Positions 1 to 64,000 of a stretch of DNA of 64,000 nucleotides are shown in pieces. The DNA is from Thermoanaerobaculia bacterium. GTDB taxonomy: Bacteria; Acidobacteriota; Thermoanaerobaculia; Multivoradales; JAIOJS01. A model generated the notes under the pieces. The model had not been told where the DNA came from and did no database searches. It saw only the letters and a program-made list of their open reading frames with translations. The stretch spans positions 1 through 64,000 of the forward strand of contig JAUIDB010000003.1 in assembly GCA_030429235.1 (NCBI GenBank). The letters run 5' to 3'. A program made the translations under genes and the position numbers. The stretch's first letter is position 1; the number at the start of each line of letters is the position of its first letter.

Positions 1-276
1 GGTGGCGCCCTCTTCGTCGCTCGAATCGACGACGTCGTGGATCGTCACGATCGCCGGGTGGTTGAGGATCCCGGCACTCTGGGCCTCGCGCAGAAACCGT
101 GCCCGAAACTCTTGGAGTTCCTGATCTTCCTCGGAGTATCCCGAGTGAAAGGTCTTGAGGGCGACCAGGCGTCCAATCAGCGGATCGCGGGCCAGATACA
201 CCACCCCCATCGCACCTCTACCGAGTTCCTCGAGGATCTCGTAGCGACCGAGAGTCTGGGGTTTTCTGGGTGGCAT
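1..276 (-). CDS. Serine/threonine protein kinase, N-terminal part (cut by window edge)
   Basis: The 92 visible codons are the N-lobe of a Hanks-type (PknB-like) kinase. I read a glycine-rich loop at residues 19-26 (GRGAMGVV), the ATP-binding lysine in VALK (Lys41), and the helix-C glutamate in FLREAQ (Glu64), followed by HPAIVTIHDV. The reading frame stays open to base 1, so the catalytic loop and any C-terminal sensor lie outside the window. The start is the ATG at 274-276; no clear ribosome-binding site precedes it. It is transcribed away from the EF-G-like gene and shares a 262 bp intergenic region with it. It is distinct from the complete kinase near 42-43.7 kb. Substrates cannot be inferred. 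Confidence 0.93.
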   Translation of the reverse strand, partial: MPPRKPQTLGRYEILEELGRGAMGVVYLARDPLIGRLVALKTFHSGYSEEDQELQEFRARFLREAQSAGILNHPAIVTIHDVVDSSDEEGAT

Positions 277-370
277 CCTGGGCTAGCTGTTTCGAAGTCA
301 GGCGGGATTCTAACAGACCGTTCACGGCGTCGAACAGGCCAATCCAGAGGCCCGTGGCCGGGTCTCCCGC

Positions 371-380
371 ATGCTATAGT
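371..380 (+). promoter_or_regulatory. Candidate extended -10 promoter for the EF-G-like gene
   Basis: TGC-TATAGT (TG at 372-373, hexamer 375-380) is an extended -10 element with a five-of-six match to TATAAT. No good -35 hexamer is seen, which is tolerable for extended -10 promoters. It would give a leader of about 150 nt before the AGGAGG site at 523-528. Called by eye. Confidence 0.4.
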
Positions 381-538
381 CTGCCTCCCATTGACACCTA
401 CTTCGAGTCTCCTCAGCGCCCCGGACAGACGGCCCAGACGCCGCCGCGGTGCCGTCCCGCCCCGAGTCGCCGCCGGCGCTCCTGGGCTCGGCCCACGAGG
501 CAGACTCCCCGATACGGTCTTCAGGAGGACGTGACTAC

Positions 539-2623
539 ATGCAGGTAGGAAGCTCGGACAAGATTCGCAACCTCGCCCTGGCGGGCCACAACGACACTGG
601 GAAGACGACTCTGGCGAGCGCGCTCCTCTACACCGGTGGCAGCGTCAACCGGCTCTTGCGGGTGGAGGATGGCAATACCATCACCGACTTCGACCACGAG
701 GAACACGAACGAGGGATCTCGATCGGTCTCGCTCCCTGCTACGTCGGCTGGAACGGAAACAAGATCAACCTGCTCGACTGTCCCGGCTACGGAATCTTCT
801 TCTCCGAAACCCGGGCCGGAGTCCGGGCTGCCGACGCCACCCTGCTCTGCGTCAATGGCGTCTCCGGTATCGAAGTCAGCACCGAGAAGTCCTGGCGTTT
901 CGCGGCCGAGATCGACCGCCCGGTGCTCATCCACCTCACCAAGATGGACCGGGAACGGGCCGACTTTAGCCGGGCCGTGGACCAGCTCCGTTCTCGCTTC
1001 GGCCGCGAAGTCGTGGCGGTCCAGCTCCCGATCGGCAGCGAAGCCGACTTCGGGGGCGTGGTCGACCTAGTGCACCAGAAGGCCTACCTCTTCGAACGCG
1101 ATGGCAACGGCAAGGCGACCCCCACCGATATCCCCGCCGAGTTGGCCGACGAGGTGGAGTCTCGTCGCGGAGAGCTGATCGAAGCGGTGGCCGAAACCGA
1201 CGACACGTTACTCGAGCACTTCTTCGAAGAGGGAACGCTCGGCGACGACGAGTTGGTCGCCGGACTCCGTCGAGCCATCGTGGAACGCAAGCTCTTTCCT
1301 GTCACGCTCAGCAGCGCCCTGCACGGCTTGGGGACCTCGGCCCTGCTCGACGCGCTCGTCACCCTCGCCCCGTCGCCGGTCGACGCCGGCGACTACCCGG
1401 CCACCGATGCGGCGGGAGAGACCGTGGCGGTCTCGGCCGACGGCGACCAACCTGCCAGTGCCCTCGTCTTCAAGACGCTGAACGACCCGTTCTCGGGCAA
1501 GATCTCCCTCTTTCGAGTGACCAGCGGAGTCGTGCGCGGCGACAGCTCCTTGTGGAACCCTCAGCGTGAGCAGGAGGAGCGCTACGGACACCTGCACGCC
1601 TACCAGGGCAAGCAGGGGACCCAGGTCCAGGAACTGATCGCCGGCGACATCGGCGGGGTGGCCAAGCTCAAGCACACCCTGACGGGTGACAGTCTCACTT
1701 CGAAGGACCGCACCTGCCGCCTGGAGTGGATCCAGGTACCGGAGCCGGCGATCTCGTTCGCCATCGAGCCCAAGTCCAAGGGCGACGAGGAGAAGATCGG
1801 CGAAGCACTGCATCGCCTCTTGGAAGAGGACCCGACCCTGGCCGCCGGACGCGATGCCCAAACCGGCGAGTATCTGCTCTCCGGGACCGGGCAGCTCCAC
1901 GTCGAAATCGCGGTCAACAAGCTGAAGAACCGCTACAAGGTCGAAGTGATCCTGCACCCTCCGAAGGTCCCTTACCGGGAGACGATCAAACGCGCCGCCG
2001 AAGGCCATGGCCGCCACAAGAAGCAGAGCGGCGGCCGTGGACAGTTCGCGGACTGCCGCATCGTGATGGAACCCCTACCCCGGGGATCGGACTTCGAGTT
2101 CGTCGACGAGATCTTCGGAGGTGCCATCCCGTCGACCTACCGACCGGCGGTGGCCAAGGGGATCCAGGAAGCCCGCATGCGCGGGTACCTGGCCGGCTAC
2201 CCGGTGGGCGATTTCCGGGTGCGACTCAAGGACGGCCAGTACCACGACGTCGACTCGTCGGAGTTGGCCTTCAAGATCGCCGGCTCCCTGGCCTTCAAGG
2301 ACGCGATGAGCCAGGCCAGCCCCACGCTGCTCGAGCCGATCATGGAGGTCGAGATCACCGCCACCGAGGAGTACATGGGAGACATCATGGGCGACCTGTC
2401 GCAGCGTCGAGGACGTCCTCAGGGAATGGACTCCGAGAACGGCATCAACGTCATCAAGGCGCTGGTCCCGATGGCCGAGATGCTCAACTACGCACCGTCC
2501 CTGCGCTCGATGACGCAAGGACGTGCGTCGTTCCACATGGAGTTCGCGCGGTACGAAGAGGTCCCGAAGCAGATCCGGGAAAAAATCATCGCCGAAGCCG
2601 AGCGCGACGACGAGCACCACTGA
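539..2623 (+). CDS. Elongation factor G-like translational GTPase (EF-G2 type)
   Basis: A 694-residue protein with the EF-G layout: GTPase domain, domain II, and a C-terminal half with the GRGQFADC and PIMEVEI stretches of domains IV-V. The P-loop is GHNDTGKTT (residues 16-24), switch I ends in HERGISI, G3 is DCPGY (80-84) and G4 is TKMD. Canonical EF-G has GHVDAGKTT, DTPGH and NKMD. The catalytic switch II histidine is therefore Tyr84, a hallmark of the EF-G-like paralogue family rather than of the housekeeping factor. The start is ATG 539 with AGGAGG ten bases upstream; the frame extends further upstream but without such a site. It stands alone on the plus strand, so it is not in a str operon with rpsL, rpsG or tuf. 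Its exact role in translation is unknown. Confidence 0.93.
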   Translation: MQVGSSDKIRNLALAGHNDTGKTTLASALLYTGGSVNRLLRVEDGNTITDFDHEEHERGISIGLAPCYVGWNGNKINLLDCPGYGIFFSETRAGVRAADATLLCVNGVSGIEVSTEKSWRFAAEIDRPVLIHLTKMDRERADFSRAVDQLRSRFGREVVAVQLPIGSEADFGGVVDLVHQKAYLFERDGNGKATPTDIPAELADEVESRRGELIEAVAETDDTLLEHFFEEGTLGDDELVAGLRRAIVERKLFPVTLSSALHGLGTSALLDALVTLAPSPVDAGDYPATDAAGETVAVSADGDQPASALVFKTLNDPFSGKISLFRVTSGVVRGDSSLWNPQREQEERYGHLHAYQGKQGTQVQELIAGDIGGVAKLKHTLTGDSLTSKDRTCRLEWIQVPEPAISFAIEPKSKGDEEKIGEALHRLLEEDPTLAAGRDAQTGEYLLSGTGQLHVEIAVNKLKNRYKVEVILHPPKVPYRETIKRAAEGHGRHKKQSGGRGQFADCRIVMEPLPRGSDFEFVDEIFGGAIPSTYRPAVAKGIQEARMRGYLAGYPVGDFRVRLKDGQYHDVDSSELAFKIAGSLAFKDAMSQASPTLLEPIMEVEITATEEYMGDIMGDLSQRRGRPQGMDSENGINVIKALVPMAEMLNYAPSLRSMTQGRASFHMEFARYEEVPKQIREKIIAEAERDDEHH

Positions 2624-2635
2624 TTCGGTCGAGAA

Positions 2636-2660
2636 CCCGAGCGTGTCGTCCGCTCTCGGG
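2636..2660. terminator. Weak hairpin between convergent genes
   Basis: CCCGAG (2636-2641) and CTCGGG (2655-2660) form a 6 bp stem between the end of the EF-G-like gene and the convergent minus-strand operon. There is no T-run, so intrinsic termination is uncertain. Confidence 0.25.
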
Positions 2661-2680
2661 CACGGCGCGCTTGCCCGCGG

Positions 2681-3016
2681 TTAGGAGGGCGGGGTTGCGT
2701 CGAGATCGAGCTGCAGTTCGATCCCTAGGTGCTGCGCCGGCGTACACCCCACGGTACGCTCGAAGCGTGTGCTGTAGCTTTCCACCGCTCCGACCGCCTC
2801 GTCCAAGTAGAGCGTACGCACTCGAAACAGGGGCACGAACTGCGTCGACAAACCGAGGGTCTCTTCGCCTCGCACGATACCCCGGACCCAGTCATCGAAA
2901 CTGTTGAGGCTGATGCCGCGGAAGGTCACCCCCTCGGGACCAAGCCGATCGAGGACACCCCACAGCTTCTCCGCCGGCTGATCGAGATGCAGGACGACGA
3001 AGGAGCCCGGCCTCAT
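2681..3016 (-). CDS. Conserved small protein of unknown function, coupled to methylmalonyl-CoA epimerase
   Basis: A 111-residue soluble protein. It begins MRPGSFVVLHL and has a central stretch with SFDDW and a hydrophobic PLFRVRTLYLDE segment. I cannot assign a named domain with certainty. Its start codon overlaps the stop of the epimerase gene (ATGA at 3013-3016), so translation is probably coupled. It is the third gene of an acyl-CoA dehydrogenase-epimerase-unknown operon. A role in branched-chain or odd-chain acyl-CoA breakdown is suggested by context only. No signal peptide or membrane segment is visible. Confidence 0.8.
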   Translation of the reverse strand: MRPGSFVVLHLDQPAEKLWGVLDRLGPEGVTFRGISLNSFDDWVRGIVRGEETLGLSTQFVPLFRVRTLYLDEAVGAVESYSTRFERTVGCTPAQHLGIELQLDLDATPPS

Positions 3017-3426
3017 TCCTCTCCCTCCGCAGCCGGTTGCGAAAGTTCCAAGAGGACTCCACCCGTGCTCTTGGGGTGTACGAACTGAACCCAGCAGCCT
3101 CCGGCCCCGCGCGTCGGCGCCGGCCGAAGCACCCGGAGGCCCGCCGTTCGCAGTCGCTCGTCGTCGGCCTGGATATCGTCGGTGCCCAGACAGAGATGGT
3201 GCATTCCGGGTCCCCGCTTGGCCAGGAAGGTCGCGATCGGAGAGTCGTCGCGGGTCGGCTCGAGGAGTTCGATCTTGCTCTCCCCGCACTGCAGCATGGC
3301 CACTCGAACCCCCTCCTGGGGAACCTCTTCGACCTCGTGGATCTCGAGCCCGAGCGCACGGTAGGTCGGCATCGCCTCCTCGATGGAGAACACCGCGATG
3401 CCGATGTGATCGACCTTGGAAATCAT
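3013..3426 (-). CDS. mce: Methylmalonyl-CoA epimerase
   Basis: A 137-residue vicinal-oxygen-chelate (glyoxalase-fold) protein. It interconverts (R)- and (S)-methylmalonyl-CoA between propionyl-CoA carboxylase and methylmalonyl-CoA mutase. The N-terminal VDHIGIAV (His7), the central MHHLCLGTDDI and the C-terminal LLELSQ supply the metal-binding His/His/Glu set of the family. The length is normal. It follows an acyl-CoA dehydrogenase gene by 40 bp and overlaps the next gene by four bases. The mutase and the carboxylase are not in this window. Cytoplasmic. Confidence 0.93.
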   Translation of the reverse strand: MISKVDHIGIAVFSIEEAMPTYRALGLEIHEVEEVPQEGVRVAMLQCGESKIELLEPTRDDSPIATFLAKRGPGMHHLCLGTDDIQADDERLRTAGLRVLRPAPTRGAGGCWVQFVHPKSTGGVLLELSQPAAEGEE

Positions 3427-3466
3427 CGAGTCCTCCTGCGTGGCACCGAGCGCGGTGGCGCGTCGG

Positions 3467-4648
3467 TCAGCTCAGGATCCGGCGTGCGATCACCAACTTC
3501 TGGATCTCGCTCGTCCCCTCACCGATGGTACAGATCTTCGAGTCGCGGAAGAACTTCTCCGCTCGATAGTCTTTGATGAACCCGTACCCGCCGTGGAGCT
3601 GCACACCGCGCTCCGAACAGAAGACGGCGGCTTCGCCGGCCAGCAGTTTCGCCTCGGAGGCGACGAGATGGATGTCCTCGCCGGCGTCCATCTTGGCGGC
3701 GGCCGCGAAGGTCATGATTTCGGCGGCGGCGGCCTGGGTCGCCATCTCGGCCAAGGCGAACTGCACCGCCTGGAAGTCGGCGATCGGACGTCCGAACTGC
3801 TGCCGTTCCTTGGTGTAGTCCCGGGCGGTCTCCAGGGCACCGAGGGCGATTCCGAGCCCGAGAGCGGCGATCGAGATGCGGCCCCCGTCGAGGACCTGCA
3901 TCGCCTGCGGGAACCCGTCACCCCGTTCGCCGAGGAGGTGATCGTCCGGCACGAAGCAGTTCTCCATGACGACCTCGGCGGTGTCGGAGGCCCGGATCCC
4001 GAGCTTGTTCTCCTTCTTGCCGGGGCGGAATCCCTCCATCCCCTTTTCCAGGACGAAGGCGGAGAGGTTGCGGCCCTTGCGCGCCTCCTTCTCCGTTACC
4101 GCGAACACCACACAGGTGTCTCCGACCGACCCGTGGGTGGTGAAGGTCTTGGAACCGTTCAGTACCCACCCTCCTTCGACCTTCTCGGCCCGGGTCTGGG
4201 TGCCTCCGGCATCGGAACCCGCGTTCGGTTCGGTCAAACTCCAGGCTCCGATCTTCTCACCGCTGGCCAGTGGTGTGAGCCACCGGTGACGCTGAGCCTC
4301 GTTGCCGAACTTGTAGATGTGGTTGCTGCACAGAGAGTTGTGCGCCGCGATACTGATCCCTACCGAAGGATCGACCTTCGATAGCTCGGTGATCACCAGC
4401 ACGTACTCGAGGTAGCCGAGGCCCGCTCCGCCGTACTGCTCGGGGAAGATCACCCCGAGGAAACCCAGCTCTCCGGCCTTGCGAATGACCTCGATCGGGT
4501 AGCGCTGGGACTCGTCGCACTCTTCGACGATCGGATCGACTTCGCGACGGGCGAAGTCGCGCGCGGTATCACGGATGAAGCGCTGTTCTTCGCTCAGCTC
4601 GAAGTTGCAGCCGGGTGGTACGAGGTCGGTAGCGGTCGCGGTGGACAT
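3467..4648 (-). CDS. Acyl-CoA dehydrogenase (short-chain / butyryl-CoA type)
   Basis: A 393-residue flavoprotein of the acyl-CoA dehydrogenase family, which oxidises an acyl-CoA to the trans-2-enoyl-CoA and passes electrons to ETF. Visible family segments are FSEEQ-like LSEEQRFIRDTARDF at the N-terminus, the FAD-binding WSLTEPNAGSDAGG and KTFTTHGS, RQQFGRPIADFQ, QLHGGYGFIKDY, and near the C-terminus IGEGTSEIQ, whose Glu is the catalytic base in the short-chain group. The start is ATG 4648 with AAGGAG upstream; the longer open frame lacks homologous sequence. It leads an operon with methylmalonyl-CoA epimerase, fitting isobutyryl- or 2-methylbutyryl-CoA or short-chain substrates. The exact chain specificity cannot be read from sequence. 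Confidence 0.92.
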   Translation of the reverse strand: MSTATATDLVPPGCNFELSEEQRFIRDTARDFARREVDPIVEECDESQRYPIEVIRKAGELGFLGVIFPEQYGGAGLGYLEYVLVITELSKVDPSVGISIAAHNSLCSNHIYKFGNEAQRHRWLTPLASGEKIGAWSLTEPNAGSDAGGTQTRAEKVEGGWVLNGSKTFTTHGSVGDTCVVFAVTEKEARKGRNLSAFVLEKGMEGFRPGKKENKLGIRASDTAEVVMENCFVPDDHLLGERGDGFPQAMQVLDGGRISIAALGLGIALGALETARDYTKERQQFGRPIADFQAVQFALAEMATQAAAAEIMTFAAAAKMDAGEDIHLVASEAKLLAGEAAVFCSERGVQLHGGYGFIKDYRAEKFFRDSKICTIGEGTSEIQKLVIARRILS

Positions 4649-4722
4649 CAGGGGTCTTCTCCTTGCGTAGAGTCGCGTCGTGGGAGCGCTATGGTAGCAC
4701 CCCTGTCCCCCCGGAGAACCCG

Positions 4723-6882
4723 CTAGCGCGCCTGTTGCTGCACCCTGCGGACCACGGCACTCACCCGCCCCAACGTGGCCCCAGCGTAGTAGTGCGACAA
4801 GATACTGCGGTAGGGATTTCCCCGCTGGGCCATGCCGTACGCCCCGATCTGGCACATGCCGACCCCGTGGCCCCAGCCCTGGCCGGAGAACAACCAGCCG
4901 GGCCCCTTACCGGCCGGCCGCGACCGCCGGGCCGTAAAGCGAGTGTCGGGCAGATCCAGGGCCCAACGGACGGCGAGTCCTTCGAGGATCTCCTCGCGAC
5001 CGTCCACTCCGGTCAGTTTCAGTCGTCCTACGCGGCCTGAAACCCCACGCTCGAGTGGCTCGAACGAGGCGAACTGGAAGCCAGGGACCTGCTCGGCGAC
5101 CGAGTCGCGCAGCTGGAGGTCGGTTCGAAACCGCTGCCATTGGTTCCAGCGGCTGACCCGATCGAACTGGACTCGAGGTCGGGGAACGTCCTGTACGACA
5201 GCCACCCAGTGGCCGCCGCGGCGAATGACCTCCAGAGTGTCGCCCGGCGCCAGGACCAGTTCGTCCGACTCGAGCCCACCGTCGTCTCGACGCGCCACGA
5301 CCACCCGAGCATCGAGCGGTAGGCGAAGGTCGGTGCCGCTCGAGAGCCGGACGGCCAGTTCCTCGCCGTCGCTGGCCGCGAAGGTCGCAGTGGCGTGGTG
5401 GAAGGCCCCGATCTCGAGCGCGACACGCCAGAGAAACTCGTCCTCGAGTGTCTCGTCCAACCGCTCAGAGTCGGCGCCGAAGGGCAGTTCCGTCACCTCG
5501 CCGCCCAACGCCTGCCAGTACCTCTCGATCGCGCTCCGAGAACGATCGTGCAATCCCTCGACCGTGTCACTGCTCAAGCCCGCCAGGCGTCGTAGTCCGG
5601 CCAGGCGCGCCCCCAGGATCTCGGGAGCGTCTCCCTTCAGTCGCAGTTCACGGTGGAGGAGGACCACAGGATAGTCCTCGGGCGGGGCCATCCCACGCAG
5701 TCGGCTGCGCCCGTGTTCGAGACAGGGAACCCCCTTGAGGTAGACCTCGTCCCGTTTGAGGGGAAATACCGTACCGACATCTTCGGTGTGACCGCCGCAC
5801 GTGGCGCTGTACAGCGCGTCGATCGGTTCGTCCGACCAGAGCAACACCTCTCCGACGGTCTCCTGGATAGCTCGGTCGGTCAGCGGGTGTTCGACCTCCA
5901 TGCCCCCGTAGACCTGACAGCGCGGGGTGGCACAGATGTCGAACCCTTCACTCGAGAACTCACCGAGATTGCGGACGGTGTAAGTACGCGCCGCGACGGT
6001 TTGCGCTTTGAGGGCTTCGAGCTGAGGGTAGAGATCCGGTCCCAGTTCCTTGGGAACGACGCCCCGAAGGTACTGCTCGATCGACAGTTCGTCGATGACG
6101 TTCAGGCTGCCCCGGTCATTCAGGAAGAGGAGGATACGTCCCCGATAGCGGGTTCCGGCCACCCGAATGCCCGCCTCGGGAGAGCCCGTGATCGCCAGCC
6201 AGCGGCCCGGCACCCGGAGGGCGTGCCCCCCGCTGCGCACCTCGATGGCGGGATCCTCGAGATCCCCTCCCTCGGTCAGGACCCAGGCTCCGTCGACTCC
6301 GTGCTGGGACAGCGTCCGCTTCGCAGCCTCGGCCTCGGCCCGCACGGCGAAGGGACCCACGCGGACCTTGTGCAGGCCCGACTCGGCATCGAGCAGGGTC
6401 GAACCGCCGAATCCGGTCAGCCCGCTGAGCCGCTCGACCGTGGCCCGAGCTTGTTCACCGTCCCTCAAGGCCGCAACCTGGAGGTGAAAGACCGGTGCCG
6501 TGGCCCGTCGCGGGTCGGCCCGAGCCGTCAGTCGTGTACCTTCGAGGTACTCCTTCCCTTCCCATCCGACGCTAAGGGGGCCGCAACACTCGAAGTCGAC
6601 CCGGCTGCGGTCGGTCTGCAGCCCCACCCGAACTACGAGATCGGTCGGCCGCTCCGTCACGCGCAAGACTTCGAGTCGACTCTCGTCGAGCTCTGGGTCC
6701 AGTGGCGCTTCGACCTCGACTGGTTCGCTGACACCTTCCGATGGCGTTGGTGCCACCGGGGGCAAGGTCTGGGGATCGGGCAGGGTCCGACAGCTCGCGA
6801 AACCGAGAACGAGCACACCGGCCAGACCCGCGGCGCCGATCAGGCGAGCTCGTGGTCGCAGAATTGCCGAGAAGGTCCTCAC
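4723..6882 (-). CDS. SPOR and SpoIID/LytB domain lipoprotein (putative peptidoglycan transglycosylase)
   Basis: A 719-residue exported protein. Residues 1-31 form a signal sequence ending in FASC, a plausible lipobox with Cys31. A SPOR-like peptidoglycan-binding repeat spans about 130-203 (FHLQVAALRDGEQA ... VRVGPF). A SpoIID/LytB domain begins near 245 with the GVVPKEL motif, whose Glu279 matches the catalytic Glu of SpoIID, and ends with the typical GQGWGHGVGMCQIGA near the C-terminus. A long insertion lies between the two halves. SpoIID enzymes cut glycan strands that lack stem peptides. In a non-sporulating Gram-negative the likely role is cell-wall remodelling at division. The GTG start overlaps the stop of the helicase-loader gene (GTGA at 6879-6882), so it is the last gene of the dnaK-hspR-loader run. 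Confidence 0.9.
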   Translation of the reverse strand: MRTFSAILRPRARLIGAAGLAGVLVLGFASCRTLPDPQTLPPVAPTPSEGVSEPVEVEAPLDPELDESRLEVLRVTERPTDLVVRVGLQTDRSRVDFECCGPLSVGWEGKEYLEGTRLTARADPRRATAPVFHLQVAALRDGEQARATVERLSGLTGFGGSTLLDAESGLHKVRVGPFAVRAEAEAAKRTLSQHGVDGAWVLTEGGDLEDPAIEVRSGGHALRVPGRWLAITGSPEAGIRVAGTRYRGRILLFLNDRGSLNVIDELSIEQYLRGVVPKELGPDLYPQLEALKAQTVAARTYTVRNLGEFSSEGFDICATPRCQVYGGMEVEHPLTDRAIQETVGEVLLWSDEPIDALYSATCGGHTEDVGTVFPLKRDEVYLKGVPCLEHGRSRLRGMAPPEDYPVVLLHRELRLKGDAPEILGARLAGLRRLAGLSSDTVEGLHDRSRSAIERYWQALGGEVTELPFGADSERLDETLEDEFLWRVALEIGAFHHATATFAASDGEELAVRLSSGTDLRLPLDARVVVARRDDGGLESDELVLAPGDTLEVIRRGGHWVAVVQDVPRPRVQFDRVSRWNQWQRFRTDLQLRDSVAEQVPGFQFASFEPLERGVSGRVGRLKLTGVDGREEILEGLAVRWALDLPDTRFTARRSRPAGKGPGWLFSGQGWGHGVGMCQIGAYGMAQRGNPYRSILSHYYAGATLGRVSAVVRRVQQQAR

Positions 6883-7685
6883 GGATTCAGCTGATGCTGG
6901 TGCATCTTGATCGTCTGACGGTAGTCGAGGCTATCGATCACCACCGGCTGTGCCATTTCGTAGAGCCGCGACAGCAACATGGCCGGGATGCGGTGCGACA
7001 GCAGCTGACCGGGACTGCGCCCAGGCTCGGCCTCCGACGCTGCGCCATCTTCTTCCAGCGGGTAGTTCGTCGTGAACAGGGTCGGAAGGCGCCGGGTATA
7101 GCGCGTGTTGAGAATGAGGTACAGGGTCTCGCTGACCCAGGGAGAGGGTTTCTGCGCTCCCAACTCGTCGAGTACGAGAACCTCGGCCCGCATGACCGGA
7201 TCGAGCACCGCCTGCTTGCTGCCCTCGGAGCGGGGATCGAAGGTCGCCTGGATCTGGTAGATCAGGGAGGTGAAGTCGACGAACTTGCCGCGCACTCGGT
7301 AGTCCCGAATCAGGGTCGAGAGCGTCGCCGCCGCGAGGTGGGTCTTCCCCACCCCGGGGGGACCGATGAAAAGCAGCCCCGACTCCCGAAAGCCACCCTG
7401 GGTCGTCAAGAACTCCTCGACGTAGCGCTCCGCGATCGCGCGAGCCCGCGCCAGGGACTCACGACCTACCGGAAGCTCGACCCGGAAGTTGTCCAGGCGG
7501 CAACTCTGGTAGCGCTCGGGTAGACCCGCCACCTGCAGCAGCCGAGGAGCCTCCTGGGTCTTCTGGCAGTCGCAAGGTACCGCAGTACCGTTGCCACCGT
7601 CGGCTCGAATCTGCCAGCCACGCCCGCCGCAATCTGGGCAAACGGCCTCTTCCGAAGTGGGCTCCATCGGTGCTTCCTCAGTCAT
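6879..7685 (-). CDS. DnaC/DnaI-type ATP-binding helicase loader-like protein
   Basis: A 268-residue AAA+ ATPase. The N-terminus carries a zinc-finger-like set CPDC (Cys16, Cys19) and CDC (Cys38, Cys40). Walker A is GPPGVGKTH (108-116), Walker B is VLVLDELG, and sensor-like FTTNYPLEE follows. The layout matches DnaI/DnaC proteins that load the replicative helicase DnaB. It overlaps hspR upstream by eight bases and the SpoIID gene downstream by four. Placement behind dnaK and hspR could bring it under heat-shock control, which is my inference. An IstB-like transposition ATPase is the main alternative, but no transposase is nearby. Confidence 0.87.
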   Translation of the reverse strand: MTEEAPMEPTSEEAVCPDCGGRGWQIRADGGNGTAVPCDCQKTQEAPRLLQVAGLPERYQSCRLDNFRVELPVGRESLARARAIAERYVEEFLTTQGGFRESGLLFIGPPGVGKTHLAAATLSTLIRDYRVRGKFVDFTSLIYQIQATFDPRSEGSKQAVLDPVMRAEVLVLDELGAQKPSPWVSETLYLILNTRYTRRLPTLFTTNYPLEEDGAASEAEPGRSPGQLLSHRIPAMLLSRLYEMAQPVVIDSLDYRQTIKMHQHQLNP

Positions 7686-8097
7686 CCGAGCGGGAGCGCG
7701 CAGAACCCTGGCGGGTGGGGGCCAAGGCTCCCCCTTCGACCCGTACCAGGGCGTGGTCGCGGCGGATCCCAGCCCGCCGATCCTGGATCTCGTCCTTGAC
7801 GACCCGTACCAGGCGATCCACCTCGCCCTGCATCTGTTCCAACTGCTCTCTCAGATTCAAGATCACCTCGACCCCGGCCAGGTTGACGCCGAGGTCTCGG
7901 GTGAGAATCAGGATCGTCTCCAGCCGCCTCAGGGCCTCCTCGTCGTAGAGCCGCGTGTTGCCGGCGCTGCGGGCCGGAGTCAGCAAGCCTTCGCGCTCGT
8001 ACAGTCGCAGCGTCTGCGGGTGGATCTCGAAACGCTCGGCGACCGCGCTGATCATCACGTACTTTCGTCCCCGAACCCTGGAATTCTTGCTGGCCAT
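7678..8097 (-). CDS. hspR: MerR-family heat-shock repressor, HspR-like
   Basis: A 139-residue MerR-family regulator. The DNA-binding region reads YVMISAVAERFEIHPQTLRLYEREGLL, then the wing with NTRLYDEEALRRLE, followed by a coiled-coil helix with EQLEQMQGEVDRLV. HspR proteins repress the dnaK operon and use DnaK as co-repressor. Here the gene lies directly behind dnaK, the expected place for that feedback loop. AGAGG precedes the ATG. A terminator-like hairpin separates it from dnaK, so it may be partly transcribed by read-through. The C-terminal tail after residue 115 is basic and probably disordered. Confidence 0.88.
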   Translation of the reverse strand: MASKNSRVRGRKYVMISAVAERFEIHPQTLRLYEREGLLTPARSAGNTRLYDEEALRRLETILILTRDLGVNLAGVEVILNLREQLEQMQGEVDRLVRVVKDEIQDRRAGIRRDHALVRVEGGALAPTRQGSARSRSDD

Positions 8098-8171
8098 TCG
8101 AACCTCTAGAGTATCACCGTACGGGCCACCCGATCAGCCGGCCGGGACGAAGGATCCTGGCGGCGATGTCA

Positions 8172-8213
8172 GGAAAAACCGAAGGGCGGACGAAGAGAAT
8201 CGACTCTCCGCCC
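8172..8213 (-). terminator. Rho-independent terminator behind dnaK
   Basis: On the minus strand, GGGCGGA (8213-8207) and TCCGCCC (8190-8184) pair, with an inner GAG/CTC, followed by TTCGGTTTTT. It sits 29 bases after the dnaK stop and before hspR, so it may set the dnaK:hspR ratio by partial read-through. Confidence 0.65.
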
Positions 8214-8241
8214 GCCCCCAGAAGGATCGATCGACCCGACC

Positions 8242-10131
<1,890 letters not shown>

Positions 10132-10208
10132 TCGTCTCTCTCCTTGCTGTGCTGAGTCTTTCCCCGCGAAGGGCACTCCGCAGTCGGGCCCTACTTCGAG
10201 GAGCTTGG

Positions 10209-10244
10209 ACTATACCATGGATCTTAGTGTAAATCCATAAGATC
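10209..10244 (-). promoter_or_regulatory. dnaK promoter with candidate repressor operator
   Basis: On the minus strand TATAGT (10214-10209) is a good -10 hexamer, about 75 bases upstream of the dnaK start. It is overlapped on the -35 side by an inverted repeat GATCTTA (10220-10226) / TAAGATC (10238-10244) with an 11-base centre. HspR operators in actinobacteria (HAIR, CTTGAGT-N7-ACTCAAG) share only the outer CTT/AAG, so assignment to HspR is tentative. Confidence 0.45.
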
Positions 10245-10340
10245 ATGAATCAGTCAATAAATCTAACATCGGCACGCTCAGATCTATTCCAGTTCGCTAG
10301 CAGGCCTCGAAGTCCGGTCTCCGAACCTGGCGATCCAGCC

Positions 10341-10370
10341 TTGACGGAGCCGGCAACCCAGCCGTAGCAT
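10341..10370 (+). promoter_or_regulatory. Candidate promoter for the EamA transporter gene
   Basis: TTGACG (10341-10346) and TAGCAT (10365-10370) are 18 bases apart and lie 21 bases before the ATG at 10392. Five and four matches to consensus. No convincing ribosome-binding site follows. Confidence 0.35.
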
Positions 10371-10391
10371 CCCGCCCGTCGTCGTTCCACT

Positions 10392-11291
10392 ATGAGCAGC
10401 TCGCAGACCGCTCGCCTGTACCTTCTCGTCGCCGCGGTGCTCTTCTCCACCGGAGGAGCCGCGATCAAGGCCTGTGGGTTCGGGGCCTGGCAGGTCGCCT
10501 CGTTCAGGTCTGGAATCGCGGGGCTGACGCTGCTGGTGCTGATCCCCGCCGCTCGCCGGCTGGCGCGTCCCCGCGTCTGGTTGGTCGGACTGGCCTACGC
10601 CGCGACTCTGGTCCTGTACGTGCTCGCCAACAAGCTGACCACGGCGGCCAACGCGATCTTCCTGCAATCGACCGCCCCGCTCTACGTCCTGCTTCTCAGT
10701 CCCTGGCTGCTTCGCGAGCCGATCCGCCGGCGAGACATCCTGTTCATGGGGTTCCTCGCGACGGGGATGGGGCTGTTCTTTGTCGGCAGTGAACCCGCCA
10801 CCGGCATCGCCTCGGATCCGCCGCTCGGCAATCTCCTGGCCGCCGCCACCGGGTTCACCTGGTCTCTCACCCTCATGGGGCTGCGCTGGCTCGAGCGCAC
10901 TTCGGACCGAGAGCGCGGCCTGGGAGCCGCCGCCTCGACCGCTGGCAACATCATCGCCTGCGTCGTGACCCTGCCTCTGGCCCTCCCGGTCTACCAGGCG
11001 ACGGCATCCGACTGGGGACTGGTGATCGCCCTGGGAGTCTTCCAGATCGGCTGCGCCTACGCCCTGCTCACCTCGGGTATGCGCCACGTACCCGCCCTCG
11101 AGGCCTCGCTGCTCCTTCTCCTCGAACCGGTGTTGAGCCCTGTCTTCGCCTGGTTGGTCCACGGAGAACGGGTCGCCGGCTGGGCCCTGGCCGGCGGCCT
11201 CATCATCCTCGGCGCCACCCTGACCAAAGCGTGGATCGAGAGCCGCGCCGACTCAGCGATTCTGTATCGCGGGAAGTCGCTGATCGAGTAA
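10392..11291 (+). CDS. EamA/DMT-family membrane transporter
   Basis: A 299-residue polytopic protein with about ten hydrophobic segments in two repeated halves, typical of EamA (drug/metabolite transporter) proteins. The first half starts LYLLVAAVLFSTGGAAIKACG. The second half ends with EPVLSPVFAWLVHGE, the conserved end-of-repeat motif. Such proteins export amino acids, nucleosides or other metabolites; the substrate is not predictable here. It is divergent from dnaK. Its last 39 bases overlap the 3' end of the convergent coiled-coil gene. Confidence 0.9.
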   Translation: MSSSQTARLYLLVAAVLFSTGGAAIKACGFGAWQVASFRSGIAGLTLLVLIPAARRLARPRVWLVGLAYAATLVLYVLANKLTTAANAIFLQSTAPLYVLLLSPWLLREPIRRRDILFMGFLATGMGLFFVGSEPATGIASDPPLGNLLAAATGFTWSLTLMGLRWLERTSDRERGLGAAASTAGNIIACVVTLPLALPVYQATASDWGLVIALGVFQIGCAYALLTSGMRHVPALEASLLLLLEPVLSPVFAWLVHGERVAGWALAGGLIILGATLTKAWIESRADSAILYRGKSLIE

Positions 11292-11801
11292 GTCCTGCCA
11301 CTCTCGCAGTTCGCGCTCCCGCGCCTGCAGATCGTTCTCGAGTTCGCCGATCTCAAGGTCCAGATCGCCCATCTGCGCTTCGACGCGTTCGAGCTGCCCC
11401 TCCATCCGTTCGAGGTAGAGCCGAGACTGCACGTCCTCCACCTCGAACTGGCCCGACTCGACCTGCATCTGGTACGCCGCGAGGGAATGCGACAGGTTCT
11501 CCTTCTCCTGGTCGAGGCTGCGTCGCTCCTGGCGGGCTGCCCGCAGCCGCGACTCGATCTCCTGCTTGCGGCCGAGAGCAAACTCCGAACGCCGGAACAG
11601 CAGGTCGAGTTCACGATGCCTCACGTCCTGGGCGAGGAGCGCGCGGATCTCCTCCAGACTCTGATGGATCTTGGCGAGCTGCTGAGCGAGGTGGGACGGA
11701 CCGGTCGTCGGCTCTTGCGGCAGCCCGGGGCTCGCCAGTCCCAAGGCGAGGCCGAACCAGACCGAGACCAGGGGCAATCCGCGTCGAACGAGAGTGGGCA
11801 T
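11253..11801 (-). CDS. Exported coiled-coil protein of unknown function
   Basis: A 182-residue protein with a signal peptide (MPTLVRRGLPLVSVWFGLAL, cleavage probably after the SPG region) and then an almost continuous alpha-helical, heptad-rich coiled coil from about residue 40 to the end (repeated leucine, glutamate and arginine). It is probably periplasmic. The start is ATG 11801 with a strong AGGAGG nine bases upstream. Its 3' end overlaps the EamA gene tail to tail by 39 bases. I recognise no named family; similar small periplasmic coiled coils often accompany envelope machinery, but no partner is adjacent. Confidence 0.72.
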   Translation of the reverse strand: MPTLVRRGLPLVSVWFGLALGLASPGLPQEPTTGPSHLAQQLAKIHQSLEEIRALLAQDVRHRELDLLFRRSEFALGRKQEIESRLRAARQERRSLDQEKENLSHSLAAYQMQVESGQFEVEDVQSRLYLERMEGQLERVEAQMGDLDLEIGELENDLQARERELREWQDLLDQRLPAIQNR

Positions 11802-11867
11802 GGCGAAGGTCCTCCTGCAGGTTGGCGGCACGGCCAGCCTATCGCACGCTGGCCCTACTCCGAACGG

Positions 11868-13607
11868 TCAGATCGAGATCGAACCCTTGCGGAAATCGGT
11901 CGCACCGATCTGGGCGTTGACCAGGACCGGCAGGCCCTGCCGTGCCAGCCGCTGCGCCTCCTCGAGCCGGGTCCCGATCTGGTCGGTCGAGGTGATCTCC
12001 AGTCCGGCTCCGCCGAAGCCCACCGCCGCTGCGTGATAGGCAGTGCGTCGCAGCTCGGTGCCGACGGCGTCCCCCAGAATCACGATCTGATCGCGAGCGA
12101 TCTGCTGCCAGCTCGCGTCGTTGCCCACCAGGGCGATCACCGGAATCTCGTGACGCACGAAGGTATCGAACTCGGGCAGGGAGTATCCGACCGAACCGTC
12201 ACCGTACACGATCCAGACTTCGGCTTCGGGGCGGCAGAGCTTGGCCCCGAGCGCGAAGCCCGCTCCGACCCCCAGCGTGCCAAAGGCACCCGGGTCGAGC
12301 CAGGAGAGCGGACGCCGTGGTTGCACCACGTAGGAGGCACTCGCGACGAAGTCGCCACCGTCGACCACCAACATGCTGTCCCCGGGTAGTCGGGCCTCCA
12401 GTGCTTCGCAGACCGCGAGCGGATTGACCCCCTCCTCGGTGGTGGCCGCGGCCTGGGCGTGGATGTCCTCGTTGCGTTCGACGTCGCGCTGGCGCAGCCG
12501 TCCGCGCCACTCCGACCAGGCTTCGGTCCGCCCCCCGGTGCGAGCCGCCAATGCCTGCAGGAAGCGGCCGGGATCCCCGGCAACCGCGATCTGCGGTCGG
12601 CGATTCTTGTAGAGATCCTCGACACTTCGATTGGCCGAGATCAGGGTGGCCCGCCGCGAGATTTGCAGTCCGTACTCGAGTCGGAAGTCGGCCACGACTC
12701 CAGCCAGGACGACGACGTCGGCCTCGCGCAGAGCGTGGCGTCGCCGGTGGCGCATCTGCAGCGGGTGATCGGCACCGAGGAGACCTCGAGCCATCCCCGT
12801 GAGGTAGGTCGGAATCTGCAGCGTCTCGACGGCCTCGACCAGTCGATCCACCGATGCCGGCTCCAGCAGAGCCTGGCTTCCGATGAGGAGCAGGGGGCGC
12901 TCGGCTCGCTGCAGCCGGCGCGCCGCGCGGCGCACCAGCCGGGCGGACGGCTCCGGCACCGCCGGAGCGAGCCGCTCCGCGAAACGCACCCCCTCCGCAC
13001 CGCGAAAGAGGCTACGGGCGTGGTGGTTGAGGTAGGCCGACAGGGCGCGCTGCGAGAGCGTCGGCCGCTTGCCGCCTGAGCCCTTTGCTCCGTACATCTC
13101 GCGCACCGTGTCTCGATCGTAGAGCAGGTCGACCGGACACTCGACGAACACGGGTCCAGGAATCCCCTGCTGCGCCACCACGAAGGCCTCCTCGACCACC
13201 GCCGGAAGGTCGCGCACCCGAGCCACGGTCGTCGCCCACTTCACGTGGGGAGCGAACAGACTGATCTGATCGATATCCTGGAGCGCGCCGCGTCCCCGCA
13301 GGATGGTCGCGGTGGCTCCTCCCAACAACACCACCGGCGACTGGGCCAGCTGAGCGTTCTTGATCGCCGTGATGGTGTTGGTCACACCGGGACCCGCCGT
13401 AACCGCCGCGACCCCCGGCACTCCCGTCAGCCGCGCTACGGCGTCGGCCGCGAACACCGCGTTGACCTCGTGGCGGGTATCGACCACTCGAATGCCGCGC
13501 TGCTTCGCTCCGACCAGGATCGGCGAGATGTGACCTCCACAGAGGGTGAAGAGGAAGCGGACGCCCTGGCGTTGCAGGACCTCGGCGACCAGGTCTCCGC
13601 CGTTCAC
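11868..13607 (-). CDS. ThDP-dependent enzyme, ILVBL / 2-hydroxyacyl-CoA lyase-like
   Basis: A 579-residue three-domain thiamine-diphosphate enzyme of the acetolactate-synthase superfamily. The catalytic glutamate is in DTRHE (Glu47), the conserved [11 protein letters not shown] follows, and the ThDP/Mg site is [14 protein letters not shown] with GNDASW. The stretch after it ([13 protein letters not shown]) is closest to ILVBL and 2-hydroxyacyl-CoA lyases rather than biosynthetic IlvB, and no IlvN regulatory subunit is present. The likely reaction is cleavage of a 2-hydroxyacyl-CoA or a related carboligation. The GTG start overlaps the thioesterase stop (GTGA at 13604-13607), so it ends the pruA-sugar dehydrogenase-thioesterase operon. 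The substrate is unproven. Confidence 0.88.
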
Positions 13608-14020
13608 GACGCTTCCCCTTCCCCGTCGCGTGGCGCCAGGACGTGGCGGCTCGGCACCACACACTCGAAGCTCCCGCGTAGGACTGCTTCCGATCCCCCC
13701 TGGCGATAGACGATGCAGTCGACCTCGGGCCGCCGACCGCCCCCGGGTACGCACTCGGCCACCGCCAGCACCTCTTCGCCGACTCGAACCGGGCGCAGGA
13801 ACTCGACTCGAGCCGCGGAGAGCACTACCAGGGGGTTGTTCACAGCCAACATCGCCGCGTAGTCGGCCAGGCTGAACAGGAATCCACCGTGCACCAGCCC
13901 TTCCTCGTCGGCTGCCATCTCCGGCAGCGTACATAGGGTTACCTCGGCCCGCCCCTCTTCGATACGGACCGGGGTACCGCTGAGTCGGCGATTGATGCGG
14001 GCATGGGTTCGGATCTCCAT
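13604..14020 (-). CDS. Hotdog-fold thioesterase (PaaI-like)
   Basis: A 138-residue single-hotdog protein with the signature [21 protein letters not shown], followed by [20 protein letters not shown]. These are the active-site helix and strands of PaaI/4HBT-type thioesterases that hydrolyse acyl-CoA. The ATG at 14020 is two bases from the upstream stop, and the 3' end overlaps the ThDP enzyme gene by four bases. Pairing with a 2-hydroxyacyl-CoA lyase-like enzyme suggests a shared acyl-CoA substrate; this is inference. Confidence 0.87.
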
Positions 14021-14021
14021 C

Positions 14022-15332
14022 TCAGTTCCAGAGCGTGGTGTCACCCGACTCGAAGCCATCCGAGAAGACGTCGCTGAGATCGAGGCGCAACACGCTGCCA
14101 CTGTTGATCAAGACCACGTAGAGATGACCCTCCTCGTCCTCCCCGAATGCGGAAACCAGCGACGGGGCGGTTCCCCAGACCGTGTGCTGCCAGGTCGCCG
14201 GCCCTGCCCCTTCTGCGTACCAGATCTGTCCCGAACAGTAGTCCGCAAAGACGTAAAAGTCGTAGAGGTTGGTACTGGGCCCTCGGTAGCGGTAGCCTCC
14301 GACGACCGAGCACTGGCCGCTGCCACCCCCACTCGAATACTCCATCACCGGGGGATCGTAGGTTCCGACGGGAGCACAACCCGCAGTGTTGTAGGGATGC
14401 CCGTCCCCTTCGTAGCAACGCCAGCCGAAGTTCTCTCCCCCGCCGTCGAGCGCGAAGGCGAAGTTGATCTCCTCCCACTCGAACTGACCCACGTCGCCGA
14501 TGATCAGATCGCCGGTGGCCCGGTCGAAACTCCAACGCCAGGGGTTGCGAAGACCGACCTGCCAGATCTCATCGCAGTATCCACCGGCACCATCGACGAA
14601 CGGATTGCTCGCCGGGATCGTGTAGTTCTGTACTCCAACTCCGCACTCCGGAGCGCCGCCAGCGCCCTCGTGGGGATCGATGCGCAGCATCTTGCCGAGC
14701 AACTGGTTCGAGGTCTGCGCGCGGTTATTGGGGTCCCCGGTACCACCGCCATCACCCATCCCAACATAGAGGTACCCATCGGCCGGCGAGAAGTGGAGGT
14801 CGCCACCGTTGTGGTTCCAGGAATCCTGCTCGATCTCGATGATTGTGTGGGCCGATGTATCGTCAGCCACGTTGGCGTCTCCGGCACTCACCGAATACCG
14901 AACGACGCGCGTGCGGTCGAGGCCGGGGCCGGGATCCATCGTGTAGTAGACAAAGAAGTAGCCGTTCGAGCCGTAGTTGGGATCGAACGCCAGGCCCAGA
15001 AGCCCCTGTTCGTTCTGCGAGCTGTCGACCAGCGTCGTGATATCGAGAAACGGAGTCGGCAGAAGCGCGTCGGTCCCCGGATCGTAGATCCGAATCACCC
15101 CGTCCTGCTCAATGATGAAGAGACGCCCCGACCCATCGCCTGCGTGGGTCAACCCTACAGGATTGGAGAGCCCGCTGACCACCGGCTGCAGATTCAAGTC
15201 GGTCGGAGGAGTGGGTCCTCCCGCCAGGAGTGCCTCACCCGCCAGCAGGAGCGTTCCCGCGGTGGCCGACCAGATCTTGTGGTACGGCTTCGACGCTCGG
15301 ACTGCCGCGTTCTGGTGCGGTCGGCGGGCCAT
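14022..15332 (-). CDS. Secreted PQQ-dependent sugar dehydrogenase-like beta-propeller
   Basis: A 436-residue exported protein with an N-terminal signal segment (ATAGTLLLAGEALLAG) and the six-bladed propeller of the soluble glucose dehydrogenase/HHIP family. Diagnostic pieces are GLSNPVGLTHAGDGSGRLFI, EQGLLGLAFDPNY, HNGGDLHFSPADGYLYVGMGD (catalytic His), GLRNPWRWSFDR and GGYRYRG. Members oxidise sugars or act as secreted propellers of unknown role. The C-terminus ends in SDGFESGDTTLWN, a short tail I know from many secreted proteins. The ATG overlaps the pruA stop by one base (TGATG); a GTG three bases upstream is an alternative start. Confidence 0.87.
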   Translation of the reverse strand: MARRPHQNAAVRASKPYHKIWSATAGTLLLAGEALLAGGPTPPTDLNLQPVVSGLSNPVGLTHAGDGSGRLFIIEQDGVIRIYDPGTDALLPTPFLDITTLVDSSQNEQGLLGLAFDPNYGSNGYFFVYYTMDPGPGLDRTRVVRYSVSAGDANVADDTSAHTIIEIEQDSWNHNGGDLHFSPADGYLYVGMGDGGGTGDPNNRAQTSNQLLGKMLRIDPHEGAGGAPECGVGVQNYTIPASNPFVDGAGGYCDEIWQVGLRNPWRWSFDRATGDLIIGDVGQFEWEEINFAFALDGGGENFGWRCYEGDGHPYNTAGCAPVGTYDPPVMEYSSGGGSGQCSVVGGYRYRGPSTNLYDFYVFADYCSGQIWYAEGAGPATWQHTVWGTAPSLVSAFGEDEEGHLYVVLINSGSVLRLDLSDVFSDGFESGDTTLWN

Positions 15333-16963
15333 CACTCTTCCGCCATGTGTGGATACTCGATCGCCCTGGGCGGCACGAAGGTCTCCTTCATGGTGCGGAC
15401 GGAGGTCCAGCGGAGGAGGTTCATCGCCGAACCAGCCTTGTCGTTGGTCCCCGAGGCGCGCGACCCCCCGAACGGCTGCTGGCCGACCACGGCGCCGGTC
15501 GGTTTGTCGTTGATGTAGAAGTTTCCAGCCGTGTGTCGAAGGGCCTCCGAGAGACGCACGATCTCGCGTCGATCGCGGGCGAAGATCGCCCCGGTGAGCG
15601 CGTAGGGGCTGCCCGTATCACACAGTCCGAGCGCCTCGTCCAGGTCTTCGTCCTCGTAGACGTAGATGGTGAGGACGGGTCCGAAGATCTCCTCGCACAA
15701 CGTCTTGAAGCCCGGATCGGTGGTCCGGATCACCGTCGGTTCGATGAAGTAGCCCACCGAGTCGTCGCTGCCGCCACCGAAGAGGATCTCGGCCGCGTCG
15801 GACTGCCGAGCGTGTTCGATGTAGCCAGTGATGCTGTCGTAGGCGCTGCGATCGATCACCGCCGCCATGAAGTTGCGGAAGTCGAGCGGCGAGCCCATCT
15901 TCACGGTCGCCAGGAGTTCGCCCACCCGGCTCTCTACCTGCGGCCAGAGCGAGCTCGGGATGTAGGCACGAGATGCCGCCGAGCACTTCTGCCCCTGATA
16001 CTCGAACGCACCCCGCACCAGCGCCACGGCAAGGGTGTCGACATCGGCCGAAGGATGGGCAAAGACGAAGTCCTTGCCACCGGTCTCCCCCACGATGCGT
16101 GGGTAGGAGTGGTAGTTGGCGATGTTGTCGCCGATCGTCTTCCACATGAACTGGAAGGTGCCGGTCGAGCCGGTGAAGTGAAGACCAGCGAGCAACGGGC
16201 TGGCGAAGACGGGGTCGCCGACCGTGGACCCTCGGCCCGGAATGTAGTTGATGACCCCCGGCGGTAGTCCCGCCTCTTCGAGGAGCCGCAGGATGTAGTA
16301 GCCGGAAAGGACCGCGGTGGAGGCAGGCTTCCAGAGCGCCACGTTCCCCATGAGGGCTGGCGCCGTGGGCAGATTGCCACCGATCGAACTGAAGTTGAAG
16401 GGCGTCACGGCGAAGACGAAACCCTCCAGGGCCCGGTACTCTAGCCGGTTCCACATGCCCGGAGCCGACTCGGGCTGATCCTCGAGAATGTCGCGCAAGT
16501 AGGCGACATTGAAGCGCCAGAAGTCGATCATCTCGCAGGCCGAATCGATTTCGGCCTGAAACACCGTCTTCGACTGGTTCAACATCGTGGCGGCGTTGAT
16601 CGTGTCCCGCCAGGGACCGGCCAGCAGATCGGCCGCCTTCAGAAACACGGCCGCCCGCGCCTCCCAGGGAAGGTTCGACCAATCGTGCCAGGCCGCCTGG
16701 CTGGCCGCGATCGCGGCTTCGACCTCCGCCGTTCCGGCCTGGTGGTAGGTGGCCAGTACGTGGCCATGATCGTGCGGACAGACCGCCTTGCCGAGATCCC
16801 CGGTTCGGACTTCCTCCCCTCCGATGATCAAGGGAATCTCGACCGTCTCGGCCATCATTTCGGACAGTCGCTTCTTCAGGGAGGACTTCTCGGCCGAACC
16901 GGGTTCGTAGTCCCGAATCGGCTCGTTGGTCGGAAAGGGAGTGGGGGCGATACCGAGCGACAT
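15332..16963 (-). CDS. pruA: L-glutamate gamma-semialdehyde (1-pyrroline-5-carboxylate) dehydrogenase
   Basis: A 543-residue aldehyde dehydrogenase of the stand-alone P5CDH type, equal in length to the human and Thermus-type enzymes. It oxidises glutamate semialdehyde to glutamate with NAD+, the second step of proline breakdown. Visible are TPFNFSSIGGNLPTAPALMGN, the catalytic Glu in VGETGGKDF, and the nucleophilic Cys in EYQGQKCSAASR. Near the end comes QQPFGGSRASGTNDKAG. The start is ATG 16963 with TAGGAG upstream. Proline dehydrogenase (putA/fadM) is not in the window. It leads the minus-strand operon that continues with the sugar dehydrogenase. Confidence 0.96.
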   Translation of the reverse strand: MSLGIAPTPFPTNEPIRDYEPGSAEKSSLKKRLSEMMAETVEIPLIIGGEEVRTGDLGKAVCPHDHGHVLATYHQAGTAEVEAAIAASQAAWHDWSNLPWEARAAVFLKAADLLAGPWRDTINAATMLNQSKTVFQAEIDSACEMIDFWRFNVAYLRDILEDQPESAPGMWNRLEYRALEGFVFAVTPFNFSSIGGNLPTAPALMGNVALWKPASTAVLSGYYILRLLEEAGLPPGVINYIPGRGSTVGDPVFASPLLAGLHFTGSTGTFQFMWKTIGDNIANYHSYPRIVGETGGKDFVFAHPSADVDTLAVALVRGAFEYQGQKCSAASRAYIPSSLWPQVESRVGELLATVKMGSPLDFRNFMAAVIDRSAYDSITGYIEHARQSDAAEILFGGGSDDSVGYFIEPTVIRTTDPGFKTLCEEIFGPVLTIYVYEDEDLDEALGLCDTGSPYALTGAIFARDRREIVRLSEALRHTAGNFYINDKPTGAVVGQQPFGGSRASGTNDKAGSAMNLLRWTSVRTMKETFVPPRAIEYPHMAEE

Positions 16964-17091
16964 GAGCGGACTCCTATAGCGACGAGACAGAACGGGTTGG
17001 GTCGAGCCCGCGCGGCGGCGAGTCGACGCTCGATGCAACCGACGGGGCCGGGCGATCTTAGCAGGCGCTCAGGGCGGCCAACGGGACGATC

Positions 17092-17457
17092 TCAGCCTTG
17101 ACCGTGCGCGATCCAGGCGAACCAGAGGAAGCCGCCGATCAGCAGGAGACCCCCGAGCGGCGTGATCGCTCCCAGCCACTTCGGTCCCCCCAGCGCCAGG
17201 GCGGCCACGGTGCCGCTGAAGATCGTCGCCCCGACGACCAGGAGCACCGCCGCTCGGCCGAAGCCGGCCTCGGGACGAAACCCTGCCGCCAGCCCCACGA
17301 TCATGGTCCCCAGACTGCCGTACATCAGATAGCGGGCCGAGGTCTCCCACAGTTCGAGTCCCCGAGCGTCCAGGCGCTCCGCCAGTCCGTGCGCTCCGAA
17401 GGCTCCGAGAGCCACCGCCAGCGCGGCTCCGAGGGCGCCGATCACCAACCAGTGCAT
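17092..17457 (-). CDS. DUF423-family membrane protein
   Basis: A 121-residue protein with four hydrophobic helices, matching the DUF423/YgdD family: N-terminal LGAALAVALGAFGAHGL, then a histidine-free loop with ARYLMYGSLG, and C-terminal TPLGGLLLIGGFLWFAW. The function is unknown in the family. It follows the 89-residue gene by 17 bases and probably belongs to the bacilliredoxin operon. It lies 128 bp from pruA. Confidence 0.87.
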   Translation of the reverse strand: MHWLVIGALGAALAVALGAFGAHGLAERLDARGLELWETSARYLMYGSLGTMIVGLAAGFRPEAGFGRAAVLLVVGATIFSGTVAALALGGPKWLGAITPLGGLLLIGGFLWFAWIAHGQG

Positions 17458-17474
17458 CGCGTTGGCCTCACGGC

Positions 17475-17744
17475 TCAGTCCAGGTTCAGATCGTCGAGCT
17501 TCTCGATCGACACGACCTGATCGGAGGGGACCAAGGCCTGCGCGACCCTGGGCCAGTGTCCAAACCGCGCCGCCTTGGCCAGGTAGTCCTGGCGGCCGGT
17601 CGGTTCGCGAAACACATCGGCATCCTTCAGGTGCACCCCGGCTTCCGAGACCTCGTCACAACGGCCGATCCACAGCTCCTCCCCCGCGTCGACGACGACG
17701 GTGATCCCGTGGAGCGGTCCCTTGTCGCGGTGTGATGCCCGCAT
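17475..17744 (-). CDS. Small conserved protein of unknown function
   Basis: An 89-residue soluble protein. The central part reads GITVVVDAGEELWIGRCDE and looks like a compact beta-rich fold (an OB- or SH3-like barrel would fit). It is followed by RQDYLAKAARFGHWPRV and a polar tail. I do not recognise a family. It starts seven bases after the bacilliredoxin stop and is followed by DUF423, so it is an operon member. Possible role in redox or RNA binding is not supported by any motif. Confidence 0.68.
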   Translation of the reverse strand: MRASHRDKGPLHGITVVVDAGEELWIGRCDEVSEAGVHLKDADVFREPTGRQDYLAKAARFGHWPRVAQALVPSDQVVSIEKLDDLNLD

Positions 17745-17751
17745 CGCGGTC

Positions 17752-18186
17752 TCAGGCCTCGACGGCGGTGGCGGTGTAGCGCTCGAAGGCCTGCCGCAGA
17801 TCGTCGGCCAGCGCGTGGGCATCGCGGCTCTCGATCCGATGCCGCGGAATGAAGTACGCCAGTTCCCCGTCCTTGAACAGGGCGATCGAGGGACTCGAAG
17901 GAGGGATGTCCGCGATGTACTGTCGGGCTCGCGCCGTGGCCTCGGTATCCTGGCCGGCGAAGACCGTCGCCACGCGCTCGGGCTTGACCGCGTGCTCGAG
18001 GGCCAGCCGGACCCCCGGACGAGCCGCGCCAGCCGCGCAGCCGCACACCGAATTGACGACGAGCATCGACACTCCGTCCTTCTGGGCCATCCACTGGTCG
18101 ACATCGGCAGCGGTCAAAAGTTCTTGGATACCGGCGGCAGTGAGCTCGTCGCGCATCGGCTTGACGAGGAGGGGGCTGTAGGGCAT
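17752..18186 (-). CDS. Bacilliredoxin (BrxA/BrxB, YphP/YqiW family)
   Basis: A 144-residue protein matching the UPF0403 family in length and in the active-site sequence SVCGCAAG with the CGC pair (Cys48, Cys50). In Firmicutes these proteins remove bacillithiol from S-bacillithiolated proteins; they also occur in phyla with other thiols. The pattern PSSPSIALFKDGELAYFIPRH is characteristic. GAGGT lies upstream of ATG 18186. A perfect 10 bp inverted repeat stands about 50 bases upstream of the start. First gene of a three-gene operon with the 89-residue protein and DUF423. Confidence 0.9.
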   Translation of the reverse strand: MPYSPLLVKPMRDELTAAGIQELLTAADVDQWMAQKDGVSMLVVNSVCGCAAGAARPGVRLALEHAVKPERVATVFAGQDTEATARARQYIADIPPSSPSIALFKDGELAYFIPRHRIESRDAHALADDLRQAFERYTATAVEA

Positions 18187-18237
18187 ATCGATACCTCGGA
18201 TTCTGGATAGAAAGGAGCCGAGCGGGGCACGTCGCAT

Positions 18238-18273
18238 GGGTACACATAGGGCTCGACCAGCCGATGTGTACCC
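18238..18273. repeat. Perfect 10 bp inverted repeat upstream of the bacilliredoxin operon
   Basis: GGGTACACAT (18238-18247) and ATGTGTACCC (18264-18273) are exact reverse complements around 16 bases that can add an inner GGCT/AGCC stem. It lies in the 288 bp divergent region between the bacilliredoxin and outer-membrane barrel genes. It may be an operator for a dimeric regulator or an RNA hairpin. Nothing else was recognised in that region. Confidence 0.6.
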
Positions 18274-18474
18274 CAGGAAGATACCACACCCCGTCGCCAG
18301 AGATCTGTCCTCGATCGGTCGATCCCACCGTCCGAAGCAGAGTCCACTCCCTTCGCGGGCAAGTCACCAAACCACTGCAGAAACAACACCTTGAGACCAT
18401 GGCACCAGGATTGCTTCTTAGCTCGTCGAGTGCACAGACACTCCTCAAACTCTCTCAAGCAACGGAGGTAATCG

Positions 18475-19167
18475 ATGCGACGTACTCTTAGCCTGTTCTT
18501 GCTCTCGACGGTGGCGGTCCTGGTTTTCGCCACCGAAGCGGCCGCGATCGGACAACAGTCCTTCCGAATCCGAGCCGGCGTCTTCCAACCCGACGGGGAG
18601 TCCTCGTATTGGCTCGATGCCAACGATGTGTTCTTCGGTTCGATCGATGACTTCGAGGACGCTACGGTCGGCATCGACTACGTGGTGGCCATCACCCCGA
18701 TGCTCGATTTCATCCTGTCGAGTGACTACTACGGAACCGAGGTCGCGCAGGCCTACCGCGACTTCGAGGACGCCAACGGTTTCGACATCGTCCACGACAC
18801 GCTCCTCGACGTCACCCCGATCACGGTCGGACTGATCGTGAACCTCGCTCCTCCGCGAGCACCAGTTCGCTTCTTCGTGGGGGCGGGAGCCGGGGTCTAC
18901 CTCTGGCAGCTGGAAGAGGTTGGTGACTTCATCGACTTCGATGCCCAGCCTCTGGACATCTTCTTCGACAGCTTCATCGACGACGGCGCTGAGTTCGGTT
19001 ACTACCTGCAGGCCGGCCTGGAGGTTCCGTTCAGCCGCCAGCTCTCGTTCGTGGCCGATGCCCGCTGGGACGACGTCGAAGCGGACCTCTCCGGAGACTT
19101 CCGAGGCTTCGGCGAACTGGACCTCTCCGGAGTCCGGTACACCGCAGGAATCGGCTGGAGCTTCTGA
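18475..19167 (+). CDS. Outer-membrane beta-barrel protein
   Basis: A 230-residue exported protein. It has a signal peptide ending around ATEAAA, then amphipathic beta strands rich in aromatic residues and Gly, such as RFFVGAGAGVYLW and GYYLQAGLEVPF. It ends in a terminal phenylalanine (GIGWSF), the usual outer-membrane insertion signal. Its size suits an eight-stranded OmpW/OmpA-like barrel. The GGAGG before ATG is clear. It is divergent from the bacilliredoxin operon and convergent with the PilZ gene. The role is unknown. Confidence 0.8.
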   Translation: MRRTLSLFLLSTVAVLVFATEAAAIGQQSFRIRAGVFQPDGESSYWLDANDVFFGSIDDFEDATVGIDYVVAITPMLDFILSSDYYGTEVAQAYRDFEDANGFDIVHDTLLDVTPITVGLIVNLAPPRAPVRFFVGAGAGVYLWQLEEVGDFIDFDAQPLDIFFDSFIDDGAEFGYYLQAGLEVPFSRQLSFVADARWDDVEADLSGDFRGFGELDLSGVRYTAGIGWSF

Positions 19168-19174
19168 CCAACCG

Positions 19175-19207
19175 AACTCGGGGCGCGATTCTCTCGCGCT
19201 CCGAGTT
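19175..19207. terminator. Strong hairpin between convergent genes
   Basis: AACTCGGGGCGCGA (19175-19188) pairs with TCGCGCTCCGAGTT (19194-19207), 14 positions with one G-T, around a 5-base loop. It is placed between the barrel gene and the convergent PilZ gene. It likely terminates both directions, although no long T-run follows. Confidence 0.55.
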
Positions 19208-19239
19208 CCGGCCGTCGGTCGCGAACCGCGGCCGCCGGC

Positions 19240-20037
19240 TCAGCCGTAGATCAGCTTCTCGAACAGGAAGATCGCTCGGGTGGGGTCGGTGAACTGCACT
19301 CCCATACCGACGAGCATGTTCTCCCCACCCCCAGGCTCCGGCTGCACGGAGTGCACGACGCGCGCATCGACCCGCACCGGCCGCTCGCCCACGATTCCGA
19401 CTTCGACCTGGACGACTCGATCCAACGGTTCGGGCTCCGGCGTGGGCACGAAGATCCCACCGGTCTTGATATCCCGCTCGAACACCTGCTTGATCTGGTC
19501 CAGATCTCGATAGGTCACCGAGAAGATTGGACGCTCGAGGTCGAGGCTCTCGACCGGAGGTGGACGAAACTCCTCCGCCGTCGGAGCCGGGGCGGCCACC
19601 GGAGTCCCGACCTGGAGGTCCTGAGGGCCTCGCCGCTCGGGAGTCGCCGTCCCCTCCGCGGCGGCCGCGCTCGAAGCGCCCTGCCCAACGGGGCTCTTCG
19701 GTTCCTCTCGCTTCGTGGTCGCCACCATGCTCGGCAACATCGCCTGCACCAACTCGGCCGGCTGCAGGAAGCGTAGCCCCATTCCGGAGGGCCGGATCGA
19801 CTGTAGATGGGCCGGTGTCTTCTGGGCCCTGACCACCACTGCCTCGGCGATGAACCCCTGGCTCGAGTGGATGACCTCGACGCGAAACCGGGTTCCGGGC
19901 GGCGAGACCAGCGGTGTCCGAAGGAAGATGCCCCCGACCGAAATATTGGTCGCCACCGCATGGTGCGGTTTCTCGTTCGGCACACCAAACTTCGCGTCCA
20001 GCTGCCGCGGCCAGCGCTTCTCTCGGCGTCTCTCCAT
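19240..20037 (-). CDS. PilZ-domain protein with two PilZ-like modules
   Basis: A 265-residue protein. The N-terminal PilZ domain has the c-di-GMP motif RREKR (Arg4 and Arg8 form RxxxR) and NISVGG (residues 31-36). A low-complexity Ala/Pro/Glu linker (about 110-165) joins it to a second module near 175-262 (DIKTGGIFVPT ... MGVQFTD) that resembles the non-canonical PilZ type without the RxxxR motif. It is probably a cytosolic c-di-GMP receptor. GAGGA precedes the ATG. Targets are not evident. Confidence 0.86.
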   Translation of the reverse strand: MERRREKRWPRQLDAKFGVPNEKPHHAVATNISVGGIFLRTPLVSPPGTRFRVEVIHSSQGFIAEAVVVRAQKTPAHLQSIRPSGMGLRFLQPAELVQAMLPSMVATTKREEPKSPVGQGASSAAAAEGTATPERRGPQDLQVGTPVAAPAPTAEEFRPPPVESLDLERPIFSVTYRDLDQIKQVFERDIKTGGIFVPTPEPEPLDRVVQVEVGIVGERPVRVDARVVHSVQPEPGGGENMLVGMGVQFTDPTRAIFLFEKLIYG

Positions 20038-20125
20038 CGATCAGTTCCTCGTTGCGGAACAGACATTACCATGAGAGCGCAAGGGATGCCGCCCCGGGGA
20101 GCACCCTGCGTCCGCCTGGTGGGAT

Positions 20126-22642
20126 CTAGACCACGAGATTGATGAGGCGTCCGGGCACCACGATCACCCGTTTCGGCTCCTGGCCAGCCAGCAGCTCCTG
20201 CACTCTCGCGTCGGCCATGGCCGCCGCCTGCATCTCCTCGCGGCTGGCGTCCGGGGGCAGTTGCAAGCGCACTCGCAGCTTCCCGTTGAACTGCACGGGA
20301 ATCTCCACTGTGTCCCGTCGCAACGCATCGGGGTCGGGCGTCGGCCAGGGGGCCTGAAATACGCTGCCGGGAGCTCCTGAGCGGTGCCAGAGTTCCTCGG
20401 CGATGTGCGGAGCCAGGGGCGCCAACGCGCGCACGTCGAGATCGATGGTTTCGACGAGCACGGGAAAATCGTCGTCGCTCCACTGATCCACGGTCCCCAC
20501 TTTGCGCAACGCATTGGTCAACTCCATGAAGGCGGCGATCGCGGTATTGAAGTTGAGATCTCCCTCGAGCGACTGCGTAGTGCGCTCCAAGACCCAGTGG
20601 GCGATGCGGCGCGCCTCCCGAGCCTCGGAGCTGAGCTTCGTGGGGTCCGGCGAGATGTCACGCTGGTAGCGAGGGTCAGCGATTGCCGCCACCAAAAGAT
20701 CCCAGAACCGCTGCACGAAGCGGCGAACGCCATCGATCCCCTTTTCGTTCCAGAGAATCTCGTCGGCCGAGGGAGCGAAGAAGAGCATGGCCAGTCGCGG
20801 CACGTCGACTCCGTCTCGCGCGAACAGATCGGCCGGAGCGATCGCGTTGCCCTTCGACTTCGACATGACGTCGCCGTGCTCGTCCATCACCATGCCATGG
20901 TGGAACAGCCGTACCACGGGCTCCTCCACCGGAACCCAGCCGGCATCGAACAACACCTGCGTGAAGAAGCGGAAGTAGAGCAGATGCCCCGTGGCGTGTT
21001 CGTCGCCTCCGATGTAGTAGTCGACCGGCAACCACTTCCTCGCCTCCTCTTTGTCGAAGGGCTGTTCGTGGTTGTGGGGATCGAGGTAGCGCAAGTGGTA
21101 CCAGGAAGAGTCGACGAAGGTGTCCATCGTATCGGCGTCGCGGTGCGCCGCCCCACCGCACTGTGGGCACTCGGTATGAAAAAACTCAGCCACGTCCTCG
21201 AGGGGCGATCGGCCGGTGGGAACGAAGTTCTCCACGTTGTCGGGAAGCAGGACCGGCAACTGCTCCCGGGGCACGGGTACCACACCACACGCCGCACAGT
21301 GGATCATCGGGATCGGACAGCCCCAGTAGCGCTGGCGGCTGATCAGCCAATCGCGGAGACGGTACTGCGTCTTGCCCCGGCCCACGCCGAGGGCTTCGAG
21401 GTGGGAAATGACGCTACCGATCCCCTCCGGCACTACCGTGCCATCGACCGCCCCCGAACCGACGAGCCGTCCACTCCCCGCGGCCGCTTCGCCGAGGTCC
21501 TCGGAGCGCAGTTCCGCCTCGCCATCTGGTTGGACGACGATGCGAATCGGAAGCTCGTACTTCCGCGCGAACTCGAAGTCGCGCTGGTCGTGAGCTGGCA
21601 CCGCCATGATCGAGCCGGTCCCGTAGCCGGCCAGCACGTAGTCGGCGATCCAGATCGGGACCCGTTCACCGGTCGTCGGGTGGATGGCGAAACCGCCGGT
21701 GAAGACACCGTCCTTGTCGCGCGTCGCGTCGGTCCGCTCGATCTCGGTCTTGGCCCGCGCCTGGGCGACGTAGTCCTCCACGGCGTCCCGACACGCCTCG
21801 GTCGTCACCACCTCGGTCAGCGGATGCTCGGGTGCCAACACCACGAACGTAGCCCCCCACAAAGTATCGGGGCGCGTCGTGAAGACGGTCAGGGTGTCTC
21901 CGCCTTCCGCCAGTGTGAAGTCGATTTCGGCCCCCTCGCTGCGTCCGATCCAGGCCCGCTGTTGCTTGACCGTTCCGTCGGGCCACTCGGTGAGCTGATC
22001 GAGATTGTCGAGCAGGCGATCGGCGTAGTCCGTGATGCGGAAGAACCACTGTTCGAGGTTCCGCTTCTCCACCGGAGTGTCTGGATGCCGCCAGCAACAC
22101 CCTCCGACCACGTGCTCGTTGGCCAGAACGGTCTGGTCGATCGGGCACCAGTTGACTTCGGCGTTGGCGCGGTAGGCCAGACCCCGCTCGTACAGCAAGA
22201 GGAACATCCACTGGGTGAACTTGTAGAAGTCCTCCCGACAGGTCATCACCTCGCGATCCCAGTCGTAGGAGATCCCCATCTGCTGCAGCGAGCCACGAGA
22301 CTTCTCGATGTTGGCGAAGGTCCACTCGCCGGGCTGGATTCCGTGCTTGATGGCGGCGTTTTCGGCCGGCAGCCCGAAGGCGTCCCAGCCGAAGGGGTGC
22401 AGAACATCCTTGCCCTGCATCTTCTGATAGCGGGCAACCACATCGCCGATCGAGTAGTTCCGGAAGTGTCCCATGTGGATGTCGCCGGACGGGTAGGCGA
22501 ACATCTCCAGCATGTAGTACTTGTCCGCCGGATCGTCGGGCGTACGGTCGAGTTCCTGGTCCAGCCACTGCTTCCGCCACCTGGGTTCGAAGGTGCGGGG
22601 ATCGAAACGGTCTGGATCGGGAGTCTCTGTGGGATCGGCCAT
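20126..22642 (-). CDS. leuS: Leucyl-tRNA synthetase
   Basis: An 838-residue class I aminoacyl-tRNA synthetase. The HIGH-type motif is HMGH (56-59) in AYPSGDIHMGHFRNYS. The CP1 editing domain contains TTRPDTLWGATFVVLAPEHP. The KMSKS loop is VMSKSKGN. The tRNA-binding C-terminal domain is present, so the gene is complete. It charges tRNA-Leu. It has a clear AAGGAG before ATG 22642. The 341 bp upstream region holds an AT-rich promoter-like patch and a nested hairpin, so regulation in the leader is possible. It stands between the lolC/E-type gene and the PilZ gene on the same strand. Confidence 0.98.
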   Translation of the reverse strand: MADPTETPDPDRFDPRTFEPRWRKQWLDQELDRTPDDPADKYYMLEMFAYPSGDIHMGHFRNYSIGDVVARYQKMQGKDVLHPFGWDAFGLPAENAAIKHGIQPGEWTFANIEKSRGSLQQMGISYDWDREVMTCREDFYKFTQWMFLLLYERGLAYRANAEVNWCPIDQTVLANEHVVGGCCWRHPDTPVEKRNLEQWFFRITDYADRLLDNLDQLTEWPDGTVKQQRAWIGRSEGAEIDFTLAEGGDTLTVFTTRPDTLWGATFVVLAPEHPLTEVVTTEACRDAVEDYVAQARAKTEIERTDATRDKDGVFTGGFAIHPTTGERVPIWIADYVLAGYGTGSIMAVPAHDQRDFEFARKYELPIRIVVQPDGEAELRSEDLGEAAAGSGRLVGSGAVDGTVVPEGIGSVISHLEALGVGRGKTQYRLRDWLISRQRYWGCPIPMIHCAACGVVPVPREQLPVLLPDNVENFVPTGRSPLEDVAEFFHTECPQCGGAAHRDADTMDTFVDSSWYHLRYLDPHNHEQPFDKEEARKWLPVDYYIGGDEHATGHLLYFRFFTQVLFDAGWVPVEEPVVRLFHHGMVMDEHGDVMSKSKGNAIAPADLFARDGVDVPRLAMLFFAPSADEILWNEKGIDGVRRFVQRFWDLLVAAIADPRYQRDISPDPTKLSSEAREARRIAHWVLERTTQSLEGDLNFNTAIAAFMELTNALRKVGTVDQWSDDDFPVLVETIDLDVRALAPLAPHIAEELWHRSGAPGSVFQAPWPTPDPDALRRDTVEIPVQFNGKLRVRLQLPPDASREEMQAAAMADARVQELLAGQEPKRVIVVPGRLINLVV

Positions 22643-22729
22643 CGCTTGTGCTCTCCTTGCTCCGCGTCGACGAAAAGCGCCGCGGATAAGTGCCGCATTC
22701 TACCTGGCCACGCTGGTCTCTCGCATCTG

Positions 22730-22778
22730 CTCCCCAGAACGAGGAAGAGGGGCCGCCGGAGCAGCCCCTCTTGGGGAG
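22730..22778 (-). promoter_or_regulatory. Nested stem-loop in the leuS leader
   Basis: Outer arms CTCCCCA (22730-22736) and TGGGGAG (22772-22778), and inner arms AGAGGGGC (22746-22753) and GCCCCTCT (22764-22771), are perfectly complementary. The structure lies about 90 bases before leuS and 200 bases after the permease stop. No T-run follows, and no T-box sequence or leucine-rich leader peptide was found. A terminator of the upstream gene is the alternative. Confidence 0.5.
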
Positions 22779-22934
22779 ATCACCGTTATGGCCGGCGATC
22801 GGGGGTAGGAAATGGGGTGGGACGGGACCTCAGCCGATGTTTCGGTTTGGGATCTCGCCTTGGGCTACCGACGTCCCGACGGTCGTCGAGGGCCGGCTTC
22901 CCGGCGGGAGAGGGACCGTGTGATCCCTCGTTCA

Positions 22935-22940
22935 TATATA
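22935..22940 (-). promoter_or_regulatory. Candidate -10 element for leuS
   Basis: TATATA stands in an isolated AT-rich patch (22930-22950) inside GC-rich DNA. Transcription from here would give leuS a leader of roughly 285 nt. No convincing -35 is seen. Confidence 0.3.
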
Positions 22941-22983
22941 CGAAACAACCGACAGACCGGTTTACATTCCCGAATCGCCTTCC

Positions 22984-24219
22984 CTACTCGTAGCCGAGGG
23001 CTGCCGCGGTATCGACCCGGCTGGCGCGCAGGGCTGGCAGCAGACAAGCCAACGTCGTGACCGCCAGCGCGAAGGTAGCGATCGCCAGGCAATCCGCCGC
23101 GGCGACGCGGAACGGTACAGAGCTCACGAAGTAGATTTCGGCCACCTCGGGATCGAAACGAATCACCTCGAAACGGGTCAGGAACCAACAGAGCAAGGAA
23201 CCCGAACCGAGGCCCAGGGCCACGCCCGCTGCCCCGAGGACGAATCCGTAGGAGACGAAGATCGTCGCCAGGTCTCGCTGTCGCATGCCGAGGGCCTTTA
23301 GCACTCCGACCTCACGCATCCGCTCACGCACCAGCACCATGAGCGACGAAGCCACGTTGAAGGTCGAGACCACCACGATCAGACCTAGCAGGAAGAAGAG
23401 CAGGAGCTGCTGCAGTTTCAACGCCGAGAAAAGCTCCCGATTCATCTGCTGCCAGTCCGTCACCAGGAAGTTCGCCCCCAGCACCTCCCGCACGGTCTCG
23501 GCGATCTGCGGTGCGGCAGCCGGGTCGACCACCGCGATCTCGTACAAGCTAGCCGCTCCCGCCTGTCCGGAGATTCCCTCCACCAGAGTCCGGTCCACCA
23601 CGGCCCAGCTGCGATCGAACTCCGCGAAGCCAGTCCGGTAGGTACCGGTGACGCGCACCGACCGGTAGGCAAACTTGGGACGCGCTTCGGCGAAGCCGAG
23701 CGCGGCCAGACGCAAGCGATCACCCACCTCCACCGAAAGGGCGGCGGCGAGGTCGTCTCCCAGCACGATGCCAGCCACTCCCGCAGAGTCGACGGTCAGA
23801 TCGGGAGCGTCACCGGCCAAGGAGTCCCCGTCACCTCCGGCACCCCGGAGCGTCACGGACTCCCCCAGACCTCCCGAGGGGCTCAGTGTCCCCTGCCCAT
23901 AGGCGATCTCGCGCACCGACACCACCTCGGGCAGCGCCCGCAATCGGCCCAACTCCCCGTCCCCCACCCCCGCCTCCAACTCTCCGGGGGCCAGCGGGTA
24001 GGCGAGAATCGCAGCGTTGCCGGTGATCAATTTGCGCTCGAGATCCTCGCGGTAGCCCGTCAGCAGTGCCATCGCCACGGTCATGGCCAGCACCCCCACG
24101 GCGACCGACACCAGCGCGGCCAGGGCGGTGCGATGGAGCAGGCGACTCGATCGGCCCCGCAAATAGCGCCAGGCGATCTGCCGACCGAGACCGCGTCCGG
24201 AACTGCCTGGTGCCCTCAT
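22984..24219 (-). CDS. LolC/LolE-type ABC transporter permease (FtsX/MacB family)
   Basis: A 411-residue inner-membrane protein. It has one N-terminal helix (about 29-52), a large periplasmic domain of about 200 residues, and three C-terminal helices. The order and length match LolC/E, which extract lipoproteins from the inner membrane for delivery to LolA. Family pieces are LARQIAWRYLRGR-like at the start, the VASSLMVLVRERMREVGVLKALGM loop, and PALRASRVDTAAALGYE at the end. The partner ATPase LolD is not adjacent. A TATGAT hexamer ends six bases before the ATG with no ribosome-binding site, suggesting a leaderless transcript. A MacB-type exporter permease cannot be excluded. Confidence 0.86.
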   Translation of the reverse strand: MRAPGSSGRGLGRQIAWRYLRGRSSRLLHRTALAALVSVAVGVLAMTVAMALLTGYREDLERKLITGNAAILAYPLAPGELEAGVGDGELGRLRALPEVVSVREIAYGQGTLSPSGGLGESVTLRGAGGDGDSLAGDAPDLTVDSAGVAGIVLGDDLAAALSVEVGDRLRLAALGFAEARPKFAYRSVRVTGTYRTGFAEFDRSWAVVDRTLVEGISGQAGAASLYEIAVVDPAAAPQIAETVREVLGANFLVTDWQQMNRELFSALKLQQLLLFFLLGLIVVVSTFNVASSLMVLVRERMREVGVLKALGMRQRDLATIFVSYGFVLGAAGVALGLGSGSLLCWFLTRFEVIRFDPEVAEIYFVSSVPFRVAAADCLAIATFALAVTTLACLLPALRASRVDTAAALGYE

Positions 24220-24225
24220 TGCGCT

Positions 24226-24231
24226 ATCATA
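24226..24231 (-). promoter_or_regulatory. -10 element placed six bases before the permease start
   Basis: TATGAT followed by six bases and ATG on the minus strand, with no Shine-Dalgarno sequence. This fits the TANNNT pattern described for leaderless bacterial genes. Confidence 0.45.
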
Positions 24232-24333
24232 AGGTGGTTGGCGAGCTTCGCTCGACCGACGGGATTTCACGCTCAAGCACCACGCCCGCGCCCAACTCGG
24301 TTCCTCCGGGCGTCCACCAGGAAAGGCCTCACC

Positions 24334-25098
24334 ATGCGTCTGTGCCGAACCACGCTACTCACCCTGGCCCTGTCATTGATCGGCAATGCCGTCTTTGCCT
24401 ACACCATCTACCTGAAGGATGGATCCCAGTTGATTTCGAAGGAGAAATACACGGTCGAAGACGGTCGGGCCGTCATCATCCTATCGACCGGTACCCAGAC
24501 CTCGATCGCGATGGAAGAGATCGATGTCGAGCGAACCGAGGCCGCCAACGACGTCGACTACGGTGGCGTGGTGGTGCTCGACGATGCCTCGGTCAAGACC
24601 ATCCCCAGCCAGACGCGCACCGAGGAACGGCCCACGCTCGCCCAGATGATCCAGCCCAGTGGTCGCAACCAACTCGAGCGAAGCACCGATCGCGAGCCCA
24701 GCGAAGCGGTCGATCCTCTGGCGGCCAGCCAGGACCTGTCTCGCACCCGTCGTACTCCCTACCGGCAGCTCGATGTCGGCAACCAGATCGAACAGCTCCT
24801 ACGGTCCCGCGGAGTCGACCAGGTATCGCTCTACCAGGGCACGCGACCACGCCGTGTCCTCGTCGACATCACGACGAACAACGAAGCCGCGGTGTTCAGA
24901 GCACTCGAAGCGACGGCAAAGGCGGTCACCACACTCGCCAACCAGCGCCCCGACGAAGTCGAAGCGTTCGAGGTCTATATGCAGACCGACCGCCGAGTGC
25001 GCGCCGGGCAGTTCCTGATGACGCCGGACAAGGCGAGCGAACTGATCAGCGGCACGATCGAAGCGGGAGAGTTCTTCCTGCGCCATGTCCAGTTCTGA
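24334..25098 (+). CDS. Exported protein of unknown function
   Basis: A 254-residue protein with a signal peptide (MRLCRTTLLTLALSLIGNAVFA). The N-terminal mature part reads YTIYLKDGSQLISKEKYTVEDGRAV, a short beta module often seen in secreted proteins of this kind of genome. Next come an IDVERTEAAN turn, a disordered middle, and a C-terminal alpha/beta part (RVLVDITTNNEAAVFRALEATAKAV). No catalytic motif is visible. It lies 81 bp upstream of the receiver-LpxC gene on the same strand and may be cotranscribed with it. Confidence 0.75.
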   Translation: MRLCRTTLLTLALSLIGNAVFAYTIYLKDGSQLISKEKYTVEDGRAVIILSTGTQTSIAMEEIDVERTEAANDVDYGGVVVLDDASVKTIPSQTRTEERPTLAQMIQPSGRNQLERSTDREPSEAVDPLAASQDLSRTRRTPYRQLDVGNQIEQLLRSRGVDQVSLYQGTRPRRVLVDITTNNEAAVFRALEATAKAVTTLANQRPDEVEAFEVYMQTDRRVRAGQFLMTPDKASELISGTIEAGEFFLRHVQF

Positions 25099-25179
25099 AC
25101 CGGGCGGAACGCCCCTGTTTCGAGTCCTCACCTGACCGGCTCCGCCCCCTAGCCCCGCGACCTCCAGGACCCGAATCCC

Positions 25180-26472
25180 ATGCCACCGAAAGTACTGATC
25201 GTCGATGATCAGCCGTCGATCCTGACCATGGTGTCAGCGATTCTCGGCGACGAAGGGTACGAAACCGTCAGCACCGAGACCGGGTCGGAAGCGCTCACGC
25301 TCTACGAACGAGAGTCACCCGACGTCGTCTTCCTCGACGTCTGGCTCGCCGATCTCGACGGACTGCAGATTCTCGAAGCCCTTCGCGAACGCGATCCCGA
25401 TGCGGCGGTCGTGATGATCTCTGGCCACGGAACGGCCTCGACCGCCGTCATGGCGATGAAGATGGGGGCCTGCGACTTCATCGAGAAGCCGCTCTCCTAC
25501 GCCCAGGTCGTACAGGCTGCGGCCGGAGCCCTGGCCCGCCGCAGTCCCGAGACGGGCCCTCCGGCCCCGAGCATCGGGGACGATCGACTGGTCGAGACCG
25601 GAGAACTCAAGGTCCCGCCGCTCCTCCCCCTGCTGCGCGCCGGGAAACTCCGACAGCGCACTCTCCGGCAAAGTACCGTGGTCTACGGTCTGGGGCTTCA
25701 TTCGGGAACCCGTACCGGGATGGCGCTCCAACCGTTGCCCGCCGAGAGCGGGATCCACATCGTGACCCTGCCCTCTCGAACCCATATCCCGGTCCACGTC
25801 TCGAGTGTGGCTGATACGGACTACGCGACAACGCTATCGCGTGAGGGTCAAGAGATCCGTACCGTCGAACACCTGCTCTCGGCGCTCCACGCCTACGGAG
25901 TGAGCAATCTCCTGATCAAGGTCCACGGCGAAATCCCGGTTCTGGACGGGTCGGCGATCGAATTCTGCGATCTTCTGGAAGAGGTTGGTCTCATTGAGCA
26001 GGACGCTGCCCTGCCGGAGTTGGTCATCGACCGGCGCTACGAAGTCGGCAACGGCACGAAGAGCCTGGTCATCGAACCCGCCGACACCTTCTCCGTGAGC
26101 TACACCCTGAGCTACCCCCCGCCGATCGGCGACCAGTTCCACGAGTTCACCCTGAGTTCGCCGGCAGCGTTTCGGGCGGAGATCGCCCCCGCCCGTACGT
26201 TCGGTTTCATGCGCGACGTCAAGATGATGAACGAGCTGGGTCTCGGCTCCGGCGGTCGACTCGACAACTTCATCCTGGTCGGTGAAGACAATGTCATCAA
26301 CACCGAACTGCGGTTTCCCGACGAGTTCGTCCGCCACAAGATCCTCGACATCGTCGGCGATCTCTACCTACTGGGCTACCCCATTCGTGGCAAGGTCACG
26401 GCCCGGTTCACGGGACACCGGGACAACATCGCGATTTTGCGCGAAATCGTCGGCGCTACTGCCCGAAGTTGA
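25180..26472 (+). CDS. lpxC: Response-regulator receiver domain fused to UDP-3-O-acyl-GlcNAc deacetylase (LpxC)
   Basis: A 430-residue fusion. Residues 4-120 form a CheY/NtrC-type receiver with acidic pair Asp9-Asp10, phosphoacceptor Asp53 (VFLDVW), Ser81 and Lys103 (EKP). Residues about 155-428 are a complete LpxC, the zinc enzyme for the committed step of lipid A synthesis. It has GLHSG, zinc ligands His231 (TVEHL), His386 and Asp390 (RHKILDIVGD), the general base Glu230, Lys387, Asp394 and the late His413 (TGHRDN). All key residues are present in both halves. LpxC is normally a stand-alone enzyme of about 300 residues; in E. coli its level is set by FtsH proteolysis. Here phosphorylation could control activity directly. 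No sensor kinase is adjacent. The reading frame is continuous and there is no internal RBS-ATG at the junction. Confidence 0.95.
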   Translation: MPPKVLIVDDQPSILTMVSAILGDEGYETVSTETGSEALTLYERESPDVVFLDVWLADLDGLQILEALRERDPDAAVVMISGHGTASTAVMAMKMGACDFIEKPLSYAQVVQAAAGALARRSPETGPPAPSIGDDRLVETGELKVPPLLPLLRAGKLRQRTLRQSTVVYGLGLHSGTRTGMALQPLPAESGIHIVTLPSRTHIPVHVSSVADTDYATTLSREGQEIRTVEHLLSALHAYGVSNLLIKVHGEIPVLDGSAIEFCDLLEEVGLIEQDAALPELVIDRRYEVGNGTKSLVIEPADTFSVSYTLSYPPPIGDQFHEFTLSSPAAFRAEIAPARTFGFMRDVKMMNELGLGSGGRLDNFILVGEDNVINTELRFPDEFVRHKILDIVGDLYLLGYPIRGKVTARFTGHRDNIAILREIVGATARS

Positions 26473-26752
26473 TGGCGCCGGGATTGCCTCCCTGGGTCGG
26501 AGGCGGGGGGTCGTCGAACACGACGACGTAGAGTCCGATGGCCAGAGCCGCGGCCCCGGCCACGATGAGCCCGATCTGGCGGCCGAACTGAAACCCCGCG
26601 GCCAGAGCCAGTGTGACTCCCACGATCCCCAGGATGCGGATCTTGAGAGCTCGGCGAGCCCCCTCGGCTCCGCCAGTCAGTTCGCAGCAGCGCTTGTACT
26701 TCTCGCCACTGCCGCACGGGCAGGGCGCGTTCCGCGGTACCGCGGTCGACAC
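26456..26752 (-). CDS. SEC-C motif membrane protein
   Basis: A 98-residue protein. The N-terminus has the SEC-C zinc motif APCPCGSGEKYKRCC, as at the SecA C-terminus, followed by two hydrophobic helices (IRILGIVGVTLALAAGF and IGLIVAGAAALAIGLYVVV) and a proline-rich tail. The GTG start shares one base with the stop of the upstream PilZ gene (TAGTG), so the two are translationally coupled. The 3' end overlaps the convergent receiver-LpxC gene by 17 bases. The function is unknown. Confidence 0.8.
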   Translation of the reverse strand: MSTAVPRNAPCPCGSGEKYKRCCELTGGAEGARRALKIRILGIVGVTLALAAGFQFGRQIGLIVAGAAALAIGLYVVVFDDPPPPTQGGNPGAINFGQ

Positions 26753-27075
26753 TAGACGGCCTCCAACAGTCCGTTCAGGATCTCGCGATCACCGGGGTCG
26801 AGCTCCCCGAACTCCACGCCGACCTCGTACCGCTGATCCTCGGCCTGTCGGGAGTACACGACACGGGCCCGCGCCTGAACCACCCGCTGCTCCACCGAGA
26901 TGAGAAGCTCGAGGATTTCCCCGGCGTCGATCGGCTCCCGACTCAGGAAGCTGCAGCCGCCAAGACTCAGGGTTCGAGTCGGAACAAAAGCCTCGTCACC
27001 GTCGCTCGTCTCCTTGACCAGCACGGCGTTGCGACTGGGCACTCTGGGGAATCTCCGACTCTCGTCGTTGGGCAT
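26752..27075 (-). CDS. PilZ-domain protein
   Basis: A 107-residue single PilZ domain. RRFPRVPSR at the N-terminus supplies the RxxxR c-di-GMP arm (Arg7/Arg8 to Arg11), and LSLGGCSF matches the (D/N)xSxGG element with Leu instead of Asp/Asn at the first position. The C-terminus has YEVGVEFGELDPGDREIL. The start is ATG 27075 with a strong GAGGAGG. It is coupled to the SEC-C gene by a one-base overlap. It is likely a small c-di-GMP receptor or a derived, non-binding form. Confidence 0.84.
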   Translation of the reverse strand: MPNDESRRFPRVPSRNAVLVKETSDGDEAFVPTRTLSLGGCSFLSREPIDAGEILELLISVEQRVVQARARVVYSRQAEDQRYEVGVEFGELDPGDREILNGLLEAV

Positions 27076-27236
27076 GCCACCTCCTCGCAGCGTTGGATCT
27101 CCTGCCCGAACTCTACTCCACGGCCCAGGTGGGCGGCAAGGAATCTCACCACTCCCGACGACGTGCAGCGGCCCACCGTCCAGGGAGTTGGCCCGCCCTC
27201 GCGGGGTCGGCACCGTGGCCGGAGCCAGACGCCAAC

Positions 27237-29465
27237 TCAGGGAACGACTTCGAGCCGTGCGACCGCTCGGAAGCCCCGGGGCAACCGACTTCCGCGGCGC
27301 GCCCGAGCTGACAGGAAACCGTCGAGATCCGAGCCCTTGAGGTTCAGGTAGCGCTTCCCCGAGTGCACTCTTAGCGTCTCTTCCCGGGTGAACACCACGA
27401 CCTGCAGCAGCTGTTCGGTCTCGGCGCGGCTGCGCGGAATGCCGAGGATCTTGACGCCCTTCCCTTTGGCCAGACGCGCCATTTCCTGGACTGGGAACAC
27501 GTTGAGGTATCCCTCCGTGGTCACTGCGGCCATGAGGTCGTTCTCGAAGTCCGCCACCGGTACCGGCGCCAAGGCCCTCCCCTCTCCCTTGACGGTCAAT
27601 CCGGCCTTGCCGTTCGACTTTTTCGTCGTCAGATCGCCCAGGCGCGCCACGAAGCCGTAGGACTGATCACCGGCGACGAGGAGCAGATCGTCGTCGGCCC
27701 CCATCGCCACGCCGACGATCGAGGCCCCGGCAGGCAGAGTGAGACTGCTGGTCAGTGGTTCTCCCTGGCCTCGCGCCGACGGCAGCGTATGGGCGGGCAG
27801 GTTGTAGATGCGTCCCGTCGAGTCCAGAAAGACTGCGTTCTGGTTGCTCCGACCGCGCGCACTGTGGAGGTAGCCATCTCCCGACCGGTACGACAGTTCC
27901 TCGGGATCGATCTCGTGCCCCTTGGCCGCTCGAACCCATCCGCGCTCCGAGATCACCACCGTGACCGGCTCGGAGGGGACCAGTGCCGACTCGTCCATCG
28001 CCTTGGCGACGGCGCGCTCCACGATCGGCGAGCGCCGCTCATCGCCGAAGGTCTCGGCGTCGGCCAGCAACTCCTCCTTGACCCGACGCTCGAGCCTGGC
28101 CTTGGAGCCCAGGATCCCGCCGAGTTCATCCCGTTCCTGCATCAGTTCGTCCTGCTCGCCGCGAATCTTCATCTCCTCGAGTCGCGACAGGAACCGTAGT
28201 TTCAACTCGAGAATCGACTCGGCCTGGGCGTCGGTCAACTCGAAGCGCTCCATCAGAACCGGTTTCGGCTTCTCCTCGCGGCGGATGATCGCGATCACCT
28301 CGTCGAGGTTGAGAAACGCGACCAGAAACCCCTCGAGGATGTGCAGGCGGGCCACGACCTTGTCGTAACGCCACTGGAGTCGACGTCGTACCGTCTCGGT
28401 ACGAAACTCCAACCACTCCGCGAGCAGACTGACCAGGTCGAAGAGACGTGGACGACCATCGAGGCCGATCACGTTCATGTTGACGCGGTAGGTACGCTCG
28501 AGATCGGTGGTCGCGAAGAGGTGCGCCATGACCGCCGCGCGATCGACCCGATTCGAGCGCAGAGAGATCACGAGTCGCGTCGGATTCTCGTGGTCCGATT
28601 CGTCGCGCAGGTCGTCGACCCAGGGCAACTTCTTGGCTCGCATCTGGGCGGCGATCTGCGTCAGCACCTTGTTGCCCGACACCTGGTACGGCAGGTGCGT
28701 GACCACCACATCGGTATCTTCGATCTCGAACGCCGCCCGCATCCGTACCGAGCCGTTGCCGCTCTCGTAGAGAGACCGAATCTCCTCAGGGGACGAGATG
28801 ATCTCGGCCTCGGTGGGATAGTCGGGCCCCACGAGATGGACCAACAGATCGTCGAGGCTCGCCTTCGGGTGGTCGAGCAGGTGTACCGTCGCCGCCACCA
28901 ACTCGCGCACGTTGTGGGGCGGAATGTCGGTGGCGAGGCCGACGGCGATCCCCGAGGCCCCGTTGAGCAACACGTGGGGCAGGCGCGACGGCAGGACTCG
29001 AGGTTCCTCGAGGGTCCCGTCGAAGTTGGGCTGCCAATCGGCCGTGCCCTGCCCGAGTTCGGAGAGCAAGGACCGCGCGAAGCGGTCGAGGCGCGCTTCG
29101 GTATAGCGCATGGCCGCAAAGGACTTGGGGTCGTCCTGCGAGCCCCAGTTGCCCTGACCGTCGACCAGCGGATACCGGAAACTGAAGGGCTGGGCCATCA
29201 GGACCATCGCCTCGTAGCACGCCGAATCACCGTGAGGATGGAACTTGCCCAGTACGTCACCCACGGTCCGAGCTGACTTCTTGTACTTGGCCCCGGCCGC
29301 CAAACCCAACTCGCTCATGGCATAGACGATCCGACGTTGCACCGGTTTGAGGCCATCACCGAGGTGGGGCAAGGCCCGATCGAGAACCACGTACATCGAG
29401 TAGTCGAGGTACGCCTTCTCGGTGAAGGTAGCCAGGGGCAGGGTCTCGGTATCCGTGGGCAGCAT
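27237..29465 (-). CDS. parC: DNA topoisomerase IV subunit A
   Basis: A 742-residue type IIA topoisomerase A subunit. It opens with the ParC-like [21 protein letters not shown] and [11 protein letters not shown]. The quinolone-region HPHGD and the catalytic tyrosine in MRYTEARL (about residue 121) follow. The breakage-reunion domain is complete, and a C-terminal beta-pinwheel with degenerate repeats is present but lacks the GyrA box, which favours ParC over GyrA. It decatenates daughter chromosomes with ParE. parE is not in the window. GAGGA precedes the ATG. Confidence 0.95.
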
Positions 29466-29566
29466 GCAAGTCCTCTAAGTTGGCCGCCCCCAGCGGGCAA
29501 CGGGGGTTCGACAGAGCGCGTATCCTAACGAATCGGACACCGCGTTCCATGGGAGAATACGACAGC

Positions 29567-30052
29567 ATGACCAACCCGAGGAATCCTCCCCCTGTTTGGC
29601 TCGAGCTGAGGGTTCCTCCCGTCCTCGTACTCGTCGTGACCGCCGGCTTGATGCGATGGACCGCCCGTCCCCTCGATCGGATTCCGCTCGGCCCCGAGAT
29701 CGAGCAGACCCTTGCTCTTCTGTTCCTGGCCACCGGGATCGTGGTCTCGCTCGGTGCGCTCTGGTCCTTCCACCGATCGAAGACGACGGTCGACCCGACC
29801 CGGCCGAACCGCGCTAGCCAACTCGTGACCTCCGGCGTGTTCCGGCTTTCGCGGAACCCCATCTATCTCGGAATGGTCTGCCTCCTGGTCGCCTGGGCCT
29901 TCCGCCTGTCGTCACCACCGACGATCCTGTTCGTCGGTCTCTTTGCGCTCTATATGAGCCGGTTCCAGATCGTGCCCGAGGAGCGAGCCCTGACCGAGCG
30001 ATTCCAAGCCGAGTTCGACGCGTACTGCCAGCGAACGCAACGCTGGCTCTAG
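29567..30052 (+). CDS. Isoprenylcysteine methyltransferase-like (ICMT/PEMT-fold) membrane protein
   Basis: A 161-residue protein with four hydrophobic segments. The signature VTSGVFRLSRNPIYLGM and the C-terminal EERALTERFQAEFDAYCQRTQRW are the SAM-binding and substrate motifs of bacterial ICMT-like methyltransferases (as in MddA and NnrU relatives). The substrate is unknown; members methylate lipids, thiols or isoprenoid groups. The start at ATG 29567 has GGGAG upstream; an ATG at 29549 is an alternative. It is divergent from parC. Confidence 0.85.
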   Translation: MTNPRNPPPVWLELRVPPVLVLVVTAGLMRWTARPLDRIPLGPEIEQTLALLFLATGIVVSLGALWSFHRSKTTVDPTRPNRASQLVTSGVFRLSRNPIYLGMVCLLVAWAFRLSSPPTILFVGLFALYMSRFQIVPEERALTERFQAEFDAYCQRTQRWL

Positions 30053-30142
30053 ACCAGCGTCGCCGAGGTTCGGTGGCAAGGGCCGCTCGCGAAGCGCCCG
30101 ACTGCCAAGGAGCAGCGACGCAGGCAAGGCGGGGCCATGGGT

Positions 30143-30592
30143 CTACTGTCCTAGAGAACTCCCGACAGCACGTCGAGGAAGAGACTCGCGATCGATGTTG
30201 CCACCGCTACAGACCACTCCGACTCGACGCCCGGCCACGCGAACCCGTTTCTGCCAGAGACCAGCCAAGGCAACCGCCCCCGCCCCCTCGGCCAGATTGT
30301 GGGTCGTGCGGTACAGACGCCGCATCGCTTCGGAGATCTCTTCCTCCCCGACCCGTAGGACCCGGGGCGCATGGGCCTCCACGACCTCGAGCGCCGCCGC
30401 GGAGGGGAGCCGACAGGCCACACCGTCGGCAAAGGTGTCGGCAGACTCTGTCGCCACGAGTCGTCCCGACTCGAAAGAGCGGTCGTAGCAGTCTGCGTTC
30501 GCCGCCACCACGCCCACGATCTCGACCGATCGACCGAGGGCTTGTCGAGCCGCCACACAGCCGGCAAAGCCGGAGCCGAGGCTCTCGCCAGC
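30143..30592 (-). pseudogene. Remnant of a PLP-dependent threonine/serine dehydratase
   Basis: The translation matches only the C-terminal half of threonine dehydratase/serine racemase-type enzymes. Visible are a degenerate glycine loop (LGSGFAGCVAARQAL) then VEIVGV, LPSAAALEVVEAHAP, NLAEGAGAVALAGL and VGVVCSGGNID. The N-terminal half with the PLP lysine is missing: an in-frame TAG lies at 30593-30595 and the pstS terminator follows directly upstream. After GGNIDRESL the natural ending (FLDVLSGVL) continues in another frame, so there is also a frameshift near 30170-30190. A start-codon reading of 137 codons is possible but would lack the catalytic lysine. I call it a decayed gene. Confidence 0.78.
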
Positions 30593-30603
30593 CTACGGGA
30601 CCG

Positions 30604-30642
30604 CCAAAAGAACAAAGGGGTGCGGCACCTCTGCCACACCCC
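30604..30642 (-). terminator. Rho-independent terminator of pstS
   Basis: On the minus strand GGGGTGTGGCA (30642-30632) pairs with TGCCGCACCCC (30627-30617) with one mismatch around GAGG, followed by TTTGTTCTTTT. It lies 40 bases after the pstS stop. A textbook intrinsic terminator. Confidence 0.85.
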
Positions 30643-30681
30643 TAAGCCCCTGCGAGGTTCGCCGCGGCGAGCGGCTCTCCG

Positions 30682-31725
30682 CTACTCGGCGATGTTGTGC
30701 TCGAAGGCGTTCGCCGAGGCACGCACCGCCCGGCGCTCGGTCTGGGGCATGGGGATCAAGCCGGCATCCGACAGGTACCCCTCGTCGCCCATGGCCTTCT
30801 CGCTGGTGTACTCGGCCACGAACTTCTCGAGTCCCGGAACCACTCCGACGTGAGCGCCCTTGATGTACACGAAGAGAGGGCGCGAGATCGGGTAGTCCTG
30901 GGCCGCAATGTTCTCGAAGGTGGGTTCGACACCGTCGATGACGCTGCCCTGCACGGTGTCGGTGTTCTGGTCCAAGAAGCTGAAGCCGAAGATCCCCAGG
31001 GCGTTGGGGTTGGCGTTGAGCTTCTGTACGATGAGGTTGTCGTTCTCCCCGGCCTCGATGTAGGCACCGTCCTCACGAATCCCGTGGCAAATCGCCTTGT
31101 AGCGGGACTTGTCCGACTTCTTGAGAGCGCTGACCCACTCGAACGTCTTGCACCCACCCTCCATGGCGAGTTCGACGAAGGCGTCCCGGGTTCCCGAGGT
31201 AGGCGGCGGTCCGAGAACCTCGATCTTGACCTTGGGAAGACTCGCGTCGATGTCACTCCAGTAGGTGTACGGATTCTCGACGAGAGTTCCCTTGTCCGTC
31301 GGCAGTTCCTTGGCCAGAGCCCGGAACAGCTGCTCCCGAGTCAGGTTGTAGCGTGTTCCCTTCTTGGAGTTCGCAACCACGATCCCGTCGTAGCCGATCT
31401 GGATCTCGGTGATCTTGTCGACGCCGTTGGAGGCGCAGAGCTCGACCTCGCTCGACTTGATCGCCCGCGAGGCATTGGAGACGTCGGGATGGTCAGTGCC
31501 CACTCCGGCACAGAAGAGCTTGAAACCGCCACCGGTTCCGGTGCTCTCGATGACCGGGGTCTTGAAGCTCGAGGTCTTGCCGAACTGCTCGGCCACCAGA
31601 GTGGTGAAGGGATACACAGTCGAGGACCCGACGACGCGGATCTGATTGCGCTGGGCATGGACGGCAGAGGCAAGGACGAGAACGCCAAAGGCGAGGCTGC
31701 AAGTCCTGATGAGACGATTCTTCAT
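30682..31725 (-). CDS. pstS: Phosphate ABC transporter substrate-binding protein PstS
   Basis: A 347-residue periplasmic binding protein with a signal peptide (RTCSLAFGVLVLASAVHAQ). The phosphate-binding stretches are VGSSTVYPF near the mature N-terminus, IESTGTGGGFKLFCAG and PPTSGTRDAFVELAM. It captures orthophosphate for PstCAB. The pstC, pstA and pstB genes are not adjacent, but phoU and phoB lie 3-4 kb away. CAGGAG precedes the ATG. Upstream is a PhoB-box-like element with a TAGGAT -10, and downstream a strong terminator, so it is probably transcribed alone and induced by phosphate starvation. Confidence 0.95.
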   Translation of the reverse strand: MKNRLIRTCSLAFGVLVLASAVHAQRNQIRVVGSSTVYPFTTLVAEQFGKTSSFKTPVIESTGTGGGFKLFCAGVGTDHPDVSNASRAIKSSEVELCASNGVDKITEIQIGYDGIVVANSKKGTRYNLTREQLFRALAKELPTDKGTLVENPYTYWSDIDASLPKVKIEVLGPPPTSGTRDAFVELAMEGGCKTFEWVSALKKSDKSRYKAICHGIREDGAYIEAGENDNLIVQKLNANPNALGIFGFSFLDQNTDTVQGSVIDGVEPTFENIAAQDYPISRPLFVYIKGAHVGVVPGLEKFVAEYTSEKAMGDEGYLSDAGLIPMPQTERRAVRASANAFEHNIAE

Positions 31726-31826
31726 GGGTTCGATCTCCTGAGACGTGGATTGCTGGGGGGCTGAAGTTCGGACCGATCGCGGCCGAACCGATCAGAGAGC
31801 ACGACTGCGCTCTCGTCTCCCAAGGC

Positions 31827-31882
31827 ATCCTAGAGAGGGCCAGTGGCGCATCGGCAACGCCAGGGTGACTGCGATGTGACAG
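31827..31882 (-). promoter_or_regulatory. Pho-type promoter of pstS
   Basis: On the minus strand CTGTCAC-ATCG-CAGTCAC (31882-31865) matches the PhoB direct-repeat box (CTGTCAT, 4-base spacer) with one mismatch in the second heptamer. It is followed after exactly 32 bases by the -10 TAGGAT (31832-31827). 32 bases equal one more 22-base unit plus the usual 10-base distance. The porin promoter has the same geometry. Confidence 0.65.
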
Positions 31883-31948
31883 GCCCAACGGCCCCACAAG
31901 CGGAGCTGGCTCTTGGCCCCTACGGCTGGGACTCGAGTTCCGCTGCTC

Positions 31949-32374
31949 TCAGGGATCTGACCAGGGGGCGGCCAGACTCAGGGGAACCAGAAAGAAGATC
32001 GACGATACGCCCAGCCCGAGCAGCGGAACCAACGGAGCGGCCTCTTGCACCGACTGGGGGTTCATCGACCAGAGGAGGTACAGGATCCCGGGAGGACCGA
32101 TCCAGTAGAGCAATAGCAGCCGCCCCCGGAATCGTCGATCGAGACCACGACGACGGAGCAGGTAGACGTTGCCGAAACTCCATCCGAGGAAGGCTGCGAG
32201 ACTGAACAACGGATAGAGCCCGAGGCTGAGAGCACCACTCAGCGAAATCCACTGGAGTTGGTGCACCAGCGCCCCCAACCAACTCGCGAAGAAGAGAGCG
32301 ACCAGAATCGGCTCGAGTCGAGCCCACAACCCGACACCCTTCCCGCCACCACGCGGCCAGTCGGGAGGAGTCAT
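31949..32374 (-). CDS. Small integral membrane protein of unknown function
   Basis: A 141-residue protein with four hydrophobic helices: ILVALFFASWLGALV, ALSLGLYPLFSLAAFLGW, LLLLYWIGPPGILYLLW and LVPLLGLGVSSIFFLVPLSL. A basic loop (RRRGLDRRFRGR) lies between the second and third. No family is recognised. It sits 12 bases behind gcvH on the same strand and may be the last gene of the gcvT-gcvH unit. No motif suggests a function. Confidence 0.68.
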   Translation of the reverse strand: MTPPDWPRGGGKGVGLWARLEPILVALFFASWLGALVHQLQWISLSGALSLGLYPLFSLAAFLGWSFGNVYLLRRRGLDRRFRGRLLLLYWIGPPGILYLLWSMNPQSVQEAAPLVPLLGLGVSSIFFLVPLSLAAPWSDP

Positions 32375-32386
32375 CGTGGGACCGAC

Positions 32387-32770
32387 TCAGCTACCTCCGC
32401 CGGCAAACTGCTCGTAGGCGTCGGCGCTCATCAACTCGTCGAGCTGCGCTGGATCGGAGAGCCGGATCTTCACCAGCCATCCGGCTGCGTGGGGATCCTG
32501 ATTCACGATGGTCGGATCATCGGCCGCGGCCTCGTTGATCGCCACGATCTCTCCCCCGACCGGCGTGTAGACCTCGGCCACCGCCTTCACGGACTCGATG
32601 GTGCCGATCTCGTCGTGGGCCTCGAACGTGTCACCGACCTCGGGCAACTCGACGAAAACGACCTCGCCCAGTTCCTCCTGGGCGAACTGGGTGATGCCGA
32701 TCTGACACACATCGCCGTCGACCTTGGCCCATTCGTGGTCCTTCGAGTAGAGGTAGTCGGCTGGGTACAT
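32387..32770 (-). CDS. gcvH: Glycine cleavage system H protein
   Basis: A 127-residue lipoyl-carrier protein. The lipoylation lysine is Lys62 in IESVKAVAEVYTP; the N-terminus YSKDHEWAKV and C-terminus GWLVKIRLSDP are typical. It shuttles the aminomethyl group between the P, T and L proteins. AGGAG precedes the ATG. It follows gcvT with a 156 bp gap. gcvP genes are not adjacent in this window. Confidence 0.95.
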   Translation of the reverse strand: MYPADYLYSKDHEWAKVDGDVCQIGITQFAQEELGEVVFVELPEVGDTFEAHDEIGTIESVKAVAEVYTPVGGEIVAINEAAADDPTIVNQDPHAAGWLVKIRLSDPAQLDELMSADAYEQFAGGGS

Positions 32771-32926
32771 CGTGCTCTCCTGGGGTGTGTGGGCCGCCCG
32801 TGGCGTCCCGAATCGATTGAGAAGGGTCTCGACCTCGAAAGCTCTCGGTCGAGCAACTGATGATCGTGGTGGAAGTGGATCGACGGAAGGATACCGCTCT
32901 TGGCGCACCCAGGTCGAGTTGCTGTC

Positions 32927-34033
32927 CTAGCGAGCCCTCTTGTAGAACGGGATCGGCACCGCGCGGGCCTCGACTTCGCGCTTGCGCACGGTGATCACGA
33001 GAGGATCGCCGTCCTCGGTGGAACCGGTTGGCAAGTAGCCCAAGCCGATCGACTTCTCGAACGTAGGACTCCAGGTCCCGCTGGTGACGACGCCCTCGGC
33101 ACCACCTGAGGTCGCCAAGGCATACCCCTCACGGGCGATCCCGCGACCGACGACCTCGAAGCCGATCAGGCGTCGTGGAATGCCCGCTTCCTTCTGTCGC
33201 ACCAGGGCATCCCGGCCGACGAAGTCGCCAGACTCGAGCTTGACGACCCAACTCAACCCCGCCTCCCACGGCGTGGTCGTGCGATCGAGTTCGTGGCCGT
33301 ACAAGGCCATCGCCGCCTCTAGCCGCAACGTATCCCGCGCTCCGAGTCCTGCGGGAACAAGACCCTGCGGCGCCCCCGCTTCGAGAAGCGAATCCCAGAC
33401 CGGTGGCGCCGCCTCTGGCTCCAGATAGAGCTCGAAGCCATCTTCTCCCGTATACCCCGTTCGCGAGATGATTGCGGGATGGCCGGCGACCTTGCCGGAA
33501 ACGAAGCCGTAGTAGCGCACCGCGGCCAGATCCGAGTCGGTGAGCCCAGCCAGAATCTCGGCGGCCGCTGGCCCTTGCAGGGCGAGCAGCGCCGTATCGT
33601 CGGACCGATCCTCGATCGCTACCTCGGCGTCTCCCCGATGTTCGAGTAGCCAATCGAGATCTGCCTGGCGATTCCCGGCGTTGACGACCAGCATGTAGTC
33701 GTCCTCGGCAAAACGGTAGATGAGGATGTCGTCGACATAGGTACCGTCCTCGGTTAGGAGACCGCTGTAGTGGGCGCGGCCATCCGCCAGGCGACTGACA
33801 TCGTTCGGAGTCATCCTCTGGAGGAACGAAGCCGCGTCGGGACCGCGAACCGAGAACTCCCCCATGTGAGAGACATCGAAGAGACCCGCCTGCTGACGGA
33901 CGGCGCGGTGTTCCTCGATCAACCCTACGTACTGGACTGGCATCTGCCAGCCGGCGAACTCGACGATCTTCGCCCCTGCCCGCTGGTGACACTCGTACAA
34001 CGGGGTTCGGCGGCTCTCAATGCTGTTGCTCAT
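32927..34033 (-). CDS. gcvT: Glycine cleavage system T protein (aminomethyltransferase)
   Basis: A 368-residue tetrahydrofolate-dependent aminomethyltransferase. Recognised segments are LYECHQRAGAKIVEFAGWQMPVQY at the N-terminus, FDVSHMGEF, SRTGYTGEDGFELY and GLGARDTLRLEA, ending with a GcvT C-terminal barrel. It transfers the methylene group from the H protein to THF and releases ammonia. No Shine-Dalgarno is seen. TAAGAT ends six bases before the ATG, so the mRNA may be leaderless. I searched the 409 bp upstream region for a glycine riboswitch and found none. Confidence 0.95.
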   Translation of the reverse strand: MSNSIESRRTPLYECHQRAGAKIVEFAGWQMPVQYVGLIEEHRAVRQQAGLFDVSHMGEFSVRGPDAASFLQRMTPNDVSRLADGRAHYSGLLTEDGTYVDDILIYRFAEDDYMLVVNAGNRQADLDWLLEHRGDAEVAIEDRSDDTALLALQGPAAAEILAGLTDSDLAAVRYYGFVSGKVAGHPAIISRTGYTGEDGFELYLEPEAAPPVWDSLLEAGAPQGLVPAGLGARDTLRLEAAMALYGHELDRTTTPWEAGLSWVVKLESGDFVGRDALVRQKEAGIPRRLIGFEVVGRGIAREGYALATSGGAEGVVTSGTWSPTFEKSIGLGYLPTGSTEDGDPLVITVRKREVEARAVPIPFYKRAR

Positions 34034-34442
34034 GGCGGCATCTTACTCCGGCCCCACCTCCCGTGCGACCCCCTAAATCCCCCGTTACCAGGTGGTTTCG
34101 GCGCTTCGAAAACCGATGGGTTCCGCGACGACTTCGAAGACCCTTCACCGCGCCCCGCCGCCGGTGGTCCTCCAGCCGACCAGCACCCACTGTCTCGACA
34201 AGAGAGAAACCTATAAAGCCCTTAGAATGAGTTACTTGCGAATGCCTGCACAATCCCTTGGTCAATGTGCTCTAAGGGTTTGTTTTCTCGCCACTTAGGC
34301 GCCGAGGCCCCCCGCTCTTCCACAGGGTTTTCCACAGCGTTTGCGGATCTCTTGCGCGGCCGATCACCCCCTCCGGCCAAGTCACGAATCTGCATGACTT
34401 TGGAGTCGTCCGGGCGGCTTCCGGCGACTCGGCGAATGGATC
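34034..34442. other. 409 bp non-coding, structured intergenic region
   Basis: No gene is supported here. It contains an AT-rich island (about 34200-34300), an 8 bp perfect inverted repeat CCCTTAGA (34219-34226) / TCTAAGGG (34271-34278) around 44 bases, and a direct repeat of TTCCACAG with 12-base period near 34319-34338 that resembles DnaA boxes. A terminator for phoU, a small RNA or a DnaA-titration site are all possible. Confidence 0.5.
34040..34045 (-). promoter_or_regulatory. -10 element placed six bases before gcvT
   Basis: TAAGAT on the minus strand, then six bases, then ATG 34033. It matches TANNNT of leaderless promoters; no ribosome-binding site competes. Confidence 0.4.
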
Positions 34443-35114
34443 TCAAGCCTCGGCCGATCGACCCACGGGATGGCGAACGTCGCGCGCTTCGAGGTAGTAG
34501 ATGACGTCTTCGGCCACGTTGGTCGCGTGGTCGGCGATCCTCTCGAGGTTCCTCGAGATGAGGAGGAGCTGCAGGGCTCGATTCACGTTCTCTGAGCGAT
34601 CCTGCATGATGGCGACCAGTTGGCGGAAGAGCTCGCCGTACAGGGCGTCGACCTCATCGTCGGCCTCGCAGACCTCCTGCGCCAGAGGAACAGACCTTCG
34701 CACGAGGGCGTCCAGACTCATCCGTACCATCGACCGAACCCGCTCGAGAAGGCTCGGTAGATCGACGAAGGTCTCGAAGGGAGACTCGGAATTGAGCCGC
34801 ACCACGGCCTTGGAGATGTTGACGGCACAGTCACCCATACGCTCCAGATCGCCGACGATCTTCTGGACGGCGACCACGAATCGGAAGTCAGCCGCTTTCG
34901 GATCGCGCAGGGCCAGAATGGCGAGACAGGCTTCGTCGATCTCCTTCTCGAGGCTGTCGACGCGTTGGTCGGCTCGCTGCACTCGACCCGCCAGCACCGA
35001 ATCGCGTTCGGCGAGAGCGCGACCGGCATCCGCGATCATCTCCTCGACTCGACCCGCCATCTCGAGGAGCTGGGTGCGAACCTCGTCCAGCTCCTGATCC
35101 AAGTGCTTCATCAT
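34443..35114 (-). CDS. phoU: Phosphate signalling protein PhoU
   Basis: A 223-residue all-helical protein of two three-helix bundles. Each carries the metal-binding motif typical of PhoU: KIVGDLERMGDCAVNISK in the first half and LLISRNLERIADHATNVAED in the second. PhoU represses Pho signalling through PstSCAB and PhoR. The start is ATG 35114 (or the ATG directly after), with GAGGAG upstream. It lies 32 bases behind phoB on the same strand. Confidence 0.95.
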   Translation of the reverse strand: MMKHLDQELDEVRTQLLEMAGRVEEMIADAGRALAERDSVLAGRVQRADQRVDSLEKEIDEACLAILALRDPKAADFRFVVAVQKIVGDLERMGDCAVNISKAVVRLNSESPFETFVDLPSLLERVRSMVRMSLDALVRRSVPLAQEVCEADDEVDALYGELFRQLVAIMQDRSENVNRALQLLLISRNLERIADHATNVAEDVIYYLEARDVRHPVGRSAEA

Positions 35115-35146
35115 TATCCTTCTCCTCGGTACCTGGAACCCGCCGC

Positions 35147-35857
35147 TCAGGAAGCGACGGCGGCGCGGCGTATGCGGTAGCCAACTCCCATGACGGTCTC
35201 GATGATCTGAGCCGAGGGATCGAGCTTCTTCCGCAGTCGCCGAATGTGTGTGTCGACGGTGCGACTGTCGACGTCTTCGGCGTATCCCCAAACGTCGGAC
35301 AGCAAGCGAGCCCGGGTCTGCGTCCTACCCCGCCGCTCGAGCAGAAGGGCCAGGAGCCGAAACTCGGTGGGAGTCAGTTGCACCTCGTCGCCGTCGAGAA
35401 AGACCTGGTGACCCTCTGGGTCCAGTCGGACCGGTCCGACTTCGATCCAGTGCGCATCTTCCGCCCCAGACGCCGGTTGCGCCGTGACTCGGCGGAGTAC
35501 GGCCTTGATCCGCAGCACCACCTCCCGGGGGCTGAACGGCTTGCTGATGTAGTCATCCGCACCCAACTCGAGGCCCACGATGCGGTCGACTTCCTCTGCC
35601 TTGGCGGTCAACATGAGCACGGGCACGGTCGCGAGGCGATCGTCCCGCTGCAGTCGCCGCAAGACTTCGAGCCCGTCGATGCCCGGCAACATCACGTCGA
35701 GCAGAATCGCGTCGGGAGTCGTCTCCTGGAGCCCAGCCCAGGCGGCATCGCCGCTCGCGTAGAGGTCGACCGAATAGCCGGCCCGCTCCAGATGAAACTG
35801 GAGTACCTCGCGGAGAGCTTCCTCGTCCTCGACCACGGCGACGCGTTCGTCACTCAT
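35147..35857 (-). CDS. phoB: Two-component response regulator, PhoB-like
   Basis: A 236-residue OmpR-family regulator. The receiver has the acidic pocket (VVEDEE), phosphoacceptor Asp54 (ILLDVMLP), a threonine in MLTAK and Lys106 (SKPFS). The winged-helix effector reads LTPTEFRLLALL and SRTVDTHIRRLRKKL with GVGYRI. Linkage to phoU and pstS makes PhoB the best call. The PhoR sensor kinase is not adjacent. A half-conserved Pho box ends ten bases before a TAGCCT -10, itself six bases from the ATG, so it may be autoregulated and leaderless. Confidence 0.9.
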   Translation of the reverse strand: MSDERVAVVEDEEALREVLQFHLERAGYSVDLYASGDAAWAGLQETTPDAILLDVMLPGIDGLEVLRRLQRDDRLATVPVLMLTAKAEEVDRIVGLELGADDYISKPFSPREVVLRIKAVLRRVTAQPASGAEDAHWIEVGPVRLDPEGHQVFLDGDEVQLTPTEFRLLALLLERRGRTQTRARLLSDVWGYAEDVDSRTVDTHIRRLRKKLDPSAQIIETVMGVGYRIRRAAVAS

Positions 35858-35863
35858 GCTCGA

Positions 35864-35897
35864 AGGCTACCACCAGAATGTGTCGACCAAGTGACAT
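35864..35897 (-). promoter_or_regulatory. Candidate autoregulatory Pho-type promoter of phoB
   Basis: On the minus strand ATGTCAC-TTGG-TCGACAC (35897-35880), then ten bases, then TAGCCT (35869-35864), then six bases and ATG. The first heptamer matches six of seven consensus positions and the second only four. The geometry fits PhoB sites. Confidence 0.38.
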
Positions 35898-35958
35898 TTC
35901 AGACGCCGCCTCGCGTGCTAGACTGCCGGACGACCGAAGCACCAAAACCGAGAGATCG

Positions 35959-37704
35959 ATGGTTCAGACCCCGGACCCATCCAACCAGATAGAGCTCGAC
36001 GAGCTCACCCGTCTAGCGAAGCGATTCGTCGAGGCCAAGCTCTACGACCAGGCGGTCCATCTCTTCGAGATGGCGCAGGCCCTGGACCCCAAGAACATGG
36101 GGGTTCAGCTGGGCTTGGCTCAGGTCAAGCGGCTCGCTCGCAATACGCAGCGGCCGACACCTCGACGACTGCGCGACAGCGTTCGCGAGCAGATTCGACG
36201 CGATGCACTCGACGCGAAGCACTTTCTCGGTCTGGCCTATCTGTACCGCGACCGAGGCGACGAGGCCCGGGCCGAGGAGTATCTCGAGATCTCGGCCACC
36301 AAGGACCTCCCCAACCCCGCGCCACACAAGCTGTACGCCCGGATGCTCTTCCATCGCCGGGAGTTCTCGCGCTCTTTGGTCCAGCTGCTCAAGGCACGAA
36401 GGTACAACCCGTTCGATCGTCAAGTGGCGGTTCTGATCGGCCGAGCTCGCCACGAGTTGGGGGACTTCGAAGGTGCCTTGGCGGCCTTCATCGATGCCTT
36501 CCTCCTGCTGCCCGAGTCCGACCGGGAAGAGGCCGGTCTGCTGCGTACCTGGATCCAGGACTTGCGAGATGAGCTGGACTGGGAGAACGACCGTCTCACC
36601 GATCTGTTCCACCGCCGACGCGAGGAGTTGCGCATCCTGTTCGATCGCCTCGAATGGCATCGAGAGCGGTTCCACGAGGCGCAGCGGGTGGAGGTCGGTC
36701 AGCGCGACGTAGGCCGAGGCGATGGGCGCATCGACATGGCGGCCCGACTCCGGCAGCTCGACCCCTGGGGCCACCTCAACGACGAGCAGGTCTTCCTCCT
36801 CACCGCAGCGGCCCACGAGGAGGAGGTAGCGCGGGGCGAGCAGATTTTCGCTCACGGCTCGGCCGGCGGGGACATCTACGTCCTGGAGAAGGGTGAGATC
36901 ACCATCCAACGCAGCACGCCGTACGGCGACTATCCGCTGGGCATCCTCAAGACCGGAGAGATCTTCGGCGAAGTCAACTTCATCACCCCAGGCGAACGGA
37001 CCGGCGACGCCGTGGCGGCCCAGAACTGCCAGTTGATCCGCTTCGATGCCGCCACCTTGCAGAGAGTGCTCGAGAAGCATCCCAAACTCGGGGTGCAGGT
37101 CTACTGGAGCTTCTGGCACAATCTGGCCTTCAAGCTGCGCTGTACCAATGAGCAGCTCAAGACCTTCTTCGCCGACGAGCGCTCCTCGCAGGAACTCCGA
37201 CGGCAACGCGCCGCGGGAGCCAGTGGCGAGCATGTAGCGGTCGCGCCCGAAGCCAAAGTCCAGCTGTTCCAGGAACAGGGACTGTCGGCCAACGAACTCC
37301 TCGCCCTCTCCCGATTTGCCACCGAGCGCACCTACGCCGCCGACGAGGTACTCTTCCACGAGGGCGATGACGGCTCCGAGATGTTCATCGTCGTCCACGG
37401 CAAAGTCCGCATCTCGAAGTTCATACCCGGAGGAGGTGAGGAAGCCCTGGCGATCCTCTCCCGCGGGGAGTTCTTCGGCGAGATGTCCCTGATCGACGGC
37501 CAGCCACGCTCAGCCGATGCCCGCGCCCATCATGGCCCGGCGACGGTGATCGCGCTGGAAGAGGGAACGATCCGGGACGTCCTCGCGGTAGACCCCAAGG
37601 CGTCGCTCGAATTCCTGCAGCTGCTCTGCCGACTGATCGCCGAACGCCTCCGTCAGATCGACGACAAGGTCGTGAGCTGGCGCATCATGTCGGGTCAGTC
37701 CTGA
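35959..37704 (+). CDS. TPR protein with two cyclic-nucleotide-binding domains
   Basis: A 581-residue cytosolic protein. Residues about 10-190 form TPR-like helical repeats (LAKRFVEAKLYDQAVHLFEMA; FLGLAYLYRDRGDEARAEEYLE). A charged helical linker follows. Two cNMP-binding (CAP-like) beta-roll domains occupy about 285-395 and 445-565, each with a GEIFGE/GEFFGE loop. The second also has the phosphate-binding-type RSADARA. No DNA-binding or catalytic domain follows, so it is probably a signalling scaffold that binds cyclic nucleotides. It is divergent from phoB, sharing a 101 bp promoter region. Confidence 0.87.
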   Translation: MVQTPDPSNQIELDELTRLAKRFVEAKLYDQAVHLFEMAQALDPKNMGVQLGLAQVKRLARNTQRPTPRRLRDSVREQIRRDALDAKHFLGLAYLYRDRGDEARAEEYLEISATKDLPNPAPHKLYARMLFHRREFSRSLVQLLKARRYNPFDRQVAVLIGRARHELGDFEGALAAFIDAFLLLPESDREEAGLLRTWIQDLRDELDWENDRLTDLFHRRREELRILFDRLEWHRERFHEAQRVEVGQRDVGRGDGRIDMAARLRQLDPWGHLNDEQVFLLTAAAHEEEVARGEQIFAHGSAGGDIYVLEKGEITIQRSTPYGDYPLGILKTGEIFGEVNFITPGERTGDAVAAQNCQLIRFDAATLQRVLEKHPKLGVQVYWSFWHNLAFKLRCTNEQLKTFFADERSSQELRRQRAAGASGEHVAVAPEAKVQLFQEQGLSANELLALSRFATERTYAADEVLFHEGDDGSEMFIVVHGKVRISKFIPGGGEEALAILSRGEFFGEMSLIDGQPRSADARAHHGPATVIALEEGTIRDVLAVDPKASLEFLQLLCRLIAERLRQIDDKVVSWRIMSGQS

Positions 37705-37725
37705 CGTTCTCGCCAGAACGACGAA

Positions 37726-37755
37726 CGGGTCGAGCCCCCGCGGAGGCTCGACCCG
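37726..37755. terminator. Bidirectional terminator hairpin
   Basis: CGGGTCGAGCC (37726-37736) and GGCTCGACCCG (37745-37755) pair perfectly over 11 bp with an 8-base loop, between the convergent TPR/cNMP gene and the porin gene. T-runs are poor on both sides. Confidence 0.6.
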
Positions 37756-37803
37756 AAACGACGAGACGATCGATCGTCCCGCAGCGTCAGCGAAGGCTTC
37801 TGG

Positions 37804-39000
37804 TTAGAAGTCCACCTGCCAACGCCAGAGGATGAAGTCGGCGTCGCCTTTGTCCTCGACGTCGGCCATCACGTAGTTGATCATCATGCGGGTGGCAGGG
37901 TTCACGTACCAGTTGAGGCCGACGGTGATGTCGGTCTGCTCACCACCCTGGATCCCGGCGTCGCTGAGATCGAGACTCGAGAACCGGACCGCGACCTCCC
38001 AGGCGCCCGACCCACCGTCCTTGGAGAGACTGTCGCTCGGCTTCTGGCGATCGAAGGCCCCAGCGCTACTCTTGTAGCGGCGATGCTCCCCCGTGAGGTA
38101 GTACCCTGCCTGCGCGTAGTACCCCGAGAAGGTCGGGTCTCCGACCCCGGGAGCGTCGACGTCGGTCTGCATGTACTCTGCTGCGAACCAGAGCGGACCG
38201 AACACACCGGCGAACTCGGCTCCCAGCAGGGTCGCACCGTCACCCGCAAACGACCCAGTGTCGACGAAGCGGTTGGCGAAGTGTGACTCGGGGCGGGCAC
38301 GATAGCGCACCGATCCGTCGCGATCCTGGATCGACGCCGCGAAACCGAGGTGGATCATCGTCTCTCCCTCGTCCTCGAACAGGGGCCGGAAGGCGACGCG
38401 CCCGGTGTAGTTCATGTTGTCCTCGCCGGTGCTGACCCCGAAGCCGTCGGCATCGTAGAACGCTCCCGCACCCCAGTTGAGGCGGTCACCGGAGTTGCCA
38501 TGCACCCCGATACCGGAGTTGCGACTCGGGGAGAAGGCCTCGACCGGTAGCGAGCGTTCGAGGAAGGCCAAGTACTTCGAAGACGTCAATTCCTCGAGGG
38601 AGAAGTACTCCTTGAAGTGACCGAAACGGACCGAACCCCAGTCGTTCTTGAGTCCGATCCAGACGTCCTTGAAGTCCGCGTCGCCGCCAGCGAAGTCGTA
38701 TTGCGCCTTGAACTCGACCCGCTCGTAGATCGTGCCGGAGAAGAAGAGTCGGGCTCGTCGGAACTCGAAGCCGTCTCCCTGGTCGGCGAGATCATTGTCG
38801 ACGGACGCGAACGTGTAGTCGGCCTGGATGCGGCCACCGAACTTGAGTTTGAAGGCCTTGTCAGCCGACTCGATCTTGTGACCGTTGCTCCACTTGGCGG
38901 TCCAGGAATCGTCGGCCTGCACTGCGGGAACGGCCAGCAGCGATACGGTGAGAGCCGCCGCTGTGCGTCGGGCGAGCCTCATGAGCTGGGTCGATTGCAT
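37804..39000 (-). CDS. Phosphate-selective porin, OprO/OprP family
   Basis: A 398-residue outer-membrane protein with a signal peptide ending AVPAVQA. The mature start matches OprP: FKLKFGGRIQADYTF, FEFRRARLFFSGTIY and FGHFKEYFSLEEL. The barrel ends with a terminal phenylalanine (RWQVDF). OprP homologues form anion-selective trimers for phosphate or polyphosphate. GAGGAG precedes the ATG. Its promoter shares a PhoB-box-like element and the exact spacing of the pstS promoter, so phosphate starvation control is likely. Confidence 0.91.
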   Translation of the reverse strand: MQSTQLMRLARRTAAALTVSLLAVPAVQADDSWTAKWSNGHKIESADKAFKLKFGGRIQADYTFASVDNDLADQGDGFEFRRARLFFSGTIYERVEFKAQYDFAGGDADFKDVWIGLKNDWGSVRFGHFKEYFSLEELTSSKYLAFLERSLPVEAFSPSRNSGIGVHGNSGDRLNWGAGAFYDADGFGVSTGEDNMNYTGRVAFRPLFEDEGETMIHLGFAASIQDRDGSVRYRARPESHFANRFVDTGSFAGDGATLLGAEFAGVFGPLWFAAEYMQTDVDAPGVGDPTFSGYYAQAGYYLTGEHRRYKSSAGAFDRQKPSDSLSKDGGSGAWEVAVRFSSLDLSDAGIQGGEQTDITVGLNWYVNPATRMMINYVMADVEDKGDADFILWRWQVDF

Positions 39001-39101
39001 CTCGGTTCTCCTCTCGAGAAGATGTCTACGGGTGTCAGTATCAAAACCCCAACCCAGGGTCGGGTTGGGATGGCGCCGATCAAGTTCGGTTCCGAGGCTG
39101 G

Positions 39102-39157
39102 ATACTAGGAACGGCTACCAACGATGGTGCGGCGCGGTGGTGACATCGATGTCACGG
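39102..39157 (-). promoter_or_regulatory. Pho-type promoter of the porin gene, with a 16 bp palindrome
   Basis: On the minus strand CCGTGAC-ATCG-ATGTCAC (39157-39140) aligns with the pstS box (15 of 19 positions including the following C). 32 bases later comes TAGTAT (39107-39102). Inside it GTGACATCGATGTCAC (39140-39155) is a perfect palindrome. The rest of the 227 bp intergenic region shows nothing else. Confidence 0.6.
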
Positions 39158-39227
39158 GACGTTCAGGGTCCTTTCCCGACGCAGGAATCGAGAAGTCGAG
39201 CCGTGACCCAGCAACCCCTGTTTCCGA

Positions 39228-40439
39228 TCAGATCCCGACCGTAACCATCAAACTGGCGGGCCTCAAGTGTCGTCGAAGGGCCGCCGTGACGTCGTCGGCA
39301 GTGGGACGACACAGTCGCTCTCGACACCAGACGAGATCGTCGATCGGCCGGTCCCAGTAGAGGGCTTCGGCCAGACGACTCGACCACTGTCGTGCGGTCT
39401 CGCGACGAAACGGCTCCCGTCCCAGAAGGTAGGCTCGTGCCGCTTCGACTTCGTCGGCGGTCATCCCCTGCTCCAGGGCCCCGAGGAGTTCCTCTCGCAC
39501 GGCGGCTTCGGCCCGATCCACGGTCTCGACCGACGTACCCACATAAAACGTGGCGCGCCCGGGGTCGGTCGCGGCATCCTGGACCGTAGCCGCCGTCGCG
39601 GTATAGGCCAGTCCCTCTTGCTCGCGCACTCGCTGGGGAATCCGTCCCGTGAGACCGGCTCCAGCTCCGAGGACCACTCCTGCCAACTCCAACGCCGTCT
39701 CGTCCGCGTGCCACCGGGGCACGGTCAGTTGACCGAGAAAGAGATGCGCTTGGCCTTGCCCCCCGACCCGGCGCTCCTGACGCTGCCCCGCGGCGGGCGG
39801 CGGCGAGGGCGGTACGACCGCCGCGCCGTCACCTGCGGCCATCTCGCCGAAGTGATCACGAACCCAGCGCTCGACCTCCTCTTCGTCGATCCGCCCCGCC
39901 ACCGTCAGCAGGACCCCTCGGTGCCGTGACGCCGCATGGAAGACCGACAGCGCCTCGGGGCGCAACTCCGGCAGGGCCTCGAGGGTACCTTGAGGGGGGC
40001 GCGACCGAGGGTGCGGTCCGTAGAGCTGTTGCAAAAACGCCCACCATGTCGCCGAGTCGGGAGGATCGTAGAGAGCGGTGAGCTCGCCCCGGCCACGGCG
40101 CACCAACCAGGCGAGCCGATCGGCCGGGAAGGTCGACTCGTAGAGCAATTCGTGGCCCCACGAGAGCAGGGTTCGCCAATCGGTACAGAGCCCGTCGAGC
40201 GCGACCCCGTGGACCTCGGTCCCGCTGAAACCACGCACCGCCGCCCCCAGGTCCTCGGCGTCTTCTGCGATCGAGAGCCACGTCCGCCGAGCGGTACCCT
40301 CGGTGAGCATCCGTCCGCAAGCCCAGCCCAGGCCAGGCTGCGGCTCGGCTCGCTGTCCGCCCCGGACCCACAGCCGCACCGATACCACGGGGGCCCCCTC
40401 GACTCGCCGCACCCGAAACCGCGGGCCCGTTCGGCTCAT
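39228..40439 (-). CDS. M16-family zinc peptidase-like protein, catalytically inactive partner
   Basis: A 403-residue M16 (pitrilysin/PqqL-type) homologue. The N-terminal half has no HxxEH zinc motif: the corresponding helix reads GLGWACGRMLTEGTARR. The C-terminal half keeps the family's REQEGLAYTATA and FYVGTSVETVDRA. In M16B enzymes an active subunit pairs with such an inactive one to form a closed chamber. The ATG overlaps the stop of the active partner (ATGA at 40436-40439). No signal peptide is seen on either. Confidence 0.87.
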   Translation of the reverse strand: MSRTGPRFRVRRVEGAPVVSVRLWVRGGQRAEPQPGLGWACGRMLTEGTARRTWLSIAEDAEDLGAAVRGFSGTEVHGVALDGLCTDWRTLLSWGHELLYESTFPADRLAWLVRRGRGELTALYDPPDSATWWAFLQQLYGPHPRSRPPQGTLEALPELRPEALSVFHAASRHRGVLLTVAGRIDEEEVERWVRDHFGEMAAGDGAAVVPPSPPPAAGQRQERRVGGQGQAHLFLGQLTVPRWHADETALELAGVVLGAGAGLTGRIPQRVREQEGLAYTATAATVQDAATDPGRATFYVGTSVETVDRAEAAVREELLGALEQGMTADEVEAARAYLLGREPFRRETARQWSSRLAEALYWDRPIDDLVWCRERLCRPTADDVTAALRRHLRPASLMVTVGI

Positions 40440-41710
40440 CCGTCCGCTTCCTCGGCGTCGGGCCAGGACCAGCCGACGACGTGGGGTTGGCCGAATCCTC
40501 GCCGAACCTCCTCGGTCAGTTGATCGGGCTCCACGGCCAGGGTTGCCTCGAGTTGCCGTTCGACGAGGTCCTCGTCCCCGATCAACGCCAGTCCGAGACC
40601 GAGGCTCAAGGCGACGTCGTGCACCTGGTCGTGCGCGAAGATCCAGCCGCTGGTCTGCAGACGTTGCGCGCGTGCGAGCTCTGCCCTGGGAACAGGTTCT
40701 CGGCCCAATCGATCCAGTTCCTCGAGAACGATGCTCTCGACCCTCGATCCGTCGGCCCCGGGATCGAGCTCCGCGGCCACGGTGAGCGTGCCATTGCCTC
40801 GACTCTCCGTCAGATCGGCCGTAACCCACTGGCAGAGTTCGAGATCCTCCACCAGGATTCGATGCAGCCGGCTGCTCCGCCCGCCCGAGAGCACGCCGCA
40901 GGCCAGACGCAGGGGCGGCGCCGCCGCATCGTCGGCCGACGGCCCGGGCAGGGCGAGGAGAAACCGCGGGACGCGGCCGCGATGGCACTCGATCCGCGAG
41001 GTGTGTGCCGCGGCCGACGGGGGATCCTCTCGTTCGGTCGGCGCGGTCGACGCCTCGATCGCGCCAAACCGTCGTTCGACCTCGTCGAGAGCCGAAGCGT
41101 CCACGCCGCCGGCCAACACCAGGACGGCCTGGTCGGGACGGTAGTGGCACCGGTGGAGAGATCGCAACTCGTCCGCTCCCAAGCCGGCGAGCGACTGCCT
41201 CGTTCCGAGGATCGGGCGACCGTACGGATGCCCGGCAAACAGCCGACTGACCACGGCCTGATCGAGCGCTTCCCAAGGGTCTGCTTCGACCATCGCGAGT
41301 TCTTCCAGGATCACCTTGCGCTCCGATGCGACTTCCACGGGGTCGAGGGTGAGGCCGCGCATCCGGTCCGCCTCGATCGCCAAGCCCTGCCGCCAATGAG
41401 GTGGAGAGAACTTGAAGTAGTAGGCCGTAGCATCCTGGCTGGTGAACGCATTGTTCTCACCCCCGAGCGACTGCGTCAATCGGTCGACGTCTCCCGGCCC
41501 GTAGTCGGCAGAGCCCTTGAACATCATGTGCTCCAGGAAGTGGGCCCCGCCGAACTCGTCGGGTCCTTCGTCGGCGGCACCGAAGCTGTACCACAGGCAG
41601 GAGCTGACCACCGCGGTGTCCGGCACCGAGACCACCAGTACCGACAGGCCGTTATCCAGTCGCCGCCGAAACCGCTGCCGGGGCAGAATGGGGAACAGTT
41701 GGTTCGTCAA
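40436..41710 (-). CDS. M16-family zinc metallopeptidase, catalytic subunit
   Basis: A 424-residue M16B peptidase with the inverted zinc motif HFLEH (His57, Glu60, His61). The third ligand Glu137 lies 76 residues on in VILEELAM. Start assignment: the TTG at 41710 overlaps the kinase stop (TTGA), a pattern used repeatedly in this region. No ATG is available near the conserved N-terminus FRRRLDNGLSVLV. It probably degrades peptides together with the inactive partner downstream. Linkage to a kinase may reflect regulation or only shared transcription. Confidence 0.88.
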   Translation of the reverse strand: MTNQLFPILPRQRFRRRLDNGLSVLVVSVPDTAVVSSCLWYSFGAADEGPDEFGGAHFLEHMMFKGSADYGPGDVDRLTQSLGGENNAFTSQDATAYYFKFSPPHWRQGLAIEADRMRGLTLDPVEVASERKVILEELAMVEADPWEALDQAVVSRLFAGHPYGRPILGTRQSLAGLGADELRSLHRCHYRPDQAVLVLAGGVDASALDEVERRFGAIEASTAPTEREDPPSAAAHTSRIECHRGRVPRFLLALPGPSADDAAAPPLRLACGVLSGGRSSRLHRILVEDLELCQWVTADLTESRGNGTLTVAAELDPGADGSRVESIVLEELDRLGREPVPRAELARAQRLQTSGWIFAHDQVHDVALSLGLGLALIGDEDLVERQLEATLAVEPDQLTEEVRRGFGQPHVVGWSWPDAEEADG

Positions 41711-43665
41711 CGCATTCGCAACACGACCGGGGTCGCGCCAGCGCCGTGCTCCGCGACCACTCGGTACGTCACCTCGCGGTGCCCCTGCCGGCGAAATCGC
41801 ACGTAGTACTCGCCCGGGCCCGGCAGGTCGTAGACTCGCGCGTCCTTCTTGCCGGACCACTCCTCTGCCCTACCGATCGAGATGAATCGGCGCTCGGTGA
41901 CCTCCTTGATCAACACGAAGGTATCCGAGGGCGTCACGTCGAAGCGCAGCGAGAGTGTCGTCTGCAGCGTCTGCTCCACCGGCAGGACCTCGATCTCGGG
42001 CTCGGGTTCCGGCTCGGGAACCACTTCGGGCTCGGGTTCCGCCACTTCCGGCACCTCCGAACGGCTGGGTACCTGGTCGTCGCGTGGTTCCGCCTCGTTC
42101 CGCGGCTGGTGGGTCGCCGTTGGGGATCGGTCCTCGATCGGTGGCTGCCGTGGCTCGATCGGCCCGGAACGGTCCGGCGACTCGACGGTGTTCTCGGGGC
42201 CGGCCTCCGACTCCGTCTGGCTCGCTGACTCTCCGCGGTCCGCCCCCGGGTCTTCCAAGGGTCGGGTCGCACTGAGCGCTCCGGTCGCGCTCTCGACTCC
42301 GCCGGGTCCATCTTCGGCCGGGTCGAGTTCGCGCCACTCGGCGGCATCCGGCTCCTCGGACGGAGCTGCAGTCTCCGCCGGTGCCGAGGCGTTTGCGGTC
42401 GGCGGCTCGTCGGCGTCCGACTCCGTCTGGGCGGTCAGATCGGGTTTCGGCGGCTGCACGAAACTGCGCCAGGCGAAGAACCCTCCGACCGCCACCAGAG
42501 CCAGGACCAGCAGCGCTGCGAGGAGGAACAGGACTCGAGGTGCGTTCGACGACGAAGCCGGCACCGCGGGCGCTGGCGTGGGGGGAGGAGTGCTGCCGAT
42601 CTGGGCTGTTTCCCGGGAGGACAGCAACGACGTCGCCGCCGTGTCCATCTCCACCGCGGGCGGCGACGGGGGTGGAGGTGGAGGCGGGGGTGTCGCGGCC
42701 GATGGAGGCGCGGGCGGTGGCGTGGGGATCGGCGTGGCCCCCGAGCCCCGCGAACCGCTCGCCGCCGCAGCCCGGCGAGCCGCCACCTGGGCCGCGGTGC
42801 CCGCCGCCGGGGAGTTCAAGAGGTCGCTCGGTAGCTCCCTTTCGCACTCGGCCAGTGCCTGAGCGAACTCTCCGCCCGAGGCGTACCGGTGTGCCGGATC
42901 CTTGTGCAACAGCCGCGTGACGACCCGCGCCAGGTTTGGCGGCAACTCCGGCCGCGACTCGCTGAGAGGCTGCGGCTCGGTGCTGAGAATCTGGTAGACC
43001 AGGGTGGTGATCGTCTCGCCCTCGAACGGGCGTAGTCGAGTCAACATCTCGTACACCACGACCCCCAGCGAGAAGAGGTCCGATCGGCCGTCGAGCGGCT
43101 CCCCCCGAACCTGCTCGGGCGACAGGTAGTGGGGGCTCCCAACCACCGAGCCGGTTTGCGTCAACTCGGTCTGCCCCACCATCTTGGCGATTCCGAAGTC
43201 GCTGATCTTCACCTGGCCCTGCTGGTCGAGCAGGATGTTGGCGGGCTTGATGTCGCGGTGGACAATGCCCTGGCCATGGGCAGCGTCGAGCCCCTCCGCG
43301 GCCTGTCGAGCGATCTGCAGCACCTCCCGAACGGTCAGAGGTGGTGTGCCCCGCAGCCGCTGTGACAGGTCGACCCCGTCGACAAACTCGAACGCGAGGT
43401 AGAACACGCCTTCCGACTCGCCGGCGTCGAACAGGGTCACGATGTGCGGGTGGAGCAGGCGACCGGCGGCTCGAGCTTCGCGCACCAAGCGCTCCTGCAG
43501 TTCAGCGACATCGTGCCCACCCCCGGCGACGATCCGCACCGTCTTGATCGCCAACCGACGGCCGATCTGCGGGTCCTCGGCGAGGTACACCTCCCCCATC
43601 GCTCCGGCTCCGAGGAGCCGCTCGATGCGGTAGCGGCCCAGCTGGGCGCCGGGTTCGAGGGCCAC
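41707..43665 (-). CDS. Transmembrane serine/threonine protein kinase
   Basis: A 652-residue Hanks-type kinase. The catalytic domain (about 10-275) has GAGAMGEV, Lys41, HRDIKPANIL (Asp138), DFG (156-158) and the SPEQ activation-segment end. A proline-rich juxtamembrane stretch with many consecutive prolines leads to one membrane helix near 390-412. The extracytoplasmic part is acidic and low in complexity, with Glu-Pro repeats. It ends in a compact beta domain (about 565-652) resembling PEGA-type modules. The start is GTG 43665, seven bases from the DUF2007 stop. It is cotranscribed with the M16 pair. Confidence 0.93.
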   Translation of the reverse strand: MALEPGAQLGRYRIERLLGAGAMGEVYLAEDPQIGRRLAIKTVRIVAGGGHDVAELQERLVREARAAGRLLHPHIVTLFDAGESEGVFYLAFEFVDGVDLSQRLRGTPPLTVREVLQIARQAAEGLDAAHGQGIVHRDIKPANILLDQQGQVKISDFGIAKMVGQTELTQTGSVVGSPHYLSPEQVRGEPLDGRSDLFSLGVVVYEMLTRLRPFEGETITTLVYQILSTEPQPLSESRPELPPNLARVVTRLLHKDPAHRYASGGEFAQALAECERELPSDLLNSPAAGTAAQVAARRAAAASGSRGSGATPIPTPPPAPPSAATPPPPPPPPSPPAVEMDTAATSLLSSRETAQIGSTPPPTPAPAVPASSSNAPRVLFLLAALLVLALVAVGGFFAWRSFVQPPKPDLTAQTESDADEPPTANASAPAETAAPSEEPDAAEWRELDPAEDGPGGVESATGALSATRPLEDPGADRGESASQTESEAGPENTVESPDRSGPIEPRQPPIEDRSPTATHQPRNEAEPRDDQVPSRSEVPEVAEPEPEVVPEPEPEPEIEVLPVEQTLQTTLSLRFDVTPSDTFVLIKEVTERRFISIGRAEEWSGKKDARVYDLPGPGEYYVRFRRQGHREVTYRVVAEHGAGATPVVLRMR

Positions 43666-43672
43666 GCGGTCC

Positions 43673-43984
43673 CTACTCCTCGGACTCGCTCGGGTCCGAG
43701 TCCCCTGAGTCGTCGCCTTCGGCCCCGATCAGCGCTCCCGATTCCCAGGGCGAGGAGTCGACGTCGGAGTCCTCACGGCGTTGCAGCAACTCGCGCGCCG
43801 TCTCCAGCTGCTCCTCGCGAACCTCGATGCGAACCTCCCCCAGGGGGTTCACGACGACCGGAAACTCGTGCGAGAACACCGACTCGACCACGCAGTCGAC
43901 ATCACGATTCCGAAGGTACCCGGCGATCAGCTCGGCCTCCTCCTCGGTCCCAACCACTTCGAGTGTTTCCCAGCCTTCCGCCAT
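43673..43984 (-). CDS. DUF2007-like small protein
   Basis: A 103-residue protein. Its first 70 residues fit DUF2007 (putative signal-transducing protein with an alpha/beta fold): LEVVGTEEEAELIAGYLRNRDVDCVVES and a conserved ending in REEQLETARELLQ. An acidic disordered tail follows. It sits between the metallophosphoesterase and kinase genes with gaps of ten and seven bases, so it is an operon member. Confidence 0.8.
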   Translation of the reverse strand: MAEGWETLEVVGTEEEAELIAGYLRNRDVDCVVESVFSHEFPVVVNPLGEVRIEVREEQLETARELLQRREDSDVDSSPWESGALIGAEGDDSGDSDPSESEE

Positions 43985-43994
43985 CGCCCCCTCC

Positions 43995-44894
43995 TTACCT
44001 GTTCGGTCGTCCGATACCCTGCAATCCTACCTCGACCCCCGACCCCGAACCGGCCTCGGCGGATTCGGGCAGCGGCGCGGGTTCCAACTCGTGGCCGCGT
44101 CGCGGCAGGCGGTGGTGGGCCACCGGACGAAACTCTCCCCGATCGATGTCCCACCGCAAATTCGTGATCTCCAGACTGCGTTGGTCGACCCGGATCCAGT
44201 TGCAACTGTTGTGACCGGTCTCGTGCCCACGCCCTCGACTCGAGGTCGTCGTCCCCGAGTGCAGCACGACAACCGGATGCAAACCCTGGGGGTAGTACTG
44301 CTCCGAACTACCTAGGTAGGTAATGTGGTGGTGCCCCGAAACGACCAGGTCGGCCCCCTGCTGGGCCAGGATCTCGATCGCTTCGAACGCGTGGATCAGA
44401 ACGGACTGCGTCTTGAACCGAGGCGGTGGAATCAAATGGTGGTGAGCAATCACCAGCTTGAAGGCCTCGGCCGGCGCTGCTTCCAACCTCTCCTCCAGAC
44501 GACGAAGCTGAGCCAGCGTCAGCCGGCCCTCGGTGAGGGTCCAGCCATAGGCGGTGTTCAGCCCCACCACGAACAGCTCATCGTCCTGCCAGGTCGGTTC
44601 GGTTTCGCGATCGAAGTGTCGACGATAGGCACCGTACGGCGCGAAGACGCGCTCCCAGACCCGGTAGAGCGGCACGTCGTGGTTCCCCGGCACCGCCACC
44701 ACCGGGGCCGGCAGTCGGTCGACGAAGGTTCGAGCCCGCTGGAACTCAGAGGGTTTCGCGCGTTGGGTCAGATCCCCCGACAGCGCAATGAAATCGGGGG
44801 CCAGTCGTTCGGCCAGGCGCAACACTCCCTCGGCCCGATCGACCAGATGTTTCGGCCCGAAGTGGATATCCGAAATATGGAGGATCTGCCGCAC
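43995..44894 (-). CDS. Calcineurin-like metallophosphoesterase
   Basis: A 299-residue phosphoesterase with all five metal motifs: SDIHFG near the start, SGDLT, GNHD, AHHH and GHHH. The layout (class III cyclic-nucleotide phosphodiesterase type, CpdA-like) suggests hydrolysis of a phosphodiester; substrates in this family range from cAMP to nucleotides and lipids such as UDP-diacylglucosamine. A disordered, negatively charged tail follows. No signal peptide. Given two cNMP-binding proteins in the window, cAMP is a reasonable guess, unproven. Confidence 0.91.
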   Translation of the reverse strand: MRQILHISDIHFGPKHLVDRAEGVLRLAERLAPDFIALSGDLTQRAKPSEFQRARTFVDRLPAPVVAVPGNHDVPLYRVWERVFAPYGAYRRHFDRETEPTWQDDELFVVGLNTAYGWTLTEGRLTLAQLRRLEERLEAAPAEAFKLVIAHHHLIPPPRFKTQSVLIHAFEAIEILAQQGADLVVSGHHHITYLGSSEQYYPQGLHPVVVLHSGTTTSSRGRGHETGHNSCNWIRVDQRSLEITNLRWDIDRGEFRPVAHHRLPRRGHELEPAPLPESAEAGSGSGVEVGLQGIGRPNR

Positions 44895-44928
44895 GCAGGG
44901 ATTCCTACCGGAGACGAGCGCAGCGCGC

Positions 44929-45201
44929 TCAGCGCTCGCCGAGGAACTGATCGACAGCTCCTTCGACCCGCGAACTCAGGAACGTACTCAAGGCCGTGAT
45001 GATCTCAGTGCCGTGCCGACGACCGACGAAGTAGCCGACGGCCGTCGCGACCGCCAGGCTGGCCGTCGGGTAGCGGACGACCATCTCCTCCCATTCGAAG
45101 TCGTCCGGGAGAATCTCGTCCAGGACCTCCTCTGGGAAACCACGGTCCTGCATCGTTCGATACTCCGCGTCCACCTCGGGGTCCAAGGCCGCGTCGCTCA
45201 A
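44929..45201 (-). CDS. Small protein of unknown function
   Basis: A 90-residue protein. An acidic N-terminal half with PEEVLDEILPDDFEWEEMV is followed by one hydrophobic stretch (TASLAVATAVGYFVGRRHG) and an amphipathic end. It resembles membrane-anchored stress proteins in composition. The ATG overlaps the stop of the upstream gene (ATGA at 45198-45201). No family is recognised. Confidence 0.7.
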   Translation of the reverse strand: MSDAALDPEVDAEYRTMQDRGFPEEVLDEILPDDFEWEEMVVRYPTASLAVATAVGYFVGRRHGTEIITALSTFLSSRVEGAVDQFLGER

Positions 45202-45578
45202 TGTCGGCTGGGACGGAAGATCAGTCCGAGAAAGAAGCCGATCAAGGCTGCGATCAGCACGCTGCGGCCAGGATTGTCCCGCACGTACTCGTTGACGTCG
45301 TCGCTCAGTTCGCCGAGGTCCTTCTGGACCCGGGAGTAACCATGCCGCAGGTTCTCGGCGGCGACGTTGTACTGCTCCTTGGCCTCTTCCATGCGCGCGC
45401 GGGCCAGTTCTTGGGCCTTCTCGGCTTCGCGCCGCATCTCCTCGGCCACCTTGCGGTACTTCTCTTCAGCCACGTGCTTCACCTCGGCGGCCTTCTCCTT
45501 TGCCTTCACTTTGGCCGTCTGCACGGTTTCGCTGATCTTCTCCTTGGCGGCGTCGATCGACTCGACTTTGCTGGCCAT
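45198..45578 (-). CDS. ElaB/YqjD-like membrane-anchored helical protein
   Basis: A 126-residue protein made of a long charged helix (Ala, Lys and Glu rich, apolipoprotein-like repeats) followed by a C-terminal membrane anchor DNPGRSVLIAALIGFFLGLIF. The ending matches ElaB/YqjD/DUF883 proteins, which in E. coli tether ribosomes to the inner membrane in stationary phase. GGAGG precedes the ATG. First gene of the operon that runs through the phosphoesterase, kinase and M16 genes. Confidence 0.82.
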   Translation of the reverse strand: MASKVESIDAAKEKISETVQTAKVKAKEKAAEVKHVAEEKYRKVAEEMRREAEKAQELARARMEEAKEQYNVAAENLRHGYSRVQKDLGELSDDVNEYVRDNPGRSVLIAALIGFFLGLIFRPSRH

Positions 45579-45661
45579 ATCTTTCCTCCAATCAGTCCTG
45601 ATGGACCCGGCCTCAGATTGAGGCCTGACGAGTCCGTGGGGGGCCTCGTGGCCCTGGTTTC

Positions 45662-45667
45662 AGTATA
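45662..45667 (-). promoter_or_regulatory. Candidate -10 element of the ElaB-like operon
   Basis: TATACT on the minus strand, about 85 bases before the ATG at 45578, in the 245 bp region shared with the divergent DinB-like gene. No clear -35 is seen. Confidence 0.35.
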
Positions 45668-45823
45668 TCCGAACCTCTCACCACATAGGCGCTGGGCCAT
45701 GGTACGTTGACGCCCGCCGGACCGCCCCCGACCACGAGCGAGCCGGATCGGCCGCCAGACGAGTGTCGGCACGTCCCCACCGACCGACGCAACCTCCCCG
45801 ACCCAGACTCGTAGGAGTCCCTC

Positions 45824-46399
45824 ATGACCGAACACCACCTGACCGACCCTCAACTCGTCGCCAGTCGAGAGCGATTCGAACGTGCGTCACGACGAGCGCT
45901 GGAACTCTCCTCCAGTCTGTCGGCAGAACAGCTGAGTTGGAAGCCCGCGACCGATCGTTGGTCAGTGGTCGAGTGCATCGAGCATCTAAACGCCAGCGCC
46001 GAGGCGTATCGGCCCGGCCTCGAGGCTGTGCTCTCCCGAGCCCGTGACCAGGGCCCACGCCAACCCCCGTATCGACGAGGCACCTGGGTCGGTCGGTTCA
46101 TCCTGTCGACGGTCCGGGACCATCCAGAACGGCGGGTCAAGGCCCCGGCCGTGTTCCTACCCAGCCGAACCGACCTGGAACCAGGACCGGTCTTCGAACG
46201 TTTCGAATCCATCCAGCACCGTTGGCTGGCCGCTCTGGACGCGGCCGACGGGCTCGACCTGGGGCTGCGTTTCGCTACGCCCGTCTCGCGATTCCTCCGC
46301 GTCAGCCTCGAACAGGCTTTTCTCATTCACAGCCACCACGAACTCCGACACCTCGACCAGGCGGAACGCCTACGACAGCTCCCGGAGTTTCCGAGCTAG
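45824..46399 (+). CDS. DinB-like metal-binding four-helix protein
   Basis: A 191-residue protein with the DinB/YfiT fold. The first metal histidine is in VVECIEHLNAS and the second set in LIHSHHELRHLDQAERL near the C-terminus. Such proteins act as thiol-dependent transferases (bacillithiol or mycothiol) or have unknown roles. TAGGAG precedes the ATG. Together with the bacilliredoxin it hints at a low-molecular-weight thiol system; this is an inference. Confidence 0.85.
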   Translation: MTEHHLTDPQLVASRERFERASRRALELSSSLSAEQLSWKPATDRWSVVECIEHLNASAEAYRPGLEAVLSRARDQGPRQPPYRRGTWVGRFILSTVRDHPERRVKAPAVFLPSRTDLEPGPVFERFESIQHRWLAALDAADGLDLGLRFATPVSRFLRVSLEQAFLIHSHHELRHLDQAERLRQLPEFPS

Positions 46400-46572
46400 C
46401 CGCGAACCCCTCGCCTGGGGAAGGAGCACAGTTCGGGTGCCCGTGCCCCTCGTGCGGCGCCCTGCCACCCCGGACGCACCGAGACCGGGCACGAGGACGA
46501 TTGGGTCCGGGGTCGAGCGCCGGCCCGCCAGACACACTTCGGGGTGGCACTGTCACCCAGCTCCTCGGCTGG

Positions 46573-47115
46573 CTAGTCCAAGGGCTTCAGCCGATACCTG
46601 CGACCAGCCCAACGCACCTCGAGCCCCGCGGGGGTCGACAGCACCTCGACCACAGGCCTGGTCGCTCCCTCGACCTGAGGAGCAGGCGCCTCTTCACGCA
46701 ACCGTTCACGAGCCTGTTCCACCACCTCACGAAACAACCGGTCGATCCCCTGCTGCAGTACACGCGCCGGTGTGAATCGGCCGACGAGTCCGAGGTCGAC
46801 ATCGAGTTCGAGGGCCAGGGTCGTTCCTTCGCCGTCGGGGGGTTCCTGAAAACGCCAGCTGAGATCCCACCGCTTGAGGCGACCCCGCAGCTGTCGCTGG
46901 TCGAAGCCCAGTGAGGTCGTGCGAATTTCGAGGCGTTGTTTCCACTCGCGACCCATCGAGTCCTGCACCAGATCCACGATCTGAGTCCCAGCCGATTGTT
47001 CGATCCGCCGTACGCTGCGGATCCCGGGAAACCAGTGGGGCCAGGCCAGCACCTCGGCGAAGAGGGCTCGTACGCGCTCGGGGGACTCCTGGAAACGGGC
47101 GTACTTCCGGATCAC
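46573..47115 (-). CDS. START/SRPBCC-fold protein (coenzyme Q-binding / cyclase-like)
   Basis: A 180-residue protein with the SRPBCC hydrophobic-cavity fold. It starts with ESPERVRALFAEVLAWPHWFPGIRSV, the typical helix and W-P turn of COQ10 and polyketide cyclase-like proteins. The middle carries WDLSWRFQEPPDGEGTTLALELDV, and a C-terminal extension of about 40 residues follows. Overlaps its paralogue upstream by four bases (ATGA at 47112-47115). It is the last gene of the export operon. It may bind a hydrophobic product or lipid. A 173 bp gap to the DinB gene holds nothing recognisable. Confidence 0.85.
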   Translation of the reverse strand: MIRKYARFQESPERVRALFAEVLAWPHWFPGIRSVRRIEQSAGTQIVDLVQDSMGREWKQRLEIRTTSLGFDQRQLRGRLKRWDLSWRFQEPPDGEGTTLALELDVDLGLVGRFTPARVLQQGIDRLFREVVEQARERLREEAPAPQVEGATRPVVEVLSTPAGLEVRWAGRRYRLKPLD

Positions 47116-47645
47116 GACGACACCAGGCGATAGGTCGTACCGGCCAACCGGATCACCAGTCCATCGGCGTCCTCGAAGACTTCGAGGAGCGACTCGGTCA
47201 CCTCGTCGCGTTGCCCCACCTCCCCGGCTTCCCAGCGCATGGCCCGAGCCTGCAGGGCCGACAGGCGCGACGAGATCATCTGCCGCCAGGAGCGGTGGGA
47301 GAAGGGCTCGAACAGCGAGCAGCGGTAGTGCAGATCGACCTCGACGCGGACCGCGGCCTCAGCCGGATGGAGGCTGATGCAACCTTCCAGGCCCCGATGC
47401 CGGATCTGGTCGGTTTGGTGGAGCCGAAGCGTGTGCTCGGAGTCGATCTCGATCACTTCGAGCACCAGAGGTGAACCGCCTCGCCTTTGCAGCTCGACGA
47501 TGGCGACATTGCCTTCGCGGGCGAGCACTTCGACACCGCTGACCCCCGGTACCCAGGCTACGAAGGACGGATAGTCGGTCAGGGCCTGCCACACCGATGC
47601 CGGGCTGGCCTCCAGCCTCGAGCTGCGACGTACCCGATACTTCAT
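47112..47645 (-). CDS. START/SRPBCC-fold protein, paralogue of the next gene
   Basis: A 177-residue SRPBCC protein. SRLEASPASVWQALTDYPSFVAWVPGVSG gives the same opening helix and W-V-P turn as the neighbouring paralogue, followed by VELQRRGGSPLVLEVIEID and a similar C-terminal extension (DGLVIRLAGTTYRLV). The start overlaps the cNMP protein stop (ATGA at 47642-47645). Tandem duplication is likely. The substrate is unknown; the neighbouring ACP/ketosynthase genes suggest a hydrophobic acyl or polyketide-like ligand. Confidence 0.85.
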   Translation of the reverse strand: MKYRVRRSSRLEASPASVWQALTDYPSFVAWVPGVSGVEVLAREGNVAIVELQRRGGSPLVLEVIEIDSEHTLRLHQTDQIRHRGLEGCISLHPAEAAVRVEVDLHYRCSLFEPFSHRSWRQMISSRLSALQARAMRWEAGEVGQRDEVTESLLEVFEDADGLVIRLAGTTYRLVSS

Positions 47646-48412
47646 CGATCCGGCTCCGAGTCCGGCTCGGCCGAAGTATCGAACCACAGCCGCACCAGTC
47701 GAGAGGGTAGCCGAAACCCCTCGACTACCAACCGTCGAGAGGCACGTTCCAAGCCACCGGGCCGCGACGGGTCGAGATCGTCGGCCAAGTGTCGACAGAG
47801 TTGGTCTCCCCATCTTGCAGCCCCTCCCAGTCCGCGCGTGCCGAGTCGGGCCCACTCGACCTGTTTGCGCAGCACCTCCGCCGGTTGGAGACGTCGAGAT
47901 CGCGCGGTCGCCGCGGCCGCCGGTTCAGCGGCCGGTGAGGTCAATACCTGGAACTCCATCGTCTGGGCCGCCGCCTGCCCCCGGGCACCACGCTGCGCCG
48001 AGCGGAGTCTCGCGGCCAGGGTGGGCACGATGCACCAGGCGATCTCGGGATCGTTCCGCGTCAGGGAACGAAAGGCCTGACGGGTAATGAGCAGACACTC
48101 CGTGCGTTCCAGGGCACGCGCCGAGGCCGAGCGTGGCAGCTCATCGACCAGGGCGATCTCCCCCAGCAGATCACCGCTCGACAGGCGAGCCAGGTCCACC
48201 TTGCCCGCCCCTTCGCCGCGAAAGACCTCCACTCGGCCCTGGGTGATGACGAACATGCCGAGGCCGACAGCTCCCTCCTCCAGCAGCAGCTCTCCTCGTT
48301 GGAAGGACTGCGGCACGCAGGCCTTGGCAAGCTTCGCGAGGCGGCGGCGCGACAGGCGACCGAAGATTTCGGTGCGTCCCAGCGGCTCCACTCGGTCCGT
48401 CCACTTGCCCAC
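47642..48412 (-). CDS. Cyclic-nucleotide-binding domain protein
   Basis: A 256-residue protein. Residues about 15-125 form a CAP-type cNMP-binding roll (IFGRLSRRRLAKLAKA, GELLLEEGAVGLGMFVI, SSGDLLGEIALVDELPRSASARA). After it come an Ala-rich linker and a basic helical C-terminus (PAEVLRKQVEWARLG), without a clear helix-turn-helix. The start is GTG 48412, sharing one base with the permease stop (TAGTG). Encoded inside an ABC export operon, it could gate transport or expression in response to a cyclic nucleotide; this is inference. Confidence 0.84.
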   Translation of the reverse strand: MGKWTDRVEPLGRTEIFGRLSRRRLAKLAKACVPQSFQRGELLLEEGAVGLGMFVITQGRVEVFRGEGAGKVDLARLSSGDLLGEIALVDELPRSASARALERTECLLITRQAFRSLTRNDPEIAWCIVPTLAARLRSAQRGARGQAAAQTMEFQVLTSPAAEPAAAATARSRRLQPAEVLRKQVEWARLGTRGLGGAARWGDQLCRHLADDLDPSRPGGLERASRRLVVEGFRLPSRLVRLWFDTSAEPDSEPDR

Positions 48413-49617
48413 TACACCAGCTCCTTCTTGAAGATCGCCGTCGCCACACTCATCCCGACCACGAAGAACGCGAGGAGCGCCCACAGCTCGGGTAGCTGGT
48501 CGAGAATGGAAGCTCCTCGCAAGAGGATTCCCTTACACAACCTGGCGTAGTGGGTCAGGGGCAGCAACTCGCCGAGCCACTGGGCCGGTTTCGGCATCGC
48601 CTCGAACGGAAACATGAACCCCGAAAGCAGAACCGAGGGGAGGAAGAAGAAGAAGGAGACCTGCGTCGCTTGGTACTGGGATCGCGTCAATGCCGAAATC
48701 ACGAGTCCCAAGACCAGATTCGCCGCGATGAAGACGATCGAGGCCAACGCCAGATCGAGCGGAGAGCCGCGGAAGGGCACGGCGAAGAGTGCGATTCCGG
48801 CGCCCACGATCAACGCGATTTGAATGACTCCGATACCGATGTAGGGCAGGATCTTCCCCAGCATCAGTTCCAGACGGCGCACGGGGGTCGCGATCAAGAA
48901 CTCGAAGGTCCCTCGTTCGCGCTCGCGGACGATGGCCAACGCCGTCATCAGGATCATGGTCGTCGTCAGGATCACCCCGAGCAAGCTGGGGACCACGAAC
49001 AGCGCCGTTCGCAGTTCGGGGTTGAACAGGTCGAGGACCGCGAACTCGACCAGCCGCTGGCGTTCGAGATCCTCCTCGGACCCGAAGGTGTCGCGATCGA
49101 TCGAAGCCCGGAGGGTACCCTCGGCCCCTTCGACGACAAAGGGCTGGAGACTCTGATTGATCACTCCCTGGAGCCCCTCGGCCGAGGCTCGCACGGCCCG
49201 CGCCAGCGTCGGGTCGGTCGCATCGACCAACACCGAGACCTTGGCCCCTTGGCCCCGATACCAGGAACGGGCGAAGTCCCCAGGTACCTCGATCACGGCC
49301 TGAACTTCACCGCGTACCAGAAGCCCATGAGCCTCGTCGCGATGGAGCGGCCGCGCCACTACGTCGAAGGTCTGGGTCGCTTCGAGCCGGCCCACGAGCC
49401 GCCGCGACACCTCCGAGTTCGATGCGTCGACCAGGGCCGTCGGAACGTGGCGCACGTCATGGTTGATCGCATACCCAAAAAGTGCCAACTGAACGATCGG
49501 CAGTCCGACCACGAATCCGGTGGTGAGCGGATCCCGAGCGAGTTGCCGCAGCTCCTTCCGCGCCACCGACACCACCCGGCGCACGGAGCCGACCAGATTC
49601 CCGATCGGACCCTTCAC
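48412..49617 (-). CDS. ABC-2 type transporter permease
   Basis: A 401-residue ABC-2 permease of the YhhJ/YbhS type: one N-terminal helix (TTGFVVGLPIVQLALFGYA), a large extracytoplasmic domain of about 170 residues with a VDATDPTLARAV stretch, and five C-terminal helices. The conserved MALAIVRERERGTFE-type loop (ALAIVRERERGTFEFLIATP) and LPLTHYARLCKGILLRG are present. It works with the ATPase and lipoprotein adaptor encoded just upstream. The start overlaps the ATPase stop (ATGA at 49614-49617). The substrate is unknown; hydrophobic compounds or lipids are usual. Confidence 0.91.
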   Translation of the reverse strand: MKGPIGNLVGSVRRVVSVARKELRQLARDPLTTGFVVGLPIVQLALFGYAINHDVRHVPTALVDASNSEVSRRLVGRLEATQTFDVVARPLHRDEAHGLLVRGEVQAVIEVPGDFARSWYRGQGAKVSVLVDATDPTLARAVRASAEGLQGVINQSLQPFVVEGAEGTLRASIDRDTFGSEEDLERQRLVEFAVLDLFNPELRTALFVVPSLLGVILTTTMILMTALAIVRERERGTFEFLIATPVRRLELMLGKILPYIGIGVIQIALIVGAGIALFAVPFRGSPLDLALASIVFIAANLVLGLVISALTRSQYQATQVSFFFFLPSVLLSGFMFPFEAMPKPAQWLGELLPLTHYARLCKGILLRGASILDQLPELWALLAFFVVGMSVATAIFKKELV

Positions 49618-50615
49618 TCCGCCCCTCCGAAGTCCTCACCCAACGTCACCGCCACAAATACATCCTCGAGCGTCGCCTCACAGGGCCGCGAGCGAGTGCG
49701 AAAACGCGCTTCGGCGAGCCGGAGGTCGAAGCGCTGGCAGGCCTCTGCTGCTTTCGGGCCGTCCTCGACTAGCAATACGTGCGCCCGGTGCCCGAGTTGG
49801 GTCACACTGGCGATCAGAGGATCGGTCTGCAGGAAGTCGATGACCTCGGTCACGTTAGGAGCCTCGATCTCCAGCACCCGGTCCCGGAGCTGCTTCTCCA
49901 ACCGCGCCGGCGAACCCTCAGCCACGAGACGGCCCGACATCATCATCGCCAGTCGATGGCAGCGGGTCGCCTCGTCCATGTAGTGGGTCGACACCAGGAT
50001 CGTGGTTCCGGCCCCCGCCAGTTCGAAGATCTCCGACCAGAACTGGCGACGGCTGTCGGGGTCGACTCCGGCCGTCGGTTCGTCGAGCAGCAGCAACGCA
50101 GGCCGGTGGACGGTGGCCACCGCCAGGGCCAAGCGCTGCTTCCACCCCCCGGACAGGGTTCCGGCCCGTTGGTTCCGGCGCTCCGTCAGGCCGAGGTTCT
50201 CCAGCTGCTCCGGCACCCGGCGGCGGCGTTCACCCCGGGTCAGGCCGAAGATCTCGGCGGCGAACTCCAGGTTCTCCTGGATGGTCAGATCCTCGTACAG
50301 GGCGAAACGCTGAGCCATGTACCCCACCTGGTTCCGCACCCGGTCGGCATCACGAGGCAGGTCGAGTCCGAGAATCCTGATCGCTCCCCGGGTCGGCCGC
50401 ATCAGCCCCATCAGCATCCGGAAGAGGGTCGACTTGCCCGCCCCGTTCGGCCCCAGAAAACCGAACACCTCGCCCTCTCGAATCGTCAGGTCGACTGCGT
50501 CGACCGCTACCAACGAACCGAACTTGCGGGTCAACCCCGACACTTCGACCAGTGGCCTCCCCCAGGAGGTCAGCTGCGTCAGTTCCTGGGTCGAGAGGAC
50601 GTCCTGCTGTTTCAC
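49614..50615 (-). CDS. ABC transporter ATP-binding protein
   Basis: A 333-residue ABC ATPase. Walker A GPNGAGKST, Q-loop YMAQRFALYEDLT, signature LSGGWKQR (a Trp replaces the usual Gln), Walker B LLLLDEPTAGVD and the H-loop STHYMDEA are present. The C-terminal third (about 245-333) carries the DrrA/YbhF-type extension. The GTG start at 50615 is seven bases behind the adaptor stop with GGAG upstream. The order adaptor-ATPase-permease matches YbhGFS-type exporters. Confidence 0.93.
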   Translation of the reverse strand: MKQQDVLSTQELTQLTSWGRPLVEVSGLTRKFGSLVAVDAVDLTIREGEVFGFLGPNGAGKSTLFRMLMGLMRPTRGAIRILGLDLPRDADRVRNQVGYMAQRFALYEDLTIQENLEFAAEIFGLTRGERRRRVPEQLENLGLTERRNQRAGTLSGGWKQRLALAVATVHRPALLLLDEPTAGVDPDSRRQFWSEIFELAGAGTTILVSTHYMDEATRCHRLAMMMSGRLVAEGSPARLEKQLRDRVLEIEAPNVTEVIDFLQTDPLIASVTQLGHRAHVLLVEDGPKAAEACQRFDLRLAEARFRTRSRPCEATLEDVFVAVTLGEDFGGAE

Positions 50616-50622
50616 CGACGGA

Positions 50623-51573
50623 TCACTCCGCCTCGGCGCGATCGGCCGCTTCGTCCGGCGCGGTACGGGCCACGGGTGGGTCCTCGACCGGCGGAGCGGT
50701 CTCTGGAGAGCCGGTTCCTCCAGGGGCCGGGGCCGGATGCGAGGCACCGTTGGGGCTCGCCGACGCCGTGACCTCTACGCGCGCCGGGAGGCCGGGCCGC
50801 AGCCCTCGTGGAGCGTCCTGTAGACGGATCCGGGTCTCGTAGACCAGATGGGCGCTCTCCCGTTCGGTGAGGGCGAAGTGCGGAGTGAAGTCCGACTCGC
50901 GAGCGATCTTCTCCACCACCCCGGCCAGGGTACCGTCGATCCCTTCGACCTCGACCCGCGCGCGATTGCCCAACTCCACTTTGCTGGCGACCCGAGCCGG
51001 CAACCAGACCCGCACGTAAGGGGCCTGATCTGCCAAGACCACCGCCACGACACTGCCGGCGGAGGTGCGTTCGCCGACCTCGAAGGGCAGTTCGTCGACC
51101 ATTCCTCCCCCCCAGGAACGCAGAGTGAGATCCGCCAGGCGCTTCTGCGTCTGCACCACCCGGGCGGTACGCTCGGCCACCAGGGCCACCGCTTCGTCGC
51201 GCGCTCGCTGCGCCCGGTCGAGTTCTTGACGACTCGAGACGCGCGCTCGCTGGAGGCCTTCGATGCGCGTGAACTCTCGTTGTGCCTGGGCCTGCTGCGC
51301 CTCCGCGGCCGCCAGGGCCGCTTCGGATGCCGCCAGCTCTGCCTCCGCTACCGCGCTGTCCAATCGCACCACGACCTGATCGGCCGCCACCCGATCACCG
51401 ATGCCTACGGGGATCTCAACGATCACCTCAGAGATCGGCGCCGCGATCTCGAGCGACTGGCGCTCCACGGTACCGACCAACTGGATGGTCTCCCCGCTCG
51501 ATTGACAACCTGCTAATCCCAGTGCAAGAGCACCGATTCCTACGACCCAGCTGTTTCTGTTCACAGCGCGCAT
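50623..51573 (-). CDS. Lipoprotein membrane-fusion (HlyD/MacA-type) adaptor
   Basis: A 316-residue exported adaptor. The signal sequence ends in GLAGC, a clear lipobox. The barrel-sandwich halves (ERQSLEIAAPISEVIVEIPVG; RIRLQDAPRGLRPGLPARVEV) flank a coiled-coil hairpin (about 75-135, Ala, Glu and Arg rich). A Pro-rich tail follows. YbhG-like adaptors link ABC-2 permeases to an outer-membrane channel; no TolC gene is nearby. It is divergent from the ACP-ketosynthase genes, from which it is separated by 109 bp. Confidence 0.89.
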   Translation of the reverse strand: MRAVNRNSWVVGIGALALGLAGCQSSGETIQLVGTVERQSLEIAAPISEVIVEIPVGIGDRVAADQVVVRLDSAVAEAELAASEAALAAAEAQQAQAQREFTRIEGLQRARVSSRQELDRAQRARDEAVALVAERTARVVQTQKRLADLTLRSWGGGMVDELPFEVGERTSAGSVVAVVLADQAPYVRVWLPARVASKVELGNRARVEVEGIDGTLAGVVEKIARESDFTPHFALTERESAHLVYETRIRLQDAPRGLRPGLPARVEVTASASPNGASHPAPAPGGTGSPETAPPVEDPPVARTAPDEAADRAEAE

Positions 51574-51609
51574 GGTAGCAGTCCGACCCAAGGGGAGAAC
51601 AGGGGAACC

Positions 51610-51625
51610 TGTGACAGATTTCACG
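51610..51625. promoter_or_regulatory. CRP-type palindrome in the divergent promoter
   Basis: TGTGA-CAGATT-TCACG (51610-51625) matches nine of ten positions of the CRP consensus TGTGA-N6-TCACA. It lies midway in the 109 bp region between the adaptor gene and the ACP gene. Such a match occurs by chance about once or twice in 64 kb; its position makes it notable. Confidence 0.4.
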
Positions 51626-51682
51626 TCGATCTCGGGTCGGCTGTGCTACTGTCCGATCATTAACAACGCAGGAGCCATTGAT

Positions 51683-51982
51683 TTGTCGTCAGCCGTTGAC
51701 CCCACCGATATTCTCGAGCGCATCCAACGCGTTATTTCGACCGTCACCAACATCCCGACCGAGCGCATCTCCGCTACCTCTTCCTTCCGCGATGAACTCC
51801 AGCTGGACTCTCTGGCCATGCTGGAGATCGCGGTCGACGTGGACTACGAGTTCCGCCTCGGAATCGAAGATCTCGAAGACCGAATCGCCGAACTCCAGAC
51901 CGTGCAGCACGTGGTCGATCTCGTCGCCTCTGAGCTCGCTGTTCGCGAGAGCCCGATCGCCTCTGAAGTCCCGGTCGGCTAG
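51683..51982 (+). CDS. Acyl carrier protein
   Basis: A 99-residue carrier protein. The phosphopantetheine serine is Ser43 in LQLDSLAMLEI, and the acidic helix II pattern DVDYEFRLGIEDL follows. The N-terminus ILERIQRVISTVTNIP is the usual helix I. The start is the TTG at 51683 with AGGAG eight bases upstream; the frame continues upstream without homology. Together with a KS/CLF pair it forms the minimal set of a type II pathway. It is distinct from the expected fatty-acid ACP, which sits elsewhere as acpP. Confidence 0.9.
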   Translation: MSSAVDPTDILERIQRVISTVTNIPTERISATSSFRDELQLDSLAMLEIAVDVDYEFRLGIEDLEDRIAELQTVQHVVDLVASELAVRESPIASEVPVG

Positions 51983-51984
51983 CC

Positions 51985-53247
51985 GTGGTCGAACTGCTGG
52001 CCACCGACCCGCGGGATCGCACGCGGCGTCCTCCGGTGGTGGTCACTGGCATCGGACCGGTGAGCCCCATCGGTACTGGCGTGGAGTCCTTCTGGACTGC
52101 CCTGCTCGAGGGTACCGATGGCGTGGCTCCGATTCGTTCGTTCGACGCCAGTCGATTCAAGGTCCGAGTCGGGGCCGAGGTCCATGATTTTGCGCCGACA
52201 CCCTGGTTCCACCGGACCGATCCCGAACGCCGGGGTCGCGCGGCGCAGTTCGCGGTCGCCGCGACGCGGCTGGCGCTCGCCGATGCCGGTCTCGACGCGA
52301 CCAACGGTCTGGACACCCGAACCGGAGTCGCCTTCGGCACGACCTCGGGGGAACCCCGTGAGGTCGAGAGGTTCAACGACGGCCTGCTCAGCGGGAGCGA
52401 CGGCGCGACGGCCGCGGACCGCTTTCTCGAGCGTTACCCCTGCCACACCATCCCCGCCGCCGTAGCCACCGAGTTCGGATTCGCCGGGCCCAACGTGCAA
52501 CTACCCAATGCCTGTGCCGCCGGGAACTACGCCCTGGCCCGCGGCCTGGACCTACTCCAGAGCCGCCGCGTCGACCGCATGGTCGTGGGTGGCTCGGACG
52601 CCTTCAGTCGCATCACCTTCAGTGGATTCGCCAGGTTGGGTGCCGTGGCCGCGGAGTTCTGTGCCCCCTTCGACCGCAATCGACGCGGCATGGTCCCGGG
52701 CGAAGGAGCGTGCGTCCTGGTGCTAGAACGCGCCGAAACCGCCCGGCTCCGCGGAGCACGGATCTACGCCGCCGTCGCCGGCTACGGCTTGACCTGCGAC
52801 GCACACCACATGACCGCGGCCCACCCCGAGGGTGACGGTCCGGCGCGCGCCATGCAGGCTGCCCTGCTCGACAGCCACTTGACTCCCGCCGACGTCGACT
52901 ACGTGTCGGCCCACGGGACGGGAACCCCGACCAACGACCGCCTCGAGACGATCGCCCTGCAGCGTGCCTTCGGTCCCCGGGCCGCGACCCTGCCGATCAG
53001 CTCGATCAAGTCGATGCTCGGGCACACCATGGGAGCCGCCTCGGCCTTCGAAGCAGCCGCCTGTTGCCTCGCCATCACCCACCAGCAGGTTCCACCGACG
53101 ATCCACTTCGAAGAGCCCGACCCGGAGTGTGCCGTCGACTGCGTGCCGAACCACGCCCGCGAGCTCGCGGTGAGGGTGGCTATGAACAACGCCTACGCCT
53201 TCGGTGGGGCCAATGCCTCGGTCGTATTCCAGGAGTGGTCCGAGTGA
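51985..53247 (+). CDS. Beta-ketoacyl-ACP synthase (KS-alpha, FabF-like)
   Basis: A 420-residue thiolase-fold condensing enzyme. The catalytic triad is Cys177 (LPNACAAGN), His310 (SAHGTGTPTND) and His347 (LGHTMGAA), with Lys342 in SSIKSMLGH, so it should be active. It catalyses decarboxylative Claisen condensation on ACP-bound chains. The GTG start is two bases behind the ACP stop. The next gene is a condensing-enzyme homologue lacking the active residues, which is the layout of type II polyketide KS/CLF heterodimers rather than of fatty-acid operons. Confidence 0.93.
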   Translation: MVELLATDPRDRTRRPPVVVTGIGPVSPIGTGVESFWTALLEGTDGVAPIRSFDASRFKVRVGAEVHDFAPTPWFHRTDPERRGRAAQFAVAATRLALADAGLDATNGLDTRTGVAFGTTSGEPREVERFNDGLLSGSDGATAADRFLERYPCHTIPAAVATEFGFAGPNVQLPNACAAGNYALARGLDLLQSRRVDRMVVGGSDAFSRITFSGFARLGAVAAEFCAPFDRNRRGMVPGEGACVLVLERAETARLRGARIYAAVAGYGLTCDAHHMTAAHPEGDGPARAMQAALLDSHLTPADVDYVSAHGTGTPTNDRLETIALQRAFGPRAATLPISSIKSMLGHTMGAASAFEAAACCLAITHQQVPPTIHFEEPDPECAVDCVPNHARELAVRVAMNNAYAFGGANASVVFQEWSE

Positions 53248-54413
53248 GGCGTCGGGTTTTCGTCACGGGGAGGTCCCTGCTCAGCAGCCTGGGCCAGGAT
53301 CCGACCGCGGTGCTGGAGGCGATCCGCGCCGGCCAGAGCGGCATCCGGATCCACCCACCCTTCGCCGAACGCGACGGCATCGAGACACCACGCGACCTTC
53401 CGGCCGAGGTACTGCCCGAGGGCGCGCTGACCACCGGCGAGCTCGTCGACTGGGACCCGCTCCCCGATCTCGGCGAGGGGAACCTCCGTCCCCTCGATCG
53501 CACCGGCCGACTCGCCGCGGCGGCCGGTGCCCGTGCACTCGCCTCGGCTGGCTGGACCACCGACACGACCTCGACCATCGGACTGGTTCTAGGCACTCAG
53601 TACGGTGGACTGCGAACGATCTCGGAGTTCGACCGCCGAGGGATGACGGCCGGCCCTCTCTACGTCAAGCCCTTCGAGTTCGCCAACAGTGTGCTCAACG
53701 CTGCCGCCGGGCAGGCTGCGATCTGGCACCGGCTCGAAGGGAGCAATACGACGGTCTCGTCGGGTCTGACCTCCGGCATCCAGGCGGTGGGGATCGCCAC
53801 CGACCTGCTGCGATCCGGCCGAGCCCAGCGCCTGCTCGCCGGGGGCGCCGAGGAGTTCTGCTGCGAGGGCTACTGCGCCTTCGCCGCCGCCGGACTGCTG
53901 GCAGCGAGTGATGCGATGGAAGCGACACCTCCGACCGGAACCCATCTCGGAGAGGGAGCCGCCCTGCTCGCGCTGGAGGCCGCCGCCGTCCCCGCCGCTT
54001 GCTCCGGCCGCCCTCGGGCCGAGGTCGTGGGTTCCGGCGAGGCCTTCGACCCGAGCCCGGAGCGGACCCGCGACAGCGCGGCCGACAGCCTTCGCCGAGC
54101 CGTGGAACTGGCCTTGAACGAAGCCGGCGCCGCCTGGGACGAGCTGTCGGTGGTGGTCGACGGGCGCGACGGAATCCCATCGGTCGACGCTCCCCAGGAG
54201 CAGCTCTGGCGGGAGATCTCGAGCCACGCCCCCTCTGCTCTTTATGTCAGCCCGCGGCTCGCGCTGGGCGAAGCGCTGGGAGCCTCCGGAGCCCAGCAAC
54301 TCGTGCTACTCGAAGAGGCCCTGCCCGCCCTTCCTCCGCGAGCGCTGGGGCTCACCTACGCCAGCGGACTTACTGGCCACCACCACGCCCTACTCCTCCG
54401 GAGGCTCGATTGA
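53244..54413 (+). CDS. Chain-length-factor-like (KS-beta) protein
   Basis: A 389-residue condensing-enzyme homologue. Aligning with the neighbour, the active Cys is Leu175 (VSSGLTSG), the first His motif is lost, the Lys is Arg and the last His is Glu (LALGEALGAS). Such loss is typical of KS-beta/CLF partners that set chain length and stimulate starter formation. The GTG start overlaps the KS stop (GTGA at 53244-53247). It could alternatively be a decayed duplicate, but its length and intact frame argue for function. Confidence 0.87.
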   Translation: MRRRVFVTGRSLLSSLGQDPTAVLEAIRAGQSGIRIHPPFAERDGIETPRDLPAEVLPEGALTTGELVDWDPLPDLGEGNLRPLDRTGRLAAAAGARALASAGWTTDTTSTIGLVLGTQYGGLRTISEFDRRGMTAGPLYVKPFEFANSVLNAAAGQAAIWHRLEGSNTTVSSGLTSGIQAVGIATDLLRSGRAQRLLAGGAEEFCCEGYCAFAAAGLLAASDAMEATPPTGTHLGEGAALLALEAAAVPAACSGRPRAEVVGSGEAFDPSPERTRDSAADSLRRAVELALNEAGAAWDELSVVVDGRDGIPSVDAPQEQLWREISSHAPSALYVSPRLALGEALGASGAQQLVLLEEALPALPPRALGLTYASGLTGHHHALLLRRLD

Positions 54414-55609
54414 GCGACGACTCGCAGCGCCGTCCGCTCGAACTCATACCGCGCTACGCCGACCAGGGGTACCGCGACGAAGAGATTGCCGAACGTCGGC
54501 GCTGGCTGGCTGATCGGCTGGGACTGGAGTTCGAGCACATCGGCCGCGGCAGCCTGCCGGGAGAGTCTCTCCGCGGCAACATAGAGAACCCGATCGGACT
54601 GGCCCAAGTTCCGATCGGCCTGGCCGGACCGCTGGAGGTCCGCGGCGAGCACGCCACGGGGCGGTATTACGTTCCGTTGGCCACCACCGAGGGAGCCCTG
54701 GTGCGCTCCTACGAGCGCGGCATGTTGGCTCTCACTCGTTCCGGAGGGGTCACCTGTCGCCTGCTGGACGACCGCAATCGACTCTGCCCCCTCTTCGAGT
54801 GTCGCGATCTCGCAGCCGCCACCGAGCTCGCGCGAGCGCTCCCCCATCGCCAGGACGAGATCGCCGTCGCGGGAGAAGCGACCACCCGCCACGGCAAACT
54901 CCTCGCGGTCCGAGGTGAACCGCTGGGCCGCTGGGTCCTCGCCACCTTCGAATGGAGCACCGGCGACGCCCATGGCATGAACATGATCGCGCGCGCCACC
55001 GATGCCGCCTGCCAGTGGATCGTCGAGCACCTCGCCCCCTCGAGGTACCTGCTCTTCAGCGGTGCGAGCGGCGAGAAACGACCCGCCGGATCCCTACTCC
55101 TCGGGGGCAAGGGCAAGACCGTCGTCGCCGGCGCACGGGTGCCGGCGAGCGTCCTCCGAATGCACCTCCGGGTGGAGGCCGAGCAGCTGGTCGAGTTGTG
55201 GGAGAAAACCGCGCTCGGCCACCTGCGGGCGGGAAGCGTCGGCTACAACGGGCACCTAGCCAACGGCCTGACGGCCCTGTTCATCGCCACCGGACAGGAC
55301 GTCGCCAACGTCGTGAACTCCTCGGTAGGAGTCACCCAGATCGAGCGTTTCGACGGCGAGGATGTCTACGTTTCGCTCCATCTTCCGTCGCTGACCGTTG
55401 CCACCGTGGGCGGCGGAACCGGCCTCGGAACCAGCCGCGAGTGTCTCCAGATCCTCGGCTGCGAAGGTCAGGGACGAGCCGGAGCCCTAGCCGAGATCAC
55501 CGCCGCCACCCTGCTGGCCGGAGAGCTTTCGATGGCGGCGGCGATCGCCAGTGGCGAGTTCGTGGAGGCGCACGAGACCTACGGCCGCAACCGACCCACC
55601 GAGGACTGA
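54410..55609 (+). CDS. 3-hydroxy-3-methylglutaryl-CoA reductase, class I type
   Basis: A 399-residue HMG-CoA reductase catalytic domain. The four catalytic residues of class I enzymes are visible: Glu94 (PLATTEGALV), Lys223 (GEKRPAG), Asp297 (FIATGQDVAN) and His388 (FVEAHETYGRN). NADPH-binding GDAHGMNM is also present. It converts HMG-CoA to mevalonate with NADPH. The TTG start overlaps the KS-beta stop (TTGA at 54410-54413) with GGAGG before it. Other mevalonate genes are absent, so its role here may be mevalonate supply for a hybrid product or reduction of a different thioester. Soluble, with no membrane anchor. Confidence 0.92.
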   Translation: MSDDSQRRPLELIPRYADQGYRDEEIAERRRWLADRLGLEFEHIGRGSLPGESLRGNIENPIGLAQVPIGLAGPLEVRGEHATGRYYVPLATTEGALVRSYERGMLALTRSGGVTCRLLDDRNRLCPLFECRDLAAATELARALPHRQDEIAVAGEATTRHGKLLAVRGEPLGRWVLATFEWSTGDAHGMNMIARATDAACQWIVEHLAPSRYLLFSGASGEKRPAGSLLLGGKGKTVVAGARVPASVLRMHLRVEAEQLVELWEKTALGHLRAGSVGYNGHLANGLTALFIATGQDVANVVNSSVGVTQIERFDGEDVYVSLHLPSLTVATVGGGTGLGTSRECLQILGCEGQGRAGALAEITAATLLAGELSMAAAIASGEFVEAHETYGRNRPTED

Positions 55610-55613
55610 GTCG

Positions 55614-57113
55614 ATGGCTCGCCCTTTCCGCGGCCTGCGGGACCGCCCGCCGCGGGCCGAGTACGACGCAGTGGTCGTGGGAGCCGGGGTCGGTGGGCTG
55701 GTCTGCGCCAACCTGCTGGCCCGAGAGGGACTCCGGGTCCTCCTGGCCGAGCAGCACTACATGGTTGGGGGGTACTGCAGCACTTTCCGCCGCGCCGGAT
55801 GCACCTTCGACGCCTCGACCCACTTCTATCCCCTGCTCGGGAACGCCGACACCCTGACGGGACAGCTGCTCCGAGACCTCGGTGCCCGGACGGAGTGGAT
55901 CGCCATGGACCCGGTCGATACCTTCCACCTCCCGGACGGTACGCGGTTCGAGGTTCCGGCCGATCTTCCGAGCTACCGTCGCGCACTCGACGAGCGGTTT
56001 CCCCAGTCGCAGTCGCAGCTCGAGCGGTTCTTTACCGAGGCCCGCGAGGCCTATCTGCTCGGCACCCTCTACCACTTCCGCGGCCGGCGCACGCGAAAGC
56101 TCGCGGCCTACGAGGACCTGACCCTCGACCAGGTCCTGCGGCGCCACTTCGAGGACGAGCGACTCCGTCTGCTCCTCACGGCCGACGTCCCCCACTGGGG
56201 GTCTCCGCCGGACCGTACGTCGTTCGTCTTCGACTCGATGCTCCGCCTGTCGTACTTTCTCGGCAACTACTACCCCCGAGGCGGCTCGCAGGCGTTCGTC
56301 GACGACCTCGCGGCCCGCTTCGAGGAACGCAGGGGAGAGATCGCCATGAGCACCGCGGTCGAACGGATCCTGGTCCAAGAGGGACGGGTTGCAGGAGTCG
56401 TACTGCACACCACCCGCGGCCGGCAGAAGGGCCGATTCGAGGCCCGAGCCCCGATCGTCGTGAGCAACGCCGACCTCCTGCACACGCTGCGCGACCTGCT
56501 GCCTGACGCTCCCGCGGTCGAGGCCGAGCGGCGCCAACTCGCTCGCCTCCGCCCCAGCTTCCCCTGCTTTCTCACCCACATCGCCCTCCAGGGCGCGGAT
56601 CCCGACGCCCTCGAGCAGATCCAGGGCTACTACTGGCAAGAGTGGGACGCCAACCGCGTCGGACGGGGGGCCCTGCGTTTGAAAGTGTTCTGTCCCACTC
56701 ACTACGATCCCGAACTCGCTCCCCCCGACCACCAGATTCTCATTCTCCAGAAGGTGCTGGAGATCGACCCCCGCGAGTTGCGCGATCCTGCCGAGCACAA
56801 GCAGCAGATCGAGGCCTACTTGCTGGCCGAACTCGAGAAGATCCTTCCCGGGATCTCCAGCCATATCGTCACCGTACTCACCGCCTCCGCCCACACCGCG
56901 GAGCGCTTCACCCGCAACGAGCGGGGAGGCATGCTCGGGTGGGAGATGTCGCCCGACCAGCTCGGCGACCACCGGCCGTCGGGCGAGGGTCCGATCCCCG
57001 GCCTCTTCCGCGTTGGCCATTGGGTGCGGCCGGGCGGCGGCATCACCCCGGTGATCGTGTCGGCCCTGCAGGCAGCCCAAGGGATCACCAAGGGTTCGAT
57101 CCTCGAAAGCTGA
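55614..57113 (+). CDS. CrtI/RetSat-like FAD-dependent oxidoreductase
   Basis: A 499-residue flavoprotein. The dinucleotide-binding motif AVVVGAGVGGLVCANLLAREG starts near residue 20, followed by GGYCSTF. The C-terminal FAD loop is GHWVRPGGGITPVIVSALQAAQ. This is the phytoene-desaturase, carotene-isomerase and retinol-saturase superfamily. Its substrates are long conjugated or isoprenoid chains. It lies four bases behind the HMG-CoA reductase stop, so it is in the same operon. It could saturate, desaturate or isomerise a polyene made by the adjacent KS genes; this is inference. Confidence 0.9.
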   Translation: MARPFRGLRDRPPRAEYDAVVVGAGVGGLVCANLLAREGLRVLLAEQHYMVGGYCSTFRRAGCTFDASTHFYPLLGNADTLTGQLLRDLGARTEWIAMDPVDTFHLPDGTRFEVPADLPSYRRALDERFPQSQSQLERFFTEAREAYLLGTLYHFRGRRTRKLAAYEDLTLDQVLRRHFEDERLRLLLTADVPHWGSPPDRTSFVFDSMLRLSYFLGNYYPRGGSQAFVDDLAARFEERRGEIAMSTAVERILVQEGRVAGVVLHTTRGRQKGRFEARAPIVVSNADLLHTLRDLLPDAPAVEAERRQLARLRPSFPCFLTHIALQGADPDALEQIQGYYWQEWDANRVGRGALRLKVFCPTHYDPELAPPDHQILILQKVLEIDPRELRDPAEHKQQIEAYLLAELEKILPGISSHIVTVLTASAHTAERFTRNERGGMLGWEMSPDQLGDHRPSGEGPIPGLFRVGHWVRPGGGITPVIVSALQAAQGITKGSILES

Positions 57114-57156
57114 CGCCGAGCGGTCGGCGAACCTCGACAGCAGGACCCGCTGCGCC

Positions 57157-57162
57157 TAGAGT
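57157..57162 (+). promoter_or_regulatory. -10 element placed six bases before the parvulin gene
   Basis: TAGAGT, six bases, then ATG 57169, without a ribosome-binding site. A leaderless transcript is likely. Confidence 0.42.
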
Positions 57163-57168
57163 TGACCG

Positions 57169-58896
57169 ATGTCCTCTCTTCGTTCGCGCTACTGCCTTCT
57201 CACCCTTACCTCGAGCTTCTTCGGTGTCTTGCTGACGACCGCCCTCGCGGCCCAGTCCCCCGACTCAGCATCAGACCCGGCAGTGGCGACTTACTGCGCC
57301 GGTCCTCTGCGCACGACCATTTCACACAGCCAGTGGCAGGACTACGCGGCCTTTCGCGGCTGGTCTGTCACCGACCCCCACCCGGCTCAGCTCGAGGCTC
57401 TGGCGCTGCAGCTCCGGCTGGCGGCCGCAGCTCGTGATCGGACCCAGAGCGCCCAGGAGAAGTTCGCGCTCGAACAGGAGCGGATCGAGGTCCTGTCTCG
57501 CTATTATCGACAGTCCCGTCCCACGCCGGATCCGGTGTCCGAGGAGCTCGTGCAGGCGAGGCTCGAGCGACTGCGGGAAGAGCGAGGACTGCAGCGACCG
57601 ACCAGGGTCCATCTGCGCGAGATCTTCAAACGTCTACCCGAGGGAGCCGACGCCGCGACCCGCAGCGCGCTGCGTACCGCCACGGAGGAGGTCCGGGACC
57701 GGCTCCTGGCCGGCGAGGACATCTCCGAGCTGGCCCGGCTCGAGTCCGATTCCCAGACGGCCTCCAGCGGCGGTCGCCTCGGCGTGTTTCGCCCCGGAGG
57801 CCTGCCCCCCGCCCTCGAGGAGGTCGCATTCGGTCTCGACCCGGGCGAAGTCAGCCCGGTGCTCGAATCAGAGACGGGCTTTCTCATCCTCAAGGTGGAA
57901 CGGCGCGTCGAGGCGGAAACCGTCCCCGAGGCGGAGGCCCGACGACTCGTACGAGAGAAGCTCGAACGGGAGCAGGCCGAGCGGCTGGCCGAGCAGCGTC
58001 GCCAAGAGCTCCTGGCCGGCGCCCACGCCACGATCGACCCCACCGAGGCTCGCCAGCGCCAAGGGTCGGAGACCGTGCTGCGCGCCGCCGGTCGCGACCT
58101 CAGTGCCGACGAACTCGGTTGGCTAGCCCGCTCGTCCACGCCCTACACGCTCGCTCAGCTCACCGAATCTGAAGTGTCGGCACTGCTCGAGGAGCAGGCC
58201 ATGCGGGCCGAGGAGGCGAGACGTCAGGCCAGGAGTCCGAGCACCGAGGAGCTGGAGAGGCGGCTGCGCTGGAGCGAGGTACGCACCCTGGCTCGGCTCG
58301 AACTCGAACGGCGGGTACAGGGCCGCTTCACCCCCCCGACCCGAGAGGAGCTCGAGCGCTACATCGCCGAACACCCAGATCGGTTCCAGCGTCGAGAGCA
58401 CTACGACCTCAGGGTCGTGCGCATCGACGACGCGTCCCACGACGGGGACGCTGCCGCCCTGGTGGTCGACCTCGCCCGCCGACTTCGAGCCGGCGAGGTC
58501 GAACTCGAGGCGGTGGCGCGGGACCACTCCGACCACCGCTCGCGGGAGCGAGGTGGCGCTGTCGGTTGGTGGAGCCGCAAGCGGCTCGCCGCCCACGGCC
58601 CTCTCCTGCTGCGGACGGTGACGGCGCTGGCCGCCGGCCAGACCAGCGACGCGATCCGTCAGGACCGCAGCTGGTGGTTCCTCCAGCTCCTCGGCACCGA
58701 ACCGGCGCGGCCGATGACCTTCGAAGAAGCCCGCTCCCGAGCCGACCGCTTCCTCGGCAACGAGAGGGTGCGGACACTGCAGAATGCAGTCGAGGCCGAG
58801 CTCACGCAGGAACTCGGCCTCGAATTCGGTCCGGCCTCGGCCAGCGAGGAGCGGGAACTTTCCTGCCCTCAGGCCCCGCCATCGGCCGGGCCCTGA
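57169..58896 (+). CDS. Exported parvulin-type peptidyl-prolyl isomerase (two PpiC domains)
   Basis: A 575-residue exported protein. A signal peptide (CLLTLTSSFFGVLLTTALA) is followed by a helical SurA-like N-part. Parvulin domain one is near 147-250 (VHLREIFKRLPE ... GGRLGVFRPGGLPPALEEVAFGL). A second, more degenerate one lies near 405-510 (VGWWSRKRLAAHGPLL). Such proteins fold outer-membrane or secreted proteins in the periplasm. A paralogue lies at 59.9-61.5 kb on the other strand. It starts 55 bases behind the CrtI-like gene and could be part of the same unit or have its own leaderless promoter. Confidence 0.86.
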   Translation: MSSLRSRYCLLTLTSSFFGVLLTTALAAQSPDSASDPAVATYCAGPLRTTISHSQWQDYAAFRGWSVTDPHPAQLEALALQLRLAAAARDRTQSAQEKFALEQERIEVLSRYYRQSRPTPDPVSEELVQARLERLREERGLQRPTRVHLREIFKRLPEGADAATRSALRTATEEVRDRLLAGEDISELARLESDSQTASSGGRLGVFRPGGLPPALEEVAFGLDPGEVSPVLESETGFLILKVERRVEAETVPEAEARRLVREKLEREQAERLAEQRRQELLAGAHATIDPTEARQRQGSETVLRAAGRDLSADELGWLARSSTPYTLAQLTESEVSALLEEQAMRAEEARRQARSPSTEELERRLRWSEVRTLARLELERRVQGRFTPPTREELERYIAEHPDRFQRREHYDLRVVRIDDASHDGDAAALVVDLARRLRAGEVELEAVARDHSDHRSRERGGAVGWWSRKRLAAHGPLLLRTVTALAAGQTSDAIRQDRSWWFLQLLGTEPARPMTFEEARSRADRFLGNERVRTLQNAVEAELTQELGLEFGPASASEERELSCPQAPPSAGP

Positions 58897-58907
58897 AGGC
58901 TGGCCGC

Positions 58908-59717
58908 CTACTCGGCGGTGAACTCCATCAACTCGACGGGCAGGATCTGACTGCCCAGGACCCGCAACATGGCGTTCTGGCCGGCGATCGCGGCGTAGCC
59001 GGTTGCGACACCTGAATTAAAGTCCATTTGGAAGGCGTGGAACCCAAGAGGCGTCGTGGAAGTGCCGTTGTTGGCGACTCGCGAGTCGGTGACCATACCG
59101 ATCTCGTCCGAGCCGGCAAAGGTGCCCTGGTACATCCCCGCCAGGAAGGTCCTCGGAACCGTAATCGAAGCGATCCCGACCGGGGCAAAGCTGTCGGCCG
59201 GGAAGTTGGTCGCCGCACCGCGATAACCGATCGTCGCCGCGGTGGTACCCACCGGTGGGTTGAAGAAGCTGAATCCCGGGTCGAAGGGATCGTTCGTACC
59301 GGTCCCCGAATGGGCGTACATGCTGATGCCGGTGACGGTGAACATAGTCAACGTGGTGTTGGTCAATTCTGTGGCGGTGAACCGGTTGCCGACGGTCTGG
59401 TCGGTATTGCCCCCGTTGGTCGAGATCAGGTCCGCAGGCGCCCCGGTGTCGTAGCGCAGGCGGCCGATGTCGTTGATACGGGACGCGCTCGGGGTCCGCG
59501 CTACCATGCCTTCAGCTTCCTCCCGCATGGCGAACCGTACCCGCCACTCGGCACGCTGCGCCTCGCTAGCCGCCTCCCACTTGGCCACCTGGGCCTCATT
59601 CAACTGGGAAACGATCTCCGCATCCGACACCGGATCGGCACTGAAGGCTCCTCCGGCCGCTCCCAGGACCACACAGACTGCGGCGGCGACGGCCACCAAC
59701 CAACGCTTCTCGAGCAT
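58908..59717 (-). CDS. Secreted protein of unknown function with LPVELMEF tail
   Basis: A 269-residue exported protein. The signal peptide is LVAVAAAVCVVLGAAGGAFSA. A short helical region follows, then a Thr, Gly and Asn-rich beta domain (TELTNTTLTMFTVTGISMYAHSG) likely to form a jelly-roll or barrel. It ends in QILPVELMEFTAE. That LPVEL-x-F ending recurs near the C-terminus of many secreted proteins. AAGGAG precedes ATG 59717. It is convergent with the first parvulin gene and lies in front of no recognised partner. Confidence 0.72.
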   Translation of the reverse strand: MLEKRWLVAVAAAVCVVLGAAGGAFSADPVSDAEIVSQLNEAQVAKWEAASEAQRAEWRVRFAMREEAEGMVARTPSASRINDIGRLRYDTGAPADLISTNGGNTDQTVGNRFTATELTNTTLTMFTVTGISMYAHSGTGTNDPFDPGFSFFNPPVGTTAATIGYRGAATNFPADSFAPVGIASITVPRTFLAGMYQGTFAGSDEIGMVTDSRVANNGTSTTPLGFHAFQMDFNSGVATGYAAIAGQNAMLRVLGSQILPVELMEFTAE

Positions 59718-59873
59718 CTCTGACTCTCCTTCCCCGGTCGGGATCATGTCTAGCAGAACGGGCTCTCGGGCCACCCAGTCGCGAAACTCTAAAGTAGTAG
59801 GCCGACTTTACACCGGTGGATCGCACCTAGCAAGAGTGTGGCCGAATCGCCGTCTCGGTCCGATCCCGACCGG

Positions 59874-61544
59874 TCAGTCGACCAGCGCCGCGACCCGATC
59901 TGCCCGCAGTCGAAAGTCCACCGCTTCCAGAAGGTCGTCTACTGCCAGTCGGTAGAGTTCCGGGCCTCGCTGCGCCAGGTAGTCCTCCAGCACCTGTTCC
60001 CGCACGACCTCGAACGGCCGCGGTTGCGGGTCGCGGCGCTCCTCCACCCGTAGCGCGTTCACCCCCTCGATCGTGCGGAACGGAGGCGAGAGCTGGCCCG
60101 CATGCAAGGGTGCGACCAGTTCCGCCGCTCGCGGCTCCATCCGTTGGAGGACGTCGAAGCCGATCCACGAGAGCGGAACGACTCGTCCGTCGAGTTGCGC
60201 CGCGAGGTTCTCGAGATCGACCTCTACCCCCGCCGCCGCTTGCTCCAGGCGGCGAGCGGCGGCCAGCCCCTGGGTCGCGGAGTCGACCGGTACCACCAGA
60301 CGGCTCAACCGTAACCGCAGCGGCTCCGCGTAGCGGAGTTGGTGGTTCTGGTAGAAGGCCTCGAGGTCGGCCGCATCCTCGAGAGCCAGAGTCCGCATCC
60401 GATCCCAGGCCCCCTCACGAGCCGCTTCGCGACGCCTCAGTTCCTCCACCTGGGCACGAACCAAAGGCTCGTCGTCCAAACCCTCTTCGACCGCCAGGGT
60501 CGCCGCCCGATGGCGCTGCACCAGCTGCGAGACGAGTCGATGGAGGCCTTCGATACCGGGGCCCCCTTCTCGGTTCTCCTCGGCCCGCTCGATCAGGGCC
60601 GCGAGATCCAACTCGAGGTTCCCGATCCTCAGGGCCAGGGCCGCGCCGTCGCCGGCTTCGAGCAGAACGCGCAACTCGTCCGGGGTCGGTACGAAACTGT
60701 CCGCCGGGAGTTCGACCGCGGCCAGCAACTCGTCGATGGCCTCGTCGCGACGTTCGCGCTGGAGTTCCTCGGCCAGATCCCGGGCCACTTCGTCAAACTC
60801 GAAGTCCCGCGCCCGCACGATCCTCTCGACCCAGAACAGATGCCCCCCCTGAGGTGTTAGGAAGGGTTGGCTGGGTAACTCCGCTGGCAAGCCGAAGATC
60901 ACCTCTTCCAGCGAGGGCGCCAACTGTCCTCGACGGAAGGTGCCCAGCACGCCGTCCCGATGCCGACTCTCGGATTGCGAGGAAAGCCGCGCCACGCGGG
61001 TGAAACCATCCCCTGCCAGAACCCGCTCGCGCAATTGCGACAATCGGTCGCGAAGATCCGCTTCCCGCGCCTCGACCGGCAAGTTCTCGTCGGGTCGGAG
61101 AAAGATGTGGAGTACCAGGCGTTGCTCCTCCCGGTGCCAACGGTCGCGACGGCGGTCGAACAGCTCGCGCACCTCCTCTTCCGTCACCCGCGGCACCGAA
61201 GGCAGATACCGCCGCAGGTATTCGCCGGCTAGGATCTCCTCGGTTCCTTCGGCGAGAGAGCGGCGCGCTGATTCGGTGTCCAGCAGCCCTTGCGCCTCCG
61301 CCTCGCTGGCTAGGATCTCCTCGACGGCAGCCTCCCGTACCAGATCCGCGTACCAGGTACCGAAATCTCCGTCGGCGGGCCGGCGCTCTTCCGGTGGCAA
61401 ACGAAGAACCCGTTCCTCCAACTCGGCCGGGCTCGTACTGCCGGACTTCCACACCGCCAGAGCGTCCTCCGGAACGGGCGAGGAGCACCCCACCAACCAG
61501 CTGGTCGACCCGAGGAGCAGTGCGGCCGTGATGCGGTACTTCAT
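59874..61544 (-). CDS. Lipoprotein parvulin-type peptidyl-prolyl isomerase (SurA/PpiC-like)
   Basis: A 556-residue exported lipoprotein. The lipobox is LVGC (Cys20). A helical SurA-N-like part (about 55-130) precedes a parvulin domain near 140-250 (RLVLHIFLRPDENLP ... GVLGTFRRGQLAPSLEEVIFGL). A second degenerate parvulin domain is near 390-505. Its architecture matches the parvulin at 57.2-58.9 kb, so the two are probably diverged paralogues. The ATG overlaps the sulfatase-TPR stop (ATGA at 61541-61544). Confidence 0.87.
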   Translation of the reverse strand: MKYRITAALLLGSTSWLVGCSSPVPEDALAVWKSGSTSPAELEERVLRLPPEERRPADGDFGTWYADLVREAAVEEILASEAEAQGLLDTESARRSLAEGTEEILAGEYLRRYLPSVPRVTEEEVRELFDRRRDRWHREEQRLVLHIFLRPDENLPVEAREADLRDRLSQLRERVLAGDGFTRVARLSSQSESRHRDGVLGTFRRGQLAPSLEEVIFGLPAELPSQPFLTPQGGHLFWVERIVRARDFEFDEVARDLAEELQRERRDEAIDELLAAVELPADSFVPTPDELRVLLEAGDGAALALRIGNLELDLAALIERAEENREGGPGIEGLHRLVSQLVQRHRAATLAVEEGLDDEPLVRAQVEELRRREAAREGAWDRMRTLALEDAADLEAFYQNHQLRYAEPLRLRLSRLVVPVDSATQGLAAARRLEQAAAGVEVDLENLAAQLDGRVVPLSWIGFDVLQRMEPRAAELVAPLHAGQLSPPFRTIEGVNALRVEERRDPQPRPFEVVREQVLEDYLAQRGPELYRLAVDDLLEAVDFRLRADRVAALVD

Positions 61545-63706
61545 CGTCCGGCCTCTTCCACCAACTGGCGGACCCTCTCGGAGAGATGGTGTTCGGGCGC
61601 CCTGGACTGCAGACTCTGCGACACCTCTTCGGCGGCCGCCAGATTGCCGCCGTGGATTTCGACCACGACCAGGGCGTGGTAGGCCTCGAGGTAGTCGGGC
61701 GCCAGCTGCACGGCCCGCCGGAGAGCTGCGGAGGCTCCTAAGAGGTCACCACTCTGGGCCAGGAAGACCCCCCGATTGTAGTGCCCCTGGGGGAAATAGG
61801 GGTTCTCCTGCACCACCCGGGAAAACTCCTGCCCCGCGGCCTCGATGTCGCCGGACTCCGCCAAGCGGGCCGCGAGATCCGACCGTGCCGTGGCGTGGTA
61901 GGGGTCGAGTTCGAGGGCGTTCCGCAGTGCGGCCTCGGCTCCTTTCGCATCCCGCTGCGCCGCCAGCAGGACGGACAGCACGTAGTGACCGTCCGCGGTC
62001 GGCTGTCTGGCCAGGCTGTCACGAACCAGGTCGAGACCGCGATCCGTCTCGCCGCGGAAGTAGAGCGCCTGCCCCGCAAAGAGCAGCAGCCGTTCCGCCG
62101 TCCCCGAGGTGGAGCCGAGATCGAAGATCCGCTCGAGGGTGATCAACAGCTCGTCGAAACGCTGTGCATGGCCCTGCGCTTGCGCCAACAGCTCGAGATA
62201 GTAACGGTTCGACTCGTCGCCGGCCGCGAGTTCTTGCGACATCTCGAGGGCCATGTCGTAGCGGCCCTGGAAGAGCGCCTGCCGGATCCGGCTGATGTCG
62301 CTGACGTCGTCGATACGGGACTGGGGAGCGATCCCCTCACGACTGAGTCGTTCCTCGACCTCCAGGGCTCCACCACCCTGCAAATAGCCCAGGGCCTCGA
62401 GCTTCTGCCGGGTCTCGTCGTCGGGCATCACGGCCCCTACCGCCGAGGCGGCGGCGTGGCGCTGCAGAAAGGTCTCCAACTTGCGTTCCATGTCGGTCGC
62501 GATTCCTGGCTCCGAGGCCACCAGGTTCTGATACTCGGGTTCCACGCCGCGGAGATCGAACAGCTCCGGCTCGGGGCCGTGCACGTACTTCCAGGGCCCG
62601 TCGTAGAGCGCCCGCTGCTCTCCCCACCCGTTGTTGAACCGAGCCGAGAGCGACTCCGCGTAGTGGACCCGATCTCGTCCCTCCTGCCCCCGCAGCAACG
62701 AGACCAGACTCTGCCCCTGCAAACCTTCGGGAGCGTCGATGTCGAGCAGTTCCAGAACCGTGGGCAGGATGTCGACAGAGCCGACCCGGGTGTCGACGTC
62801 GGCGACGGCTGGAGCGAGTTCGTGGTCGGCCGGCAGGCTCATGACTAGCGGGACGTGCAGGGTGCCGTTGTACAACAGGTAGGCGTGGGTGAGCTCGCGG
62901 TGCTCGCCCAGGCCCTCGCCGTGGTCGGCGGTCAACACCACCAGGGTACGCTCCCGCACCTCGAGCTCCTCGAGGAAAGCCAGCAATCGTCCCAACGACT
63001 CGTCGGCGTAGGCGATCTCCCCCAAATAAGGGTCGTCGGCGAACAGCTCGTCGTACGGCTTCGGAGGTTCCTGCGGTTGGTGGGGATCGTAGTAGTGAAC
63101 CCAGGCAAAGAAGGGGCGCGCCGCGTTCTCCTCGAGCCAGGGCATGATCGCCTCGTTGACCCGGCCGGCGGGCCGCTCGTCGAAGTAGATCCGGTCCTTG
63201 AGTTTCACCCGCTCGCCGCGGAAGTCCTCCCACCGTCCCGTCAGGTGGTCGTCGTAGAAGTCGAACCCCTGCGCGGTGCCGAACTGCGCCTCCAGCGGGA
63301 ACCCGCCGATCGCCGCTCCCGTCGCGTAGCCATGCTCGGAGAGGATCTCGGCCAGCGTCAGCTGCTCCTCCGCCAACACAAAAAGGCCGTTGTCCCGCAC
63401 CCCGTGGGCGAGAGGATATGCGCCGGTCAGGATCGTGGAATGAGAAGGCAGCGTCAGCGGCAGCGAGCTGTAGGCCTGGCGGAACAGGGTTCCGCTCGCG
63501 GCCAGGGCATCGACGTGCGGCGTCACCGCCCGGGGATGGCCGTAGCAACCCAGGTGGTCGGCACGAGTGGTATCGAAAGTGACCAGCAGCACGTTCCAGG
63601 CCGGCGGCCGGCCGCCACATTGGATGGCGCTAAGAAGGACCAGGACTATCGTGCCCAAGCGAAGACTGATGGCGCGGTCGAGCACCCGGCGAGAGATTCG
63701 TCCCAT
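61541..63706 (-). CDS. Sulfatase-fold (alkaline phosphatase superfamily) protein with TPR repeats
   Basis: A 721-residue protein. An N-terminal hydrophobic segment (TIVLVLLSAIQC) may be a signal or an anchor. The sulfatase domain (about 37-400) has LLVTFDTTRADHLGCYG, the nucleophile region PLTLPSHSTILTG, and VVLTADHGEGLGEH. The usual formylglycine Cys/Ser is a Thr here, so it is not an FGE-activated sulfatase but an alkaline-phosphatase-superfamily hydrolase or transferase. The remaining part (about 480-715) holds five or six TPR-like repeats, ending NLAAAEEVSQSLQSRA. It probably acts at the envelope. Coupled to the parvulin gene downstream. Confidence 0.88.
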   Translation of the reverse strand: MGRISRRVLDRAISLRLGTIVLVLLSAIQCGGRPPAWNVLLVTFDTTRADHLGCYGHPRAVTPHVDALAASGTLFRQAYSSLPLTLPSHSTILTGAYPLAHGVRDNGLFVLAEEQLTLAEILSEHGYATGAAIGGFPLEAQFGTAQGFDFYDDHLTGRWEDFRGERVKLKDRIYFDERPAGRVNEAIMPWLEENAARPFFAWVHYYDPHQPQEPPKPYDELFADDPYLGEIAYADESLGRLLAFLEELEVRERTLVVLTADHGEGLGEHRELTHAYLLYNGTLHVPLVMSLPADHELAPAVADVDTRVGSVDILPTVLELLDIDAPEGLQGQSLVSLLRGQEGRDRVHYAESLSARFNNGWGEQRALYDGPWKYVHGPEPELFDLRGVEPEYQNLVASEPGIATDMERKLETFLQRHAAASAVGAVMPDDETRQKLEALGYLQGGGALEVEERLSREGIAPQSRIDDVSDISRIRQALFQGRYDMALEMSQELAAGDESNRYYLELLAQAQGHAQRFDELLITLERIFDLGSTSGTAERLLLFAGQALYFRGETDRGLDLVRDSLARQPTADGHYVLSVLLAAQRDAKGAEAALRNALELDPYHATARSDLAARLAESGDIEAAGQEFSRVVQENPYFPQGHYNRGVFLAQSGDLLGASAALRRAVQLAPDYLEAYHALVVVEIHGGNLAAAEEVSQSLQSRAPEHHLSERVRQLVEEAGR

Positions 63707-63757
63707 CCGCCGATCATCTCTCAGAACTCACCCCTAGGGAAAGAAGGGGGCCCAAGC

Positions 63758-63763
63758 TAGGAT
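63758..63763 (+). promoter_or_regulatory. -10 element placed seven bases before the CRTAC1-like gene
   Basis: TAGGAT then seven bases then GTG 63771. It is the same hexamer as in the pstS promoter. No ribosome-binding site is seen. Confidence 0.4.
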
Positions 63764-63770
63764 CGGCCGC

Positions 63771-64000
63771 GTGCGCGCGCCCTTACCCCACCTCCTGACC
63801 TTCACCGTTCTGCTCGGCGGTCTCTCCTGCTCCCATCGAGAGGACGCCGACCCGATGGACTGGTACACCGACGTGACCGCCGCGAGCGGACTCGACTTCG
63901 TGCACTTCAACGGGATGTCGGGCGAGCTCTACTTCTCGGAGATCGTGGGTGCCGGCGCGGCGCTCTTCGACGCGGATGGCGACGGCGACCTCGATGCCTA
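63771..64000 (+). CDS. CRTAC1/ASPIC-type FG-GAP repeat protein, N-terminal part (cut by window edge)
   Basis: 76 codons of a longer exported protein. A signal sequence with lipobox LGGLSC is followed by DWYTDVTAASGLDFVHFNGM and GAGAALFDADGDGDLDA, the first calcium-binding FG-GAP/VCBS repeat of CRTAC1 (ASPIC/UnbV) proteins. Such proteins are secreted beta-propellers common in Acidobacteriota, Planctomycetota and Verrucomicrobiota. The GTG start is inferred from the lipobox and the upstream TAGGAT. It is divergent from the sulfatase-TPR gene. Confidence 0.86.
   Translation, partial: MRAPLPHLLTFTVLLGGLSCSHREDADPMDWYTDVTAASGLDFVHFNGMSGELYFSEIVGAGAALFDADGDGDLDA

Follow-up and report, generated by a model that had tools for sequence, protein, structure and literature searches.

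The gene at 54410-55609 on the plus strand of the window, i.e., the whole stretch of 64,000 nucleotides that was analysed, encodes a protein that belongs to the class I HMG-CoA reductase (HMGR) family by its fold and catalytic residues. From its sequence and gene context, we consider it probable that this is a neofunctionalised class I HMGR that reduces an acyl thioester bound to an acyl carrier protein (ACP), probably to an alcohol, as a release step. We also lean towards the view that such an HMGR-fold carrier-protein thioester reductase frees, as an alcohol, the product of a ladderane-related system composed of a ketosynthase (KS), a chain-length factor (CLF), and a CrtI-family flavoenzyme. 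The best explanation of the data is that the HMGR group to which the protein belongs, termed clade A, is part of an ACP-KS-CLF-CrtI lipid or polyketide pathway and acts outside the mevalonate pathway.

The stop-free frame is translated into 399 amino acids. Its TTG start at 54410 overlaps the end of the CLF gene at 54413 by 4 bp. In the profile search, the protein matches PF00368 with 336 bits (E = 3e-100, cut-off 27), while its score of 323.6 bits against the TIGR00533 equivalog model is below the cut-off of 441.8. The best matches in the PDB are class I HMGRs, i.e., 6hr7 (286 bits) and human HMGR (191 bits). The AlphaFold model (pLDDT 72) has HMGRs as its top Foldseek matches, and its pLDDT is below 50 at residues 217-233, in the region of the cis loop. 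Glu94, Lys223, Asp297, and His388 align with Glu559, Lys691, Asp767, and His866 of the human enzyme, and this tetrad is invariant in 64 of 64 clade A rows. The first-pass annotation had noted both the four catalytic residues and the four-base overlap, and both observations are borne out. The features of the locus are as follows.

46573-47645, minus strand: two START/polyketide-cyclase-type proteins (exporter run; tied to the cluster by proximity alone)
48412-49617, minus strand: ABC-2 permease (divergent exporter run)
49614-50747, minus strand: ABC ATPase (divergent exporter run)
50623-51624, minus strand: HlyD-type adaptor (divergent exporter run)
51683-51982, plus strand: acyl carrier protein with a DSL motif, start uncertain (TTG at 51683, AGGAG upstream); profile search and sequence
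51985-53247, plus strand: FabF-like ketosynthase, 420 aa, with Cys177/His310/His347; profile search and alignment
53244-54413, plus strand: chain-length-factor-like KS partner, 389 aa, without the KS Cys and both His; profile search, sites read from the sequence
54400-54404 (approximately), plus strand: GGAGG, the likely ribosome-binding site of the HMGR TTG start, read upstream of the start
54410-55609, plus strand: clade A HMGR-family reductase, 399 aa; PF00368, PDB matches, and residue alignment
55614-57113, plus strand: CrtI/phytoene-desaturase-family FAD oxidoreductase, 499 aa; profile search

The plus-strand genes thus run in the order ACP, KS, CLF, HMGR, and CrtI. Cys177, His310, and His347 of the KS are conserved at a level of at least 90% across 40 sequences, and with a Cys-His-His set in the KS and none in the CLF, the two proteins are, as judged by these sites, a type II KS/CLF pair. 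The divergent HlyD/ABC genes (48412-51624, minus strand) are a possible export system for the cluster product, and they are not conserved at the other loci. The same run includes a cNMP-binding protein together with the two START-type proteins (46573-48412, minus strand). Downstream of the operon are two large PpiC-type parvulin proteins (57169-58896, plus strand; 59874-61544, minus strand), and a PpiC-type-like protein is likewise located downstream of CrtI in locus L056. Neither FabZ nor a radical SAM protein was detected by profile search between or beside the cluster genes of the window. Profile searches of the contig that carries the window (C2) returned no match for HMG-CoA synthase, GHMP kinase, or MVD, in agreement with the earlier statement that the window has no HMG-CoA synthase, kinase, or decarboxylase.

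In a quick tree, the window HMGR falls in clade A, which consists of 64 non-redundant rows on a branch with an SH-aLRT support of 100. Two rows of the tree (L161 and L162), which are the source of the odd residues in group C, were read in the wrong frame and were disregarded. About 20 genomes of the host's order contain relatives (55-65% identity), and relatives also occur at 59 loci in named genome records (51-65% identity, mostly Acidobacteriota MAGs); these two sets overlap. All of the clade A records found among genome contigs are MAGs. The acidobacterial carriers belong to Thermoanaerobaculia, Bryobacterales/Terriglobia, and Blastocatellia, and a few loci are from Planctomycetota, Verrucomicrobiota, Latescibacterota, Zixibacteria, and Poribacteria. 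No relatives were found in viral contigs. Plasmid matches are less than 60% identical and were left out of the tree. On Sinorhizobium plasmids (CP140923.1, L198:8995-10239), an HMGR-family gene is accompanied by acyl-CoA carboxylase, biotin carboxylase, and indolepyruvate ferredoxin oxidoreductase-type genes, and the surrounding 19 kb of CP140923.1 contain no annotated mevalonate gene. On an Alteromonas macleodii plasmid (NZ_OX359244.1, L197:8004-9170), such a gene is preceded by AMP-binding, SDR, and iron-redox genes.

The gene order is conserved across the clade. KS and CLF genes are upstream of the HMGR gene at 41 of the 47 loci with enough upstream sequence and are not upstream at the other 6, and a CrtI-like flavoenzyme is downstream at 45 of the 49 loci with enough flank. 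The clade KS, which is recognised by an identity of 52-63% compared with about 35-43% for other KS/FabF proteins, is present in 13 of 13 genomes tested, including those in which it is not adjacent to the HMGR gene. Most clusters have an ACP gene, and in the Bryobacterales branch a FabG-like SDR follows directly after the HMGR gene. Optional genes encode an acyltransferase whose C-terminal domain is of the PlsC type, a flavin-halogenase-like protein carrying a WxWxIP motif, an RPE65/carotenoid-oxygenase-family protein, FG-GAP/UnbV proteins, and regulators. Chance neighbourhood was rejected as an explanation, since the synteny is conserved over several phyla. Beta-branching PKS logic of the HMG-CoA-synthase type was also rejected, as HCS genes do not recur in the vicinity of the loci; neither an HMG-CoA synthase, a beta-branching cassette, a mevalonate kinase, nor a mevalonate-using gene is recurrent in the clade A clusters. 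In L103 (9877-13089), the CrtI-like and acyltransferase genes are apparently fused into one gene that encodes a protein of 1070 aa; such a fusion would be in favour of a joint role of the two. Several Bryobacterales loci (L088:3174-4979 and others) have, upstream of the cluster, a gene for a patatin-like phospholipase that includes a cNMP-binding domain.

The HMG, CoA, and NADPH subsites were defined according to PMC7503714 and PMC9500038. Arg590 contacts the HMG part of statins and Lys735 forms a salt bridge with the HMG carboxylate (PMC9500038), and Asn567 is a residue of the CoA site (PMC7503714). In all 64 clade A rows, Arg590 is replaced by Val, Ile, Thr, Leu, or Gly (Leu125 in the window protein), Asn567 by Glu (Glu102), and Asp690 by Glu (Glu222), and Lys722 by His, Arg, or Gly; Lys692 is replaced by Arg or His in 59 of the 64 (Arg224). 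Lys735 is not conserved across the clade, but the Lys at this position is retained in the window protein. The cis loop in the Ser684 region is one residue shorter, and the match at Ser684 therefore depends on the alignment; the AlphaFold model is too weak at this loop to place it. In 16 correctly read mevalonate-type HMGRs from the same order, on the other hand, Arg590, Ser684, Lys692, Lys735, and Lys722 are kept, with one or two changes at Asn567. The comparison of pocket residues with authentic HMGRs, which the first-pass annotation had proposed as a check, reveals a different pocket around the kept catalytic tetrad, and clade A appears to lack the HMG recognition set of a functional HMGR (Arg590, Ser684, Asp690, Lys692, and Lys735).

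Of the CoA-site residues, Ser565 and Arg568 are kept in 64 of 64 rows, which would suit a stand-alone fatty acyl reductase that works on acyl-CoA instead of acyl-ACP and is linked to KS/CLF only at the level of the pathway. With Asn567 and Lys722 replaced in every row, however, and an ACP gene in most clusters, we regard this as very unlikely.

The host, an acidobacterial genome of Thermoanaerobaculia, has three HMGRs, including the window copy. The copy on contig C85 is part of a mevalonate operon (IDI2-HMGR-GHMP kinase-MVD) and is therefore the mevalonate HMGR. Its neighbours encode a GHMP kinase, MVD, a squalene/phytoene synthase, an amino-acid-kinase-family protein, and an FMN-dependent dehydrogenase-family protein that is IDI2-like as judged by its context. 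DXR is also present. For HMG-CoA synthase, PF01154 and PF08540 gave no match in the host genome, and TIGR00748 gave 65 bits, which is below the threshold. The search for a second HMGR and a mevalonate pathway suggested by the first-pass annotation was successful for the reductases and the operon, and for HMG-CoA synthase it returned only the sub-threshold match. The window enzyme is not the sole HMGR of a genome with a complete mevalonate pathway, which was the finding named in advance as speaking against an unusual role.

The third copy (C9, L004:9956-11506) has a PF25653 N-terminal domain and adjoins a wax-ester-synthase/DGAT protein and an ABC1 kinase. Together with L125-L146, it forms a second HMGR-like group from Acidobacteriota (with the PF25653 domain), Bacteroidales, Nocardioides, and others. 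Arg590 is kept in this group, position 684 is mostly Glu, Lys735 is absent, and many members are without Met655 or Met657; it is possibly another non-mevalonate HMGR group.

The isoprenoid genes of 24 genomes outside the host's order that bear clade A clusters were also surveyed; these are MAGs of unstated completeness, and the pattern is uniform. The clade A member is the sole HMGR in 22 of them, DXR, an enzyme of the MEP pathway, is present in 22, and no genome has an MVD match over the cut-off in the profile search. HMG-CoA synthase profiles match in two genomes, both weakly. In these 24 genomes, the clade A HMGR does not occur with the mevalonate pathway that accompanies a functional HMGR.

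It could still be argued that the enzyme is an HMG-CoA reductase from which the operon draws mevalonate (or mevalonyl units) to make a hybrid product: it is clearly a member of the family with all catalytic residues, mevalonate genes are present elsewhere in the host genome, and the window protein keeps the Lys at position 735. Against this stand the loss of Arg590 and the change of Asn567 to Glu throughout the clade, the absence of MVD and the scarcity of HMG-CoA synthase in the 24 genomes outside the order, and clusters in which no mevalonate-related gene recurs. We rejected mevalonate supply on the pocket loss and the missing pathway genes and consider it most improbable; the exclusion of mevalonate synthesis is well supported. 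The first-pass annotation had offered two options, namely, that the enzyme feeds mevalonate to a hybrid product or that it was recruited for the reduction of a thioester intermediate, for example in a release step. The former is unlikely, given a lost HMG pocket and carriers that lack the later mevalonate genes and, for the most part, HMG-CoA synthase as well, and the latter is favoured by the sequence data because the synteny is conserved, the catalytic and NADPH residues are retained, and HMG specificity appears to be lost.

In the proposed mechanism, the KS/CLF pair with the ACP would build an acyl chain; in one branch, the gene immediately behind the HMGR gene encodes a FabG-type reductase. 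Desaturation or another oxidation of the chain is the probable task of the CrtI-like flavoenzyme. The HMGR-fold enzyme would then use the kept Glu, Lys, Asp, and His residues and two NADPH molecules to reduce the ACP-bound thioester via a thiohemiacetal and an aldehyde to a primary alcohol, by which the carrier protein would be freed. Consistent with a role for NADPH, Asp653, Gly656, Met657, Asn658, and Arg871 are kept in 64 of 64 rows, while Met655 is replaced by Gln, His, or Ser. No residue in the alignment establishes ACP instead of CoA as the carrier, and an enzyme that stops at the aldehyde after two electrons, or that runs in reverse as an oxidative acylation, would rely on the same residues; we infer that the substrate is acyl-ACP, that the product is the alcohol rather than the aldehyde, and that the CrtI step precedes the HMGR step.

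A two-electron reduction of the acyl-ACP thioester, which would leave an aldehyde for later cluster enzymes, shares its residues and gene context with alcohol release, and RPE65-type and other oxidative enzymes in some clusters may act on such products. However, a class I HMGR normally retains mevaldehyde until the second reduction is complete, His866 and Glu559, which serve that reduction, are kept in every clade A member, and no aldehyde-consuming enzyme is conserved across the clusters; we therefore consider this unlikely. HMGR chemistry is also reversible, and class II HMGRs run oxidative acylation in mevalonate catabolism. An enzyme adjoining a carrier protein and KS/CLF could thus convert an alcohol or aldehyde to the acyl-thioester that primes them, but the kept Arg871 and other NADP(H)-site residues favour a reductive NADPH enzyme, and no conserved alcohol-supplying gene was seen in the clusters, which makes this direction decidedly unlikely. 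Reductive release as an alcohol remains the preferred reading.

To our knowledge, essentially a single reaction is ascribed to the textbook family of HMGR, the target of statins, few enzymes that release acyl chains as alcohols are known, and ladderane biosynthesis is unsolved. Our literature search on HMGR in KS/CLF clusters, reductive release, and Acidobacteriota clusters found nothing relevant. If the proposal is true, the HMGR family has a non-mevalonate role in a lipid or polyketide pathway that is as yet undescribed and is widespread in uncultured Acidobacteriota, and a clade with kept catalysis and a lost HMG pocket adds a new fold to the alcohol-releasing enzymes. It would also link an unstudied acidobacterial cluster to the anammox ladderane candidate genes and provide a relative for testing the shared ACP-KS-CLF-CrtI core.

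Compared with class I HMGRs (PF00368, TIGR00533; human HMGCR and Methanothermococcus 6hr7, to which the window protein is 40% identical), clade A has the same fold, length, and catalytic and NADPH-site residues, whereas it differs in the absence of Arg590, the Glu in place of Asn567, the shortened cis loop, the variable Lys735, and its location next to KS/CLF in hosts of which many have no mevalonate pathway. The putative NADPH-dependent conversion of a thioester to an alcohol resembles that of alcohol-forming acyl-ACP/acyl-CoA reductases (FAR and the SDR-type R domains of PKS/NRPS). These are SDR/Rossmann enzymes, however, and their fold is unrelated to the HMGR fold found by Foldseek. The ishigamide-type highly reducing type II PKS, of which we take PDB 6kxd to be the KS-CLF, likewise has a heteromeric KS/CLF with an ACP; in sequence comparison, the window KS matches it with 317 bits, but is far closer to the planctomycete-type KS of 9s5h, at 455 bits.

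Chains B and C of 9s5h are the closest solved KS and CLF (455 and 136 bits, respectively). The source of 9s5h is presumably an anammox bacterium, as suggested by gene order and by matches of 90-95% in planctomycete genomes (up to 95% for the KS). The planctomycete locus around this KS has the order ACP, FabZ, KS, CLF, CrtI, and B12/radical SAM protein, and its composition matches that reported for Kuenenia kuste3603-3608 (PMC4790861), i.e., ladderane candidate cluster 2, with ACP, FabZ, FabF, a non-canonical FabF, phytoene desaturase, and radical SAM (PMC4790861, PMC2649909). The window cluster has homologous ACP, KS, CLF, and CrtI genes in the same order but differs in that an HMGR gene separates CLF from CrtI and that both FabZ and radical SAM are absent. 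None of the 15 planctomycete genomes with the KS has a full-length HMGR match, and two have a weak partial one. Identities to the planctomycete relatives are about 50-55% for KS, about 36-39% for CLF, and about 34% for CrtI. In the trees, KS (97/91) and CLF (100/100) from the HMGR clusters are sisters to those of the planctomycete cluster, and this relationship, together with the similar composition, indicates that the acidobacterial and the ladderane candidate clusters have an ACP-KS-CLF-CrtI core in common.
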